Shown here: positions 1 through 64,000 of the stretch, piece by piece
How the letters are laid out: every line of letters begins with the position of its first letter
Numbering within the stretch: position 1 is the first letter of the stretch
Source of the DNA: Methyloprofundus sp.
Lineage (GTDB): Bacteria > Pseudomonadota > Gammaproteobacteria > Methylococcales > Methylomonadaceae
Reading direction: 5' to 3'
DNA length: 64,000 nt
Assembly (NCBI GenBank): GCA_012960135.1
Contig: DUBW01000045.1
Span: 33,312-97,311, forward strand
Translations under genes and position numbers: made by a program
Notes under the pieces: model-generated
The model's database searches: none
What the model saw: only the letters and a program-made list of their open reading frames with translations
What the model was told of the DNA's origin: nothing

Positions 1-312
1 ACACGACCAGCTGAAGTTGATTTCTCTAAAGACACTGGCAAATGGACTCAGCTAGAGATCGTAATGCTCAAAAAAGGCGCAGCAAAAGATCATAAAGGAA
101 TTGTTGAATTTAAAGCCTATTTCACTGTGGATGGCGAGCAACGTGTAATGAATGAAGTCAGCCGCTTTATTAAAAAACAGGGGAACTGGTTTTATCAGGA
201 TGGCAAGGTAAAGTCCATTGCATTGGACCATGGCTCATTTAATCAGGGCCTAAACGCACCCTGTGCCTGCGGCAGCGGTAAAAAATTTAAGCGCTGCTGT
301 GGCCAGCAATAA
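1..312 (+). CDS. YchJ-family SEC-C metal-binding protein (5' end outside window)
   Basis: Frame is open from base 1 (TRPAEVDFSKDTGKWTQLEIVM...); C-terminal CACGSGKKFKRCCG SEC-C motif. Confidence 0.85.
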   Translation, partial: TRPAEVDFSKDTGKWTQLEIVMLKKGAAKDHKGIVEFKAYFTVDGEQRVMNEVSRFIKKQGNWFYQDGKVKSIALDHGSFNQGLNAPCACGSGKKFKRCCGQQ

Positions 313-1171
313 AACCATCAGGCTCATTAATCACTGGATTGCTCAGTGAACCAATCTTTTCAATTTCGATTTTTACCACTTGTCCAGCTCGCATATAACC
401 ACGCGGCTTCATTTTAACGCCTACTCCACCTGGAGTTCCAGTAGATATTACATCCCCCGGCTCTAATGTCATAGCTTGACTTAAATAGGCAATCATCTGG
501 TAGATATTGAAAATCATATGTCGAGTATTGGATGATTGACGCAAATCATCATCCACCCAGGTTTTGAGTGTCAAATCATGCGGGTCAGCTATCTCATCAG
601 CCGTCACTATCCACGGCCCCATAGGCCCATGCGTATCAAAGGACTTACCAATCATCCAGGTAGGCGTACGAAACTGCCAGTCGCGAACCGTCACATCATT
701 GACCAGCGTGTAGCCAGCAATGACCTGGTGCGCTTTATCTACTGGCACATGGCGACATGCTTTGCCAATCACAAAAGCAAGTTCAACTTCATAATCCAGT
801 TTTTCCGAAACTTTAGGTAAGTGTATTGCATCACCATCGGCGATAACACAGCTACTTTCCTTGCTAAAAAAAGTCGGATATTCTGGTTTTTCCAACGCTG
901 TTTCAGCAATATGGTCGGCGTAGTTCAAGCCAATCCCCAGAAACTTACCAGGTCTTGGAACTGGAGCAAGTAATTTAACTTCCCGGAGTGGAATTCGTAC
1001 TTGCTGGCTGTCAATTAAGTGCTGCATTGCAGTTAATGCACTTTGGCCTGCCGCTAAAAACTCCAGCATGGTCAGTGGAATTTTTTTCTGCCCTAAACCA
1101 TCCACAACCTCGTTATCAAGTAATGCGCCGACTCGAGTGATGTTTTTATATACAAAGGTTACTAATTTCAT
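287..1171 (-). CDS. Fumarylacetoacetate hydrolase family protein
   Basis: 294 aa; GIGLNYADHIAE...DYEVELAFVIGK...DVISTGTPGGVG motifs. Confidence 0.9.
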   Translation of the reverse strand: MKLVTFVYKNITRVGALLDNEVVDGLGQKKIPLTMLEFLAAGQSALTAMQHLIDSQQVRIPLREVKLLAPVPRPGKFLGIGLNYADHIAETALEKPEYPTFFSKESSCVIADGDAIHLPKVSEKLDYEVELAFVIGKACRHVPVDKAHQVIAGYTLVNDVTVRDWQFRTPTWMIGKSFDTHGPMGPWIVTADEIADPHDLTLKTWVDDDLRQSSNTRHMIFNIYQMIAYLSQAMTLEPGDVISTGTPGGVGVKMKPRGYMRAGQVVKIEIEKIGSLSNPVINEPDGFIAGHSSA

Positions 1172-1190
1172 TTTTTTCCTTTAACCATCA

Positions 1191-1442
1191 TTAACCACGA
1201 AATACACGAAAGAACACCTGATGCATGATAACCAGTAAACTAACGCCACTCAGCAAAAACAAAAAAACCAGCATTTGATTCGGCAAATAAGCCGGGAACC
1301 AGACACCCGTTAACCGCCAGACTAATAAAATAGTAAAAAACACAAAAACAGGCACCGGCACATTCAACGCTTGAGGCGCAGTAATCAAGCCTATAGAAAT
1401 CAGCAGAAATATAATAGTCCGTTGACTTATACTTTGCTGCAT
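1191..1442 (-). CDS. Small hydrophobic membrane protein
   Basis: 83 aa ORF with about 3 hydrophobic segments, packed between neighbouring genes. Confidence 0.55.
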   Translation of the reverse strand: MQQSISQRTIIFLLISIGLITAPQALNVPVPVFVFFTILLVWRLTGVWFPAYLPNQMLVFLFLLSGVSLLVIMHQVFFRVFRG

Positions 1443-1445
1443 AGA

Positions 1446-2315
1446 CTATTCATCTTTTAACTGTCTTATCCGGTAAGCACCTTGATTAACCAGCCCCAGA
1501 TTTTCAGCTAGATAGGGCAATGCTTGTTGCATTTCAGCATACAATGTCCACGGTGGATTAACGACTACCACCCCGCTTGCAGTCATGCCCTGTGCGTCAC
1601 TATCGGCCCGCTGCGCTAATTCAAAAAGCTGAACATTACGCAACGGACTGGCCAGTATTTTTCGCTCTAATTCATCAATACGCTGACGCTCAACAACCGG
1701 ATACCACAGTGCATAAGTACCCGTAGAAAAGCGCTGATGGAGCTGTATGATTGTTTCTAATACCTGCTTATATTCTGTTTTAATTTCATAGGATGGATCT
1801 ATTAACACCAGCCCTCGGCGCTGTTGCGGGGGCATAATAGAAAGACTTTGTTTAAAGCCATCTTTATGAATAACCTGAACCCGCTTATCTTTATTAACTG
1901 ACTGGCGTAATATCTCGACCTCAGTATTATGCAGCTCATATAAAAATATGCGATCCTGGGGACGCAATAAATGCCTGGCGATCATCGGCGAACCAGGATA
2001 ACGATTTAATGTCGCGTCAATATTAAAAGCTTTAATCACGTTCACATAGGCGGCAATGGCAGGAGGGAGATTATCTGCCTGCCATATCTTAGCTATGCCC
2101 TGCAGATATTCCTGAGTTTTTTCTGCCTGCTCGCTGTTAAGTGAGTAGCTTCCTGCACCTGCATGAGTATCCACATAACAAAACGGCTTTTGCTTCTTTT
2201 TTAAATGCTCAATAATATGAATTAACACACTGTGCTTTAAAACATCTGCAAAATTGCCTGCATGATAGGAGTGACGATAACTGAGCATAATTTCTTTTTG
2301 GTGAGTGAAGTTCAT
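1446..2315 (-). CDS. rlmJ: 23S rRNA (adenine(2030)-N(6))-methyltransferase RlmJ
   Basis: MLSYRHSYHAGNFADVLKHSVL...YVDTHAGAGSY...LIDPSYE; true start probably the internal ATG of MLSYRH. Confidence 0.92.
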   Translation of the reverse strand: MNFTHQKEIMLSYRHSYHAGNFADVLKHSVLIHIIEHLKKKQKPFCYVDTHAGAGSYSLNSEQAEKTQEYLQGIAKIWQADNLPPAIAAYVNVIKAFNIDATLNRYPGSPMIARHLLRPQDRIFLYELHNTEVEILRQSVNKDKRVQVIHKDGFKQSLSIMPPQQRRGLVLIDPSYEIKTEYKQVLETIIQLHQRFSTGTYALWYPVVERQRIDELERKILASPLRNVQLFELAQRADSDAQGMTASGVVVVNPPWTLYAEMQQALPYLAENLGLVNQGAYRIRQLKDE

Positions 2316-2337
2316 GCAAAACGGACTGAAGCCCGCT

Positions 2338-3240
2338 CTACGCTAGGGCCAAGGCCTCTAGACATTGCTTGGAATGTTTATCTCCCTGATTGGGTTCGAT
2401 TATTAACCCAGCGAGTCTAAACCCATATGCTAGCCCCGCATTATCGGCGTCTAGCACCCAGCGACACATTTGACTTAAGCGTTCTTCCTGGTCTGATCCT
2501 ATCACTTGCGCATAATCCAGCCAGATTTCTGAACTCTGTACGCCGCTATATTGCCGAGTAAATAAGCCTTGTCCTTTTGCATAGGCTCGCCAATGGATGT
2601 GTCGAATTCCATCACCTGGCTGATAACTTTGCAAACCATAAAAATCATCCTGACCTTTTTGGCTATTACCTTGCATATTCTGCTCGTTATTCTTTTCTGG
2701 TAATGGACAGTCCTGATGACTTGGGCGTGGGTAGACTAAAGTTTTAACTTCTAAATTTAAGCGGTGCCAGGCTCTAAATAAACCAAACGGATAATAACTA
2801 GCAATCACTGGCTGACTCATCACAAAACAGCCCCGCTTATAAACTCGCCGTGGCAAACTGACACGGCTATTATGTTGCGCCTTAATATCAATCGTTTGCA
2901 TTGTTTCCTTGTTTAAATCAAACTCGATACTGTAGCGCTCTGTACTGCTTGGATTATCCGCTAATAACACGTTTTCAGCATATTCACCCGCGAAAACATC
3001 AGTACTCTGGCCTTTGCTGATCTGCAGGCCCTGCAATGAATTAACCGTATGTAAGATGGTAATAAAAAACAAGCTTGCCAACAAAAAACACAACAAATAC
3101 ACCAGATTATTGTTGTAAACAAACGCAATTAATAACAACAAAGTAATCAATAGCATAAAACCTAAGCCGCGCGTGGTAGGCATTATATAAATAGTTCTAT
3201 AACTTAAGCGAATTGGCTTTGATGAGGATGCTGAGTTCAT
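2338..3240 (-). CDS. DUF58 domain-containing protein
   Basis: Two N-terminal TM segments, then DDFYGLQSYQPGDGIRHIHWRAYAKGQGLFTRQY. Confidence 0.85.
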   Translation of the reverse strand: MNSASSSKPIRLSYRTIYIMPTTRGLGFMLLITLLLLIAFVYNNNLVYLLCFLLASLFFITILHTVNSLQGLQISKGQSTDVFAGEYAENVLLADNPSSTERYSIEFDLNKETMQTIDIKAQHNSRVSLPRRVYKRGCFVMSQPVIASYYPFGLFRAWHRLNLEVKTLVYPRPSHQDCPLPEKNNEQNMQGNSQKGQDDFYGLQSYQPGDGIRHIHWRAYAKGQGLFTRQYSGVQSSEIWLDYAQVIGSDQEERLSQMCRWVLDADNAGLAYGFRLAGLIIEPNQGDKHSKQCLEALALA

Positions 3241-3344
3241 ATGCTTAAGGTAATAGATGACGGCAATGTGATATTTTAACTCGCTGATTGTGCATTACTT
3301 GCGGGTTAAAGCTTCACCCTACAGCCTCCGAGTAATTCCCACAT

Positions 3345-4250
3345 TTATGGAATAGCGACACTTGCTAATAGAGGAGCAACTATATTCTCTGAGTTACTAT
3401 GCCCTGCACGTAGTCGATGCCCAGCAACTGATGCCAGTATAGCTTGTACATCTTCAGGAACAACCGACTCTCGTTGCTGCATATAGGCCCATGCTTTAGC
3501 TGAATTTAATAAAGCCAGCCCTGCCCTGGGTGATAAGCCTATCTGATATTCTTCAGGCTCACGAGTAAATTTGACCAATGCCTGAATATAATCCAGCAGG
3601 GAGGGGGAAACATAAATGTCTTTTACCGTCTGTTGCATTTGCAATAATGTTTCGGCAGGTAATTGTGTCTCTAAGGTCTCAATCAATTTATAACGATTTT
3701 GACCGGTTAATAATTCTCGCTCCGCATCCCGATCAGGATAACCCAGTTTTATGCGCATTAAAAAACGATCTAATTGGGATTCAGGCAGTGGAAATGTACC
3801 CAGCTGGTGACTCGGGTTTTGCGTTGCTATCACAAAAAATGGCTGTGGTAATGGATGAGTTTCACCCTCACCAGTCACTTGCCTTTCCTCCATTGCTTCC
3901 AGTAAGGCACTTTGAGCTTTAGGTGTAGCGCGATTGATTTCATCGGCTAATACCATTTGCTTAAATATAGCACCCTTATGGAAGGTAAATTGATGCTGCT
4001 CAGGATTGTAAATGGTTGCGCCAATAATATCCGCTGGCAAAAGGTCACTGGTAAACTGGATACGCTGGTATTCTAACCCCACCAGCTTAGCCAGAGTATG
4101 CGCCAGTGTTGTTTTACCAACACCAGGTATATCTTCAATCAGTAAATGACCACCGGTTAACAAACAGCATAGTGACAGCCTAATTTGCTGCTCTTTGCCC
4201 AGAATAATATTATTTGCTGACCGCAATACCCGGGCTAGCGTTTGGTGCAT
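3345..4250 (-). CDS. MoxR-family AAA+ ATPase
   Basis: Walker A EDIPGVGKTTLA; LADEINRATPKAQSALLEAMEERQVT. Confidence 0.92.
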   Translation of the reverse strand: MHQTLARVLRSANNIILGKEQQIRLSLCCLLTGGHLLIEDIPGVGKTTLAHTLAKLVGLEYQRIQFTSDLLPADIIGATIYNPEQHQFTFHKGAIFKQMVLADEINRATPKAQSALLEAMEERQVTGEGETHPLPQPFFVIATQNPSHQLGTFPLPESQLDRFLMRIKLGYPDRDAERELLTGQNRYKLIETLETQLPAETLLQMQQTVKDIYVSPSLLDYIQALVKFTREPEEYQIGLSPRAGLALLNSAKAWAYMQQRESVVPEDVQAILASVAGHRLRAGHSNSENIVAPLLASVAIP

Positions 4251-4322
4251 AAATATCCTTATTAAAAATCGATGAACGACTAAATTATTTAACCAAGAAA
4301 GGATGGAAAGGCACGAAAGGTT

Positions 4323-4360
4323 ACGGGGAGTCGCTATTTTTGCGAAAGCTTGTTTTGGGC
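4323..4360. repeat. 38-bp dispersed direct repeat, copy 1
   Basis: acggggagtcgctatttttgcgaaagcttgttttgggc, identical to 36443..36480. Confidence 0.9.
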
Positions 4361-4484
4361 ATCCCAGCCCTCGCGTTCGCTCTCCATAGCTGGCAGCGAT
4401 TGTTTTTATTCTTCACGCTGTGTAAGTAATGAAAACAACGTCCTTACATCACATTATCTCTAGCTGACTACCTCATTTGTTTTC

Positions 4485-4548
4485 ACCATGCAGGGCATGA
4501 AGGCATTACTCAATTCTTTTCTCTTCAGTATCTTCTGCCCTGCATGGT
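4485..4548. repeat. Inverted repeat with 13-bp perfect arms
   Basis: accatgcagggca ... tgccctgcatggt. Confidence 0.8.
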
Positions 4549-4610
4549 ATAAACTGCCTTCTGGTCTGGCGGGCTAAAGCCACTCCCTCCCTACCTACGT
4601 AGTTGTTGTG

Positions 4611-5456
4611 TTACTTACCCAAAATACCTTTCACAGCATGCAGTAAATCAGCGGGCAAGACGACGGTTTTAGAATTATCAGATTCTGATAATTTACGCAT
4701 GGCTTCAATATATTTCTCACCTAATAAATAAGTTGCTGGTAATTCTTTATCTTTCAGCGCGGAAGCAACACTTTCAATGGCTTTACCGCTGGCATCAGCC
4801 AGTAAGATTTTTGCTTCTGCATCACGACGAGAAGCTTCCAGGCGTCCATCAGCTTCAAGAATCGCGGCCTGTTTTGCACCTTCAGCACGAGTAACCGCTG
4901 CGCGACGCTCCCGCTCAGCAGCACTCTGCTCTTCCATAGAAGCCTGCATCGTTGTGGATGGATTAATATCCTGGATTTCTACTGTTTTAAGCGTGATTCC
5001 CCAGTCAGCGATATCATCGGAAATACCATCTTTTAATTTTTGCTTAATATGCTCTCTGGAAGAAAGTGCTTCATCTAAAGTCATTTCGCCGATAATAGCT
5101 CTGAGAGATGTTTGAATGAGTTTTACTATCGCCAGCTGATAATCTTCTACACCATAAAGAGCCTTCTCGGGCGATACGATATTAATATAAGCAATGGCAT
5201 TGGCAATAATCATGGCATTATCTTTGGTAATGACTTCCTGCGACGGAATGTCCAGCACGATATCTTTGGTCGTCAGCCTATCGATTATAGAATCAACATA
5301 GGGAACAATAAAATTCAACCCTGGCGTTAAGGTCGAATGATATTTCCCCAAGCGTTGTACGATATGTTTATAACCCTGCGGAACAATGCGTACGCCTTTT
5401 ATAACCGTTACAATCACTAAAACAACAAATACACCAACTACTGATAAACCTTCCAT
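4611..5456 (-). CDS. SPFH/stomatin-like membrane protein (QmcA-like)
   Basis: VPQGYKHIVQRLGKY...LNFIVPYVD...QSAAERERRAAVTRAEGAKQAAILEADG. Confidence 0.92.
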   Translation of the reverse strand: MEGLSVVGVFVVLVIVTVIKGVRIVPQGYKHIVQRLGKYHSTLTPGLNFIVPYVDSIIDRLTTKDIVLDIPSQEVITKDNAMIIANAIAYINIVSPEKALYGVEDYQLAIVKLIQTSLRAIIGEMTLDEALSSREHIKQKLKDGISDDIADWGITLKTVEIQDINPSTTMQASMEEQSAAERERRAAVTRAEGAKQAAILEADGRLEASRRDAEAKILLADASGKAIESVASALKDKELPATYLLGEKYIEAMRKLSESDNSKTVVLPADLLHAVKGILGK

Positions 5457-5469
5457 ATTTTATACCTCT

Positions 5470-5934
5470 TTATTTTGCTGAAACAATCAGCGCATTTCCC
5501 GAAAATTCGCGCACAATTACGCGATCACCTAAGTCCACCGTATCAGTACAAATAAACTGCCATTCATCATTACCCAGAATGGGCGCTGGAAAACGCAAAG
5601 TACCGCGCCCCTTATGCACTGAGTTATATTCAATCACACTACCAACCTGACCTATCATGCCCTCACGTGACATTTCAGAAAAAGTCTTGTTTTTTAAGTG
5701 AGGAGAAACCCATTTAAACCAGGAAAAAATAATAATCATGGATAAAATCACCCAGATTAATAATTGCAAAGTAAATGAAAATGGGTAAATTAATAATAAT
5801 ACCCCGACCACTATCGCTGCTAAACCAAACCATAATGTAACAAAACTGAGTAACGTAATCTCAGCCAATGCCAGGCAAAGACCAAATATAAGCCAATGCC
5901 AGTAGGCAATATTTGCATTTAACCATTCAAACAT
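5470..5934 (-). CDS. NfeD family protein
   Basis: TM N-terminus plus OB-fold C-terminus (GMIGQVGSV...GDRVIVREFSGNALIV); adjacent to SPFH gene. Confidence 0.9.
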   Translation of the reverse strand: MFEWLNANIAYWHWLIFGLCLALAEITLLSFVTLWFGLAAIVVGVLLLIYPFSFTLQLLIWVILSMIIIFSWFKWVSPHLKNKTFSEMSREGMIGQVGSVIEYNSVHKGRGTLRFPAPILGNDEWQFICTDTVDLGDRVIVREFSGNALIVSAK

Positions 5935-6017
5935 CTCAGTTCCTTTTAAAAATTATTTTTTTTCATACCCAAATCAGTACAATATACACATTCTTAATCT
6001 TATAATAGGAAAAAAGC

Positions 6018-6269
6018 ATGATTGTCTGGGCGATTAATTTATTTGTTTTATCAGTTGGAATTTTAATAATTGGCTTAATCAAGCCTAAGTGGTTGCTATT
6101 CTGGATGGATCAACCCAACAGATTCATCATTGCTGGTGTTTCAGTCATATTATTTATGGCTGCTGCAATCATGTTTGGCGAAGGAAACAAGCAAGGAGCT
6201 CCCTTATCTGAAGTGGTGCAAACTGCAAAGCCAGCTGCCACAGAAAGCCCCTCCGATTTAGTAAAATAA
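6018..6269 (+). CDS. Small membrane protein of unknown function
   Basis: 83 aa, two hydrophobic segments, purine-rich region upstream of ATG. Confidence 0.6.
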   Translation: MIVWAINLFVLSVGILIIGLIKPKWLLFWMDQPNRFIIAGVSVILFMAAAIMFGEGNKQGAPLSEVVQTAKPAATESPSDLVK

Positions 6270-6277
6270 AAATCGAG

Positions 6278-6303
6278 GTAGAGCGAACTTTAGTCCGCTC
6301 TAC
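6278..6303. repeat. GTAGAGCGGACT-type palindrome between convergent genes (possible bidirectional terminator)
   Basis: gtagagcgaactttagtccgctctac; one arm mismatch; abuts the stop of dsbA. Confidence 0.75.
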
Positions 6304-6912
6304 CTATTTACTTTCCTGAGTAATTAATTCGTTCATCACCTTAATCATGCCTTCATGTGATCCGGCTGTCTTGCCATTCACCAGATATTTGCCATTGACC
6401 ACAATCGCCGGCACACCAGTTATCCCATAACGCGGTCCCATGGTTTTTGCCTGACGCATTTTGGTATCAACAATAAATGAATTATAGGCATCATGAAAGG
6501 CGGCCTCATCGACACCATGTGCAACAAAGAACTTAGCCAGGTCAGCTTCGCTGGTTAATTGCTGTTTATTGACCTGAATGGCGCGAAAGAAATCGGCATG
6601 AACTTTATCAACGACGCCTAAAACCTCTGCGGTAAAGTATGCCTTGGCATGCTTGGCCCAAACTTTGCTAAAAACCGCTGGCTGACGTATAAACGTGACA
6701 TTATCAGGCATACTCGCTCGCCATTTTTCTAATGCTGGCTCAAACTGATAACAGTGCGGGCAGCCGTACCAAAAAAACTCAATCACTTCGACCTTGGTCG
6801 GATCCTGAGTGGGCTGGACTGCCGCCAGATCCTTATATCCTTTTGCTGCATAAGCTGCACTACTAAAAACAAGTAAACTTAACAGTCCTGCTTTGATGAT
6901 ATTTTTCAACAT
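6304..6912 (-). CDS. dsbA: Thiol:disulfide interchange protein DsbA
   Basis: Signal peptide, EFFWYGCPHCYQFEP, cis-Pro GITGVPAIVVNGKY. Confidence 0.92.
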   Translation of the reverse strand: MLKNIIKAGLLSLLVFSSAAYAAKGYKDLAAVQPTQDPTKVEVIEFFWYGCPHCYQFEPALEKWRASMPDNVTFIRQPAVFSKVWAKHAKAYFTAEVLGVVDKVHADFFRAIQVNKQQLTSEADLAKFFVAHGVDEAAFHDAYNSFIVDTKMRQAKTMGPRYGITGVPAIVVNGKYLVNGKTAGSHEGMIKVMNELITQESK

Positions 6913-6945
6913 TCTATTTCCTTTTCTATTCTTGATCAGTAGCCG

Positions 6946-7683
6946 TTATTTTATTGCTGAAACATAATAAGATATTGCTGTAATTTCTTCTTCATTCATT
7001 TTTTTGGCTATCATATGCATCATATTATCAGGGTTATTACTGCGTTTATCGGTTTTAAAATCAGTTAAGGTTTTCGCTAAATAACCCGCATGTTGACCTT
7101 TTAACGCGGGGAATGCAGCAGGCTCGTTACCTTCTCCATTTGGACCATGGCAAGCTATGCAGGCAGATATTTCATTATCCAGATTGCCATTACGATAAAC
7201 ATCGTAACCCATTGTCATCAAGGCTTTCTGTCGATCTTGCAAAGCTTGCTTGGCAGCCGTTTTTGCACTTTCTGATAGCGAATTGTCATCATCAATATCG
7301 TCTAAATCATCTGGATTCACTTGTGGCAAGGGATTCTCTGAAACTGCCTGTGCTGCATAAAAAGCGGCAATATCCTGCATATCCTGCTCAGATAAGCCGA
7401 CCACCATTGAATTCATGGTAGTATCGCTACGCGAGCCATCTTTAAAAGCCTCTAGTTGCTTAACCAGGTAGTCTTCGTTTTGTTCCGCTAATTTTGGAAA
7501 TAACGGCATCATACTATTACCATCTGCACCATGACAGCTAGCACATGATCCACTCTTCACCTGTCCTGCACCAATATCGCCTACTGCCTGAGCAACCCCA
7601 GGCATATTAAGTAAAGTAAACGAAATAGAAACCGCTATTAAACTTTTTTTCATTAAATTCCCCTCGCGGAATAAGATAAACAT
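6946..7683 (-). CDS. Cytochrome c4 (dihaem c-type cytochrome)
   Basis: Two CXXCH motifs (CASCHGADG, CIACHGPNGEG) and signal peptide. Confidence 0.9.
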   Translation of the reverse strand: MFILFREGNLMKKSLIAVSISFTLLNMPGVAQAVGDIGAGQVKSGSCASCHGADGNSMMPLFPKLAEQNEDYLVKQLEAFKDGSRSDTTMNSMVVGLSEQDMQDIAAFYAAQAVSENPLPQVNPDDLDDIDDDNSLSESAKTAAKQALQDRQKALMTMGYDVYRNGNLDNEISACIACHGPNGEGNEPAAFPALKGQHAGYLAKTLTDFKTDKRSNNPDNMMHMIAKKMNEEEITAISYYVSAIK

Positions 7684-7752
7684 AAGGTAGTTCTGTACAA
7701 TATTAGGTAGAATTCTACTCTAATTTAATTAATCCCTCCACACGATATACGC

Positions 7753-8352
7753 ATGAACACTCTCTATCATCAGGCTAAATTTATCCTGAGCGCTCCTGAT
7801 TTAAAGTCGACACCTGAAGATACAGGTCGTGAAGTTGCCTTTGCAGGTCGTTCAAACGCCGGAAAATCCAGCGCGTTGAACACCTTAACTCGGCAAAAAT
7901 CATTAGCCCGCACCAGTAAAACTCCTGGTCGCACACAATTACTGAATTTCTTTACCTTGAATGAAGAGCAACGCTTTGTTGATCTACCGGGTTACGGCTA
8001 CGCCAAGGTGCCTGAAAAGGTTAAGCGACAGTGGCACGCCTTGATGGAATCCTATTTACGCGAACGCCAGTCTTTATATGGCATTATTCTGGTGATGGAT
8101 GTCCGCCACCCACTGACAGAATTTGACTGGCTAATGATCGAATGGTGCTCCTATAGCAAAAAGCCCTTACATATCTTGTTAACCAAGGCCGATAAAATAA
8201 ACTATGGCGCCGCAAAAAATACCTTATTCAAAGTGCAGCGCGAACTGGAAGAACAGGATATTGCGGTTACACTGCAATTATTTTCTTCCTTAAAACGCAG
8301 CGGTATAGACGATATACACCATTTATTAGATAGCTGGTTTGAGGCGGAGTAA
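7753..8352 (+). CDS. engB: Ribosome biogenesis GTP-binding protein YihA/YsxC (EngB)
   Basis: [31 protein letters not shown]. Confidence 0.95.
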
Positions 8353-8365
8353 CATTGCTTCTGGT

Positions 8366-8430
8366 GTAGAGCGAACTTTAATCCGCCACTAACAACTGTA
8401 CCCAACCAGGCGGACTAAAGTCCGCTCTAC
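8366..8430. repeat. Paired GTAGAGCGGACT-type inverted repeat
   Basis: gtagagcgaactttaatccgcc ... ggcggactaaagtccgctctac; 22-nt arms, 2 mismatches. Confidence 0.8.
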
Positions 8431-9433
8431 GTATTAACTCCCACCCGCTTAGCGCCCCAGCCAGCTGGCTGTGCTGCAAAATATCTCGCACATTGGGCGC
8501 CGCAAGCAATACATACGCCTGTTTCAGCCAGATTCCATTCGGACAATTGATACCAGTCACGGCCTATTAATAGCTAACCACAAGCATGACAATAGGTGCT
8601 ATCTGCTGCTTCATCATGAACATTACCCACGTAGGCATAATACACACCATTTTTTAAAGCAATCTCTCGCGCCGTTAATAAAGAAGAGACTGGCAGCACT
8701 GGTTTATCCAGCATTTTCCAGTCAGGGTGAAAGGCAGTAAAGTGCATAGGCACATCATAACCTAGATTTTCCGCTACCCACTGAGTCATTTGCTCCAGTT
8801 CTGCTATAGAATCGTTTTCACCAGGAATAATCAAAGTTATTAATTCCAGCCAGACTGGTATTTCGTGTTTTATAAAGTATCAAATACAGGTGCTAAATGT
8901 GAGCCGGTAATCTTATGATAAAAATGCTCGCTAAATGCCTTTAAATCTATATTGGCGGCATCCATCACCCGATAAAACTCAGCTCTAGGCGCAGGACAAA
9001 CATAACCCGCTGAAACAGCAACTGATTTAATACCTAATTCGCGACAGGCAAGCGCCGTATCAATCGCATATTCATGAAAAATGACCGGATCATTATAGGT
9101 ATAGGCAACGCTTTTACATCCAAGTTCAGCAGTTTTTTGAGCTATTTTTTCAGGCCCTGCCGTGCCAAATGATAATACCGAAGAACCGGAATAATGATTG
9201 AGTGGCTTTTTTTCAATCGGGTCAATAGTAAAACCACTAGAACGACCATAGCTGGTTAAGACTACTTGATGCTGCTGATTCTGACGGACAAAGCATAAGC
9301 CTCTCTGCCCCTCATATAATTTACAGAACCTGGGACACAAATCACACTGTATACGCCCATCACCTACATCATGCCAGTAATTAGCTGTGACCACTGTTTC
9401 GTTAGTTTCTTGTATATGCATCCCCCCCGACAC
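8427..9433 (-). pseudogene. AmmeMemoRadiSam system radical SAM enzyme (AmrS-like), decayed
   Basis: N-term 8870..9433 (CDLCPRFCKLYEGQRGLCFVRQ...VLSFGTAG|PEKIAQ) lacks the CxxxCxxC segment at 9154/9155; frameshift at 8836-8870; in-frame TAG at 8574-8576 followed by LLIGRDWYQLSEWNLAETGVCIACGAQCARYFAAQPAGWGAKRVGVNT to stop at 8427. Confidence 0.88.
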
Positions 9434-9510
9434 TTTTTATTCTTTGCTCAGGAACTTGTAATTTAACATTAATTAGCCTATATAGTTTAAAAACAAAGAT
9501 AAACATCCAG

Positions 9511-10308
9511 ATGGGGAGAATCATGCACAACATACGGCTACCTGCTGTCACCGGCTCGTTTTATCCAGATCAGCCGGAGATATTAAAAACTATGATTTCT
9601 GACTACTTACAACGAACTGCCTCTGCCGAGAAAGCGCCACAGGCCATCATCGTACCGCATGCTGGCTATATTTATTCAGGCGAGATCGCAGCAAGCGCTT
9701 ATGCCCGCTTACAATCAAAATATTGTCGTATCAAGCGCGTGGTATTATTAGGTCCATCACATAAAGTCGGCTTTACGGGTCTTGCACTTTCTCATGCCGA
9801 AGCGTTTAGAACGCCACTGGGTGATATTCCTTTAGATGCTGAAGCAACCGCCTCGATAACCCACTTTCCTTTTGTTGAATACAGAGAGCAGGCTCATTTA
9901 TTAGAGCATAGCCTGGAAGTCCAGTTGCCTTTTCTGCAAATGACGCTGGACTCGTTTAAATTACTACCTATTGTAGCGGGTGATTGCCCAGCAGAATTGA
10001 TTGAAGAGCTGCTGGAATTGTTTTACGGACAGGATGAAACTTTAATCGTTATTAGTTCGGATCTGAGTCATTTTCATGACTACCAGACTGCACAGAGACT
10101 GGATAGGCAAACCAGTAGGGTAATTGAACAGCTTGAATACCAGCTCTTAGACTATGACAGCGCCTGTGGTCGAGTGCCCGTTAGCGGCTTAATGGCACTT
10201 GCCCAAAAAAAATCCTTACAGATTGAAACCATAGACCTTAGAAATTCAGGCGATACTGCAGGCGATAAAAGCCACGTAGTGGGGTATGGTGCTTATGTCA
10301 TTAACTAG
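9511..10308 (+). CDS. AmmeMemoRadiSam system protein B (Memo family)
   Basis: AVTGSFYPDQPE...IVPHAGYIYSGEIAASAYA...GPSHKV...HSLEVQLPFLQ. Confidence 0.93.
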   Translation: MGRIMHNIRLPAVTGSFYPDQPEILKTMISDYLQRTASAEKAPQAIIVPHAGYIYSGEIAASAYARLQSKYCRIKRVVLLGPSHKVGFTGLALSHAEAFRTPLGDIPLDAEATASITHFPFVEYREQAHLLEHSLEVQLPFLQMTLDSFKLLPIVAGDCPAELIEELLELFYGQDETLIVISSDLSHFHDYQTAQRLDRQTSRVIEQLEYQLLDYDSACGRVPVSGLMALAQKKSLQIETIDLRNSGDTAGDKSHVVGYGAYVIN

Positions 10309-10858
10309 GCCACAACAGCAACAATTAATAAAAATTGCTAAAGACTCAATTACTTACGGCTTAAAACATGGCAGTGCATTGCCTATCAATAGTAAAAATT
10401 ATTCACTCGAATTACAAGCGCAACGTGCGACATTTGTCACTTTAAAAATTAAACAGCAATTACGTGGTTGTATTGGAATGCTCGAAGCTACACGGCCACT
10501 GGTTATCGATATTGCTGAAAATGCATTTGCTGCCGCTTTTAATGACCCACGCTTCACGTCACTATCGACTACTGAGTATGCTCTTTTAGAAATACACTTG
10601 TCTATTCTAAGTCCTGCAGAAGCGCTAAGTTTCTATTCAGAAGAAGATCTAATCCGGCAATTGCGCCCGGGTATAGATGGCTTGATTATGCAGGAAGGAC
10701 GGCGTCGAGGTACTTTCTTACCTTCCGTTTGGGAATCATTAACCGAGCCTGACGTTTTTTTGCAGCACCTTAAACAGAAATCTGGCCTTGCTAGTGACTA
10801 TTGGTCCGACTCTTTGAAGATTTCGAGTTACCAATGTGAATATATTTCCGAGGAATAA
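10286..10858 (+). CDS. AmmeMemoRadiSam system protein A (AMMECR1 family)
   Basis: TLKIKQQLRGCIGMLEA...NAFAAAFNDPRF; overlaps the Memo gene end. Confidence 0.93.
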   Translation: MVLMSLTRPQQQQLIKIAKDSITYGLKHGSALPINSKNYSLELQAQRATFVTLKIKQQLRGCIGMLEATRPLVIDIAENAFAAAFNDPRFTSLSTTEYALLEIHLSILSPAEALSFYSEEDLIRQLRPGIDGLIMQEGRRRGTFLPSVWESLTEPDVFLQHLKQKSGLASDYWSDSLKISSYQCEYISEE

Positions 10859-10916
10859 AAGTAACTGCTTTAAATTGTCTACTCTGAATAAGCAGAGCCT
10901 GCCCGCTCTCTATTAT

Positions 10917-11570
10917 TTAATTAGCCGCGACAAACTGATTGTTTTCTATAATGGCTAATTTAGCCTGTTTGTGTAACTGGCTATCTGCAAATTCTTGATT
11001 TTTTCTAACTGGAATCGCAATGGCGCGCTTAAAATAACTTACCGCTTGTTTCTGTTTGCCTTGCATCGCTAAAAAATCACCATAGAAATAATTAGCATCA
11101 ATGGTGTTCGGGTTAATAGCCAGCGCCTTTTTCAACAAAGCATCTGCTTTATTAGTATCACCATAAGCAATAGGCCAGCCTGGTACCATATAATAAAGCG
11201 AACCTAGAGTAACAAAAGCGGCACCACCAGAGGCATTGGGATCAAGCCGTATGGCACGTATTAATAATTCACGCGCCTGGTTTACTGCGCCCAGGGCACT
11301 GAAGGCATCAATATTATCTGCATTACTGGCAACAATAATTGCCTGCTGGATAATTAGCTCAGCCTGATCTGGATGTTGTGATTTAAGCGCTTTAACTTCC
11401 GCGAGTAATCGCTTGTAAGCAGCTTCTTGTTGCTCTTTTGCAACATTATAATAAATATGTGCCCACTGGGACTCAATTTTTTGCACAGCTTGGTCTATTG
11501 CGCCAGCATTAACAAGGCCAGGCATCAAATTTAGTGCAAGCAAAAGAAAAATAGCAATTATCTGTTTCAT
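10917..11570 (-). CDS. Periplasmic TPR-repeat protein
   Basis: Signal peptide; repeats such as KADALLKKALAINPNTIDANYFYGDFLAMQGK. Confidence 0.7.
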   Translation of the reverse strand: MKQIIAIFLLLALNLMPGLVNAGAIDQAVQKIESQWAHIYYNVAKEQQEAAYKRLLAEVKALKSQHPDQAELIIQQAIIVASNADNIDAFSALGAVNQARELLIRAIRLDPNASGGAAFVTLGSLYYMVPGWPIAYGDTNKADALLKKALAINPNTIDANYFYGDFLAMQGKQKQAVSYFKRAIAIPVRKNQEFADSQLHKQAKLAIIENNQFVAAN

Positions 11571-11628
11571 AAGCTAAATATAATAGCTTATTCACTTTTT
11601 TACAACATTTGTTGCAAAAAAGATACAA

Positions 11629-12096
11629 CTACCAGCTTGTATAGGGCTGCTTTGCTAACTGATTATTGTAATATCGTACGTCTTCCGTGACCTCTTCCCC
11701 TACCCAGTCTAGCTTCTCAAACGCCTCTTTCACATGGGATAGCTCTATTTCCGCGACGATTAAACCACTATTTTCGCCCGCAAATTCATCTATCTCCCAG
11801 ATATGTTGCTTATTAACAACAATATGTCTTGTTTTTTCAACTAAGGGCTTATGACAGAGAGTATTCAGCAGCTCATGCGCATCATCTGCTGGAATATCGT
11901 ACTCGTACTCCTGTCGCTGTGCGCCAATAGTAGCACTTTTAATATTTATCTTGGCCGTATCATCACTGACTCTGATTCTGACCGAGCTATGCTTATCGCT
12001 ATTTAAATAACCTTGCCGATAGTGTATGGATTTTGAAACCAGGTCACGCCAGTTTTCATTGGCGAGTAAAAATTTACGCTCTATTTCTATAGCCAT
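11629..12096 (-). CDS. CYTH domain protein (triphosphate tunnel metalloenzyme family)
   Basis: MAIEIERKFLL...RQGYL...VRIRV...WEIDEFAGENSGLIVAEIEL. Confidence 0.92.
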   Translation of the reverse strand: MAIEIERKFLLANENWRDLVSKSIHYRQGYLNSDKHSSVRIRVSDDTAKINIKSATIGAQRQEYEYDIPADDAHELLNTLCHKPLVEKTRHIVVNKQHIWEIDEFAGENSGLIVAEIELSHVKEAFEKLDWVGEEVTEDVRYYNNQLAKQPYTSW

Positions 12097-12101
12097 TATT
12101 G

Positions 12102-13142
12102 TTATTCATATCCATTAGGATTGGCACTTTGCCAGCGCCAGGTGTCAGAAATCATATCATCCAGACTTTTTTCTGTCTGCCAGTTAAGTTCGCGCAGCGC
12201 TAAGTCTGGGTCAGCATAGTACTCGGCTATATCACCGGTACGGCGCTCGACAATTTTATAATTAATATCTTTTCCTGTGATTCGTGTAAACGCAGTGATA
12301 ATTTCCAGTACACTATAGCCCTTTCCTGCTCCCAGATTGTATGCTTTACAACCAGACGTATTTTTTAAAGCGGCTAGTGCATTTAAGTGGCCTTTAACCA
12401 GATCAACAACATGGATATAATCGCGCACACCCGTTCCGTCTATGGTTGGATAATCACCACCGAACACGGATAATTGCTCCAGTTTACCTACGGCAACTTG
12501 TGAGACATAGGGTATTAAATTATTGGGAATGCCATTAGGGTCTTCTCCAATCAAGCCACTAATATGTGCGCCAATCGGATTAAAGTAGCGTAATAGAATA
12601 ATCTTCCAGGGGTTCTCAGTATTAGATAAGCTGTCAGCCTGTGCCAGGTCTTTTAAAATATCTTCAACCATAGCTTTTGATTTGCCATAAGGATTGGTCG
12701 CACCAAATACCGGTAAATCTTCCGTGTACTTTACCGTATCTGGTTCGCCATACACGGTGGCAGATGAGCTAAATATGATCTTGTTAACGGCAAAGGCTTG
12801 CATTACTTCTGTTAATACCAGAGTCCCGTATACATTATTTTGATAATATTTAATAGGTTGCAGACACGACTCACCGACTGCTTTTAAGCCCGCAAAATGC
12901 ATGACTGCATAAATATCATGCGCGGAAAAAATATCACTTAAAGCCTGTTTATCGCAAATGTCGGCTTCAACAAAGACCAAGCTCTTGCTCGTAATTTTTT
13001 CAACCCGCGCCAAAGATTCAGGTTTGCTATTAGATAAATTATCGATAACGATCACATCATAGCCAGCCTGCATTAGTTCTACGCAGGCATGACTACCAAT
13101 ATAACCTGCTCCACCGGTGACTAAAATTTTTTCCGTACTCAT
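12102..13142 (-). CDS. galE: UDP-glucose 4-epimerase
   Basis: ILVTGGAGYIGSHACVEL...SSSATVYG...YFNPIGAH...VRDYIHVVDL. Confidence 0.95.
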   Translation of the reverse strand: MSTEKILVTGGAGYIGSHACVELMQAGYDVIVIDNLSNSKPESLARVEKITSKSLVFVEADICDKQALSDIFSAHDIYAVMHFAGLKAVGESCLQPIKYYQNNVYGTLVLTEVMQAFAVNKIIFSSSATVYGEPDTVKYTEDLPVFGATNPYGKSKAMVEDILKDLAQADSLSNTENPWKIILLRYFNPIGAHISGLIGEDPNGIPNNLIPYVSQVAVGKLEQLSVFGGDYPTIDGTGVRDYIHVVDLVKGHLNALAALKNTSGCKAYNLGAGKGYSVLEIITAFTRITGKDINYKIVERRTGDIAEYYADPDLALRELNWQTEKSLDDMISDTWRWQSANPNGYE

Positions 13143-13267
13143 TTTAACTATTCCCTGATTTGACTATTTTCTAAGAATAAAGGGCAGCTTTAGTGTTGAA
13201 TAAAAACTGTACTAGGAGGTTAAAGCCACACTTTACATGAGTATTTATCAGTTTTTCAGGCTGAAAT

Positions 13268-13843
13268 TCAGGCAAAAATTTCTGCATCTTTTAATAACAC
13301 ACCTTGCTGGTCTTTTCCTGACAGTTGAGGCTCTCCATCAAAGTGCCAATCGATATCAATCGCCGGATCATTCCAGGCAATACAGCGTTCAAATTCAGGG
13401 GCATAATAATCGGTCGTTTTGTATAAAAAATCCGCACTCTCACTCAAGACCACAAAACCATGAGCAAACCCTACTGGAACCCAGAGTTGACGATGGCTGT
13501 CCGCACTCAGTTCAACGCCCTCCCATTGTCCAAAAGTTGGAGATGACTGGCGAAGATCGACAGCCACATCAAAAACAGCGCCGCGCGTTACTCTTACCAA
13601 TTTACCTTGCGGCTGTTGAATTTGATAATGCAGGCCGCGTAATACGCCTTTTGCAGAGCGGCTGTGGTTATCTTGAACAAATTGCACGTCTAAGCCGGTG
13701 GCATTATTAAAGGCTTGCTGATTAAAACTTTCAAAGAAGAATCCACGATTATCACCAAACACTTTTGGCTCAAGAATAATAACATCGGGAATATTGGTCT
13801 GGATAATTTTCATAAGATACAGTGTTTTTTTAAGTAATTGCAA
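13268..13843 (-). CDS. rfbC: dTDP-4-dehydrorhamnose 3,5-epimerase
   Basis: EPKVFGDNRGFFFESFNQ...VLRGLHYQ...VPVGFAHGF. Confidence 0.95.
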   Translation of the reverse strand: MQLLKKTLYLMKIIQTNIPDVIILEPKVFGDNRGFFFESFNQQAFNNATGLDVQFVQDNHSRSAKGVLRGLHYQIQQPQGKLVRVTRGAVFDVAVDLRQSSPTFGQWEGVELSADSHRQLWVPVGFAHGFVVLSESADFLYKTTDYYAPEFERCIAWNDPAIDIDWHFDGEPQLSGKDQQGVLLKDAEIFA

Positions 13844-13903
13844 TAGGCAGCAGCCATGTCAAAGCCTGGCTTATTAAAACAATGGATTTGTACATGAGTA
13901 TGG

Positions 13904-14800
13904 CTATTTCTCTAAAAATTCAGTTAGCATACGTGTTACCCCTATTTGCCAATGAGGTAGCGTGAGAGCAAAATTAGCCTCTACCTTATCCGTATTCAAG
14001 CGTGAATTTTCTGGCCGCTTGGCAGGCGTAGGAAACGCACTTGTAGCAACCGGCGCAATAGCATCAACAGTAATCTTTAATTTTTGACCCATTTTTTGTG
14101 CGGTCTTGATAACATAACACGCATAACCATGCCAAGAAGTTTCACCTGCAGCGACCAGGTGATATAAACCACTTAATTCAGGCGCCACCTGCACTGTACG
14201 GACGGCATGAGCTGTGACATCCGCTATTAAATCAGCCCCTGTGGGTGCGCCAACCTGATCTCTAATAACGGTAAGACTATCTCGCTCTGTCGCAAGACGC
14301 AGCATGGTTTTAGCAAAATTATTACCACGCGCACCATAAACCCAGCTGGTACGAAAAATAAGATGCTTACAGGCCGATTCCTGGATAGCCTTTTCACCAG
14401 CAAGCTTGGTTACTCCATAGATATTCAGAGGACCAGTTTTATCCGTTTCTTGCCATGCTGCCATGCCATTGCCAGCAAACACATAATCGGTAGAAAAGTG
14501 TACCAGCCAGGCATCCAGTAGTTTTGCCTCTTGTGCCAAAACAGCGACAGCATCTGCGTTAATCGTTTGTGCTAATTCTGTTTCACTTTCTGCTTTATCG
14601 ACGGCAGTATAAGCGGCGGCATTAACGATAATTGCAGGTTTAATTTGTCTAATGGTAGCGGCTAAATCTTCAAGCCTGATTAAATCTCCGCAAAAATCCT
14701 GACTATTTCTATCTAGGGCAATAACCTCACCCAACGGCGCAAGACTACGTTGCAACTCCCAGCCTAGTTGACCATTTTTGCCTAAGAGAAGTATTTTCAC
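13904..14800 (-). CDS. rfbD: dTDP-4-dehydrorhamnose reductase
   Basis: [13 protein letters not shown]...[12 protein letters not shown]...STDYVF. Confidence 0.95.
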
Positions 14801-15864
14801 CCGATTTTATCCTGATAATTTTTTTCCACCCAATCACGGTAACCCCCTGATTGTACATTAGCAACCCAGCCTTGATTATCCAGATACCACTGCACTGTTT
14901 TACGAATTCCCGTCTCGAATGTCTCTGCAGGCTTCCAGCCTAATTCCCGCTCAATTTTCCGGGCATCAATCGCATAACGACGATCATGTCCGAGGCGGTC
15001 AGTAACAAAGGAAATTTGCTCAGCATAACCTTGTTTATCAGCACGTGGGCAGAGCTCATCCAGCAAAGAACAGACTAGATGCACAATGTCTAAATTAGGT
15101 TTTTCATTCCAGCCGCCAACATTATAGGTTTCACCCGTAGTTCCAGCCTTTAATACCCGACGAATAGCGCTACAGTGGTCTTTTACATACAGCCAATCGC
15201 GTATCTGCTGGCCATCACCATAGATAGGTAGTGATTTACCTGCCAGGGCATTAACAATGATTAACGGGATTAGTTTTTCCGGGAAGTGGAACGGCCCATA
15301 GTTGTTCGAACAGTTTGTCGTTAATACTGGCAGGCCATAGGTGTGGTGATAGGATCGAACCAGATGATCACTCGCTGCCTTACTCGCCGAGTAAGGACTG
15401 TTTGGCTCATAACGATGCTCTTCTGTAAAGGCAGGGTCGTCTGCCGCTAAGGAGCCATAAACTTCATCAGTAGAGACATGCAATAAACGGAAATCAGCTT
15501 TCCTAGTCCCTTCAAGCTTATTCCAGTAGGCGCGAATAGCTTCTAGTAAATGAAATGTACCGACGACATTAGTTTGCACAAAAGCTTCCGGGCCATGAAT
15601 CGAACGGTCGACATGAGATTCGGCGGCAAAATTAAGCACAGCACGTGGTTGATATTTCTCCAGCAATTCAGACATTAAACCAGCATCGCCGATATCTCCC
15701 TGAGCAAAAATATGCCGATTATCTTCCTGCAACGACGCCAGGCTTTCCAGGTTTCCTGCATAGGTGAGCTTATCAATATTCACTACCGGCTCGTCATTTT
15801 CGGCTAGCCAATCCAGCACAAAGTTCGCGCCAATAAAGCCAGCCCCACCTGTTACAAAAATCAT
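14797..15864 (-). CDS. rfbB: dTDP-glucose 4,6-dehydratase
   Basis: [13 protein letters not shown]...[14 protein letters not shown]...[11 protein letters not shown]...[13 protein letters not shown]. Confidence 0.95.
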
Positions 15865-16175
15865 TATTTAAGTCCTTAATTACAATTAACACTATTATAA
15901 TGAAAATTATCTAAGCATAGTTAAAGTCATTGTGATCGTGTATTCAACAAAAAATTGTAGCATATTTTACCTACATGCTAATAAGAGCTTTTATTACCCG
16001 AAAATGCAGATAGGTGTAATCTGTGCTATTTAATTGGCACTAAAATTAGGGCGATAACAAAATTATTGCCTGGCAAAATGAATTTTATTGATTATCCATC
16101 CTTTCAATGCCAATATACATATAGCGCGGAGTACATCCCTATATTCTTACACACCAAAATTTACCGAGGCAATCA

Positions 16176-18017
16176 GTGTTCAAAAGTAACTTTGCATTTA
16201 GGTCTCGCTTAACCATCGCCACCCACGATGCTTTTATGGTAGTCTGCGCATGGCTGCTATCTTTCTGGTTTCGCTTCGATTTAGATTTAATACCCAGTGA
16301 TTACCTCAACAATGCCCTAGTTTACTTGCCCTATATCGTGATTAGTCAATCCGTTATTTTCTGGTATTTTGGTTTATATAAAGGTGTCTGGCGCTTTTCC
16401 TCATTACCCGATTTAATCAGAATTTTTAAGGCTGTCTTTTTTGGTGTTTTCTTTATTGCTGGCAGCCTATTTGTTTATAACCGGCTGGCTTTTATGCCCC
16501 GCTCCGCTCTGCCACTGTATGCCAGTTTTTTATTATTATTTTTAAGCATTCCGCGTTTGTTTTACCGCTATTATAAAGACTGGGTAAAACATGAAGCCGC
16601 TACCCAGCGTGCACTGATTATAGGCGCAGGTGCCGCAGGAGAAATGCTGGCCAGAGATTTATTACAGGATGAGATCTCCTTATTACCTATTGCCTTTGTT
16701 GATGATGATAAAAGGAAGAAAGGACGGTCGATACGTGGTCTACAGGTACTCTTTGATACTAGCCTGATCGCTGAATATACCGCCAAACTGAATGCCGATA
16801 TTATTCTGATCGCCATCCCCTCGGCATCAGATATAGAAATGCGGCGCATGGTCGAGGTTTGTGAACGTGCACAGGTTCCTTTTAAGACATTACCTTCTGT
16901 AAAAGAGCTGCTTTCTAATACAGTTTCCAAAGGAAATTTAAGGGATGTTGCCATCGATGATATTTTGGGTCGCGAACCGGTCAACCTGAACTGGTCGCAA
17001 ATTAAATCCAGCTTATCAGGTAAGAGAATTTTAATTACCGGTGGTGGTGGCTCAATTGGTTCCGAACTTTGCCGTCAATTGGCCCGGGTTTCTCCTGAAG
17101 CATTAATCATTTATGAACATTCTGAATATAATCTATATCAAATCCACACATCATTACGCAAAGGCTTTCCAGATTTAGTACTTCGCACAATCTTAGGCGA
17201 TGTCGTTGATAGAACCGCTGTAGAAGAGCTCATTCGCAATGAAAAGCCTGAAGTTATTTTTCATGCGGCAGCTTATAAACATGTGCCGCTATTAGAAGAG
17301 CAGGTGCTTGCCGCTGTTACTAATAATTTAATAGGCACAAAGAATGTCGCCGAAGTGGCGCTTGCTGAAAATGTTGAGCGTTTTATATTAATTTCTACCG
17401 ATAAAGCCGTTAATCCCAGCAATATTATGGGGGCTACCAAACGCGCAGCAGAAATATTATGCCAAAACCTGAATACTCTGGCCGAACACACCTCTTTTAT
17501 AACCGTCCGCTTTGGTAATGTCTTAGACTCAGCCGGTAGTGTTGTGCCGCTCTTTAGAGAGCAGATTAAAGCCGGTGGTCCGGTTACCGTCACGCACCCT
17601 GATGTGACCCGTTTTTTCATGACTATACCCGAAGCCTGTCGGCTTATTATGAATGCAGAAGCTGTTGGTTCGGGTGGTGAAATCTATGTCCTGGATATGG
17701 GTAAAGCAATAAAAATTAGCTACCTGGCGGAACAAATGATTCAGCTCAGTGGCCTAAGCGTAGGTTCAGATATTAAAATTGAATATATAGGTTTGCGTGC
17801 CGGAGAGAAATTACACGAAGAACTGTTCCATGAACAAGAGCAACTTCTAGGCACCGGATTTGAAAAACTCTTTTTAGCACAAGCACGCCGCTACGAGCAA
17901 GATGTCTGGGAGCAACAAATGGAAGGCTTACTCGTAGCGTGCAAAAACCGTCAGTCTGCAGCTATTCTGGAGCAATTAAAACAGCTAGTTCCTGAGTTTA
18001 ATACTGCGGATGAATAA
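16176..18017 (+). CDS. Membrane polysaccharide biosynthesis protein, nucleotide-sugar epimerase/dehydratase (CapD/WbpM/PglF-like)
   Basis: N-terminal TM region, then ITGGGGSIGSELCRQL...HAAAYKHVPLLE...STDKAVNPSNIMGATKR. Confidence 0.92.
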   Translation: MFKSNFAFRSRLTIATHDAFMVVCAWLLSFWFRFDLDLIPSDYLNNALVYLPYIVISQSVIFWYFGLYKGVWRFSSLPDLIRIFKAVFFGVFFIAGSLFVYNRLAFMPRSALPLYASFLLLFLSIPRLFYRYYKDWVKHEAATQRALIIGAGAAGEMLARDLLQDEISLLPIAFVDDDKRKKGRSIRGLQVLFDTSLIAEYTAKLNADIILIAIPSASDIEMRRMVEVCERAQVPFKTLPSVKELLSNTVSKGNLRDVAIDDILGREPVNLNWSQIKSSLSGKRILITGGGGSIGSELCRQLARVSPEALIIYEHSEYNLYQIHTSLRKGFPDLVLRTILGDVVDRTAVEELIRNEKPEVIFHAAAYKHVPLLEEQVLAAVTNNLIGTKNVAEVALAENVERFILISTDKAVNPSNIMGATKRAAEILCQNLNTLAEHTSFITVRFGNVLDSAGSVVPLFREQIKAGGPVTVTHPDVTRFFMTIPEACRLIMNAEAVGSGGEIYVLDMGKAIKISYLAEQMIQLSGLSVGSDIKIEYIGLRAGEKLHEELFHEQEQLLGTGFEKLFLAQARRYEQDVWEQQMEGLLVACKNRQSAAILEQLKQLVPEFNTADE

Positions 18018-18047
18018 CTATTTATTTTCCCAGGAATCATTTCCCAG

Positions 18048-18992
18048 ATGAGTTCACACCCCTGCTGTGTTTATCTTGGTGATGATTTAGCCCGCTATGG
18101 CTTTGCCAACGATCATCCGTTCGGCCCTATGCGCCATCAGGTCTTTGCACAAGAATTCTATCGCCAATCGCTACAGGAAAAAGTCGATATTTTAGTGCCA
18201 CAATCAATAAATCAGAATATCCTGGAATTATTTCACAACCATGAATATGTCGAGCAGGTAAAACAACAATCAATACTGGGCACTGGTTATTTAGATCAGG
18301 GCGACACCCCAGCATTTATAGGCATGTACGAAGCTGCCTCATTCGTGGTAGGGACAGTCTGTGACGCAATAGACCGCATTATGCGCAAGGAATACCAGCG
18401 CTCATTTATCCCCATTGCAGGCTTACATCATGCACGACGGCACATTGCAGCTGGCTTCTGTGTATTTAACGATTGTGGTGTGGCTGTCGAATACCTGCGC
18501 CACCAGCATAATATTCAGCGCATTGCCTATGTTGATATCGATGCCCATCATGGCGACGGGGTATTCTACAGCTTTGAAGATGACCCTGAGCTTATCTTTG
18601 CTGACCTGCATGAAGATGGCCACTTCCTATACCCGGGTACAGGTGCGGCAACGGAAACAGGTAAAGGCAAAGCCATCGGCACAAAACTCAATATCCCCAT
18701 GCCACCCCATGCAGATGATAATGCTTTTATGCAGGCATGGGAATCTGTTGAAGAGTTCTTATTAAAACACGGCGCTGATTTTATTCTTTTGCAGTGTGGA
18801 GCCGATAGTATTAAAGGTGATCCAATTACGCATATGGAATACACTGAACAAGCACATGCGCATGCCACAAAACGACTGAGCGCACTAGCAGACCAACTGT
18901 GCCAGGGTAGATTAATCGCCATGGGCGGCGGTGGCTATAATCACCAGAATATCGCTAAAACCTGGGCAGCAGTAGTGGCAAGTATGGTCTAG
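18048..18992 (+). CDS. Histone deacetylase superfamily protein
   Basis: GLHHARR...GFCVFNDCGVAV...YVDIDAHHGDGV...LQCGADS. Confidence 0.92.
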   Translation: MSSHPCCVYLGDDLARYGFANDHPFGPMRHQVFAQEFYRQSLQEKVDILVPQSINQNILELFHNHEYVEQVKQQSILGTGYLDQGDTPAFIGMYEAASFVVGTVCDAIDRIMRKEYQRSFIPIAGLHHARRHIAAGFCVFNDCGVAVEYLRHQHNIQRIAYVDIDAHHGDGVFYSFEDDPELIFADLHEDGHFLYPGTGAATETGKGKAIGTKLNIPMPPHADDNAFMQAWESVEEFLLKHGADFILLQCGADSIKGDPITHMEYTEQAHAHATKRLSALADQLCQGRLIAMGGGGYNHQNIAKTWAAVVASMV

Positions 18993-19115
18993 CAATAATA
19001 TAGCACACAACTGCTTTGCTATATAGTTACAGAAAAAAGCTAACGCTTTTTTACTCCCTGTATTTTACTGAAATCGTTATAGAAGGTTTATACCTCACAC
19101 ATCAAATAATGAGAA

Positions 19116-19730
19116 TTGATAATGAAACAACTACATAGAAAAGACTTATTCGGCTGGTCGGAATTTAATCAGGAGCGAAACCTGGATTTTCACAGTGTGC
19201 TGTGGGTTCGTAAATCGGGTAATGCGTTAATTGATCCCTTGCCTCTGTCAGATCATGACCTAATGCATTTACAATCATTAGGCGGCGCAAGTATTATCAT
19301 TGTTAGCAATAGTGATCATTGCCGTGATGCAGAAAATATTGCAGTACAAACAGGGGCAAAAATTGTCGGCCCGGCAGGGGAGCAAGAGAATTTTCCCATC
19401 GACTGTGATCGCTGGATTGCAGATAATGAGGAAATTGTACCCGGGCTGATCGCATATCAACTCGAAGGCTCAAAAACACCGGGAGAACTCGCTTTAGTTC
19501 TAGAAAATAGTACACTCATAACAGGCGATTTAATCCGCTCGCATATTGCCGGTGAATTATGCCTGCTACCCACTGCAAAACTAAGTGACCTTGCTCTAGC
19601 TCATAAATCATTAGCTCGACTTGCCGATTTACCAAGCATTGATACCGTATTAACCGGTGATGGCTGGCCGGTTTTTAAGCATGGAAATGCCGCTTTACAG
19701 CAATTGCTAGAAGCGCAAATGAAACATTAA
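19116..19730 (+). CDS. MBL-fold-like hydrolase, poorly conserved
   Basis: LIDPLPLSDHDLMHL...VSNSDHCRDAENIA...LITGDLI...LTGDGWPVF. Confidence 0.6.
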   Translation: MIMKQLHRKDLFGWSEFNQERNLDFHSVLWVRKSGNALIDPLPLSDHDLMHLQSLGGASIIIVSNSDHCRDAENIAVQTGAKIVGPAGEQENFPIDCDRWIADNEEIVPGLIAYQLEGSKTPGELALVLENSTLITGDLIRSHIAGELCLLPTAKLSDLALAHKSLARLADLPSIDTVLTGDGWPVFKHGNAALQQLLEAQMKH

Positions 19731-19799
19731 ACCTGTCCGCCAGTGAACAGCTGGTATGCAGGGTTGCTAGTTTCCTCAGTATAAACAAAGCCTAAAGTG

Positions 19800-21203
19800 T
19801 CAAAGCAAAGCTGCCTGCTCGGATTTTTCTAATTGTATACCGATCAATACCTTGCCAAAAGCAGCGCCATGATTCCGGTAATGAAATAAACTGATATTCC
19901 ATTGACTGCCTAAAGAGCTGAGAAAGCGGAGCAATGCACCGGGTCGCTCGGGAAATTGCAGGCTGTAAATTACTTCATTGGTCGCAATGGGGGCGTGACC
20001 ACCCACCATATAACGAACATGCTCTTTAGCCAGTTCATTATGAGTCATATCGATCACGGCAAAGCCATTATCCTGTAACTGACTCATGATCTCCGGCTTA
20101 TCCGTTTCTATCCCGCTACTGGAAATACCAGCAAATATTTGCGCCGATCCAGCATCAAAGTAGCGATAATTAAACTCGGTAATACTGCGCTTACCTAATA
20201 GCTTGCAAAAAGCCAGAAAACTACCTGGCTGCTCGGGAATAGTCACTGCCAATAATATTTCCCGATGTTCACCAACTTGAGTTCGTTCAGCCACATAGCG
20301 CAAGCGATCAAAATTTATATTCGCGCCGCTCTCAATCGCCACTAGTGCTTTATCGGCAATCCCTTCTCTTTCAATATATTTCTTTAAGCCGGCTACAGCA
20401 AGTGCACCTGCAGGCTCAGAAACCGATCGGGTATCATCAAAAATATCCTTGATGGCGGCGCAAATCTCATCGGTATTGACGGTAATTACTTCATCTACAA
20501 ACAGTCTCGCCAGACGAAATGTCTCCTTACCAACCTGCTTTAAGGTTACGCGCTTATTCGCTTTTAGCGCCTGATTTAAACAATCGGCATCATCAGGTTC
20601 GACTCCGATAATCTTAATATCAGGATGGACAAATTTTGCATACACCGCTATCCCGGAGATTAAACCACCACCGACCGGAACAAAAATAGCGTCTATGACA
20701 TCCGTTTTCTGGCGCAGTATTTCCATCACTACAGTGCCTTGCCCGGCTATGACATCCGGGTCATCAAAAGGATGCACAAAGGTCATGTTTTTTTTGTTTT
20801 TCTAGTTCTCTGGCATGTGTATAAGCATCATCAAATGAATCACCAAACAAGACTACTTTCGCTCCCCAGGAGCGCACCGAATTCACTTTAATTTCCGGGG
20901 TTGTTTTAGGCATGACAATCAGAGCATTAATACCCAGCTTGTTGGATGACAAGGCTACACCTTGCGCATGATTTCCCGCAGATGCAGCAATAACACCCTG
21001 CCGTTTTTCCTGCTCACTGAGAAAGACTATTTTGTTATACGCACCACGTAATTTAAAAGAGAAAACCGGTTGCAGGTCTTCCCGTTTCAAGTAGACCTCA
21101 TTATTAAAGCGCTTGGATAAGGCAGGCGCGTAATCCAGCGGGCTTTCTGCTGCAACATCATACACTTTAGCGCGTAATATTTTTCTATGTATTTTTGGCT
21201 CAT
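19800..21203 (-). pseudogene. ilvA: Threonine ammonia-lyase (IlvA), frame disrupted at homopolymers; may be intact if these are sequence errors
   Basis: N-part 20764..21165 (SFKLRGAYNK...ASAGNHAQG) and C-part 19800..20786 (VPVGGGLISG, two ACT-like domains) meet at an A8 run; upstream ATG at 21201-21203 (MSQKYIEK) lies in the C-part frame. Confidence 0.85.
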
Positions 21204-21289
21204 TAGTTAAGGTGATACAATCTCATATTCTTTAGTTTACAACGTAATACCCAATAACCAGGTAAATATCATGCTATTTTTCTATGCAT

Positions 21290-21904
21290 TAAATCGTAAC
21301 CCGCATAAATAATACTAAAATACAGCATATTTCCTGTGTCATCATCGATAAAAATGCAGCGGCAACGCTGAACCAGGCGCTAGATGCTTTAGTCAATTTT
21401 ACAGACATTGTTATCTACAGTAATGGTTCCACAGATAGCACCGAAGATATTGCACTCAACTATGCAAATGTAAATCTGGTGCAAGGTGAATTTATCGGGT
21501 TTGGTCCGAGCAAAACAAGGCAGCTACCTATGCTAAAAATAATTGGATACTATCTTTCGTGAGAACTACTATCAGTCGATAAACATTAAGTATTGCTGGG
21601 GCAAGGACATATTATCCAGAATCTATAATAAGAACAAACCTGCCTTTACTGATAAAGAAGTGCATGAAAGTATCTTTACCGATGGCTTTAATATTAGTCC
21701 TATTGAGCGTCTTATAAAACATTGTCCCTATTCCATGATGAGCGATTTCATTATCAAACTGGATCGATACTCCACTTTGTATGCAAAGGACAATGTTGGT
21801 ACAAAACCAGCTACCCCGGCTTACTGACCGCCTTCTCTCATATAGCTATGCCGCTTTATAAGCATATGAAGTTATATGAAATGAACAAACCACTGGACTC
21901 ATGA
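21290..21904 (+). pseudogene. LPS-core-type glycosyltransferase family 2 (WaaE/KdtX-like), decayed
   Basis: HISCVIIDKNAAATLNQALDALVNFTDIVIYSNGSTDSTEDIA...GFGPSK, then frameshift (AATYAKNNWILS), deletion, NYYQSINIKYCWGKDILSRIYNKN...VHESI, frameshift, YKHMKLYEMNK. Confidence 0.8.
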
Positions 21905-22090
21905 ATATATTATTGACGAGGCACGACAAAATTGGCGATTTTATAACCATTTTGCCAATGTTAAAGACGGGCAACAATCATTGATTCAGAAAAACAGGTC
22001 CACTTTGAAGTAGCGCAAAATTATGGGCAAGACTTTTACCAAATCGTAGAGAACAAACTAATCACGCTGTGTAGTAAACCTTCAGTATAA
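21901..22090 (+). pseudogene. Glycosyltransferase family 9 / heptosyltransferase remnant with large internal deletion
   Basis: MNILLTRHDKIGDFITILPMLK N-terminus joined to a C-terminus-like IDSEKQVHFEVAQNYGQDFYQIVENKL. Confidence 0.6.
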
Positions 22091-22124
22091 TATTCACACC
22101 CGACAATAAACAACCGAGATTCTA

Positions 22125-22700
22125 ATGCCGACAGCAGCCAACGATTTTTCTGATGTTATTCAGGAACACCAGCAAGTTTTTAGTCAATTATCTGGCTACT
22201 CGCCACTGATTACTGCCGCATCCAAGCTGATTATCAGCACCCTGATATCCGGTCACAAAATCCTGCTCTGTGGTAACGGCGGTAGTGCCGCTGATTGTCA
22301 GCATTTTGCTGCTGAACTGGTTATTCGCTACCATAAAAATCGCCGCGCCTATCCAGCTATTGCCCTAACTACCGACACTTCGATCCTGACCGCGCATCCC
22401 AATGACTTTAGCTTTGATAGCTTGTTTTCCCGCCAGGTAGAAGCACTGGGTTCTGAAGGTGACTGTTTGATTGCATTTTCAACTTCAGGTAATAGTGAAA
22501 ATATTATTCAGGCGAGCATCAGTGCCAAACAGCAAAACATGTCGGTTATTGGTTTAATGGGAGGAGATGGTGGCCGCTTAAAGCCTCTGGTGGATATGCC
22601 TATTATTGTTCCATCAACCACCACAGCCCGTATTCAAGAAGCGCATATGCTGATTTACCACTGGTGGTGCGAAATGCTCGACGAGGTTGCAGATGATTAG
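22125..22700 (+). CDS. gmhA: Phosphoheptose isomerase (SIS domain)
   Basis: LLCGNGGSAADCQHFAAELV...IAFSTSGNSENI. Confidence 0.88.
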   Translation: MPTAANDFSDVIQEHQQVFSQLSGYSPLITAASKLIISTLISGHKILLCGNGGSAADCQHFAAELVIRYHKNRRAYPAIALTTDTSILTAHPNDFSFDSLFSRQVEALGSEGDCLIAFSTSGNSENIIQASISAKQQNMSVIGLMGGDGGRLKPLVDMPIIVPSTTTARIQEAHMLIYHWWCEMLDEVADD

Positions 22701-24114
22701 TGAAATCCCGGGCTTTAAAGGCTTAAATATTCTGGTCGTCGGTGACCTGATGCTCGATTATTACTGGTCTGGACAAACCACTCGCGTATCCCCGGAAGCA
22801 CCTGTACCTATCGTTAAGGTAGGCAAGAAAGAAGCGCGTGCCGGTGGAGCCGGTAATGTCGCTTTAAATATTGCTTCCTTAGCTGCCAATGTAACACTAT
22901 TAGGCATCGTTGGTGATGATAATGAAGCCCTAGAGTTGCAGAATTTACTGGAAAAAAAAGGCGTGATGTGTGATTTCATTACCAGCAATCATGCGCCTAC
23001 GACGTGCAAATTACGCATAGTTGCCCAACACCAGCAGCTGATCCGCCTGGATTTTGAGGAGTCGTTAATTGATTTCGACTATTCAGAATTATTGGCTCAT
23101 TATAAAAAAGCCCTGGCAACAGCTGATGTGGTTATCTTCTCGGACTATGCCAAAGGCGTTTTAGAGCATATTCCACAATTACTTGAACTCGCCAATAAAC
23201 ACGGTGTAAAAAGCTTTGTAGATCCTAAAGGCACTGATTTCTCTCGTTATCAGGGTGCGACTTTAATTACCCCTAACCGCGCTGAATTTCAGGCAGTGGT
23301 GGGTGTCTGCAATGATAGTGAGCAAATTATCAGCAAAGGGCAAGCCCTACTCGCGCAACACAATATTGAGGCCTTGCTGGTTACCTTAAGTGAACATGGT
23401 ATGGCATTAATTAAACAGTCATCCAGCCATTTTCTACCCACCCATGCGCGTGAAGTCTTCGATGTGACTGGCGCCGGAGATACCGTGATAGCCAGTATGG
23501 CATTAGGTGTTGCCTCTGGCCTAGGCTTACAACATGCCATGCACCTGGCTAATATGGCTGCAGGGATAGTGGTCGGTAAATTTGGCACATCGACTGTTTC
23601 CAGCCATGAACTGAATCGCGCATTACATGGCGATAAGGAAAATATTAGTGGCGTAGTGACAGAAGATGAATTGCTCAATGAAATCAACTTTGCCCAGCAA
23701 AGTGGTGAAAAAGTGGTGATGACCAATGGCTGCTTTGATATTCTCCATGCCGGACATGTCGCCTATCTTGAACAAGCCAGGCTACTAGGTGATCGTCTGG
23801 TAGTTGCCATCAATTCTGATGCATCGGTACAGCAATTAAAAGGCAAATCACGCCCGATTAATAAATTGGCAGACCGTATGACGATTATCGCAGCACTCGG
23901 GTGCGTGGATTGGGTGATTCCATTCTTTGAAGAGACACCTGAACGTATTTATAATAAATTTTTGCCCGATGTACTGGTAAAAGGTGGCGACTATAAGCCC
24001 GAAGATGTAGTCGGGGGAGAAGCCGTAATCAAGGCAGGCGGCAAAGTAAAAATCCTGGATTTTGTCGATGGCAAATCTACCACGACAACCATAGAACGTA
24101 TTAAAAACCAGTAA
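22687..24114 (+). CDS. hldE: Bifunctional heptose 7-phosphate kinase / heptose 1-phosphate adenyltransferase
   Basis: PfkB domain ([24 protein letters not shown]) plus nucleotidyltransferase domain ([20 protein letters not shown]). Confidence 0.95.
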
Positions 24115-24125
24115 AACATATTAAT

Positions 24126-24184
24126 GTAGGTCGCGGTTTTAACCCGCCACTAATAAGCAGTAGCGGGTTAAAACCACGACCTAC
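24126..24184. repeat. 25-bp-arm imperfect inverted repeat (GTAGGTCG family)
   Basis: gtaggtcgcggttttaacccgccac ... gtagcgggttaaaaccacgacctac, 2 mismatches. Confidence 0.85.
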
Positions 24185-24233
24185 AACTCTGTACATATTT
24201 TTTCTAACACGCATAACACCAAGGCTAATACCC

Positions 24234-25178
24234 ATGATTATTGTCACAGGCGGCGCTGGATTTATCGGCAGCAATATTGTTAAAACCCTCAATCAGCAAG
24301 GACGCACAGATATTATTATTGTTGATGATCTAACCGATGGGACAAAATTCCGCAATATTGTGGACTGTGATATTGCCGATTACTGGGATCAAGACGATTT
24401 TCTTAGCAGAATCCAGACCAAGACTGGCTTACCTAATATAGATGTAATTTTTCATGAAGGTGCCTGCTCCTCAACAACAGAGTGGGATGGAAAATACATG
24501 ATGCAGAATAATTATGAGTTCTCCAAAAGCTTATTACACTACTGCCTGGATCACTCTATCGCCTTTATTTATGCCTCCTCTGCCGCAACCTATGGTACCA
24601 CCAAACAGTTTACTGAGAGCCCTGAATATGAAGGCCCGCTCAATGTCTATGGCTATTCAAAATGGCAGTTTGATCAATATGTGCGCAACCTAAATTTAGG
24701 TAACCAAAGCCAGGTTGTAGGGTTACGCTATTTTAATGTTTACGGTCCCAGAGAACAGCATAAAGGCAGTATGGCCAGTGTTGCTTTTCACCTACATAAT
24801 CAATTACTCAACGGTGAAAGTCCCAAGCTTTTTAAAGGCTGTGATGGTTATGAAGATGGTGGGCAGTTGCGTGATTTTATCTATATCGATGATGTTGTCG
24901 CTGTTAACCTCTGGCTGTTTAAAAATCCTCAGGTCAATGGCATTTTTAATGTCGGTACCGGCAACGCTCAATCATTTAAAGATGTTGCCGATGCCGTTAT
25001 AGAATTCCACCAGAAAGGCCAGATTGAATATATTCCTTTTCCTGAGCATCTAAAAGGCAGCTATCAAAGTTATACTCAAGCAGATATGAATAAGCTGCGT
25101 GAGGCTGGTTATAATGCTTCATTTAAAACAGTACAGGAAGGGGTTGCCTTGTATTTGGCGTGGTTGAGCAGAGATTAA
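24234..25178 (+). CDS. hldD: ADP-L-glycero-D-manno-heptose 6-epimerase
   Basis: [15 protein letters not shown]...[17 protein letters not shown]...[19 protein letters not shown]. Confidence 0.95.
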
Positions 25179-25409
25179 GAAGATAGATAAATTTATTCCA
25201 TTTTACTCAGGCTTTACTAAAATATATTACCGTCTTTCACTGTAATGATTTATTCACACCTTTGAATAGCATTTTTTTGTTTCCCAGGATTAAAGTTTAT
25301 CCCGGTCTGGCGATAGGATAAGATGTGCTCTGGGCTGAATTATAAACATACCTAAAAACGCTATATTGCCTAAACTCACTATGACTTCTCTTCATTCATT
25401 TACGCACTA

Positions 25410-26627
25410 ATGCAAAAAAAGCAGGCTATTCTTTGGCTTACCTCTAGCTACCCCCGCTATGAACAGGATAGCGCCTCTATTTTTCTGCGCTATCTGGCAG
25501 AAACTATCGATAATAAAATTTTTGATTTGCATATTTTATCACCTGATAATCAATATGTAGATGGCTCACTGTATTCACCAGCCATTTTTTTACACTATTT
25601 TAAATACTTTATACCGCGCGATTTACAAAAACTAGCGTATGGGTCGGGAATCCTGCCTAATTTAAAAGCTAACCCATTGTTATTTATGCAGGTTCCTTTT
25701 TTCCTTATCAGTCAGTTTATTGCCTGCTACAAACTGGTAAAACAACTCAAACCGGCGCTTATTCATGCACACTGGGTGTTTCCACAAGGGACCATCGCAA
25801 GCGTAATCGGCCGACTAACTAAAACACCGGTAATCATTACTGCTCATGGCGGGGATGCATTTGCACTACAGGGATCACTACTTAGCAGAATCAAACTGTG
25901 GAGTTTAAAAAATTGCTCAGCCTGGACCAGTAATACCGTTGCCACAGCCAATGCACTCTGGGCTGATATTTCTCAGCCTGCCATTATCCCCATGGGAATT
26001 GATTGCCAGCAATTTAGTTCCGGAAATGCTGAGTTACTACGCTCTAAATTACCTAAAGATACCGTTACCTTATTATTTGTCGGGCGTTTAGTTAAGAAAA
26101 AGGGGGTGGCAGATTTGTTAAGCGCCTATGCTTTATTTTCAGACACACAAAAAAAGAAGACTCAGTTATGGATAATTGGCGATGGCTCAGAAAGAAAGGC
26201 ATTAAAACAACTCTGTCAGTCATTAGGCTTAGATAATCAGGTCACTTTCTGGGGTAAGCTTGCCAACCAGCAATTGCCCGACTATTACGCCGCCGCCGAT
26301 ATTTTTATTGCCCCTTCTATCACGGATGCATCAGGAGACACCGAAGGTCAGGGCGTTACTTTAGTAGAAGCAATGGCCAGTGGCACGGCAATTATAAGCA
26401 CTACTACCGGCGGCATTAGTGAGGTGATTGAGCATCAGCATAGCGGAATATTGGTTACTCCCCAGGCACCATTAGAACTTAAATCTGCAATGCTGCAACT
26501 TTTAGAAGATAAAAATCTGCGTAAAAAAATGGCTGAACAAGGAAAAAAATCTGCACAAAAGTATGCCTGGTCACGGGTGGGGGCTAGCTTTCAGGCTCTT
26601 TATAATCAGGTAAGGATAGACAGTTAG
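25410..26627 (+). CDS. Glycosyltransferase family 4
   Basis: HAHWVFPQG...LLFVGRLVKKKGVADLL...EGQGVTLVEAMASGTAIISTTTGG. Confidence 0.9.
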   Translation: MQKKQAILWLTSSYPRYEQDSASIFLRYLAETIDNKIFDLHILSPDNQYVDGSLYSPAIFLHYFKYFIPRDLQKLAYGSGILPNLKANPLLFMQVPFFLISQFIACYKLVKQLKPALIHAHWVFPQGTIASVIGRLTKTPVIITAHGGDAFALQGSLLSRIKLWSLKNCSAWTSNTVATANALWADISQPAIIPMGIDCQQFSSGNAELLRSKLPKDTVTLLFVGRLVKKKGVADLLSAYALFSDTQKKKTQLWIIGDGSERKALKQLCQSLGLDNQVTFWGKLANQQLPDYYAAADIFIAPSITDASGDTEGQGVTLVEAMASGTAIISTTTGGISEVIEHQHSGILVTPQAPLELKSAMLQLLEDKNLRKKMAEQGKKSAQKYAWSRVGASFQALYNQVRIDS

Positions 26628-26885
26628 ATTTCTTACTTCTGATTTTTTGCTGGGCACTGTGCAAGAAACACCAGATGACCAGAAAACTGAATTTTCAAGA
26701 AATTACGCTACCCGTTACAGATGGGCTTATTGCAATGCTTGCAAAACGTCACTTAGTTCCTGTCTTAACAATTAATACACATTTTGATCATTTGTCAGTA
26801 ATTGTTATTAATCTAGCAATCGACAAGCACCACAAACTGTAGAGTTCACTTTTAGTTTTTCCTGCACACACTGCAGATTATTTCA

Positions 26886-29800
26886 TTAGGTACCAAACAA
26901 TCTCGATAACTCATTAATTCTCTGCTCATCAGGCAGGTCACTATACACCCCACTCATACCCTGCTCTTGCTGCATACCCCGGACAAATAGGTAGCGCACC
27001 CCACCAAAATGCTCGGAAAATTGATAACCGGGTAGTCGGGTTTTTAAATATTGGTGTAGTACAACGCCATACAACCAGTATTGCAAGCCGTAATTATGCT
27101 CGCGCATTGCTTGCGTTAAGGTCTCTGGCTGGTAATCGCTCAAGGCATTACTTTTATAATCCAGCACATAGTAGCGGTCTTTATATACGAAAATCAGATC
27201 AATAAAACCGGTTAAATAGCCCTGCATTTGCTTGCTTGATAAGGATTGAAAAGCAGGGCTGTCTTGCAATATAAAGTTAATTTCTTCAGTGGCGAATTCA
27301 GACAGGCTTAAATAAAAAGGCATTTCCTTTAAACAGTATTGTTCATTAATATTAGCCAGGTAAAAATCGGTGTCGTTTGCACATAACGGGGTCGTTACAG
27401 TTTGATAGAGCAGTTCATTCAGAATATCCGGCATATCGATTTTTAAACCATAGCGCTGACAGCTAGCATCACGCTGTTGATTAATTTCTGCTCGTTCAGC
27501 CAGTGTCGTAAAGCTTATATTTTCCAGCAAATCATGGATAACATTTCCAGTATGTGTGCCTTTTGCTAATGCCAGAGGCACATGCTCAGATGCTATCGTA
27601 GCATTGATTTCTTCAGCCTTATCTAATGGTAACTCAACGGCTTCATACTGGCTTAAATAAGACAATGCGGTGTAACTACTCATTTGCCAGTTACTGTACA
27701 AATGCCGCTTTTGTGCAGGTATAGTTAAATCAGCCGCTAGCTCAATTCCCCGGTAAACTCCCTGTAATTCATTCCCGGTTTCCAGTAACTGGTAGGCAAA
27801 GCTATCGCGATAGTCGGCTTCTAGTTGCTGTAAAATTTCCTGCTGCTGGATAAATCCAATATCATTATGCCCATATAACAAATAAGCCAGTGCAGACTGA
27901 TTGGGTTTCTTAGCTGAACGGCCATCCAGCCAGGTAACATAGCAGCGATATTTAGCACGGGTCAACGCGACATAGAGTATCCGCAAATCTTCGGCTAATT
28001 CTTCTTTTAGTGCCAATTCCCGGTGTTTCTCAAACTGTTCCGAGCCTAGATCAACCAACATTTCATCTTCTGTATGGCAAGTGATTGTCAGCTTTTCTTT
28101 TGCCAGGAAATCCAGGCGATCCCATAAATAAGGGCAAAAGACTATCGGATATTCCAGTCCCTTGGAACGATGCATAGTAACAATTTTGACCGCATCCGCG
28201 TCGCTTTCCAGGCGTAACTGTTGTTCATCACTGGTATTTTCCGCAGTAATTACAGCACGCAGCCAATCGATTGTTTTATGCATGCCTAAATGATCATCCA
28301 GGCTGGCTTGCTGTACTAGTTCCAGTAAGTGATGTAGATTGGTAATTTGCCTTTCGCCATATTGAGTCTGGGTCAGGTGTACGCGTATATTTTCCTGGCT
28401 TAAAAAATGTAACATCATCGCCATAAAGCCTTTTTTCTGCCATAGCTCATGGTAATCCTGAAACCGCCCTAGCCAGACACCCAACTGTACTTCATCATTC
28501 AGAATTTGATAAAGCTGCTGCCCGTCCAGGGCAAACCAGGACAGGCTTAAAGCCTGCTTTAACAAGCTTATATCACCCGGTTGTGCCAGGGCTTGCATCA
28601 ATTTATGTAAAGCATATGCTTCAGTGCTGGCAAACACTGAATCCGTACTGTTGAGTACCACCGGAATTCCAGCTTGCTGCAATACATCTTGATATAAGAC
28701 TGCCTGTTTATTAGTACGCACCAGAATGGCAATATCACTGGCTTGTAACTCCCGCGTTACTTTATCGCTACGTAAACTGACAGCTCCATTCAGTAAGTTT
28801 AAAATTTCATTGGTCACGGCTATTTTTATTTCTTCAGCCGCCTTGCCATTGCTCCAGTAACCGCTACTGCTATCACTTTCTGCTAACTGCCATAAGGCTA
28901 ATGGTGCGAGGGGCTGATCATCCTGAACCAGAGTTCCCTGCGCTGCATCCAGAGCTGGCTGAACCGGATTAAATTTCAGCCCTGCAAAGACAAAAGGGTT
29001 ATCACACTGACTAAACACCTGATTAATCGCCTGCACTAAATCAGGATGCGAACGCCAGTTTTGCCCTAGAGTATAATGATGTTGTGCTTGCTGCTTAGCC
29101 TGTAAATAGGTATGAATATCCGCACCGCGAAATTTATAAATCGCCTGTTTTGGATCGCCTATCAAGTATAAATATTGTTCGGGAGCAGCAAATAAATGCG
29201 AGAAAATATGCCACTGGTTCTGATCAGTATCCTGAAATTCATCAATTAAAGCTACCCGGTACTGCTCGCTAATCGCTGCCACTAATAACTCACCTCCCGT
29301 ATTTGATAAGGCCTCTGCGGTACGGATAATCAAGCTATCATGAGACATGATATTGAGTTGTTGCAAGCGCGTATCCAGGTTTTGTTGCAGCTCTTCTGCC
29401 AATGCGCGACGTAATAGCAAGCTGACTTTTTGGCTATAGACCCACAAAGCATCGAAGGCGCTACTATCAAAATCCAGTTGATCTTTATATTTAACGCGTA
29501 TTTGATTGGCTAAATTTTCACTGCTTAATAAGCTGAATCCGGCTTCACTCGGGCTAGGGCAATTAAAATTCCCATCTCCCTCAGACGTTGCTTCAAGCCA
29601 GTGTCTTAAGCCTTTATAGTCCTCTGGAAAACTTTCTGTCAGTCGCTTTTTAAAATATCCCGCATCTACCGCTTTCAGGATAGAGTCAGCCTGTTGACCC
29701 AGAGATTTTTTTGCCTCCAGTGCCTGCTTTTTGAGTGTTCGTAATAAACCGCTTAAATCTTCAGGCTCAGGGTAGATCGTTAATGTGGGAGGATAAGAGC

Positions 29801-30404
29801 CCAGACTGGCTAATAAATCATCAGGGGTGGTGTATTGATGACATAACAATGAAACCTCCCAGGCATCGCGTGGATAAATCTGATTACGCCAGAAATCTTC
29901 CACCATTTGCTGGCGCACGGCATGGGTCTCATCACTAAGCTCCACATCAAACATCTGCCCACTCTCTAATGCATGTTCTTTGAGTAAGCGCTGGCAAAAG
30001 CCATGAATAGTGAAAATTCCTGCCTGGTCGATACTTAACAAAGCATTATTTAAGCGCTGTATAGCAAGTTTCTCATTTATTTCGGGATTTTCTAGTAGCG
30101 CCTCAGCCCATGCACTCATACTCGCATCGGGTTCCACTAGGGACTGTCTAGTTAAAAACTGTTTTGCTTCCACTAAACGCGCACGCACCCGTTCTTTTAA
30201 TTCCTTGGTCGCCGCTTTGGTAAATGTCACTATTAAAAGCTGATCAATTGCGTAATTCTGCTCCACGACAAAGCGCAAGGCAAGCATGGCAATAGCATAA
30301 GTCTTGCCCGTTCCAGCGCTGGCTTCTAATAAGTTAATCCCCGGTTTCAACTCGGTAGTTATGGGCTTAAAGTCCTGTTTATCCGTTTGCATAGATGCTC
30401 TCAT
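26886..30404 (-). CDS. recB: Exodeoxyribonuclease V subunit beta (RecB)
   Basis: INLLEASAGTGKTYAIA...VTFTKAATKELKERVR...DEFQDTDQNQW...IGDPKQAIYKFRGADI...YVLDYKSN nuclease motif; 1172 aa. Confidence 0.93.
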   Translation of the reverse strand: MRASMQTDKQDFKPITTELKPGINLLEASAGTGKTYAIAMLALRFVVEQNYAIDQLLIVTFTKAATKELKERVRARLVEAKQFLTRQSLVEPDASMSAWAEALLENPEINEKLAIQRLNNALLSIDQAGIFTIHGFCQRLLKEHALESGQMFDVELSDETHAVRQQMVEDFWRNQIYPRDAWEVSLLCHQYTTPDDLLASLGSYPPTLTIYPEPEDLSGLLRTLKKQALEAKKSLGQQADSILKAVDAGYFKKRLTESFPEDYKGLRHWLEATSEGDGNFNCPSPSEAGFSLLSSENLANQIRVKYKDQLDFDSSAFDALWVYSQKVSLLLRRALAEELQQNLDTRLQQLNIMSHDSLIIRTAEALSNTGGELLVAAISEQYRVALIDEFQDTDQNQWHIFSHLFAAPEQYLYLIGDPKQAIYKFRGADIHTYLQAKQQAQHHYTLGQNWRSHPDLVQAINQVFSQCDNPFVFAGLKFNPVQPALDAAQGTLVQDDQPLAPLALWQLAESDSSSGYWSNGKAAEEIKIAVTNEILNLLNGAVSLRSDKVTRELQASDIAILVRTNKQAVLYQDVLQQAGIPVVLNSTDSVFASTEAYALHKLMQALAQPGDISLLKQALSLSWFALDGQQLYQILNDEVQLGVWLGRFQDYHELWQKKGFMAMMLHFLSQENIRVHLTQTQYGERQITNLHHLLELVQQASLDDHLGMHKTIDWLRAVITAENTSDEQQLRLESDADAVKIVTMHRSKGLEYPIVFCPYLWDRLDFLAKEKLTITCHTEDEMLVDLGSEQFEKHRELALKEELAEDLRILYVALTRAKYRCYVTWLDGRSAKKPNQSALAYLLYGHNDIGFIQQQEILQQLEADYRDSFAYQLLETGNELQGVYRGIELAADLTIPAQKRHLYSNWQMSSYTALSYLSQYEAVELPLDKAEEINATIASEHVPLALAKGTHTGNVIHDLLENISFTTLAERAEINQQRDASCQRYGLKIDMPDILNELLYQTVTTPLCANDTDFYLANINEQYCLKEMPFYLSLSEFATEEINFILQDSPAFQSLSSKQMQGYLTGFIDLIFVYKDRYYVLDYKSNALSDYQPETLTQAMREHNYGLQYWLYGVVLHQYLKTRLPGYQFSEHFGGVRYLFVRGMQQEQGMSGVYSDLPDEQRINELSRLFGT

Positions 30405-30406
30405 TG

Positions 30407-30702
30407 GCTTAATAACTTGTGCAGGGGAGTGACCAAAGTAACTCCCTTCAAGACTAAAGCGAAACTGGCATCGCCCTATGTACTCAATGTTTTACCAGGC
30501 ATCAGGTACCACAGAACAAATGCCACTAAAAATAAAGCGGAGATTTCCCCCACAATCATCTGTTCGTATTTGGGTTGTCGCGGCATCCATCCCTAGTCCG
30601 ACGGCCATACCCACATCATCATTATATAGATACCTGCAATAAAGATGATACAAAATACAATCAATGAAACTTTTAAATACTTCAATTTTTCTTCTTGTTT
30701 CA
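30407..30702 (-). pseudogene. Small membrane protein (DUF6632-like), interrupted
   Basis: MKQEEKLKYLKVSLIVFCIIFIAGIYIMMMWVWPSD*GWMPRQPKYEQMIVGE...; in-frame TAG at 30593-30595 in a WPS..GW context. Confidence 0.65.
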
Positions 30703-30787
30703 TGAGATGTATCCTCTCGTAGTTTAGGGTTGCTAACAGCTGTTACAGTTAAGCCACTACTTGTTGTATCCTGAATTGCCATGCCTA

Positions 30788-30981
30788 CTCTGAAAACTCA
30801 TCACCCAAAGGAATACCGATAAGATTATTGGTTAAGTTACTAAACGTTTTAATGCGGGTGAAAACTCTGCGATAACCGCGAATACATTTGGCACAAAACC
30901 AAGCGGATCCTTCACTCTTGTCAATAAGGTATTTGCAGGGGAAATTGCATTTTCTGGTGTATAAATTTTAAATATTTTCAT
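30788..30981 (-). pseudogene. AhpD/carboxymuconolactone-decarboxylase-like N-terminal remnant
   Basis: MKIFKIYTPENAISPANTLLTRVKDPLGFVPNVFAVIAEFSPALK, then frameshift and early termination. Confidence 0.6.
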
Positions 30982-31132
30982 TAGTAGACCTCATCTCTGG
31001 AATTAATGACGTAAATAATATTCTTTCGTTGGAAAAATTATAAGAAGAAGTTCGGTTAAAAATAGTCCAGATAAGTTAGTCTCTAACTACACGAAATGAA
31101 ATTACAAACTACACTTTTTTAGGGAGCTGTTT

Positions 31133-31576
31133 ATGCAATATGGTCAATTTTATCCCATAGCCAAAGCAACTGAAATCATAGGTAAAAAGTAGACTTTGCA
31201 TATCATTCGCGAACTATTGATGGGCGGATTACGCTTCAATAAATTACAGCGAGGCTTGAGCCCTACTTCCCCAACCGTTCTGTCAAAACGTCTGGAATCA
31301 TTACCCGAACAGGATCTAGTATTGAAAAAAAAGATTCTAGGGCAAAAAGGCAATGAAGTGGATCTTTGTGTTAAAGATCCGGAAAAAGATATTGATGTTT
31401 ACTTCACATCAACGGTTAAAACACTGGTTGATATCTGGATGGGAGATAGCTCTTATAAACAAGCAGTAAAACAAGGAAATTTAAAGTTAATTAGCGATAA
31501 AAACCTCACGCAAAATATGAGCGCGTGGTTGAGTAATAGTATATTCACTGACCTTCCTGCTGCCAGTGAGATATAA
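31133..31576 (+). pseudogene. HxlR-family winged-helix regulator, nonsense mutation and internal deletion
   Basis: MQYGQFYPIAKATEIIGKK*TLHIIRELLMGGLRFNKLQRGLS; TAG at 31190-31192 at the expected W; ILGQKG joins directly to the C-terminal NEVDLCVKDPEKDIDVYFTSTVKTLVDIWMGD. Confidence 0.85.
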
Positions 31577-31677
31577 GTTAGCATTACAGCCTGTGTCTTT
31601 AGAGGTTTTTCACTCTGATATCACAAAAGTCAGACTCGCTAGGTTCTCATCATTTACATTAATTTTTCCCTGCCGCA

Positions 31678-33030
31678 TCAACCCACAGGCGAACGCATAG
31701 TAACGAACTCTTCGGCAGCGGTTGGATGTATTCCAATAGTTGAATCAAATACCGCTTTAGTCGCACCCGCGCGTATGGCAATCGCCATCCCCTGAATAAT
31801 TTCACCCGCATCAGGGCCAACCATATGAATACCTAAGACTTGATCAGTACTGCGTCTAACGATCATTTTCATCAGGGTTTTCTCATCTAAACCCGAAAGT
31901 GTATGCTTCATCGGAGTAAAGACAGATTTATAAATATCGATATCTGTATAGCGACTCCTTGCTTCCGCTTCACTTAGCCCCACCGTACCCACATTAGGTT
32001 GACTAAAAACAGCCGTGGGAATATTGTCATAATCAACCGTTGTCGGTGTATCCGTATAGAGCTGATTGACCAGTGCCATCGCTTCGGCTGTCGCTACAGG
32101 CGTTAAATTTAAACGATCGGTAACATCACCCAGTGCGTAGATCGAAGAGACATTAGTTTGATAGTGCTCATTGACTTTTATTGCGCCACTTTGATCTAAC
32201 GCTACACCTACAGCATCCAGACCTAGGCCGGAAGTATTCGAGGACCTGCCTGTAGCGTATAAAAACAAATCAGATTGTAACGACTGGCCTGCGTCAGTCT
32301 GTGCAATAAAACCGTTGTCATTTTTTTCTATGGCATTGATCTGGGTATTAAATAAAATATTAATCCCTTTTTTCTGCATTTCTATGGCGACAAATTCACG
32401 GATATCTTCATCAAAACCGCGTAGTATTTTATCTCCTCTATAGCACAACGTAGTTTCAACACCCAGACCATGCATAATTCCGGCAAATTCCACCGCAATA
32501 TAGCCACCCCCGACTATCATCAGCCGTTTAGGCAATTCCTGTAAAGCAAACATTTCATTAGAAGTGGCCACATGCTCTTTACCCGGAAAATCAGGCACCG
32601 AAGGCCAGCCGCCCGTCGCGACCAGAATACGCTCACAGCTAATGATCTGTCCCACTACGCTAATCGTGTGTGCATCTATGACAGACGCCTGACCCTCAAA
32701 TAATCTCGCGCCCGAATTCTTTATCAGGCCATCATAAATACCTTGTAAGCGTTTTATTTCCTGATTTTTCTGCGCCATTAAATGTGACCAGTCAAATTCT
32801 GGTTTAATACCCGTCCAGCCAAAGCCAGCAGATGCGCTAAAATCCTCATGAAAATGCGAGGCATAAACAAACAGCTTTTTGGGAACACAGCCTACATTAA
32901 CGCAAGTTCCACCTAGATAGCGGTCTTCAGCAATAGCTACCCGCACACCTAGTCCGGCTGCCATACGTGCAGCACGTACGCCACCGGATCCTGCACCAAT
33001 CACAAACAAATCGTAATCATATTGAGTCAT
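31678..33030 (-). CDS. gor: Glutathione-disulfide reductase
   Basis: FVIGAGSGGVRAARMAA...YLGGTCVNVGCVPKKLFVYAS...GIHMVGPDAGEIIQG...IGIHPTAAEEFVTM. Confidence 0.93.
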   Translation of the reverse strand: MTQYDYDLFVIGAGSGGVRAARMAAGLGVRVAIAEDRYLGGTCVNVGCVPKKLFVYASHFHEDFSASAGFGWTGIKPEFDWSHLMAQKNQEIKRLQGIYDGLIKNSGARLFEGQASVIDAHTISVVGQIISCERILVATGGWPSVPDFPGKEHVATSNEMFALQELPKRLMIVGGGYIAVEFAGIMHGLGVETTLCYRGDKILRGFDEDIREFVAIEMQKKGINILFNTQINAIEKNDNGFIAQTDAGQSLQSDLFLYATGRSSNTSGLGLDAVGVALDQSGAIKVNEHYQTNVSSIYALGDVTDRLNLTPVATAEAMALVNQLYTDTPTTVDYDNIPTAVFSQPNVGTVGLSEAEARSRYTDIDIYKSVFTPMKHTLSGLDEKTLMKMIVRRSTDQVLGIHMVGPDAGEIIQGMAIAIRAGATKAVFDSTIGIHPTAAEEFVTMRSPVG

Positions 33031-33521
33031 TTGTATTCTCCTTGTTTTTTAAAAATGGTCAGGAAAAAATCTTCCAGACCTATGCAATGTCTAGCTTTAC
33101 TGTCAATAGTTCAGCATGGTGCCTGCATCGGTTGCTATATCCAATCTTGCCCAGCATCGATTTGCCTCATCGCGGGGTGTTATATTGCACGCCTTTTCTG
33201 TTACCAGTTTTTTGGGTGTCAGAAAGGTACAATTTATTCCCTAATCGTTCGGAAAGAAGCACGTTCCTGTCATTAAAAAACTTTTGATTATCACGAAATC
33301 AGAGAGTGGGGCTAGAGGTATGATTTTCCCTTTGTATCGAAGAATTCCTCTCAAAAATAGAACGAACCCCTGTACGTTACAAAATAACCTGGCTATTGTT
33401 AGCGCATTTTTCATGCTAGAAAAGATCCTCATGCCTGGGAAAGCATAGGTAACACTACCTGTATTGCTTTTAATCAATCTGATTATATGGGTAAGATCAA
33501 GCATAAGCTACTACACAAAAA

Positions 33522-33552
33522 AATAGCCCGGTTTTAAATAAACCGAGCTATT
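33522..33552. terminator. Rho-independent-type hairpin downstream of the HvfA-like gene
   Basis: aatagcccggttttaaataaaccgagctatt, one mismatch; A-rich on the 5' side, i.e. U-rich on minus-strand transcripts. Confidence 0.7.
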
Positions 33553-33623
33553 AATTTAGATTCCAAGCAAGCTTTGTATTACCAGCCTGACGGATAAATC
33601 AGATTAAGTTGAATACGCTGAAT

Positions 33624-34205
33624 TTATTCACCAGACGCTTTTTCAGGTGAGATCATGTCGCCACAGCTACCTTCCTTTCCTTTCATCATGTCGCCGCAAG
33701 ATCCTTCCATGCCTTTTTCCATTTCGCTATCTTGCATCATGCCTCCACACATGCCTTCGCCGCATTTACCTTCCTTGTCTTTACCCATTTCCATTCCCTG
33801 CGTGGGCTCAGCTGAGGTTTTTTTGTTACCCCAGCCAGTTGAGCTTACAGCGTAACCTTTATTTTTTGTCTGTTTGGATGCGGCCTTTTCCTGCATATCG
33901 CCACAGGCACCCTCTTTGCCTTTCATCATCGCGCCACAGGAATTTTCAAAGCCTTTTTTCATTTTGCCATTGTCCATCATACTGCCGCATGAACCTTCAC
34001 CACAAGCCGCTTCTTTCTGCTTGTCCATTTTCATTTTAGAGCCGCATTTCATCTCGCCGGCTTTATCTGACTGTGCAAGTTGCATATAACCGCTACTAAG
34101 CTCGTTCATGGCAAATGGGTTAATTTCTGCATTAACGGCATTTGCTGCGAAAGTTGAAGCAACTGCTGAACCGATAGTTGTTAAAGTTAATGTTGTTTTT
34201 TTCAT
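33624..34205 (-). CDS. HvfA-like secreted Cys-Gly-rich protein (putative oxazolone/thioamide-type RiPP metallophore precursor)
   Basis: Signal peptide to ...NAVNA, then NPFAMNELSSGYMQLA, then 9 Cys each followed by Gly in EGxCG/GSCG contexts, Met/Lys/Glu-rich. Confidence 0.8.
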   Translation of the reverse strand: MKKTTLTLTTIGSAVASTFAANAVNAEINPFAMNELSSGYMQLAQSDKAGEMKCGSKMKMDKQKEAACGEGSCGSMMDNGKMKKGFENSCGAMMKGKEGACGDMQEKAASKQTKNKGYAVSSTGWGNKKTSAEPTQGMEMGKDKEGKCGEGMCGGMMQDSEMEKGMEGSCGDMMKGKEGSCGDMISPEKASGE

Positions 34206-34249
34206 GTCATCCTCGATATTTTAAAGATTAGTTAATGTGTATTGATATG

Positions 34250-35125
34250 TTAGCCATTGGCAATAAGCTGTTGCATGGCTATGCCCATATTGGAAGGCGA
34301 GTTGACCACTTCCACGCCTGCCGCTTTTAACGCGGCAACCTTACCTTCTGCTGTACCTTTACCACCGGTGACTATAGCTCCGGCGTGGCCCATGCGCTTA
34401 CCAGCAGGGGCAGTTAAGCCGGTAATATAGCCAACCACTGGTTTAGTCACATGCTTTTTAATATATTCAGCAGCCTCTTCTTCTTCACTGCCACCGATTT
34501 CACCCACCATAATAATACCCTGAGTCTGTTCATCGGCCTGAAAGCGGCTAATGACATCAATAAAGTTCATGCCGTGGATTGGGTCGCCCCCAATACCTAC
34601 ACAGGTGCTTTGCCCCAGCCCCTGATTGGTAGTTTGGTGAACTGCTTCATAGGTTAATGTCCCGGAGCGAGAAACAATGCCAATACCGCCAGGCATGTGA
34701 ATACTACCCGGCATAATACCTATTTTACAGGCTTCAGGGGTAATGATACCCGGACAGTTGGGTCCAATCAGCAGCGCATCAGTTTCCGCCATCGCCGCTT
34801 TAACGCGCAACATATGTAATACCGGAATCCCTTCTGTAATACAGATAATAAGCTTAATGCCGGCGTCAACTGCTTCTAAAATTGCATCGGCAGCAAAAAA
34901 GGGTGGCACATAAATAACACTTGCATCGGCCTGGGTAACAGTATATGCCTGCCTCACGGTATTGTACACCGGCAAACCTAAATGGTCGGAGCCACCTCGT
35001 CCTGGGGTTACGCCGGCAACAAGCTTGGTGCCATAAGCCAAAGCCTGACGGGCATGAAAAGTACCTTGTTTACCGGTAAACCCCTGGCAAATGACTTTAG
35101 TGTTCTGGTCAACTAAGATACTCAT
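34250..35125 (-). CDS. sucD: Succinate-CoA ligase alpha subunit
   Basis: [29 protein letters not shown]...[10 protein letters not shown]...GHAGAIV. Confidence 0.95.
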
Positions 35126-36291
35126 AGCCGTGCTCCTGCAAGGCTAACAGCTTGTTCGGCGGCATGATCCAGGTTATCAGCAGCAATGATGTTAGGCGCC
35201 ACACCTTGTAATAGTGCACGGCCTTCTTCGGCGTGAGTTCCTTCCAGCCGGACGATAACAGGCAAGTCTGTTTGTATTTGTTTTAGTGCGTCGAGAATGC
35301 CTTGTGCAATCACATCGCAATGCACAATTCCGCCAAATATATTAACCAACACTGCCTGTACATTTTTGTCTGAGACTATCAGCTTAAAAGCCTCGGTGAC
35401 TTTTTCTGTGGTCGTTCCACCCCCGACATCCAGGAAGTTAGCAGGCGTTCCGCCTTTCAGTTTGACCAGGTCCATAGTCGCCATCGCGAGCCCTGCGCCA
35501 TTAACCATACAGCCAATATTGCCATTCAAGGTAATATAGCTCAGGTCAAATTGCTTGGCCTTATTTTCTTTTTCATCTTCTTGTTCCGTATCACGCAAAG
35601 CAATGATGTCTTTATGCAGCGCCAGCGCATTATCATCAAAGTTAATTTTTGCATCCAGTGCAACAATACTATCGTCTGCTATTTCTACCAATGGATTAAT
35701 TTCTATCTGGCTGGCATCTTTATCGACTAATAGATTAATCATCCCTGACATGACATCATGTAAGGCTTTGATTTGCTCGCCTTGCAAGGAGAGAGCAAAG
35801 GCTATTTCCCGGCACTGATAAAACTGGAGCCCAGCGGCGGGATGAATAAATACGCTGATGATTTTTTCAGGACTTTCTTCGGCAACCGCTTCGATATCCA
35901 TTCCACCAGCGGCAGAAGCAATAAAGCAGAGTTTTTCCTCATGTCGATCTACCAGTAAGCTCAAATAAAATTCGCGTTTAATCGGAGAGGTTTTTTCAAC
36001 TAAAACTGAATTAATCGGTAGACCTGTTGCATCGGTTTGCTTTGTTACCAGACGTTGCCCCAGCATAGCTGCCGTATACTGGCTTGCCTCTTCAGCCGTT
36101 TTTGCAATTTTAACACCGCCTACCTTGCCACGCCCACCCGCATGAACCTGAGCTTTTATTGCCCAACTATCACCTGCTAAAGTTTGTGCCGCAACCACTG
36201 CATCTGCTGCAGTAGTAACGACCATACTTTCGGGTACTGGTATCAGGTAATCCCTAAATAATTGTTTAGCCTGAAATTCATGAATATTCAT
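35122..36291 (-). CDS. sucC: Succinate-CoA ligase beta subunit (ADP-forming)
   Basis: [20 protein letters not shown]...[14 protein letters not shown]...[14 protein letters not shown]...[16 protein letters not shown]. Confidence 0.95.
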
Positions 36292-36442
36292 GGTGAACCT
36301 TATCTGAGTACATTAAGAATCTAGTAAAAGCTTTGCAGTATATATGCTGGCCATTAATATTTCAGTATTAATTAATAAGAAAAACAGCAATATCCTAATA
36401 ATTATTTTTTCCTAACTCTAGTCTAGCAATATTTTTTCTTAA

Positions 36443-36480
36443 ACGGGGAGTCGCTATTTTTGCGAAAGCTTGTTTTGGGC
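36443..36480. repeat. 38-bp dispersed direct repeat, copy 2
   Basis: Identical to 4323..4360. Confidence 0.9.
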
Positions 36481-36507
36481 TTAAAAGAGCAATAGCATTC
36501 TACGCGA

Positions 36508-38196
36508 TTACAATTTTCGTCTATACTCCCGGTATTCAGGGATCCAGAAATTAGCCTGAATTTTTTGCTCTAGTTGTTCCTTTGTGGCTGCTGGCGCCAC
36601 GCCTTCTTCTATAGCTTGCAGGCCGACTGCCAGGGCAATAGTCAGACTCACTTCTCTTAACTGATTTAATCCCGGCAACAACTCTTTGCCAGTGCCATTT
36701 ACCAAAGGTGAACATTCCGCCAGGGCTTCACTGGCATGCATAAACATTTTTTTAGTAACGCGGCTTGCCTGGCTGGCAATAACGCCTAAGCCCACACCAG
36801 GAAATATATAGCTGTTATTACATTGGTCTATAGCATAATGTGTTCCCTGATATTCAACAGGGGCAAAAGGACTGCCCGTTGCGACTATAGCATTCCCTTC
36901 GGTCCAGCGAATAATATCCTCAGGTATCGCTTCAACATGTGAGGTTGGGTTGGAAAGTGGTAATACGATCGGCTTGTTGCAGTTTGCGTACATGGTTTTA
37001 ATGATGGACTCAGTCATTAAACCCGCTTGCCCTGATACTCCGATCAATATTGTTGCCTTGGATTCACGCACGACATCTAATAAGCTAATAGCACCTTCAT
37101 TACTACTCCAAGCAGAGATTTCTTTAGGATCTTTGGCAAATTTTCGCTGAAAATCAAGCAACTGATCCATGTCTGAGCTTAACAATCCATGATGGGTAAA
37201 CAGATGCACTCGACTTAGCGCCTGTTGTTCACTTAAGCCATGCTTAATCATATGTGCGACTAGCTGTTCTGCAATGCCACAACCTGCAGACCCACCACCA
37301 ATAAAAACCACACGTTGATCTGTGATACTGCAATTATTAGCATGGCAGGCGGCCAGTAAAGTGCCTACTGTTACTGCAGCGGTACCCTGAATATCATCAT
37401 TAAAACAGCAGATTTCATGCTGGTATTTTTTTAATAATGGCGTAGCATTTTCCTGTGCAAAGTCTTCAAACTGTAACAAAACTCCAGGCCAGCGTGCTTT
37501 AACTCCCTGAATAAATAAATCAACAAAGTTGAAATACTCTTCTCCCCTTATGCGCTCATGTCGCCAGCCCATATACATCGGATCATCTAATAGCTCTTTA
37601 TTATTAGTGCCTACGTCCAGGGTTATTGGCAAAGTATAGGCGGGACTGATACCACCACAGCCAGAATAAAGTGCCAGTTTACCTATGGGTATGCCCATGC
37701 CACCGATGCCTTGGTCGCCTAAGCCCAAGATGCGCTCACTATCAGTAACAACAATCACTTTGACATTGTCTTTGGCCAGGTTTCTAAGCATGACCGACAT
37801 TTTATCCCGGTCGGGATAAGAGAGAAATAAACCTCTTTTACACCGATAAATACGTGAAAATTGCTGACATGCCTGACCGACTGTCGGGGTATAAATTATG
37901 GGCATCATTTCTTCAAGATGCTTGCTTAGCAAATTAAAATAAAGCGTTTCGTTGGCATCTTGAATTGTACGCAGAAAGATATGTTTGTTCAGGTCATTTC
38001 TAAGATGGGAAAACTGATGATATGCTCTATTGCCCTGCTCTTCTATAGTCTCAATTGCGGTGGGTAATAAACCATCCAGGTTGAATTCCTGCCGCTCCGA
38101 TGCAGTGAACGCCGAGCCTTTGTTGAGTAATGCTGTCTCTAATAAAACAGAGCTTGCATAGGATGTGTATAAGGGCCGTTTTTTAGTTTTTACCAT
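36508..38196 (-). CDS. maeA: NAD-dependent malic enzyme
   Basis: [14 protein letters not shown]...[23 protein letters not shown]...[17 protein letters not shown]. Confidence 0.94.
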
Positions 38197-38487
38197 CGTG
38201 TTTATCAGTTTTTGTGATCTGTAATTACCAGCAATCTCTATAATATTAGTCTGAACAAGAAGTTGAGTGTGGCTTTAGCCTGAATTGCTGGTATATCAGC
38301 GAGCTTATATTGGGCGATCAGGATTTTTTATTAAGCGTATTATAAAAGTTTGCTCTGATATAAACTAGTGCGAGCCGTCTCCAATACGAAATGAGTCTGA
38401 AAATAGTGTCGTATCCCCATATAAAATGTATCTTAGCTGACAAATTCATCCAATCTATTCATGATATAGCCGAAAAGTTTAGTTCTT

Positions 38488-39075
38488 TCACTTTAATAGC
38501 TCATCCAAAGTTAAATCGTAACTGGATGAAAAGGTTTCTAAGAAATAAGCCACTTCGGGTAGATTGGTAATCGCTTTTAATCTTGTCTCAACATCTTTTT
38601 CCGCGATAGAAAATTCTTGATTACCCGCAGCGAGTTCCATTTTGCATTTTAAATAAGCGGAAATAGTATCCGCCGCTTTAATAATCACTTTGTGCTCTTG
38701 AGGTAAGCTCTCTTCAATCATATAAGGCCGATAATCCTCTTTAAGCTCTTCGGGTAGCAAGTTTAATAGTTCATGTTCCGCTTGCTTCTCAATGGACTTA
38801 TACGCTTTGGTAATTTCAGGCGAATGATATTTAATCGGTGAAGGCATATCCCCCGTTAACACCTCACTGCAATCATGATACAAGGCAGCAACAGCAATCG
38901 CATTAACATCCAGATCACCCTCAAAATAACGATTTTTAATTAAGGCTAAAGCATGGGCAATAACCGAGACTTCCCAGCTATGCTCCATCACATTTTCAGC
39001 AACGGCATTACGTTTTAATCCCCAGCGTTGTAGCCAACGGATTTTACTGATGTAGGCGAAAAAATGACTTTTCAT
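38488..39075 (-). CDS. yfbR: 5'-deoxynucleotidase (HD domain, YfbR)
   Basis: RWGLKRNAVAENVMEHSWEVSVIAHAL...ALYHDCSEVLTGDMPSPIKY. Confidence 0.93.
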   Translation of the reverse strand: MKSHFFAYISKIRWLQRWGLKRNAVAENVMEHSWEVSVIAHALALIKNRYFEGDLDVNAIAVAALYHDCSEVLTGDMPSPIKYHSPEITKAYKSIEKQAEHELLNLLPEELKEDYRPYMIEESLPQEHKVIIKAADTISAYLKCKMELAAGNQEFSIAEKDVETRLKAITNLPEVAYFLETFSSSYDLTLDELLK

Positions 39076-39094
39076 AAATGTTATCCTGTTCTAA

Positions 39095-40095
39095 TTAAAG
39101 AAAATATTCAAGTTCATCCTTATAAGGAAGTGCCGGCTCATAAAGCTGATGATAACCTTTGCCTACAGCCCCTCTAAATTGTATTAATGTGGGAGGTTTT
39201 GAGCCTATTGATAAAATATGATCGATAGAAATTCCTGAGTAAGGATCAATATATATGATTTCTTTTATACCCAATTGATAAGCTTTTTTTGCACATAATT
39301 CACAAAGGCTTGCTGTGGTGAATAGCTTTCCGTCTTCAATTGCTTGTCCACCGTATTTTACTATTTGTAAAATAGGCATTTTCTTCTGCATGAAGTGAGC
39401 GCGAGTGAACTTAGTTTTTCTCTTTTGGCTCAATTGTATTTTTCAAATCTTGAAAACAGTAGCCTAGATTTCTTCCGCCTAAGTCTTCATCTTTATTTTC
39501 AATTTTAATAAGAATATTTTTAAATTTAATTTCTGCAACAGTTCTAAATTTCGTGTTATTTCGCTCATACTCACTGTAAACAACAGAATCAAAACTATTA
39601 AGAAGGCCTTAATGAAAATGGAGCCTGGCCTTCAGGAACATCGTTCCACCCAATTACTTTCACTGAATAATTAGAATCGGTAATGGCTGTCCCAACTTGT
39701 CGAGAAATACATCCTGAGTTTGTTTTTGCTGTGTACGCAAATTGCATAACGCGTTCCATTGGTGTTGGTGAGATCAAGCCTGGATGTAGCATCAAAGAAA
39801 AACACCAGGCAAGCTAAGGTCGAAGAACATTATGATGATTAATTTCATTTCTAGGGTTGAATAGATGAATGCCTGAGACCTCAATACACTTTTTTACATT
39901 TTGACCCATAAATTCTTTATGTTCAATTTTATCTATTTGATCAACAGTAAATTTACGGGTGTTTTTCAAATATTTACTTCTATCCTTAGATAAGGCATTA
40001 ATTATTACAAGATAAAATACAGAATATCTATCTCTAAAAAATCTGGCAGCATATGGGTTTCTGATTGCATCAACTACAATAAATACATATACCAC
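39095..40095 (-). pseudogene. AvcD-like anti-phage dCTP deaminase, decayed and 5'-truncated
   Basis: FIVVDAIRNPYAARFFRDRYSVFYLV...CIEVSGIHLFNP | TAG 39814 | LAWCFSLMLHPGLISPTPMERVMQFAYTAKTNSGCISRQVGTAITDSNYSVKVIGWNDVPEGQ | frameshift | LLNSFDSVVYSEYE...LGYCFQDL...KN TAA(39411) VHSRSLHAEENA | frameshift | LQIVKYGGQAIEDGKLFTTASLCELCAKKAYQLGIKEIIYIDPY...GAVGKGYHQLYEP. Confidence 0.85.
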
Positions 40096-40100
40096 CCCAA

Positions 40101-40143
40101 AACATCGTCACTTTGCTATTTATGGTAGCAAAGTGACGATGTT
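40101..40143. repeat. Perfect 18-bp-arm palindrome at the 5' edge of the dCTP deaminase remnant
   Basis: aacatcgtcactttgcta tttatgg tagcaaagtgacgatgtt. Confidence 0.92.
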
Positions 40144-40296
40144 ATCCTTTAAAAGGATTATCAATAAGAGCGCTTAATCTTTTTAATTTCTTATCAACAA
40201 TACTTTTTTAATAACCCCCAGCCTAATATTTCAACATTCAAGGTTCAGCTTATGGGGCATCCCACACAACCCCTGCACTTGGTAGTCAGTGCTGGA

Positions 40297-40980
40297 TTAG
40301 CCGCACTTACTCTCGCCACAATTCAGACAAGTCATGCAACCATCCATCAGAACTAATGCCTTAGTCTGGCACTTGGTACATAATTGCGCCTGCTCAGGAA
40401 AATTATCACTTTCATCAGCTTGTTCGCCATGCTTGGCTTCAAACTCTTTGCGTTTTTCGGCAAGGAATTGCTTCTGGTGCGCTTCCAGCTCTATGTCTTT
40501 TAACATGCCGATCTGCTTCATATGTTGCTCGATCGCATGGCCGATTTCGGCGACCAGAGAAGGCATATAGACACCGCCTTTTTTGAAATAACCACCTTTA
40601 GGGTCAAATACGGCTTTTAGTTCTTCGACCATAAAGGTGATATCGCCACCTTTACGGAAGACCGCTGATATAACTCGGGTTAATGCCAGCACCCACTGAA
40701 AGTGTTCCATATTTTTGGAGTTAATAAACACTTCATAGGGGCGGCGTTCTTCATACTCGGTACCCATATTCAGAATCATGTCATTAACAGTTATGTAAAG
40801 CGCATGTTCAGATTGTGGGGTTTTGATTTTGTAGGTTGAACCAAATAACATTTCCGGGCGCAAGACATGCTCATCCATACTGATAACATCAGTCGTTTCT
40901 TTCTCTTTTACGGCTGCTTGCTGCTCTTCCTTAGTGACAACTTTGAAGCCGACAATTTTTTTATCTATTTTTATGCTCAT
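40297..40980 (-). CDS. nrdJb: NrdJb subunit (TSCPD domain) of split B12-dependent ribonucleotide reductase
   Basis: FGSTYKIKTPQSEHALYITVND...RVISAVFRKGGD, C-terminal CxxC pairs (CTKCQTKAL..CMTCLNCGESKCG). Confidence 0.9.
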   Translation of the reverse strand: MSIKIDKKIVGFKVVTKEEQQAAVKEKETTDVISMDEHVLRPEMLFGSTYKIKTPQSEHALYITVNDMILNMGTEYEERRPYEVFINSKNMEHFQWVLALTRVISAVFRKGGDITFMVEELKAVFDPKGGYFKKGGVYMPSLVAEIGHAIEQHMKQIGMLKDIELEAHQKQFLAEKRKEFEAKHGEQADESDNFPEQAQLCTKCQTKALVLMDGCMTCLNCGESKCG

Positions 40981-40993
40981 TGTATTTTCCGCC

Positions 40994-43180
40994 TTAGAAT
41001 TTTCCGTAATAGCCTTCTTTTAAGGCATCAAACAAGTTAGCTGCACTGTGCATTTCACCGTCATATTCAATTTCCTCATTACCTTTTAATTCCAGCACAT
41101 GACCATCTTCCAGAGTAAATTGATAGGTAGTATTTTCCAGGTCGGATTCTTTAACCAGCACACCCTGAAAAGCTTCGGGGTTAAAGCGGAAAGTGGTGCA
41201 GCCCTTTAGACCCTGCTCATAAGCGTACATGTAGATATCCTTAAAGTCTTCATAAGGGTAATCGGTAGGAACATTGGCCGTTTTGGAAATTGATGAATCA
41301 ATCCATACCTGTGCAGCCGCTTGAACATCGACGTGTTGCTTAGGCGTAATAGCATCGGCAGTAATAAAATTATCAGGGAGCTGTTCATTAGCCTGTTCGC
41401 TATAGGGCATGGCTTTATCATTTACCAGTGCACGGTAGGCGAGTAATTCAAAGGAGAATACATCGACTTTTTCTTTACTTTTTTTACCTTCGCGAATGAC
41501 ATTGCGTGAATAATGATGTGCAAAGCTAGGTTCGATCCCGTTACTGGCATTATTTGCCAATGACAATGAAATTGTTCCGGTTGGAGCGATAGAGCTATGA
41601 TGGGTGAATCGTGCACCGTGCTCTGCTAATGCAGCAACTAGCTCGGGCTCTTCTTGGGCAATTTGCTGCATATAACGGCTGTATTTTGCGTGTAATACTT
41701 TACCGGCGATTTCATCGTCTACTTTATAACCATCAGTGACCATTTCTGGACGTTTATGTAGCATGGATCCGGTTACCGTATAGATCTGCTCAAGAGCCGG
41801 GGCGGTACCTTTTTCTTTAGCCAGATCGAGTGCTTCTTTCCAGCCTTCTATCGCCAGGGTTTTTGTTACTTCACTGGTAAAGCCGAGTGATTCTTTATCG
41901 CCATACTTCATGCCTAGCATAGTCATTGTTGAGCCTAAGCCAAGGTAGCCCATGCCATGACGGCGCTTAGAGATAATTTCCTCGCGCTGTCGCTGCAGAG
42001 GAAGGCCATTGATCTCGACGACATTATCCAGCATACGGGTAAAAACGCGGATGGTTTTACGGAAATCGGCCCAGTTAAAAGACGCCCGCTCGGTAAATGG
42101 ATTTTCGATAAACCGGGTTAGATTAATGGAGCCTAGAAGGCAGGATCCATAAGGCGGGAGCGGCTGTTCTCCACATGGGTTGGTCGCCCGAATATCTTCA
42201 CAAAACCAGTTATTATTCATTTCATTGACTTTATCAATCAGAATAAATCCAGGTTCTGCATAATCGTAGGTTGAGGACATAATAATGTCCCATAGTCGAC
42301 GTGCTGGTATGGTTTTGGCTATTTTACAGGCAACTAGACCGTCTGCATTTTCGACATAGCCTTCAATATGCGGCAGACCGCGCCAGATAATCAGTGTTTC
42401 ATCGGTCAAATCCAGCTTATCTTCGTCCAGTTCCCTTTGCATAATGGGAAAAGACAGCGGCCAGGGATTATCCCCTTTTACTGCTTCGACAAATTCTGCC
42501 GTAATTAATAATGACAAGTTAAACTGACGCAAACGGCCGTCTTCACGTTTTGCTTTGATAAATTCAACGACATCAGGGTGGCCGATATCAAAGGTCGCCA
42601 TCTGCGCACCGCGCCGACCACCAGCAGACGATACGGTAAAGCACATTTTGTCGTAGATATCCATAAATGACAATGGCCCTGAAGTATAGGCTCCTGCTCC
42701 TGAAACATAGGCATCTTTGGGTCTTAGGGTAGAAAATTCATAGCCTATCCCGCATCCTGCTTTTAAGGTAAGCCCAGCTTCATGTACCTTGCCCAGAATA
42801 TCGTCCATCGAATCGACGATCGATCCGGAAACGGTGCAGTTAATTGTTGACGTCGCAGGTTTATGTTCGCGTGCACCTGCATTAGAAATAATACGCCCGG
42901 CAGGAATCACGCCCTGGCGTAATGCCCAGAGGAATTCTTTATAATATTTGGTCTGTTTGGCTTTGCCTATTTCCACACTCGATAAGGCTGTGGCAACGCG
43001 CTGGTAGGTTTCATCTATCGTGCCATCAATGGCAGTGCCTGATTTGGTTTTTAAGCGATATTTAGTATCCCATATGTCGGCAGAAGCATCCTGCAGGGGA
43101 ATATCGGTAATGGCAGCCAAATCAGTGCTTAACTTTGTTGTCATATCTGTTCCTTGTCTCTGAGTGTGTTGTATCGACAT
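40994..43180 (-). CDS. nrdJa: Adenosylcobalamin-dependent ribonucleoside-diphosphate reductase, NrdJa
   Basis: RIISNAGAREHKPATSTINCTVSGSI...GCGIGYEFSTLRP...NPCGEQPLPPYGSCLLGSINLTRF...IAPTGTISL. Confidence 0.94.
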   Translation of the reverse strand: MSIQHTQRQGTDMTTKLSTDLAAITDIPLQDASADIWDTKYRLKTKSGTAIDGTIDETYQRVATALSSVEIGKAKQTKYYKEFLWALRQGVIPAGRIISNAGAREHKPATSTINCTVSGSIVDSMDDILGKVHEAGLTLKAGCGIGYEFSTLRPKDAYVSGAGAYTSGPLSFMDIYDKMCFTVSSAGGRRGAQMATFDIGHPDVVEFIKAKREDGRLRQFNLSLLITAEFVEAVKGDNPWPLSFPIMQRELDEDKLDLTDETLIIWRGLPHIEGYVENADGLVACKIAKTIPARRLWDIIMSSTYDYAEPGFILIDKVNEMNNNWFCEDIRATNPCGEQPLPPYGSCLLGSINLTRFIENPFTERASFNWADFRKTIRVFTRMLDNVVEINGLPLQRQREEIISKRRHGMGYLGLGSTMTMLGMKYGDKESLGFTSEVTKTLAIEGWKEALDLAKEKGTAPALEQIYTVTGSMLHKRPEMVTDGYKVDDEIAGKVLHAKYSRYMQQIAQEEPELVAALAEHGARFTHHSSIAPTGTISLSLANNASNGIEPSFAHHYSRNVIREGKKSKEKVDVFSFELLAYRALVNDKAMPYSEQANEQLPDNFITADAITPKQHVDVQAAAQVWIDSSISKTANVPTDYPYEDFKDIYMYAYEQGLKGCTTFRFNPEAFQGVLVKESDLENTTYQFTLEDGHVLELKGNEEIEYDGEMHSAANLFDALKEGYYGKF

Positions 43181-43404
43181 ACTAGCGCAGGCTTTTCTAT
43201 AGGCTGGGTATTTATCAGCAGGAAAACCATGTTGCCATCATAGGCAAGAGTATGTTTTTTTGAGACTGAAGTATAACACAAGATGTAGTGCCTAATAATA
43301 ATATAAACACTATATAAGGGATTTATGTCTGAAAGTAGCTGGTTACCTTGCTTGCGAGATGAGTATCACCAGCAGTCTAAAAAATTAGACAAACAAACAG
43401 CAGT

Positions 43405-43455
43405 AAAAAAGCTTTAGCTTTTTTTGGAGATGGCAATAGCTAAAGCTATTGCCAT
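43405..43455. repeat. Tandem pair of hairpins (AAAAAAGCT/AGCTTTTTT and ATGGCAATAGCT/AGCTATTGCCAT)
   Basis: First hairpin 43405..43424 looks terminator-like; second 43430..43455 has 12-bp perfect arms. Confidence 0.75.
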
Positions 43456-43501
43456 TCTTATTTTCGTGCCTTTGGTGGTTAATTCAAAACTTAGGTAACC
43501 C

Positions 43502-43528
43502 GGAAGCGGAGCTGAAGGCCCCGCTTCC
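43502..43528. repeat. GC-rich hairpin
   Basis: ggaagcggagctgaaggccccgcttcc. Confidence 0.65.
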
Positions 43529-43596
43529 AATTTATTAGTTGTACGGTTTATTCCATCTGCGCACCCAGGCCATTTCGGAACGCTTATAAGCTAACT

Positions 43597-44823
43597 TTAT
43601 CCGTTGGCATCCGTTTCAATATACTTCAACCATTGTTGTGCAGATTTCTTGGTCTTCCTGTAGTCCAATGCATGGATAAATGCATTTTTTGCTGACTGTA
43701 GCTGCCCCGTTTCATAATAACTAATCCCCAGTAAAGTATAAGCTTCCCCGGTTTGTTTTAAGCCACCTTTTTTAAGCGCTTTTTTAATCACTGTTATTGA
43801 TGTTTGCCATAATTCCTGCTCGACATGGATGCGCCCTAGCTGCAGATATAATTCGCCTTTTGCATTTAATGCCGAAGCTTTTTCCAGAGCATTAATTGCT
43901 TTTTTATACTCTCTGGCACTGGTCCAGGCATTGGCCAGTAATTCCCAGTGTGCAGACTCTTGTTTTACATTTTTATTATCTAGTTCCTTACTTAATAACA
44001 ACGCAGCCTGATAGGGTTGATTGTTATATAAAAATAAATTTGATAATTGTAAAATGTCTGACTCTGAGGTGATATAGCCTTTCGTATAAGCCAGATGTTT
44101 TATCGCCAATGCATTGGAAAATTGCTGCAATTGCTGATAAATAGAAGCTAATTGTTGCCAATAGTCTTTTTTATCAGGATATAGTGCAATCATTCTACGC
44201 AACACACCTGCCGCTGCCGAGTAATTTTCCAGTTCATAATATAAAGCCAGATTCAGTTGCAACCAGCTTTCTTTCGGCTTTTTAGAGTGCTTAATAACAT
44301 GTTCAATATACGGTAATGCCTGACGGTACTGCTTTAATTGTGCGTAGGCATTGGCTAACAAAATTCTAACCTGTTTATTTTTTGTTTTGAGATGTGCCTT
44401 TAGCCAGGGATCTAAAGTATCGACTGTTTTTTGATACTGTTCCGTTGCCATGTACAACTGCCCCAGGTTAAACAAGGCTTCCTGTTGCTGCTCTTCGCTC
44501 AGCGCCTTAGTTGCCAAAGCCTGTTCCAAAAGGCGCGCGGCTTGCTTATAGTTATCTTCCAGCGCATAAACTGATGCCAGGCTGCGCAAGGTAATCGCCT
44601 GTTCATAACTATGTTTATTTACCTTAGCCAGGACTTTTTCTAGTTTCTTATGTGCTTTAGAATACTCCTGCTTGCCAATTAACTCTTCTGCTTTATTGAG
44701 CTGTTTATAGACCCACGGAGAAATAGTAATGGTCTTTCCCTCAGCATAAATAGCAGACGAGATAGCGCAAAGACTGATGCTTATCAGCGCTATTTTGAGG
44801 CTATTCCTGATTAAACTTATCAT
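43597..44823 (-). CDS. TPR protein of the TonB cluster
   Basis: Signal peptide and multiple TPR-like repeats; overlaps tonB. Confidence 0.8.
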   Translation of the reverse strand: MISLIRNSLKIALISISLCAISSAIYAEGKTITISPWVYKQLNKAEELIGKQEYSKAHKKLEKVLAKVNKHSYEQAITLRSLASVYALEDNYKQAARLLEQALATKALSEEQQQEALFNLGQLYMATEQYQKTVDTLDPWLKAHLKTKNKQVRILLANAYAQLKQYRQALPYIEHVIKHSKKPKESWLQLNLALYYELENYSAAAGVLRRMIALYPDKKDYWQQLASIYQQLQQFSNALAIKHLAYTKGYITSESDILQLSNLFLYNNQPYQAALLLSKELDNKNVKQESAHWELLANAWTSAREYKKAINALEKASALNAKGELYLQLGRIHVEQELWQTSITVIKKALKKGGLKQTGEAYTLLGISYYETGQLQSAKNAFIHALDYRKTKKSAQQWLKYIETDANG

Positions 44824-45449
44824 TTCTTTAGATCAAATTTTAAAATCTGTACGGCGCGCTGTTCAACTGCTTCACCGGCGACAATATGCGGCTTAAATTT
44901 CCAGCGTTTTATTGCTTTCAACGCGGCACGATTAAAGATAGAGCTCGGTTGTGAGGCGACCACTACAGCATCTTTGACTCTGCCTTCTTTAGTAATAGTG
45001 AATTCTACTTTTACCCAACCCTCAATACGACGATTGGCTGCGCGCATAGGGTAAGTCGGTGGAATTCTAACCAAAGGAATAACATGAGTGCTGATTTGCC
45101 CCTTGCCTACCTGTAATCCAGTTAACACCGAACTCCCGAAGCTGCTATTCTGGATGGGGATATCCAGGTTGGGCATATCCATATCAGGTATATCTGTTTG
45201 CTTTACCTGGGCGCTATACACTTTTAATTTTGGCTGTACCGGTCGTTCTTTAGGTTTAGGCTTTTCAGGAACCAGACGATCTTTGCTTTGAATTTTTGTT
45301 TCACGCTTGAAGCGGATAAAGTCAACCATACGCACATCACTGGTTTTTTTTAAACTCTGCTGATTATTGCTAATCATATAGTGCATTGCCCAAAATAATG
45401 CCAATGCAATGGCGACACCAGAAAACAGCGAGAGTGCAATACGAATCAC
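44820..45449 (-). CDS. tonB: Energy transducer TonB
   Basis: N-terminal TM, Pro/Lys-rich region, C-terminal PPTYPMRAANRRIEGWVKVEFTITKEGRVKDAVVVASQPSSIFNRAALKAIKRWKF. Confidence 0.92.
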   Translation of the reverse strand: MIRIALSLFSGVAIALALFWAMHYMISNNQQSLKKTSDVRMVDFIRFKRETKIQSKDRLVPEKPKPKERPVQPKLKVYSAQVKQTDIPDMDMPNLDIPIQNSSFGSSVLTGLQVGKGQISTHVIPLVRIPPTYPMRAANRRIEGWVKVEFTITKEGRVKDAVVVASQPSSIFNRAALKAIKRWKFKPHIVAGEAVEQRAVQILKFDLKK

Positions 45450-45859
45450 TGCGATTCCGACTCGGTTGCAATAGCTGGGTTCATAATACCTGCCAAGCGT
45501 ATTTGATCAATAACCTGCACTAAAGCTTGCGTTTTAGTATCTCTATCAGCGGCAATAACCACTGAGCCCAGCGGGTTTTCCATGTGTAAGCGCGAAACAT
45601 AGGCGCGCACGGCACGAAAATCGACCAGCCGCTTGTCTATCCAGACATCGCCGTTGGCTCTGATACCAACGATGATATTGCCCTGCGCTTTGCTTTCACC
45701 CGTTGAAGCTCTGGGACGATTGACCTCAATCCCCGATTCTTTAACAAAAGAAGTAGTCACAATAAAGAAAATCAACATAATAAAGACAATATCCAACATC
45801 GGGGTCATGTCTATATCAGCATTTTGATCTGCTGAGGAACGGTTAGCTCTGCGGCGCAT
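45446..45859 (-). CDS. exbD: Biopolymer transport protein ExbD
   Basis: IDMTPMLDIVFIMLIFFIVTTSFVKESGIEVNRP. Confidence 0.94.
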   Translation of the reverse strand: MRRRANRSSADQNADIDMTPMLDIVFIMLIFFIVTTSFVKESGIEVNRPRASTGESKAQGNIIVGIRANGDVWIDKRLVDFRAVRAYVSRLHMENPLGSVVIAADRDTKTQALVQVIDQIRLAGIMNPAIATESESQ

Positions 45860-45879
45860 TTTATTATCTCTCTATTACT

Positions 45880-45960
45880 GTAGAGCGGACTTCAGTCCGC
45901 TAATTAGAAGGGTGTAGTTATCCATATGAAATGAACAGGGCGGACCAAAGTCTGCTCTAC
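45880..45960. repeat. Paired GTAGAGCGGACT-type inverted repeat between exbD and exbB
   Basis: gtagagcggacttcagtccgc ... gggcggaccaaagtctgctctac. Confidence 0.8.
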
Positions 45961-45977
45961 AGTAGGTTGTTATGTTA

Positions 45978-46502
45978 TTAATTATATTTCAATAAATCGG
46001 CCAGGTGATGTGATTCATCACTGACGTGCTCTTCTATCAGCTTACTGAAATATAAGCCGGCTATGGCAATAACCATACCTGCCATAGTCGGTATGGTCGC
46101 TTGTGAAACACCCAGCGCCATTGCTCTTGCATTACCCGTGCCGGTGACTGCCAACACATCAAAAACGTGAATCATCCCGGTTACCGTCCCCAATAAACCC
46201 AGTAAAGGACACAGGGTAATCAGTACTTTTATAATCGCAACACTACGGTTCATCTGGATGAATACGGCTGAAATTAATTCCTGCCGGATAAATAAAGCAT
46301 AGGCAGAATTTTTATCTTCACGCTGCTCCCATAAATCCAGGCAATTTGCCTTAAGCAGCGGATAATTGTGTTTGAAAAAAATCAAGCGCTCGATAATCAG
46401 GCACCATAAACAGATAGCAACAATTAAAATTAGCCATAACACGTCACCGCCTGCATAGAGAAAGTTACGAATGTCTTCAAAAAATGCAAGTTGCCTAGGC
46501 AT
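45978..46502 (-). CDS. exbB: MotA/TolQ/ExbB proton channel family protein (short)
   Basis: PLLGLLGTVTGMIHVFDVLA...ALGVSQATIPTMAGMVIAI. Confidence 0.92.
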   Translation of the reverse strand: MPRQLAFFEDIRNFLYAGGDVLWLILIVAICLWCLIIERLIFFKHNYPLLKANCLDLWEQREDKNSAYALFIRQELISAVFIQMNRSVAIIKVLITLCPLLGLLGTVTGMIHVFDVLAVTGTGNARAMALGVSQATIPTMAGMVIAIAGLYFSKLIEEHVSDESHHLADLLKYN

Positions 46503-47830
46503 TACTTACCTGCACGACGGCTCATGATGCCGGCAGTTTGCTCATCTAAAATTTGCACTAACATCTTACTGCGCGAAACTAGCAGGCTATGCAAAAACAA
46601 TAATGGAATGGCAACGCATAAGCCCAACATCGTGGTTACCAGTGCCTGAGAAATTCCATCCGCCATTAACTTCGGATCGCCGGTACCAAATAAACTGATG
46701 GATTGAAAAGTCGCGATCATACCGGTTACTGTACCGAGCAACCCTAATAAAGGCGCGACAGCAGCAAATAGCTTAATCATCGATAAGCCTTTCTCCAGAA
46801 GGGGTACTTCTCGGGTAATCGCTTCATCAAGAATAAGCTCCAAGGTTGCGGTATCTTCCAATGAACTCTGCTCAGTGGCGCTCAATACACGGCCCAAGGG
46901 ATTATCATCGGAGGCTGTTTCATTCTCCATTTGCGCTCTCATTTTTTTGCCTGTGATCGCCAGAATAACCAGACGATACATGGCATAGAGAAAGCCTAGT
47001 ACACCTAAAGCTAGAATAATATAACCTACGACCCCACCTTGCTGAATGCGTTCCTGAGTGTTCGGTGTTTGAATCAGCATACTCAACATAACACCACGCG
47101 TCGGATCGATAGCAATAGGCTCTTGACTTGCGTCTGAGTCACTAAAATCTGCCAGCAAATCAAGGTACCTGCTGGCTGGTTGGCGAGCCAGACTAGTGAG
47201 TATTTTTGTTTCCGGTGAATAGCGTAAATACTCTCCGTTAGCAACGGCATTAAATGCTCCGATACGGATGATTTCAGCTTCTTCTCTGTGGCCTCCAGGC
47301 GTTTGAATAGGTTGTTTAAAGCGCACAACCTTTCCTGACTCGGTCATTTCCTGCTGCAAGGTAAACCACAAGATTTCTAATTGGTCGATAGTCGGAAGCG
47401 CTTTACTTTCAACTATACCAATTAATGGCTCAGTACGATCGGGGTATTGAGCAGAAACCATTGAGTCAACTAAATCGGCTGCTAAATCACCTGCAACCTG
47501 CCGAGCAGCACCAAATAGCTCACCTAATTCGCCACTACGCTCTTTTAATTGCGCTGCAAATTTAGCCAGTACTTCTTCATTACTTTCCAATTGTAATTTT
47601 AATTGCGCGCTGAGCTTTTTTTGCTTAGCTAACTTCGCTTCAGCCGCTTGCAATAATTGCTGCTGAGTTTTCTTTTCAGCCAGAAATTCTTCTTCGCGGA
47701 TGCGATTAATTTTACGTTCAAGAACTTGTCTTTGCTTAACATCCTGTAACAGTTGGTCCAAGTCATTATTCCCAGACCACGCATTGTTAGAGACTAAAAC
47801 CGTCAGTATCAAACCGATAACTAATTTCAT
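46502..47830 (-). CDS. MotA/TolQ/ExbB proton channel protein with N-terminal coiled-coil/periplasmic extension (TtpC-like)
   Basis: APLLGLLGTVTGMIATFQSISLFGTGDPKLMADGISQALVTTMLGL; about 260 aa N-terminal extension. Confidence 0.9.
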   Translation of the reverse strand: MKLVIGLILTVLVSNNAWSGNNDLDQLLQDVKQRQVLERKINRIREEEFLAEKKTQQQLLQAAEAKLAKQKKLSAQLKLQLESNEEVLAKFAAQLKERSGELGELFGAARQVAGDLAADLVDSMVSAQYPDRTEPLIGIVESKALPTIDQLEILWFTLQQEMTESGKVVRFKQPIQTPGGHREEAEIIRIGAFNAVANGEYLRYSPETKILTSLARQPASRYLDLLADFSDSDASQEPIAIDPTRGVMLSMLIQTPNTQERIQQGGVVGYIILALGVLGFLYAMYRLVILAITGKKMRAQMENETASDDNPLGRVLSATEQSSLEDTATLELILDEAITREVPLLEKGLSMIKLFAAVAPLLGLLGTVTGMIATFQSISLFGTGDPKLMADGISQALVTTMLGLCVAIPLLFLHSLLVSRSKMLVQILDEQTAGIMSRRAGK

Positions 47831-48606
47831 TATTTAGCCTCCTTTGCTGTTGGAACCGGTAAGGTTAATAGATCTGGAGCAGCTTCTTTACGAGCTATGC
47901 GTAATCCCTGACGGATAGAGTTACGATATTCACTGGATAATCCCTCCCAACGTTTATCGGTGTTATTCCAGTAACCTGTTTCACTGCCATCAAGGCGTTG
48001 GTAGTACAAAGCAACACGGCCAAGACGCAGAAAATCAACCGAGCTGATCTCACCCTCTAATTCTATATTGGCGCGATAGGCTTCGATGGTATTACCGTAA
48101 TCATTTTCTATTTGATAGGCCTCCATAATGCGGCGAAATTTTTCGGCATTAGTGACGTCTGCCCGAGTCATCATATCCCTTAAACTGCTAACACGCAGCT
48201 TACGCTCTTCAGGCAAAAAAGGCATATCCAACTGAATAAATTGCTCCAAGCTCTTTTGCATATTCAGGATCAGCGGGACAATTTCACTCTGTGTGGTTTC
48301 GATTTGTTCTAACTGCTCCTCAAATGAGACTTTTTCAATTTCCTGTGAAGCAAGCAATGCCTGCAAATGCTCATTATAGGTCAGTAATGTCCTGGTTTGC
48401 CGAGTCACAGAACGAAATTGCTCTAACATTTTGCGCGTACGATCGTCTAAGCCATCTATGTTCTTTTGCGATTTTATGGCACTTTTCTGGATAGCACTTT
48501 CCGTCGCTATTGTTTTAGAAAGAGTATCTGCAGAGGCGCAAACAGAGCTTAGGCTGAGTACTGAAGGTATCAATAATATCAGATATTTACGGGGTGAAAA
48601 AAGCAT
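47830..48606 (-). CDS. DUF3450 domain-containing periplasmic protein
   Basis: Signal peptide; coiled-coil; RRIMEAYQIENDYGNTIEAY...LRLGRVALYYQ. Confidence 0.88.
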   Translation of the reverse strand: MLFSPRKYLILLIPSVLSLSSVCASADTLSKTIATESAIQKSAIKSQKNIDGLDDRTRKMLEQFRSVTRQTRTLLTYNEHLQALLASQEIEKVSFEEQLEQIETTQSEIVPLILNMQKSLEQFIQLDMPFLPEERKLRVSSLRDMMTRADVTNAEKFRRIMEAYQIENDYGNTIEAYRANIELEGEISSVDFLRLGRVALYYQRLDGSETGYWNNTDKRWEGLSSEYRNSIRQGLRIARKEAAPDLLTLPVPTAKEAK

Positions 48607-48907
48607 ATATAATGATTTACTTCTATTTAATAAAAATTACCAAGACTTTACCACAGCCAGCATAAAATTCAATGGGTTATATCACCTATTTAGACTTCAC
48701 GCGGTCACAGATGCGGTTGTTTAGTGAGCTGATTTTTATCGAGGCAAGACGCTAAAACAAGCGCATAGCTGGCTACGCAACTGCTTCAGCAACACAGCTC
48801 TCGGCAAAAACTCAGCCGTGGCCGCGCGAAATATATGCTTGTAAAAATCTACAGCATGGTCTGATATGGCCAGACTGGCATGCTGTAGATCCTGTGGCTT
48901 TAGTGAT

Positions 48908-49660
48908 TTATAAGGAGTCGCTGATAGTGCGATTATAAAAAGGCCAGGTTTTGACGTGTAAATATTTTCTGATAGGTGTTTTAATCACCGAGACACACAA
49001 GACGATAGAAAATAAACACCAGACTGCCGCAAATTCATTCGGATCATCGGTGGTTACATCTGAAATCCAGGGACCGACCACATAATGAAAAGCAACAAAG
49101 CGCCATGAGCCGTAAATCACTGGCATAACAAAGGAGGCTAAAATGTAGACGAACACATGCATACCCCATTCATAACCCGGGAACCAGGAGACTGGAGGAG
49201 ACATAAGTCCGTTTAATGGCATTTGCCAGGCGATATGCCAGGCGCCCGAAACGGAACATATTTGCTCCCCGCAAAAACCTTCTGTACCAATAATACACAA
49301 ACCTGCCCAGGCAAATGGATACATTTTAACGATCATGGCTACGGCGGCTACTGCACATAAAGTATAAACAGTGGTTCTTATTTTTAATTTGACGCTTTCG
49401 GGAATAAAGTACATCGCCACCATATTGACAAAAAACGGCTGAAAGGCGACATGCAGATAGCCAAACAGCGTGAGCACCTGATTCATCGGGGAGCTACATT
49501 CATCGATATAGACATAGGTTGCGGCCTGCAATAGCTCCATCAACGCGAAATAAGTTAATGGGATCCATAATTCTTTTGACTCCCCTTTTACTGCAATATA
49601 TGCAGCTGTTCCTAACCCGACAGCTGCCAAAACACCCGATGCTTCTCCACTCCAGCACAT
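48908..49660 (-). CDS. Multi-pass membrane protein (DUF5765-like)
   Basis: MCWSGEASGVLAAVGLGTA...; about 7 hydrophobic segments. Confidence 0.65.
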   Translation of the reverse strand: MCWSGEASGVLAAVGLGTAAYIAVKGESKELWIPLTYFALMELLQAATYVYIDECSSPMNQVLTLFGYLHVAFQPFFVNMVAMYFIPESVKLKIRTTVYTLCAVAAVAMIVKMYPFAWAGLCIIGTEGFCGEQICSVSGAWHIAWQMPLNGLMSPPVSWFPGYEWGMHVFVYILASFVMPVIYGSWRFVAFHYVVGPWISDVTTDDPNEFAAVWCLFSIVLCVSVIKTPIRKYLHVKTWPFYNRTISDSL

Positions 49661-49975
49661 AAACTAATCCTCTATTTGTTACACCCTGAAACCATTGCCT
49701 CAGGTTTTATTGTTATTAAAAAAAGCTAGCAATTATACCTTATCTTAACTTGATATAACCTATTAATATTGCGCCTATAAATGACGCCTCAGGCATTATC
49801 AGTGCCTGACATTTTACACAGAGGCATTAAAGACAAACCACTGTGATATTAGTCTTGGAAAGATGATCAGCATTGAAAACTGTCATACAATTGAGCTTAT
49901 TTATATGCAACTTGAAAATTTATACTAAAATACATCTTTTATTTTTTAGATAGCACAAAGGATTAAGCACAAGCT

Positions 49976-50962
49976 ATGTCAGAAACCAGTTCCAGCGATA
50001 GCCTTATCGCCATACAACATTTAAAAGCCTATATTGGCGAGCACATTATTGGTCAGGATGTTTTAGTCGAGCGCATGTTAATTGCCTTGCTTGCCGATGG
50101 GCATATATTAGTCGAGGGCGCTCCAGGGCTAGCTAAGACTCGCGCGATAAATGCGCTGAGTAAAGGCATACAAGCCGACTTTCATCGTGTGCAATTTACT
50201 CCGGATTTATTACCTGCCGATTTAACCGGTACCGAAATTTATCGCCCCGAACTAGGTAACTTTGAATTTCAAAAAGGGCCTTTATTTCACAACCTGGTAT
50301 TAGCCGATGAAATTAACCGTTCACCTGCAAAAGTACAGGCTGCCCTATTAGAAGCCATGGCTGAGCGGCAAATTACAGTTGGCGGTGAAACCTACCCCCT
50401 ACCCCCTCTTTTTTTGGTTATGGCGACCCAAAACCCGATTGAGCAAGAAGGAACTTATCCATTACCCGAAGCGCAATTAGACCGCTTTTTACTGCATGTA
50501 AAAATTGACTACCCGCAAGCTGAACATGAAAAGCTAATATTACATCTGGCCCGTAATGAAGCAATGCAGCTAGGCCAATCAACCCAACAAGCAACTCAAG
50601 CGATCAGCCAGGAAAGCCTTTTTGCTGCGCGTCAGGAAGTACTGAATATTTATATGGCGGATAACCTCGAAGATTATTTGCTGCAAATTATTCTTGCCAC
50701 CCGCAATCCGGCACCCTACGGAGAAGATTTAGCCAGCTGGGTACAATATGGTGCCAGCCCGCGTGCCAGTATTGCACTAGATCGTTGCGCCCGCGCCAAA
50801 GCCTGGTTAAACGGCAAAGATTTTGTTGCTCCTGAAGATATCCAGGATATGGCCTTTGATATTTTGCGACATAGGGTGATTTTATCTTATGAAGCCGAAG
50901 CAGAGGGCATTAACAGTGATGATTTTATTCAGCAATTAATCGCCAGAATTGCAGTCCCTTAA
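49976..50962 (+). CDS. MoxR-family AAA+ ATPase (second copy)
   Basis: LVEGAPGLAKTRAI...LADEINRSPAKVQAALLEAMAERQIT...ATQNPIEQEGTYPLPEAQLDRF. Confidence 0.95.
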   Translation: MSETSSSDSLIAIQHLKAYIGEHIIGQDVLVERMLIALLADGHILVEGAPGLAKTRAINALSKGIQADFHRVQFTPDLLPADLTGTEIYRPELGNFEFQKGPLFHNLVLADEINRSPAKVQAALLEAMAERQITVGGETYPLPPLFLVMATQNPIEQEGTYPLPEAQLDRFLLHVKIDYPQAEHEKLILHLARNEAMQLGQSTQQATQAISQESLFAARQEVLNIYMADNLEDYLLQIILATRNPAPYGEDLASWVQYGASPRASIALDRCARAKAWLNGKDFVAPEDIQDMAFDILRHRVILSYEAEAEGINSDDFIQQLIARIAVP

Positions 50963-51843
50963 TGGAAAAGCATAACAGTGAATTAGTTAGCGTGAGCCTG
51001 GACATGCTAATCAAACTTGCCAAACCCGCCGCTTCATTAAAACTGTTTCGTTCACGTATACGCGCCTCACATAGTGGCGGCTATGTATCACGCACCAAAG
51101 GCCGGGGCATGGAATTTGACGAAGTGCGCATGTACCAGCCAGGTGATGATATTAGGAGTATCGATTGGCGAGTGACTGCACGAACGGGCAAAACTCACAC
51201 TAAACTGTTTCGTGAGGAACGTGAACGCCCAGTCTTTATCTCTGTCGATTATCGTGCCTCTATGCAGTTTGCAACACGCGGTGTATTTAAATCAGTGCAG
51301 GCAGCAAAGCTAGCAGGATTACTGGCCTGGATTGCAGAGCGGCATGGCGACCGGATCGGTGGTCAGATCTTTACTGATACTGCCTGCCGGGAATTAAAAC
51401 CACAAAATGGCAGGCAAGCAGTGCTGCATTTTTTTAATGCTCTGGTTAACGCAGAAACCAAACAAACTGCAATCAGTCTGGAGCAGGTGATCAGGCGTTT
51501 AAGTCACCATGTCAAACCCGGAAGTCTGATTTATATCATCAGCGATTTTCGCGGCATTAATCAAACAATAGAAAATGATCTGGCAAAATTGGCAAGGCAT
51601 TGTGAACTCATCATGATTCTGGTCTATGACCCCTTGGAAAGCCATTTACCCGCCAAGGGTCGTTATCGATTTACCGATAGCACGACAGATATAGTTGTCG
51701 ATACCGGCGATAAACAACGAGTCTTAAATTATCAGCAAAAATTTCAGCAGCATTGCACATACCTGCAAACACTGGCAAAGAAACTAAATATTCGCCTAAT
51801 CCGTTGTGCCAGCAATGAAAAACCGGCGGAAGTACTAAGGTAA
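50962..51843 (+). CDS. DUF58 domain-containing protein (second copy)
   Basis: SHSGGYVSRTKGRGMEFDEVRMYQPGDDIRSIDWRVTARTGKTHTKLFREERERPV. Confidence 0.92.
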   Translation: MEKHNSELVSVSLDMLIKLAKPAASLKLFRSRIRASHSGGYVSRTKGRGMEFDEVRMYQPGDDIRSIDWRVTARTGKTHTKLFREERERPVFISVDYRASMQFATRGVFKSVQAAKLAGLLAWIAERHGDRIGGQIFTDTACRELKPQNGRQAVLHFFNALVNAETKQTAISLEQVIRRLSHHVKPGSLIYIISDFRGINQTIENDLAKLARHCELIMILVYDPLESHLPAKGRYRFTDSTTDIVVDTGDKQRVLNYQQKFQQHCTYLQTLAKKLNIRLIRCASNEKPAEVLR

Positions 51844-51914
51844 ATCACTTAATCAGGAATAAGGACGGGCGCTTACCCTGTATATTTTTAAAGACTCATG
51901 CCACCTCCCCTGAA

Positions 51915-52190
51915 ATGCGCTGCAATTCAGATTCATTCGGCAATAAAACCTGCCAGGATAATAAAGGCAATACCTGGCTTGGGCGCACCGATACTTCGGG
52001 GAATGAAACCTGGCGTGACAACAAGGGGAATACGATGAACGGAATTGCCGACTCTTTTGGCAATAAAGTCTAGGATGGCAATGTTATAAAAGGAAGAACT
52101 GACTCCTTTAGAAATACCGGTTACAAGGATAGCTCAGGTAACACTATAAGATGCTATGAGGATTCATTTGGCACAGAAACCTGCAAGTGA
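51915..52190 (+). pseudogene. DSFGN-repeat small protein with in-frame stop
   Basis: MRCNSDSFGNKTCQDNKGNTWLGRTDTSGNETWRDNKGNTMNGIADSFGNKV*DGNVIKGRTDSFRNTGYKDSSGNTIRCYEDSFGTETCK*; TAG at 52071. Confidence 0.7.
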
Positions 52191-52214
52191 TCTGAAGTAT
52201 TAGCAGGCAAAAAA

Positions 52215-52244
52215 AATGCCTGATGCATTGCTGCATCAGGCATT
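52215..52244 (-). terminator. Perfect 13-bp hairpin terminator, A-run on its 5' side (minus-strand U-tract)
   Basis: aatgcctgatgca ttgc tgcatcaggcatt preceded by aaaaaa. Confidence 0.8.
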
Positions 52245-52291
52245 ATAAATATAAACTACATTACGAGGAGGTACTAATTTTTTAACTGTTA

Positions 52292-52444
52292 TTAACCTTC
52301 TATTTGACGGTTGCAGGAGGCAGTACTGAAATAGGCGATTGCTGCAAACAGCATTCCCGAGATAATAAATGCCCCAGAAATAATACCTAAAGTACCGGCA
52401 ACAAATAAAACACCGACCAAAATATCTTTTCGATATTCCGTCAT
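52292..52444 (-). CDS. 50-aa small membrane protein
   Basis: MTEYRKDILVGVLFVAGTLGIISGAFIISGMLFAAIAYFSTASCNRQIEG; followed by the 52215..52244 terminator. Confidence 0.55.
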   Translation of the reverse strand: MTEYRKDILVGVLFVAGTLGIISGAFIISGMLFAAIAYFSTASCNRQIEG

Positions 52445-52662
52445 TATCCAGCCCTGTCTATAAAAGAAATTAATATATCTGGTGCTAACTATACAGTAGC
52501 TAGAAATTCACACAATACCAGCAATTGTTGTTAATTTATTTCCTTAAAAGAAACAATCTGCAAGACAGCCATTACTCTTGCCTTGAGAGAGGGCCCGTCC
52601 CCAGAGGGGGTATATTTATAGCTCCATAAGTATTCGCAGTATAAAGTTCAATAAGTGAGGAC

Positions 52663-52708
52663 CCGGCTTTAGCCTGCATTGGTATTGCTTCATGTAGGCT
52701 AAAGCCGG
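52663..52708. repeat. Inverted repeat, 13-bp perfect arms
   Basis: ccggctttagcct ... aggctaaagccgg. Confidence 0.8.
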
Positions 52709-53172
52709 CGCACCAATAGAAGTGCAAGAACTTATGCAACAATTAATATCCAGCTTATTTTGTAACTTATTAGCCTTTAAGCAAATTTATTTAGACTAGC
52801 TTTAAATTACGCACTTTTTCATATCTGGTCACTTGCTATTCAGATTTGCGACCGTCATTGCACTTCCATTGTTGACAGTTGATTTCTGTTAGAGTTTTTT
52901 TGCGCTGAAAAAACTGTATTTACGCGCATCAATAAAAAATCAGGTAATTCAAAATAACCCTCACGGGTCAAGACCAGGATAACAAAGTCCTGTCATGTCA
53001 GCATTGCATTTTCAGTAAGGTTTTATGGCGTGTTTTTTATAGTTGTAGTCCGTCAACATGATCATCCATTACGATTATGTAATGGTAGAAGTAATAAGCA
53101 CACTCTGCCTAATATGAGGCCAATCCGGCGCAGTTAAGCTTAAAAACCGACAAAACATTCAATGACGTAGGC

Positions 53173-53877
53173 TCAGGCCTTTTTACTGCTTTGCTCTGCT
53201 AGAGCTAAAAGCGCGTAAATTGCAGCGACTACAAGTATTGATCTGCCTTTACGCCCCTGAGTAATCATCCAGGAAATATCGTTTAATAATGCGGTTCCAT
53301 CCTTAAACTCAGCTGCTGATACAAAACCTACCGGCATCTCAACAATTAGTACAGGGCACAGGTTTTCTTCTTTAATCATGCGAATCACCTCCAGCAATGC
53401 CGTGGGTGCATTGGCAACAGCAACAATGCTGTTTTCCAGCAAACCCAAACACTGTGCTTTACGTATTGCCTGTACTGCAAGGGTACTATTTTCGGCCTTT
53501 GCCTGAGAAATTACATCCGCATCAAAGATAAAGTAATGCGTGCTTACGCCAAAATGGCTTAAACGTGGCTTGAATAAGCTCACACTGATCATTTCTACAT
53601 CGGCAATAATATTAGTACCCTAGCTGAGGGCATTTCATCCAGCTGACACTGCATCTGGATGAAATCTACTTAGACCATTAAATTCAAAATTAGCTGTTAC
53701 ATGGATCATTCTGCGCACAATATTTCATTCAGATGCTGAATAATTATCACCACCACCGACTTCCTGATCGACAATAGCAAATGAGTCATGCTCAATTTTC
53801 TAGCACGCCTAGGGCGTTTGTTCTATTACCGTGTCCTGTTGCAGGATTTTCCCAGCAGTTATTTATGCAAGCGCCAT
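53173..53877 (-). pseudogene. cobH: Precorrin-8X methylmutase (CobH/CbiC), frame-intact but interrupted by several stop codons
   Basis: One frame reads KIEHDSFAIVDQEVGGGDNYSASE*NIVRRMIHVTANFEFNGLSRFHPDAVSAG*NALS*GTNIIADVEMISVSLFKPRL...NAPTALLEVIRM...VEMPVGFVSAAE...; stops at 53620 (TAG), 53635 (TGA), 53725 (TGA), and further upstream at 53800 and 53809 (TAG). Confidence 0.88.
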
Positions 53878-53894
53878 AGCAAATTATACCGAAT

Positions 53895-54536
53895 TCAACT
53901 CACTAAAAATGGCTCTAAAACATCGCTCGCTTGTTCGCAGGAAATAATGGTTTGCTCATTATTGAGTAGATAATTAGCAAATGACTGGATACACTTCCAG
54001 TTGCTTGGCTTATTAACAAAATAAAAGGCTTTAGCGTACAATTCACTAATTTTCTTTTCACGCTCATAAGCATTAGGAATAAAGTATTCTAAGTATCGAT
54101 AGGCCTGCTCAAGGTCTGAGTGTCCACCGTAATTTTTTAGGGCCCTTATATCAATTAGTTGGTCATTAAATACTTCACGATCCCGTAAAGCAACATACTT
54201 GGCTTCTGCCAGGGGACCCATTAACAGGTTAATAACATCCGCTTCATAAGCTTTCTGCAGGCTTTTCTGTTCTTCTATAGAGCCTATATAATTATTTTCA
54301 ATTTCAGCCACAGGTAAATTATCGATTAACCTGCCACCTAAAACCTGGGCAAAGTAAGCACACTGTTTTTGCTGTTCTTTATTAATAATGATCTGAAAAA
54401 AAACCGGCGGTAATTGCTGCTGCTGATTACGTAAATAAATGGCAACTACATGTCCTGCTTCATGAAATACGATATGTTTAAGTAATTCGTTTTGGCTAGT
54501 AGGGGTATTGGGGAGGGAGTGATTAGTACGTTTCAT
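53895..54536 (-). CDS. M41-like HEXXH metallopeptidase without AAA domain
   Basis: HIVFHEAGHVVAIYL ... MGPLAEAKYVAL ... NYGGHSDLEQAYRYL. Confidence 0.7.
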   Translation of the reverse strand: MKRTNHSLPNTPTSQNELLKHIVFHEAGHVVAIYLRNQQQQLPPVFFQIIINKEQQKQCAYFAQVLGGRLIDNLPVAEIENNYIGSIEEQKSLQKAYEADVINLLMGPLAEAKYVALRDREVFNDQLIDIRALKNYGGHSDLEQAYRYLEYFIPNAYEREKKISELYAKAFYFVNKPSNWKCIQSFANYLLNNEQTIISCEQASDVLEPFLVS

Positions 54537-54975
54537 AATGGGTAAACCCTTTAGAAAAAAAATGCGACCATTACAGCCGCATTAAGAGGAAGGAGATAGC
54601 TCTGATATCCAGAAAGGATTGCATCTAAGAGTTAGGCATAGTTTATTGAAATGTTATCAGTTTGAAAATGCGGCATTTTGACGCGCGACAATTTGCCGCC
54701 TGTTTTGGCATAATAACTGCTTTGTATAACTATTGGCCTATAGAAAACACCAAAAAAAACAAGACCTCCAGGCTTGTTCCTACAAATAAACAAGGCAAAT
54801 CGCTTAGGTTCCTATGCGATATACCTTATTTGTTGAAGTTTTTAACAAGCCGCTATTTATTCTATGTCCTAATTTAATTTTTCCCTGCGTTTTTTTAAGT
54901 CCTTGCTTGCGGTAAAATTACGCCTCATTTATTACTTTAGCTTCCGCTCTTTAGATAAAGACACAAATTACCTTT

Positions 54976-55806
54976 TTGCCTTACATGACAATTTCTCTGA
55001 TTATCCCGACTTACAACCGATGCTCTTTACTTAAACGCGCATTATATTCGGTATTAGAACAATCCAGGCTTCCGAATGAAATAATTGTCGTCGATGATGG
55101 CTCGACTGATAACACGGCAAATATGTTGAGAAATGAATTCTCACAAGTCAGTACCTTTGTGCAAACTAATAAAGGAGTGAGTGCAGCGAGAAATACAGGA
55201 ATCCAACAAGCCAAAGGCGACTGGATAGCATTCCTGGATTCTGATGATAGCTGGGCCCCAGAAAAGCTAGCGACTCAAGTCAGGGCATTGCAACAGGCAC
55301 CGGAACTCAAAGTGTGTCATACCGAGGAAATATGGATTAGAAATGGTATTAGAGTCAATGCTATGCACAAACATAAAAAAAGCGGAGGCTGGATTTTTAA
55401 GCAGTGCCTACCTTTATGTGCGATGTCGCCCTCCTCGATGATGATTCATCGCACGGTATTCGAAGATGTTGGACTGTTTGATGAAAACCTGCCTGCTTGC
55501 GAAGATTACGACCTGTGGTTACGCATCACAGCCAAATACCCGGTGTTGTTTTTAGAACAGCCACTGATAAAAAAATATGGTGGCCATGAAGATCAGCTAT
55601 CCCACAAACACTGGGGTATGGACAGGTTCAGGATACAGGCTCTGGGAAAAATAATTACCCAACCTGGTTTAAGTATAGAAAACAAACAAGACGCGATAAA
55701 AATGCTGGTAAAAAAGGCAAAAATCTTTAGAAATGGCGCATTAAAGCGCGATAAAATAGAGTCAGCACAACTCTATCAGCAACTAATAGATAGATATCAA
55801 GATTAA
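54976..55806 (+). CDS. Glycosyltransferase family 2
   Basis: ISLIIPTYNRCSLLKRALYSVLEQSRLPNEIIVVDDGSTDNTA...GVSAARNTGIQQAKGDWIAFLDSDDSW. Confidence 0.94.
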   Translation: MPYMTISLIIPTYNRCSLLKRALYSVLEQSRLPNEIIVVDDGSTDNTANMLRNEFSQVSTFVQTNKGVSAARNTGIQQAKGDWIAFLDSDDSWAPEKLATQVRALQQAPELKVCHTEEIWIRNGIRVNAMHKHKKSGGWIFKQCLPLCAMSPSSMMIHRTVFEDVGLFDENLPACEDYDLWLRITAKYPVLFLEQPLIKKYGGHEDQLSHKHWGMDRFRIQALGKIITQPGLSIENKQDAIKMLVKKAKIFRNGALKRDKIESAQLYQQLIDRYQD

Positions 55807-55809
55807 TTT

Positions 55810-55843
55810 CACTGTAGAGCGGACTGAAGTCCGCTCTACAGTG
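55810..55843. repeat. Perfect 16-bp-arm palindrome of the GTAGAGCGGACT family, between convergent genes
   Basis: cactgtagagcggact ga agtccgctctacagtg. Confidence 0.9.
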
Positions 55844-55849
55844 ACCTGG

Positions 55850-56509
55850 TTACTTTTTTACCTCAATCACCAGAGCATCCATTTTATTTGATTTTAGCCG
55901 GGATTGAATGGCATCAACCGAGGCTAGTCGATTATATGGGCCCATTTTGACCCGATACCAGGTTGCTGAACCTATGATGGCTTTTTCGATTTTGGGTGAA
56001 AATCCCATCATCAATAGCTTTGCCTTTAAACTGTCGGCATCCTTGTGTTTACGAAAAGCACCTGCTTGTACTGAGTACTGTACGCCTGATTTTGCCTTTC
56101 CTACACGTTCTTCCCGTTTACGAGTTTTGACTTCATAATCGGGGATCACAAATTCAGCCTCGGGCAGTATGGTATAAAAATCATACTGAATATCATGCTT
56201 CGCGGGTGTTTTTTTAGCGCTTTTAACCGCCTTAGGCACTTTTTTAGGCGTTGTTTTTATAACATGTCGAGCCAAAGGTTTAGTTAGCCTGGCAGGTTTA
56301 TCTTGCTCTGGTGTTAACGAAAGGCTATACAGAAAATAAGCAAACAGGCCTACCACCCCCAACACTAGCACCCAGCGCCATAGAGGAATCCCAGCCTCGT
56401 TACTGGCTGATTTTGCTCTGGGTGCAGGTCTACGTTTGTTGGCATTTGCTGGCTGGCGTCTAGCGCCCTGGCTAGTTGTATTAGCGCGGTGCTTATAGTC
56501 TCGTGCCAT
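55850..56509 (-). CDS. SPOR domain-containing protein (FtsN-like)
   Basis: Single TM; C-terminal YSVQAGAFRKHKDADSLKAKLLMMGFSPKIEKA...WYRVKMGPYN. Confidence 0.9.
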   Translation of the reverse strand: MARDYKHRANTTSQGARRQPANANKRRPAPRAKSASNEAGIPLWRWVLVLGVVGLFAYFLYSLSLTPEQDKPARLTKPLARHVIKTTPKKVPKAVKSAKKTPAKHDIQYDFYTILPEAEFVIPDYEVKTRKREERVGKAKSGVQYSVQAGAFRKHKDADSLKAKLLMMGFSPKIEKAIIGSATWYRVKMGPYNRLASVDAIQSRLKSNKMDALVIEVKK

Positions 56510-58269
56510 TACATTACTTCCGGCGTACCAATCCGTAATAAGTTCAGGCCATTCGCCAAAACTTGTTTTACAGAATAGATTAAATTCAAGCGCGCATTAC
56601 GCAACGCGGCATCATCAACAATAAATTGATGCGCATTATAATAACTATGGAACTCGGCCGCCAATTCACGTAAATAGTTAACCAGCAAATGTGGCTCGTA
56701 TTGCACAGCGGCGCGTTCTAATACTTCAGGATAGCGCGTTAAGCTACTGACTAAGGCTATTTCCTGCTCTGCCGTTAGTTTATCCAAACTGTCTTCTCCT
56801 GCCTGAATATCTCGCTGCAAGCCTTTTTCAGCTAATTGATTGAGTACGCTACAGATGCGTGCATGCGCATATTGCACATAAAACACCGGGTTTTCGTTGG
56901 TTTTAGAAGTGGCTAGTTTTAAATCGAAATCCATATGTTGCTCGGACTTGCGCATCACATAGAAAAAACGCGCGGCATCCTGCCCCACTTCATTACGCAA
57001 CTGACGTAATGTGACAAATGAGCCTGAGCGTGTAGACATCTGCACTTGCTCTCCGCCACGGTACAGTACTGCAAACTGCACCAGTAAAACCTTTAGCTTT
57101 TCTGTGTCTGCACCGAGCGCCTGCATGGCGGCAGTAACGCGAGGGATATAACCATGATGATCTGCGCCCCAGATATTAATGATTTGCTCAAATCCGCGAT
57201 CCAGCTTATTCATATGATAAGCAATATCCGAAGCGAAATAAGTGCTTTGGCCATTCTCACGCACCACTACCCGATCTTTTTCATCGCCCAGGCGACTAGA
57301 AGCGAACCAAGTTGCACCCTCTTTTTCATATAAATAACCGGTCTCACCCAGGCGTTTCAATGCCTCATCAATGGAGCCATCATCCATCAGCTGTCGCTCA
57401 GAAAACCATTGCTGGTAATCAATGCCAAACTCACTTAAATCGTGGCGTATATCGGCCAATATTTCATTTAAGCCTGCTTGAAAAACATTGCGATATTGTT
57501 TGTCGCCCAACAAGATTTTCGCACGCTCAATCAGAGCATCAATATGGATATCTTTGTCCCCGCCTTGTGGCTCATCAGCAGGAATCTCTTCAAAAACCAG
57601 CGCTATCGGGTGTCGGTATTCATTATTAGATTCGCGGTGCAGGTTCGCCGCAATCTCACGTACATAATCGCCACGGTAGCCATTGCTAGGGAAAGTCAAC
57701 ACTTCGCCGCATTCTTCCAGGTAACGCAACCAGACACTAGCGGCCAGAATATCCATTTGCCTGCCAGCATCATTGACATAATATTCACGCTCAACTTCAA
57801 AGCCTACTGCCGCCAACAAATCAGCCACAGCCGAGCCATAAGCCGCGCCGCGCCCATGCCCTACATGCAGAGGCCCAGTCGGGTTAGCAGAAACAAATTC
57901 AACTTGCACCTTTTTACCCGCACCTATCTGGCTGAGGCCAAATTGATTGCCCTGATCATGAATGGTGGTAATAATCTGGTATTGCGCTTTGGGGTCTATA
58001 AAAAAATTAATAAACCCGGGACCTGCAATCTCAACCTTGCTTACTGCTTCATCAGTAGTCAAAGCAGCGATGATTTTTTCTGCTAACTGACGCGGATTCA
58101 TTTTCGCCGGCTTAGCCAACAGCATAGCCAGGTTAGTCGCAAAGTCACCATGCTGCTGATCACGCGCACGCTCAATATTGATTTTTGGACTGAGTTCTCG
58201 CTCTATAATACCGTCTATTTTCAGTGTTTCAACGGCGTCTAATAAGAGAGATTCTAACTTTTGTTTCAT
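56509..58269 (-). CDS. argS: Arginyl-tRNA synthetase
   Basis: [30 protein letters not shown]...[20 protein letters not shown]...MSTRSG. Confidence 0.97.
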
Positions 58270-58478
58270 GCGTTTATAGAATAGAAATGGCTTTGCAAAA
58301 TCTTTACATTATCCCTGAAAAACAGCATATGCGAAAGAAAAAATACTTCTAGGATCAATTAAACTATGCTAATGAGAATCTGCATAGCTCGGCTAAAGGT
58401 GCGATAGCAGATTTTATAAGATAGAATGAAAACCATGCGACGCACTACCAGTGCTTTGAAATAACGGAGATAAGCGCC

Positions 58479-59486
58479 TTGAAAAGAAAATATATTTTAC
58501 TCTTGTTGCTAGCTTCCTCTTTATTGCTAAACGCATGTACACCTGTGTACAAAACGACTGGGGATATACTCCTCAGTTACACAGAAAATCAGGGTGTGCC
58601 CTATATGCTAGCCAGCAACGATGTAGGCATGGGCTGTTCAATGGCAGAAGCCTTCACACCGTTTTTATTGAGTTTTTCCAGAGTAACGACACCGCCTGAC
58701 CAGCTTGCCATTCTGTTTTATCTGGTTGCGGGTAGTTGCACAGAATTTCAAGCACATGAACAGGAACTACGATACCTACGCGCAATCTATGCAAAAAATT
58801 CGATTGAAGCCCAGGACGCACGCATTGCCCAGCAAAGATTTCTGCAACTGGCTGCGCGCAGGCAACTGACAGGCTATTATGCGCTACTATCGGCAATGTC
58901 AGAGCCCGGAGGAAAATGTCCTGAATTTTCAGCGGATAATGATGAATTTTACTGGTTGGTGGGTCTTTTAGATGGCATCCAGGCGACTATCAATGACATA
59001 GCCTCTGGAGGCCAAGTTGAGGTACCTATGGATATTGCAGCAAAAGTCGGTCGTGGTGCGGGTTGTCTGGATAATGAAAGATGGTGGGGAGTACCAGCAG
59101 CTATTCAGGCTGCAATCTGGATAACGATTCCGGGTAATGAGCCAGTTGATATAGATCCCAGACTAGTCTTGCAGCAGTCCATACAAATGGGTGCAGAGCA
59201 AGGAATGGCAGTGAGTCATGTGCTGGCAGCGAAAATTTATCTAGGCCAGGGAAAAACAGCCGAGCTAAAGCAGCTAATTCGTAATTATGTCGAACAGTCG
59301 AGTTCAGCAATTAAAAACCAGAAATTTGCAGTTCTGAATCAGGTTGCCAAAATACAAATACAGGCCATTTCTGACCGTCTATGGACTGAGGCGACCGGCA
59401 GACGTACTCCATTAGGTAGATTAGGCACTTTTTGGGATGACACAGATACGACTGTTGAAACGATTGATATTGATGGGTTTCTTTAG
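58479..59486 (+). CDS. TatT-like TRAP-associated lipoprotein
   Basis: Lipobox LLLNAC; YMLASNDVGMGCSMAEAFTPFLLSF; upstream of SBP and TRAP permease. Confidence 0.7.
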   Translation: MKRKYILLLLLASSLLLNACTPVYKTTGDILLSYTENQGVPYMLASNDVGMGCSMAEAFTPFLLSFSRVTTPPDQLAILFYLVAGSCTEFQAHEQELRYLRAIYAKNSIEAQDARIAQQRFLQLAARRQLTGYYALLSAMSEPGGKCPEFSADNDEFYWLVGLLDGIQATINDIASGGQVEVPMDIAAKVGRGAGCLDNERWWGVPAAIQAAIWITIPGNEPVDIDPRLVLQQSIQMGAEQGMAVSHVLAAKIYLGQGKTAELKQLIRNYVEQSSSAIKNQKFAVLNQVAKIQIQAISDRLWTEATGRRTPLGRLGTFWDDTDTTVETIDIDGFL

Positions 59487-59509
59487 ACGTAGGTTTAATT
59501 AGCAATACT

Positions 59510-59830
59510 GTGGGAATATCGAAAATTTATAGCCATGTTTTTTTCGGGCTGTTATTGGCCATCCTGATGAGTTTGCATTGCCGGACTATTTCCGCCGCAT
59601 CAAAAAGCCCGTGCGTCTTTGATTTACTGGGTGTAAATGTCCCCCTCTATACACAGATGACAGATTACAAAATCGCCGCGCTGAGCTGGGGCGTTGATTT
59701 ACGGCTTAGGCCCTATATTAGTAAAAGTAAAAGCCGCGACAGGAATTTGTGGTGCTATTAGCTTTGCTGGCATTCAAAGCCGCCATTTCAACACCTTTAC
59801 CGGCACTCTGGATGCAACGGGAGTGCCACC
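59510..59830 (+). pseudogene. Decayed second copy of the TRAP-like solute-binding protein
   Basis: SPCVFDLLGVNVPLYTQMTDYKIAALSWGVDLRLRPYIS, frameshift, GICGAISFAGIQSRHFNTFTGTLDATG; parallels the intact 60237..61253 protein. Confidence 0.85.
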
Positions 59831-60165
59831 ATCCTCAAGCCGCTCCCTATATTTTAAACATCGATGATGTAGCCATGGGCTGCGTGCTGGCGTAAGCATT
59901 ATGCCTACTTATACCCCGCCTTTCTCAGATCAATGCGTCACCTTATAAACCTGGGCTCATCTTTGACTTTTTATCCGGCAGTTGTGTGAATTTAAAGCGC
60001 GTGAGGAAGAACTCCAGTTATACGCGCATTACGCGCTAAAAACGTCACCGAAGCGCAGGATACCAGAACCCAGCAGAAAAGACATCTCAACCAGGCGGCT
60101 TAGGATCTTTTGAGGATGATCCAGAGAGTACAACTGACACAGTGGATATAACTGATATACTTTGA
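59831..60165 (+). pseudogene. Decayed second copy of the TatT-like lipoprotein
   Basis: PQAAPYILNIDDVAMGCVLA*ALC..., FLSGSCVNLKREEELQ, NVTEAQDTRTQQKRHLNQAA, LGSFEDDPESTTDTVDITDIL* parallel the 58479..59486 product. Confidence 0.8.
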
Positions 60166-60236
60166 TTTTCTATGTAATCCGTGTTCAACTGTTTTTAACG
60201 GCTTTGACTTAATAATAATAAGAAACGGGAGTCACT

Positions 60237-61253
60237 TTGACTTTATATAAACACTTCTCATCCAGATCAGTTCTTGCTCTCTTACTCATAATTACCAGTA
60301 TTGCAACCGCTCAGGCAGCCCCTAAAAAGATGTGCGTATTTGATCTTTTAGGTGCAAACGGCCCTTTTTTTTCCCAGATGAAAGATTATAAAACAGCCGC
60401 GTTGGCCTGGGGAGTGGCACTAGAACTTAAGCCCTATACTAGTGAGCGCGTAGCCGCCGAAGATTTTAAAGCAGGCCTTTGTGATGCAGTCAGTTTTACC
60501 GGGATTCGTGCGCGTCAGTTTAATTCCTTTACCGGTAGCCTCGATGCCATAGGCGCGATGCCTACTTACGAACATTTAAAATCGGTCATCACCACCATCA
60601 GCGGTAAAAAAGCGGCCAAGTTGATGTTTAGCGACCCTTATGAAGTGGTTGCCATTTTCCCCGCTGGAGCCGGTTATATGTTCGTTAATGACCGCACCAT
60701 TGATACGGTCGGGGAATTAGCCGGTAAGCGCATTGCCATCTTAGATTCAGACCCCGCTCAGGTGGAAATGGTTAATTTTATCGGCGCTTCTCCCGTTGGC
60801 ACATCGATAGCGAATATGTACAGCAAATTTAATAATGGCTCGGTTGATGTTACCTACGGTCCTGCCATAGTTTATAAGGCAATGGAGCTGTATAAAGGAC
60901 TAGAGCCCAATGGCGGTATTATTAATTTTTCATTGGTGCAACTGACCATGCAAATAGTGATACGCAAAGATTCTTTTCCTGAAGGCTATGGACAACAATC
61001 CCGCGAATTTGCCCTGAGTCAGTTCGACCTGAGGGTGGAACTGGTCAAAAAATACGAAAACACAATACCTGAAAAAATGTGGATCTCAGTGCCGGAGGAA
61101 GATGCCACTGGCTACCTCGAAGTGTTTAGACAATCACGAATCAGATTACGTGATAAAGGCATTTATAATGGTAAAACATTAAAGCTGATGAGAATGTTGC
61201 GCTGCAAAAAAGACCCACAGCAATCTGAATGTACCGCTGCAGATCAAGAGTAA
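60237..61253 (+). CDS. Putative solute-binding protein (DUF6091-like) of TRAP-type locus
   Basis: Signal peptide; KMCVFDLLGANGPFFSQMKDYKTAALAWGVALELKPYTSERVAAEDFKAGLCDAVSFTGIRARQFN. Confidence 0.8.
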   Translation: MTLYKHFSSRSVLALLLIITSIATAQAAPKKMCVFDLLGANGPFFSQMKDYKTAALAWGVALELKPYTSERVAAEDFKAGLCDAVSFTGIRARQFNSFTGSLDAIGAMPTYEHLKSVITTISGKKAAKLMFSDPYEVVAIFPAGAGYMFVNDRTIDTVGELAGKRIAILDSDPAQVEMVNFIGASPVGTSIANMYSKFNNGSVDVTYGPAIVYKAMELYKGLEPNGGIINFSLVQLTMQIVIRKDSFPEGYGQQSREFALSQFDLRVELVKKYENTIPEKMWISVPEEDATGYLEVFRQSRIRLRDKGIYNGKTLKLMRMLRCKKDPQQSECTAADQE

Positions 61254-61285
61254 ATTAGACGGGTGATTATCTGGACAGTTGTTCA

Positions 61286-63358
61286 ATGATTTTACAGGGC
61301 ATCATTAAGTTACGTAGTTGTCGCGAATGGCTCTCTACCTTACCGGTTTTTTTGCTATTGATTGCGGTTATTATTGCAGGTAATAGCGAGTTAATTCACG
61401 CCCGCTTACTGAATGTGGGTGAAGCCTTATGGCATGACTACTTTGTACTCAGAGCCGATATGCCCACCCCGGACTGTAATCCGGATCCTGATCTTGCGGC
61501 TGAACTTAACAGGCTCGAAGCAGAATCGAGTACCGAAGAAGAACTGGCTGACCTGTTTGAAGCCGAGCCATTTAATCGCCAGGCGGCGCAAATATCACTA
61601 CAAAATTCACGCCGGCTCTGCCAGGAAAAGCACAATCTGGCAGAGCAAAATCAGGCAAGGGTTACCCCGGCAGTCATTATCTTTCGTACTCTGGAAACCA
61701 GTGTTGCAGGAATCAGCCTATTTGCCCTGGAAAAACAGCGCATGATCTTGATACTGACGATTTTTATTTGTGCCGTCACATGTACTTTCAAACAACATCA
61801 TATCGCCTTTAGGCCAGTAATAACCAAACGTGAGCATATCGTTTCAACCCTGGCCCAACTCTTGGGTAATGTCGTTTTACTACTCTCTGCTGACAGCTAC
61901 AGAAACAGTATTTACCAATCTGCAACGGTGGTTGATCACCCGGAAATATATTTATTACTGATCGTCGGCTTTGCCTGTTTAAGCGCAACGAACCTGTATC
62001 AGTTAATTAAGCCACCGCAATATCACGGCGCTCATAAAAGCAGCGATACCCTGCTACATGCCATACTCTCAATCCCGCTATATATTTACATGAGCTTTTT
62101 TGTTGCTTGTTATTTCTTCTTCATAGAACATCACCAGGCGGGTCCGGCAATATTTTTCAGCTTATTATTTGATCAGGCTGGTTTATTTCTTAATATTGGC
62201 CTGTATATCTGGGTCGGCATGCTGTTAAAGCGCACGCAATTAGGGGATCTGGTTTTTAAGACCTTTATACCCTGGCGTATGTCCCCAGAAATACTGGCTT
62301 TTGTGGCGCTGATTGTGATGGCAGTACCAACAGCATATACCGGAGCATCCGGGATAATTATTATCGCTATGGGGGCCATTGTTTATGAAGAATTACGCCG
62401 TGCCGGAGCGCGCAGACAACTGGCGCTGGCAGCAACGGCAATGGCCGGAAGCGCCGGGGTAGTCTTGCGTCCCTGTTTGTTAGTGGTCCTGATCGCGGCA
62501 TTAAATAAGGAAGTTGTTACCGATCAGTTATTTAGCTGGGGAGTGAAAACTTTCATGACGACCGCCGTAGTTTTCCTGGTTTTTGTGCTGCTAAGCAAGC
62601 GGGGGAAAATCCACCTGGCACCGGTACGGGAAGCATTCAAGCCTTTTTTGCGGGCGCTCGTTCCATTGTTTCCCTATCTGCTGATCGTGCTATTGATTAC
62701 TCTGGCTTATTTTTATCTATTAAATGTCACAATGGATGAATTTACTGCGCCAGTGATATTGCCACTGATTATTCTTAGCCTAATTATTTACGAAAAATTT
62801 GTTGTCCGGCTGGCATTAAGTGCATCTCCGGAAAAGAATGCGCATAAATTCGAATATACCATAAGAATGGCCTCATCTGAGGCGAGTATACATATAGGCG
62901 CATTACTCTTATTAATGGGGCTTTCTTTTGCACTGGGTGGGGTTATTGAGCGTTCGGGAGTGTTAAGTCATATACCCGCTACTTTTGCTTCGGTCTGGCT
63001 GACGCTGGGGTTTCTGATCGTGGTGCTGGTTGCAATCGGTATGATTATGGATCCCTTTGGCGCAGTGGTTCTGGTCTCGGGTACGATCGCACAAATCGCC
63101 TATAACAACGGTATTAATCCAGTGCATTTCTGGATGATTACTTTAGTGGCATTTGAACTAGGATACCTTACTCCACCTGTCGCTCTCAACCATTTACTAA
63201 CCAGACAGATGGTAGGCCATCAAGAAATGGCTAAGGCCGTTTTGCCGGATGATAATTTCTGGTATCGGCATGAAAGAATCTTATTGCCACTGGCGACTAT
63301 GGGTACCACCTTATTACTCGTGGCGATTGTGCCGGTGTTGTTTGCATATCCCTTCTAA
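61286..63358 (+). CDS. TRAP transporter large permease, 690 aa with extended N-terminal membrane part
   Basis: AVPTAYTGASGIIIIAMGAIVYEELRRAGARRQLALAATAMAGSAGVVLRPCLLVVLIAAL...GMIMDPFGAVVLVSGTIAQIAYNNGINPVHFWMITLVAFELGYLTPPVALNHLL. Confidence 0.88.
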   Translation: MILQGIIKLRSCREWLSTLPVFLLLIAVIIAGNSELIHARLLNVGEALWHDYFVLRADMPTPDCNPDPDLAAELNRLEAESSTEEELADLFEAEPFNRQAAQISLQNSRRLCQEKHNLAEQNQARVTPAVIIFRTLETSVAGISLFALEKQRMILILTIFICAVTCTFKQHHIAFRPVITKREHIVSTLAQLLGNVVLLLSADSYRNSIYQSATVVDHPEIYLLLIVGFACLSATNLYQLIKPPQYHGAHKSSDTLLHAILSIPLYIYMSFFVACYFFFIEHHQAGPAIFFSLLFDQAGLFLNIGLYIWVGMLLKRTQLGDLVFKTFIPWRMSPEILAFVALIVMAVPTAYTGASGIIIIAMGAIVYEELRRAGARRQLALAATAMAGSAGVVLRPCLLVVLIAALNKEVVTDQLFSWGVKTFMTTAVVFLVFVLLSKRGKIHLAPVREAFKPFLRALVPLFPYLLIVLLITLAYFYLLNVTMDEFTAPVILPLIILSLIIYEKFVVRLALSASPEKNAHKFEYTIRMASSEASIHIGALLLLMGLSFALGGVIERSGVLSHIPATFASVWLTLGFLIVVLVAIGMIMDPFGAVVLVSGTIAQIAYNNGINPVHFWMITLVAFELGYLTPPVALNHLLTRQMVGHQEMAKAVLPDDNFWYRHERILLPLATMGTTLLLVAIVPVLFAYPF

Positions 63359-63425
63359 GCCCAATGTCACCTACAATCGTAGGCTGAATGCTCGGGGATT
63401 TCCATTTCCCCCCCTCCTGTCGCAT

Positions 63426-63635
63426 TTAAAATAAGTCGCTCGACGAGTCCTTTTTAGAGTTTTTAGCGGCCAGATCAAATCCTGCATCGAGTAATACGTT
63501 GGCAAATCCTATAAAACAGACATCAATATGCCATTCGGGGTGCTGCGCCTGCCATTACTTGGCAAAACTCTCAATTTCTACATTACCCTGCGCTACTCTT
63601 GAGCCGTGACCTACTAATAAACTACTGAAATCCAT
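63426..63635 (-). pseudogene. Sirohydrochlorin cobaltochelatase CbiX, N-terminal remnant
   Basis: MDFSSLLVGHGSRVAQGNVEIESFAK*WQAQHPEWHIDVCFIGFANVLLDAGFDLAAKNSKKDSSSDLF*. Confidence 0.75.
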
Positions 63636-63643
63636 GCTGATCC

Positions 63644-63865
63644 CTATGTTTTTCTTGCTTTACGAAAACGATGACTAAGCTCTGCGGCGTATAATTTTGA
63701 TTTTTTAATCTCGTCCCATTGCCTTGCTCCCAGAGCAGGTCATCACGGACTTTATTTAACAAGGTAATCGCTATGTCTGTCTTACAGAGGCTGGACCATT
63801 TCGATCAATGCACCCTATAAACCAGGATCGCCTGATCCCGCACTAACAAACCAGACTTTGGCTAT
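63644..63865 (-). pseudogene. Precorrin-4 C11-methyltransferase (CobM), N- and C-terminal remnants
   Basis: AKVWFVSAGSGDPGL*GALIEMVQPL ... DEIKKSKLYAAELSHRFRKARKT*. Confidence 0.65.
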
Positions 63866-63887
63866 TTTGTTATAAAGTTGTTATTTT

Positions 63888-63955
63888 GAAAACCAATGGC
63901 GAAAACAAGAAAACCAATGGGAAAACCAATGGGGTCAGACTCGATTGATGCCCTA
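63888..63955. repeat. Short direct repeats (aaaaccaatgg x3) running into a ggggtcagactcgattga motif
   Basis: aaaaccaatggcgaaaacaagaaaaccaatgggaaaaccaatggggtcagactcgattgatg. Confidence 0.6.
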
Positions 63956-64000
63956 TTTATTCTTAAATATTTCAGACCGCCTATCATCTCCACGTGGTTT

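Follow-up and report, generated by a model that had tools for sequence, protein, structure and literature searches.

An HvfA-like precursor gene behind sucCD in Methyloprofundus and its possible maturation in trans by a distant HvfB-HvfC pair

Introduction

The oxazolin precursor HvfA of nontypeable Haemophilus influenzae is encoded in the hvf operon together with hvfB, hvfC and a DoxX-like gene, and it carries a signal peptide and repeated Cys-Gly sites arranged as AEGKCGEGKCG (PMC13419390). HvfB and HvfC turn the Cys of Cys-Gly into a copper-binding 5-thiooxazole (PMC13419390, PMC13097082); HvfC is required, the product has been identified as the 5-thiooxazole, and activity is poor when the signal peptide is missing (PMC13419390). 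An enzyme pair of the same type acts in the fontiphorin system FonABC and the captophorins, whose genes are clustered and whose repeats read EGKCG (PMC13097082). For the Cys-Gly repeat precursors of the Buf_EGKCG/oxazolin class, a survey of MNIO enzymes reports stand-alone precursors and as many as four EGKCG precursors in a genome; the stand-alone ones, in its view, might be modified by enzymes encoded at another locus or might be unmodified (PMC12452194).

The DNA analyzed here, called the window throughout, is a 64-kb stretch (C45:33312-97311) of a 2.5-Mb, 92-contig draft genome of Methyloprofundus sp., and genome-wide statements rest on searches of that assembly. Methyloprofundus are copper-dependent methane oxidizers for which cultivation has been described (PMC8788690), and PmoA of the particulate methane monooxygenase was found in this genome. 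The window encodes a precursor that resembles H. influenzae HvfA in its putative signal peptide and its repeated Cys-Gly sites, with HvfB/HvfC-type proteins encoded in the same genome, but it differs in lying 41 kb from those enzyme genes with no DoxX gene, and in having repeats of about 40 residues with ENSCG and EGACG contexts (PMC13419390). With the fontiphorins and captophorins it shares the type of enzyme pair and the Gly after each Cys, and would by extension share the 5-thiooxazole and copper binding (PMC13097082).

Results

The precursor, hereafter type A, is a 193-residue protein encoded at 33624-34205 on the minus strand from an ATG start codon. The earlier note had described this ORF, its sequence and nine cysteines each followed by Gly, and translation reproduced that description exactly: Cys residues 54, 68, 73, 90, 101, 148, 153, 170 and 181 all precede Gly. 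On composition alone (30 Gly in 193 residues), the chance that nine cysteines would all fall in Cys-Gly is about 5e-8; because the protein is repetitive, conservation of the pattern across 15 species is better evidence for it than this figure. Inspection and alignment point to a putative Sec signal peptide at residues 1-26 (34128-34205, minus strand), with KK, a hydrophobic core and a predicted cut at VNA|E, conserved in 15 species. It is followed by the conserved segment NPFAMNELSSGYMQ at residues 29-42 (34080-34121, minus strand), a candidate recognition segment, and C54, the first Cys-Gly site, sits between this segment and the first of two aligned repeat copies of about 40 residues. These copies, at residues 64-104 (33894-34016, minus strand) and 144-184 (33654-33776, minus strand), hold four Cys-Gly sites each and are separated by a linker that includes GYAVSSTGWG and is kept, as GYAVSSTGWGNKK at residues 117-129 (33819-33857, minus strand), in most type A proteins. 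Across the nine sites, the residue before Cys is K, A, S or M. The protein contains 22 Met in addition to its nine Cys, AlphaFold2 run with 15 sequences predicts disorder outside the signal helix and some short stretches (mean pLDDT 43, pTM 0.16), and a Pfam search with the 193 residues returned no match.

The assignment of this protein as HvfA-type, made in the earlier note, holds for the broad class and fails for HvfA in the strict sense. The protein passes the KCGExKCG_twice model NF050137 (36.6 bits, cut-off 19.5), has multiple Cys-Gly sites and comes from a genome with an MNIO and a DUF2063 partner, all consistent with the broad HvfA-type/Buf_EGKCG class; it scores below the strict HvfA equivalog NF050188 (19.3 bits, cut-off 95) and does not adjoin hvfB and hvfC with DoxX. 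NF050188 is narrow, and the miss says little, because precursors encoded beside their maturase (cis precursors) miss it too: two scored 25.8 and 54.4 bits, the former being a canonical one from a sister genus. The two other precursors of this genome (types B and C, below) also fall below it. The first Buf_EGKCG type of the survey has a 17-residue two-motif repeat and a beta-helix, whereas type A has a repeat of about 40 residues and is predicted to be disordered (PMC12452194). Identity with a Buf1 bufferin was rejected, as the precursor has no DUF2282 by Pfam; no DUF2282 bufferin was found in the genus. Methanobactin was likewise rejected, the MNIO of this genome matching HvfB and giving only 62 bits against 325 with the MbnB model.

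The gene lies 44 bases behind sucD (34250-35125, minus strand; ORF and NCBIfam), which in turn follows sucC (35122-36291, minus strand; ORF and synteny). The gap contains GAGGA, a ribosome-binding-site-like sequence (34210-34214, minus strand), no terminator was seen in it, and a hairpin resembling a Rho-independent terminator lies 71 bases past the precursor stop (33522-33552, minus strand). In 12 of 16 species the type A gene lies 3' of sucCD in the same orientation, at gaps of 44-268 bases; none of the 12 gaps examined contains a terminator, most hold a GAGG-like ribosome-binding site, and a terminator-like hairpin follows the precursor in six of the sucCD-linked species, the window included. 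These features suggest that sucC, sucD and the precursor are co-transcribed. NCBIfam agrees with the earlier note that sucD and gor are the flanking genes; sucCD is the conserved neighbor and gor an incidental downstream one, and functional coupling to gor was rejected since it is not beside the type A gene in other species. In one species (G001), the type A gene (L072:3815-4972) adjoins a transposase-like ORF and not sucCD, a hint of the way it may have relocated.

Searches bore out the statement that the window has no DUF692, DUF2063 or DoxX gene. A whole-genome search for MNIO genes, envisaged in the earlier note, found a single hvfB at C45:25111-25893, followed by the sole DUF2063 gene of the genome, hvfC; the MNIO gene is on the same contig as the precursor, 7.4 kb past the left edge of the window. 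The MNIO passes the HvfB model NF003818 (438 bits, cut-off 360) and does not reach the BufB cut-off (275 bits, cut-off 310), and its partner passes the HvfC model NF050145 (291 bits, cut-off 142). The pair is flanked by aroG and an asparaginase-like gene. That note had also allowed for an MNIO operon elsewhere with a complete precursor of its own; the MNIO locus is precursor-free, no precursor-pattern ORF being found in any frame of a 19-kb stretch extending at least 7 kb to each side of the pair.

Type A had been called an orphan; it has no maturase beside it, but it is not alone, since the genome holds three HvfA-like genes (types A, B and C), all unlinked to hvfBC. Type B, on contig C37, has 119 residues with four Cys-Gly sites and one KCAGN site invariant across species, and is found 3' of mgtE in 16 genomes at gaps of 21-73 bases with no terminator between. 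Type C, on contig C11, has 95 residues and a conserved Cys at a lipobox-like position. Orphans similar to type B, which has this invariant Cys-Ala among its Cys-Gly sites (L013:7288-7647, alignment A3), are present in several other genera of the family.

All three types share a PFxxxxLxxG[Y/F]M-like segment near the N-terminus, which is also present in 56 of 63 precursors adjoining an MNIO in other genera. Because HvfBC activity suffers when the N-terminal signal peptide is absent (PMC13419390), we infer that this segment may take part in recognition; FonBC, however, tolerated single alanine changes before the core, which speaks against a strict role (PMC13097082). Type A of this genome (P0001) scores 85-102 bits against six cis precursors of sister genera, 44 against its own type B and 24 against its own type C, and on these alignments it is the ortholog of the precursor that adjoins hvfBC in those genera.

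Relatives were collected through the maturase alignment; a scan with the window protein alone gave none, its patterns falling on variable residues. Among 18 species of the genus, type A occurs in 16, type B in 16 and type C in 7, most gaps falling in incomplete drafts, and hvfBC occurs in 17. An intact cis precursor was found in just one of those 17 (G004); coverage of the upstream side of hvfBC, the usual place of the precursor, reached about 4 kb in each, while in a few species a contig end truncated the downstream side. Two species form a supported clade with G004, so that a single clade holds intact, broken and erased states: in G016 the cis precursor is broken, with a remnant beside hvfBC at L126:3587-3881, and in G017 it is gone with both flanks kept (L127, upstream of hvfB). 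A cis precursor is likewise missing beside hvfBC in the near-closed genome G009. Median dN/dS over pairs with dS below 2 is about 0.14 for type A, 0.15 for type B and 0.05 for hvfB; both the precursors and the maturase are under purifying selection and are functional genes. A maturase strongly constrained yet devoid of a cis substrate implies substrates in trans.

Two species (G002 and G010; L114:2167-2565 and L091:4872-5270) carry a second, distant MNIO with 59% identity to hvfB, accompanied by an HvfC-like partner of 30% identity and a precursor of its own in which GKCG and GGCN motifs alternate.

Outside Methyloprofundus, in an evenly drawn sample of the family, a precursor lies within 2.5 kb of the MNIO in 52 of 55 MNIO-bearing genomes. 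Unlinked precursors, many of type B, occur in 15 of those genomes as well, so dispersal predates the genus. The genomes are related and relocation amounts to one or a few events, so these counts are not independent. Another genus (g22) has precursors separate from its MNIO, one tandem pair near bamA, fabZ and lpxD and another precursor near secretion genes (L212:1876-2610 and L214:3805-4317).

Discussion

The earlier note had offered three fates for type A: maturation in trans, no modification, or action as a metal buffer on its own. The presence of one HvfB-HvfC pair lacking a precursor, together with the orthology to cis precursors, favors the first, and we consider it likely that a single HvfBC pair serves several scattered precursors by modifying them in trans, with type A expected to be modified, exported and able to bind copper. 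The type A precursor would be made alongside succinyl-CoA synthetase from a sucC-sucD-precursor transcript, and before export the HvfB-HvfC pair would recognize the signal peptide and the NPFxxxELxxGYM segment and convert several of the nine Cys-Gly sites into 5-thiooxazoles. Sec would export the modified protein, and copper would be bound in the periplasm, probably being buffered there or supplied to the copper-needing methane monooxygenase. The same HvfBC would also serve the two other orphans, namely the one that follows mgtE and the free-standing one, which may be lipid-anchored. The data show the sequence, the family matches, the genome layout, the conservation and the selection; the co-transcription, the trans modification, the 5-thiooxazole chemistry and the copper function are inferred. 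FonBC was reported to accept any of K, A, R and T ahead of the Cys and to require Gly or Ala behind it (PMC13097082). All nine type A sites supply that Gly, but the Ser-Cys or Met-Cys context of five of them is not among the variants reported in the accessible text of that study. The genome also lacks DoxX, which normally belongs to the operon, and this counts against trans maturation by HvfBC.

The most serious alternative, which we regard as unlikely, is that the protein no longer needs HvfBC and serves in its unmodified form as a thiol or metal buffer, rich in Met and Cys, in the periplasm. Its 22 Met and nine Cys and its predicted disorder would suit such a role, and two near-complete genomes of the family (G023 and G067, 98% and 94% complete) encode HvfA-like precursors with no MNIO match, as does a genome with type B (G014); given these cases, all in draft assemblies, some precursors may work unmodified. 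In type A, however, every Cys is kept in the Cys-Gly context required of an MNIO substrate, the N-terminal segment seen in cis substrates is retained, and strong selection preserves hvfBC in a genome that offers it no other substrate. Considerably less probable is that just one of the three precursors, for instance type B or C, is the real HvfBC substrate and type A a side product or diverged spare. The closest matches to EGKCGEGKCG do lie at the ends of types B and C, and type A falls below the strict HvfA model, but so do the other two types and the cis precursors, and type A aligns as the ortholog of the canonical cis substrate and is kept under purifying selection in 16 of 18 species. That the gene is decaying, or that a misjoined contig in a 92-contig draft makes the orphan state an artifact, is contradicted by the sucCD-precursor order in 12 independently assembled species, by a dN/dS of about 0.14 and by the same hvfBC without a cis precursor in near-closed G009, and can be given almost no weight.

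Trans maturation by one HvfBC pair resembles the prochlorosins, where a single tolerant maturase, ProcM, serves ProcA precursors that are scattered singly across the genome and share a conserved leader; the prochlorosins differ in their unrelated enzyme, their lanthionine chemistry and their far larger number of precursors (PMC10783134). The likeness concerns one maturase serving precursors encoded at several loci. To our knowledge, no prochlorosin has a Sec signal peptide.

Stand-alone precursors and their possible modification in trans have been noted before; what is new is the genus-wide split of precursors from their maturase. On sequence comparison, the addition is a genus that has lost the clustered precursor and has the ortholog of that precursor fixed in a housekeeping operon. 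The accessible text of the MNIO survey reports no genus that combines a lost cis precursor with orphans in fixed housekeeping operons (PMC12452194), and our literature search, incomplete in its coverage, found no publication that deals with HvfA-type precursors of Methyloprofundus. A broader reading, which we put forward tentatively and think somewhat doubtful, is that a copper-stress RiPP has turned into a housekeeping one: the clustered precursor would have been lost in favor of three separately wired precursors (with sucCD, with mgtE, and free-standing and lipoprotein-like), all matured in trans by HvfBC, with products that would differ in abundance and location and would either deliver copper to methane monooxygenase or buffer it.

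The survey leaves it a question whether MNIO precursors encoded far from the enzyme are modified in trans or are unmodified (PMC12452194). This genome makes testing clean, because the recognizable precursors are all unlinked, here and in most of the genus, a single maturase pair is encoded, and the cis copy is found intact, broken and erased within one clade. Mining for clusters only in the vicinity of the enzyme would overlook the three substrates altogether. The hosts are methane oxidizers, mussel symbionts among them, whose key enzyme is copper-dependent.
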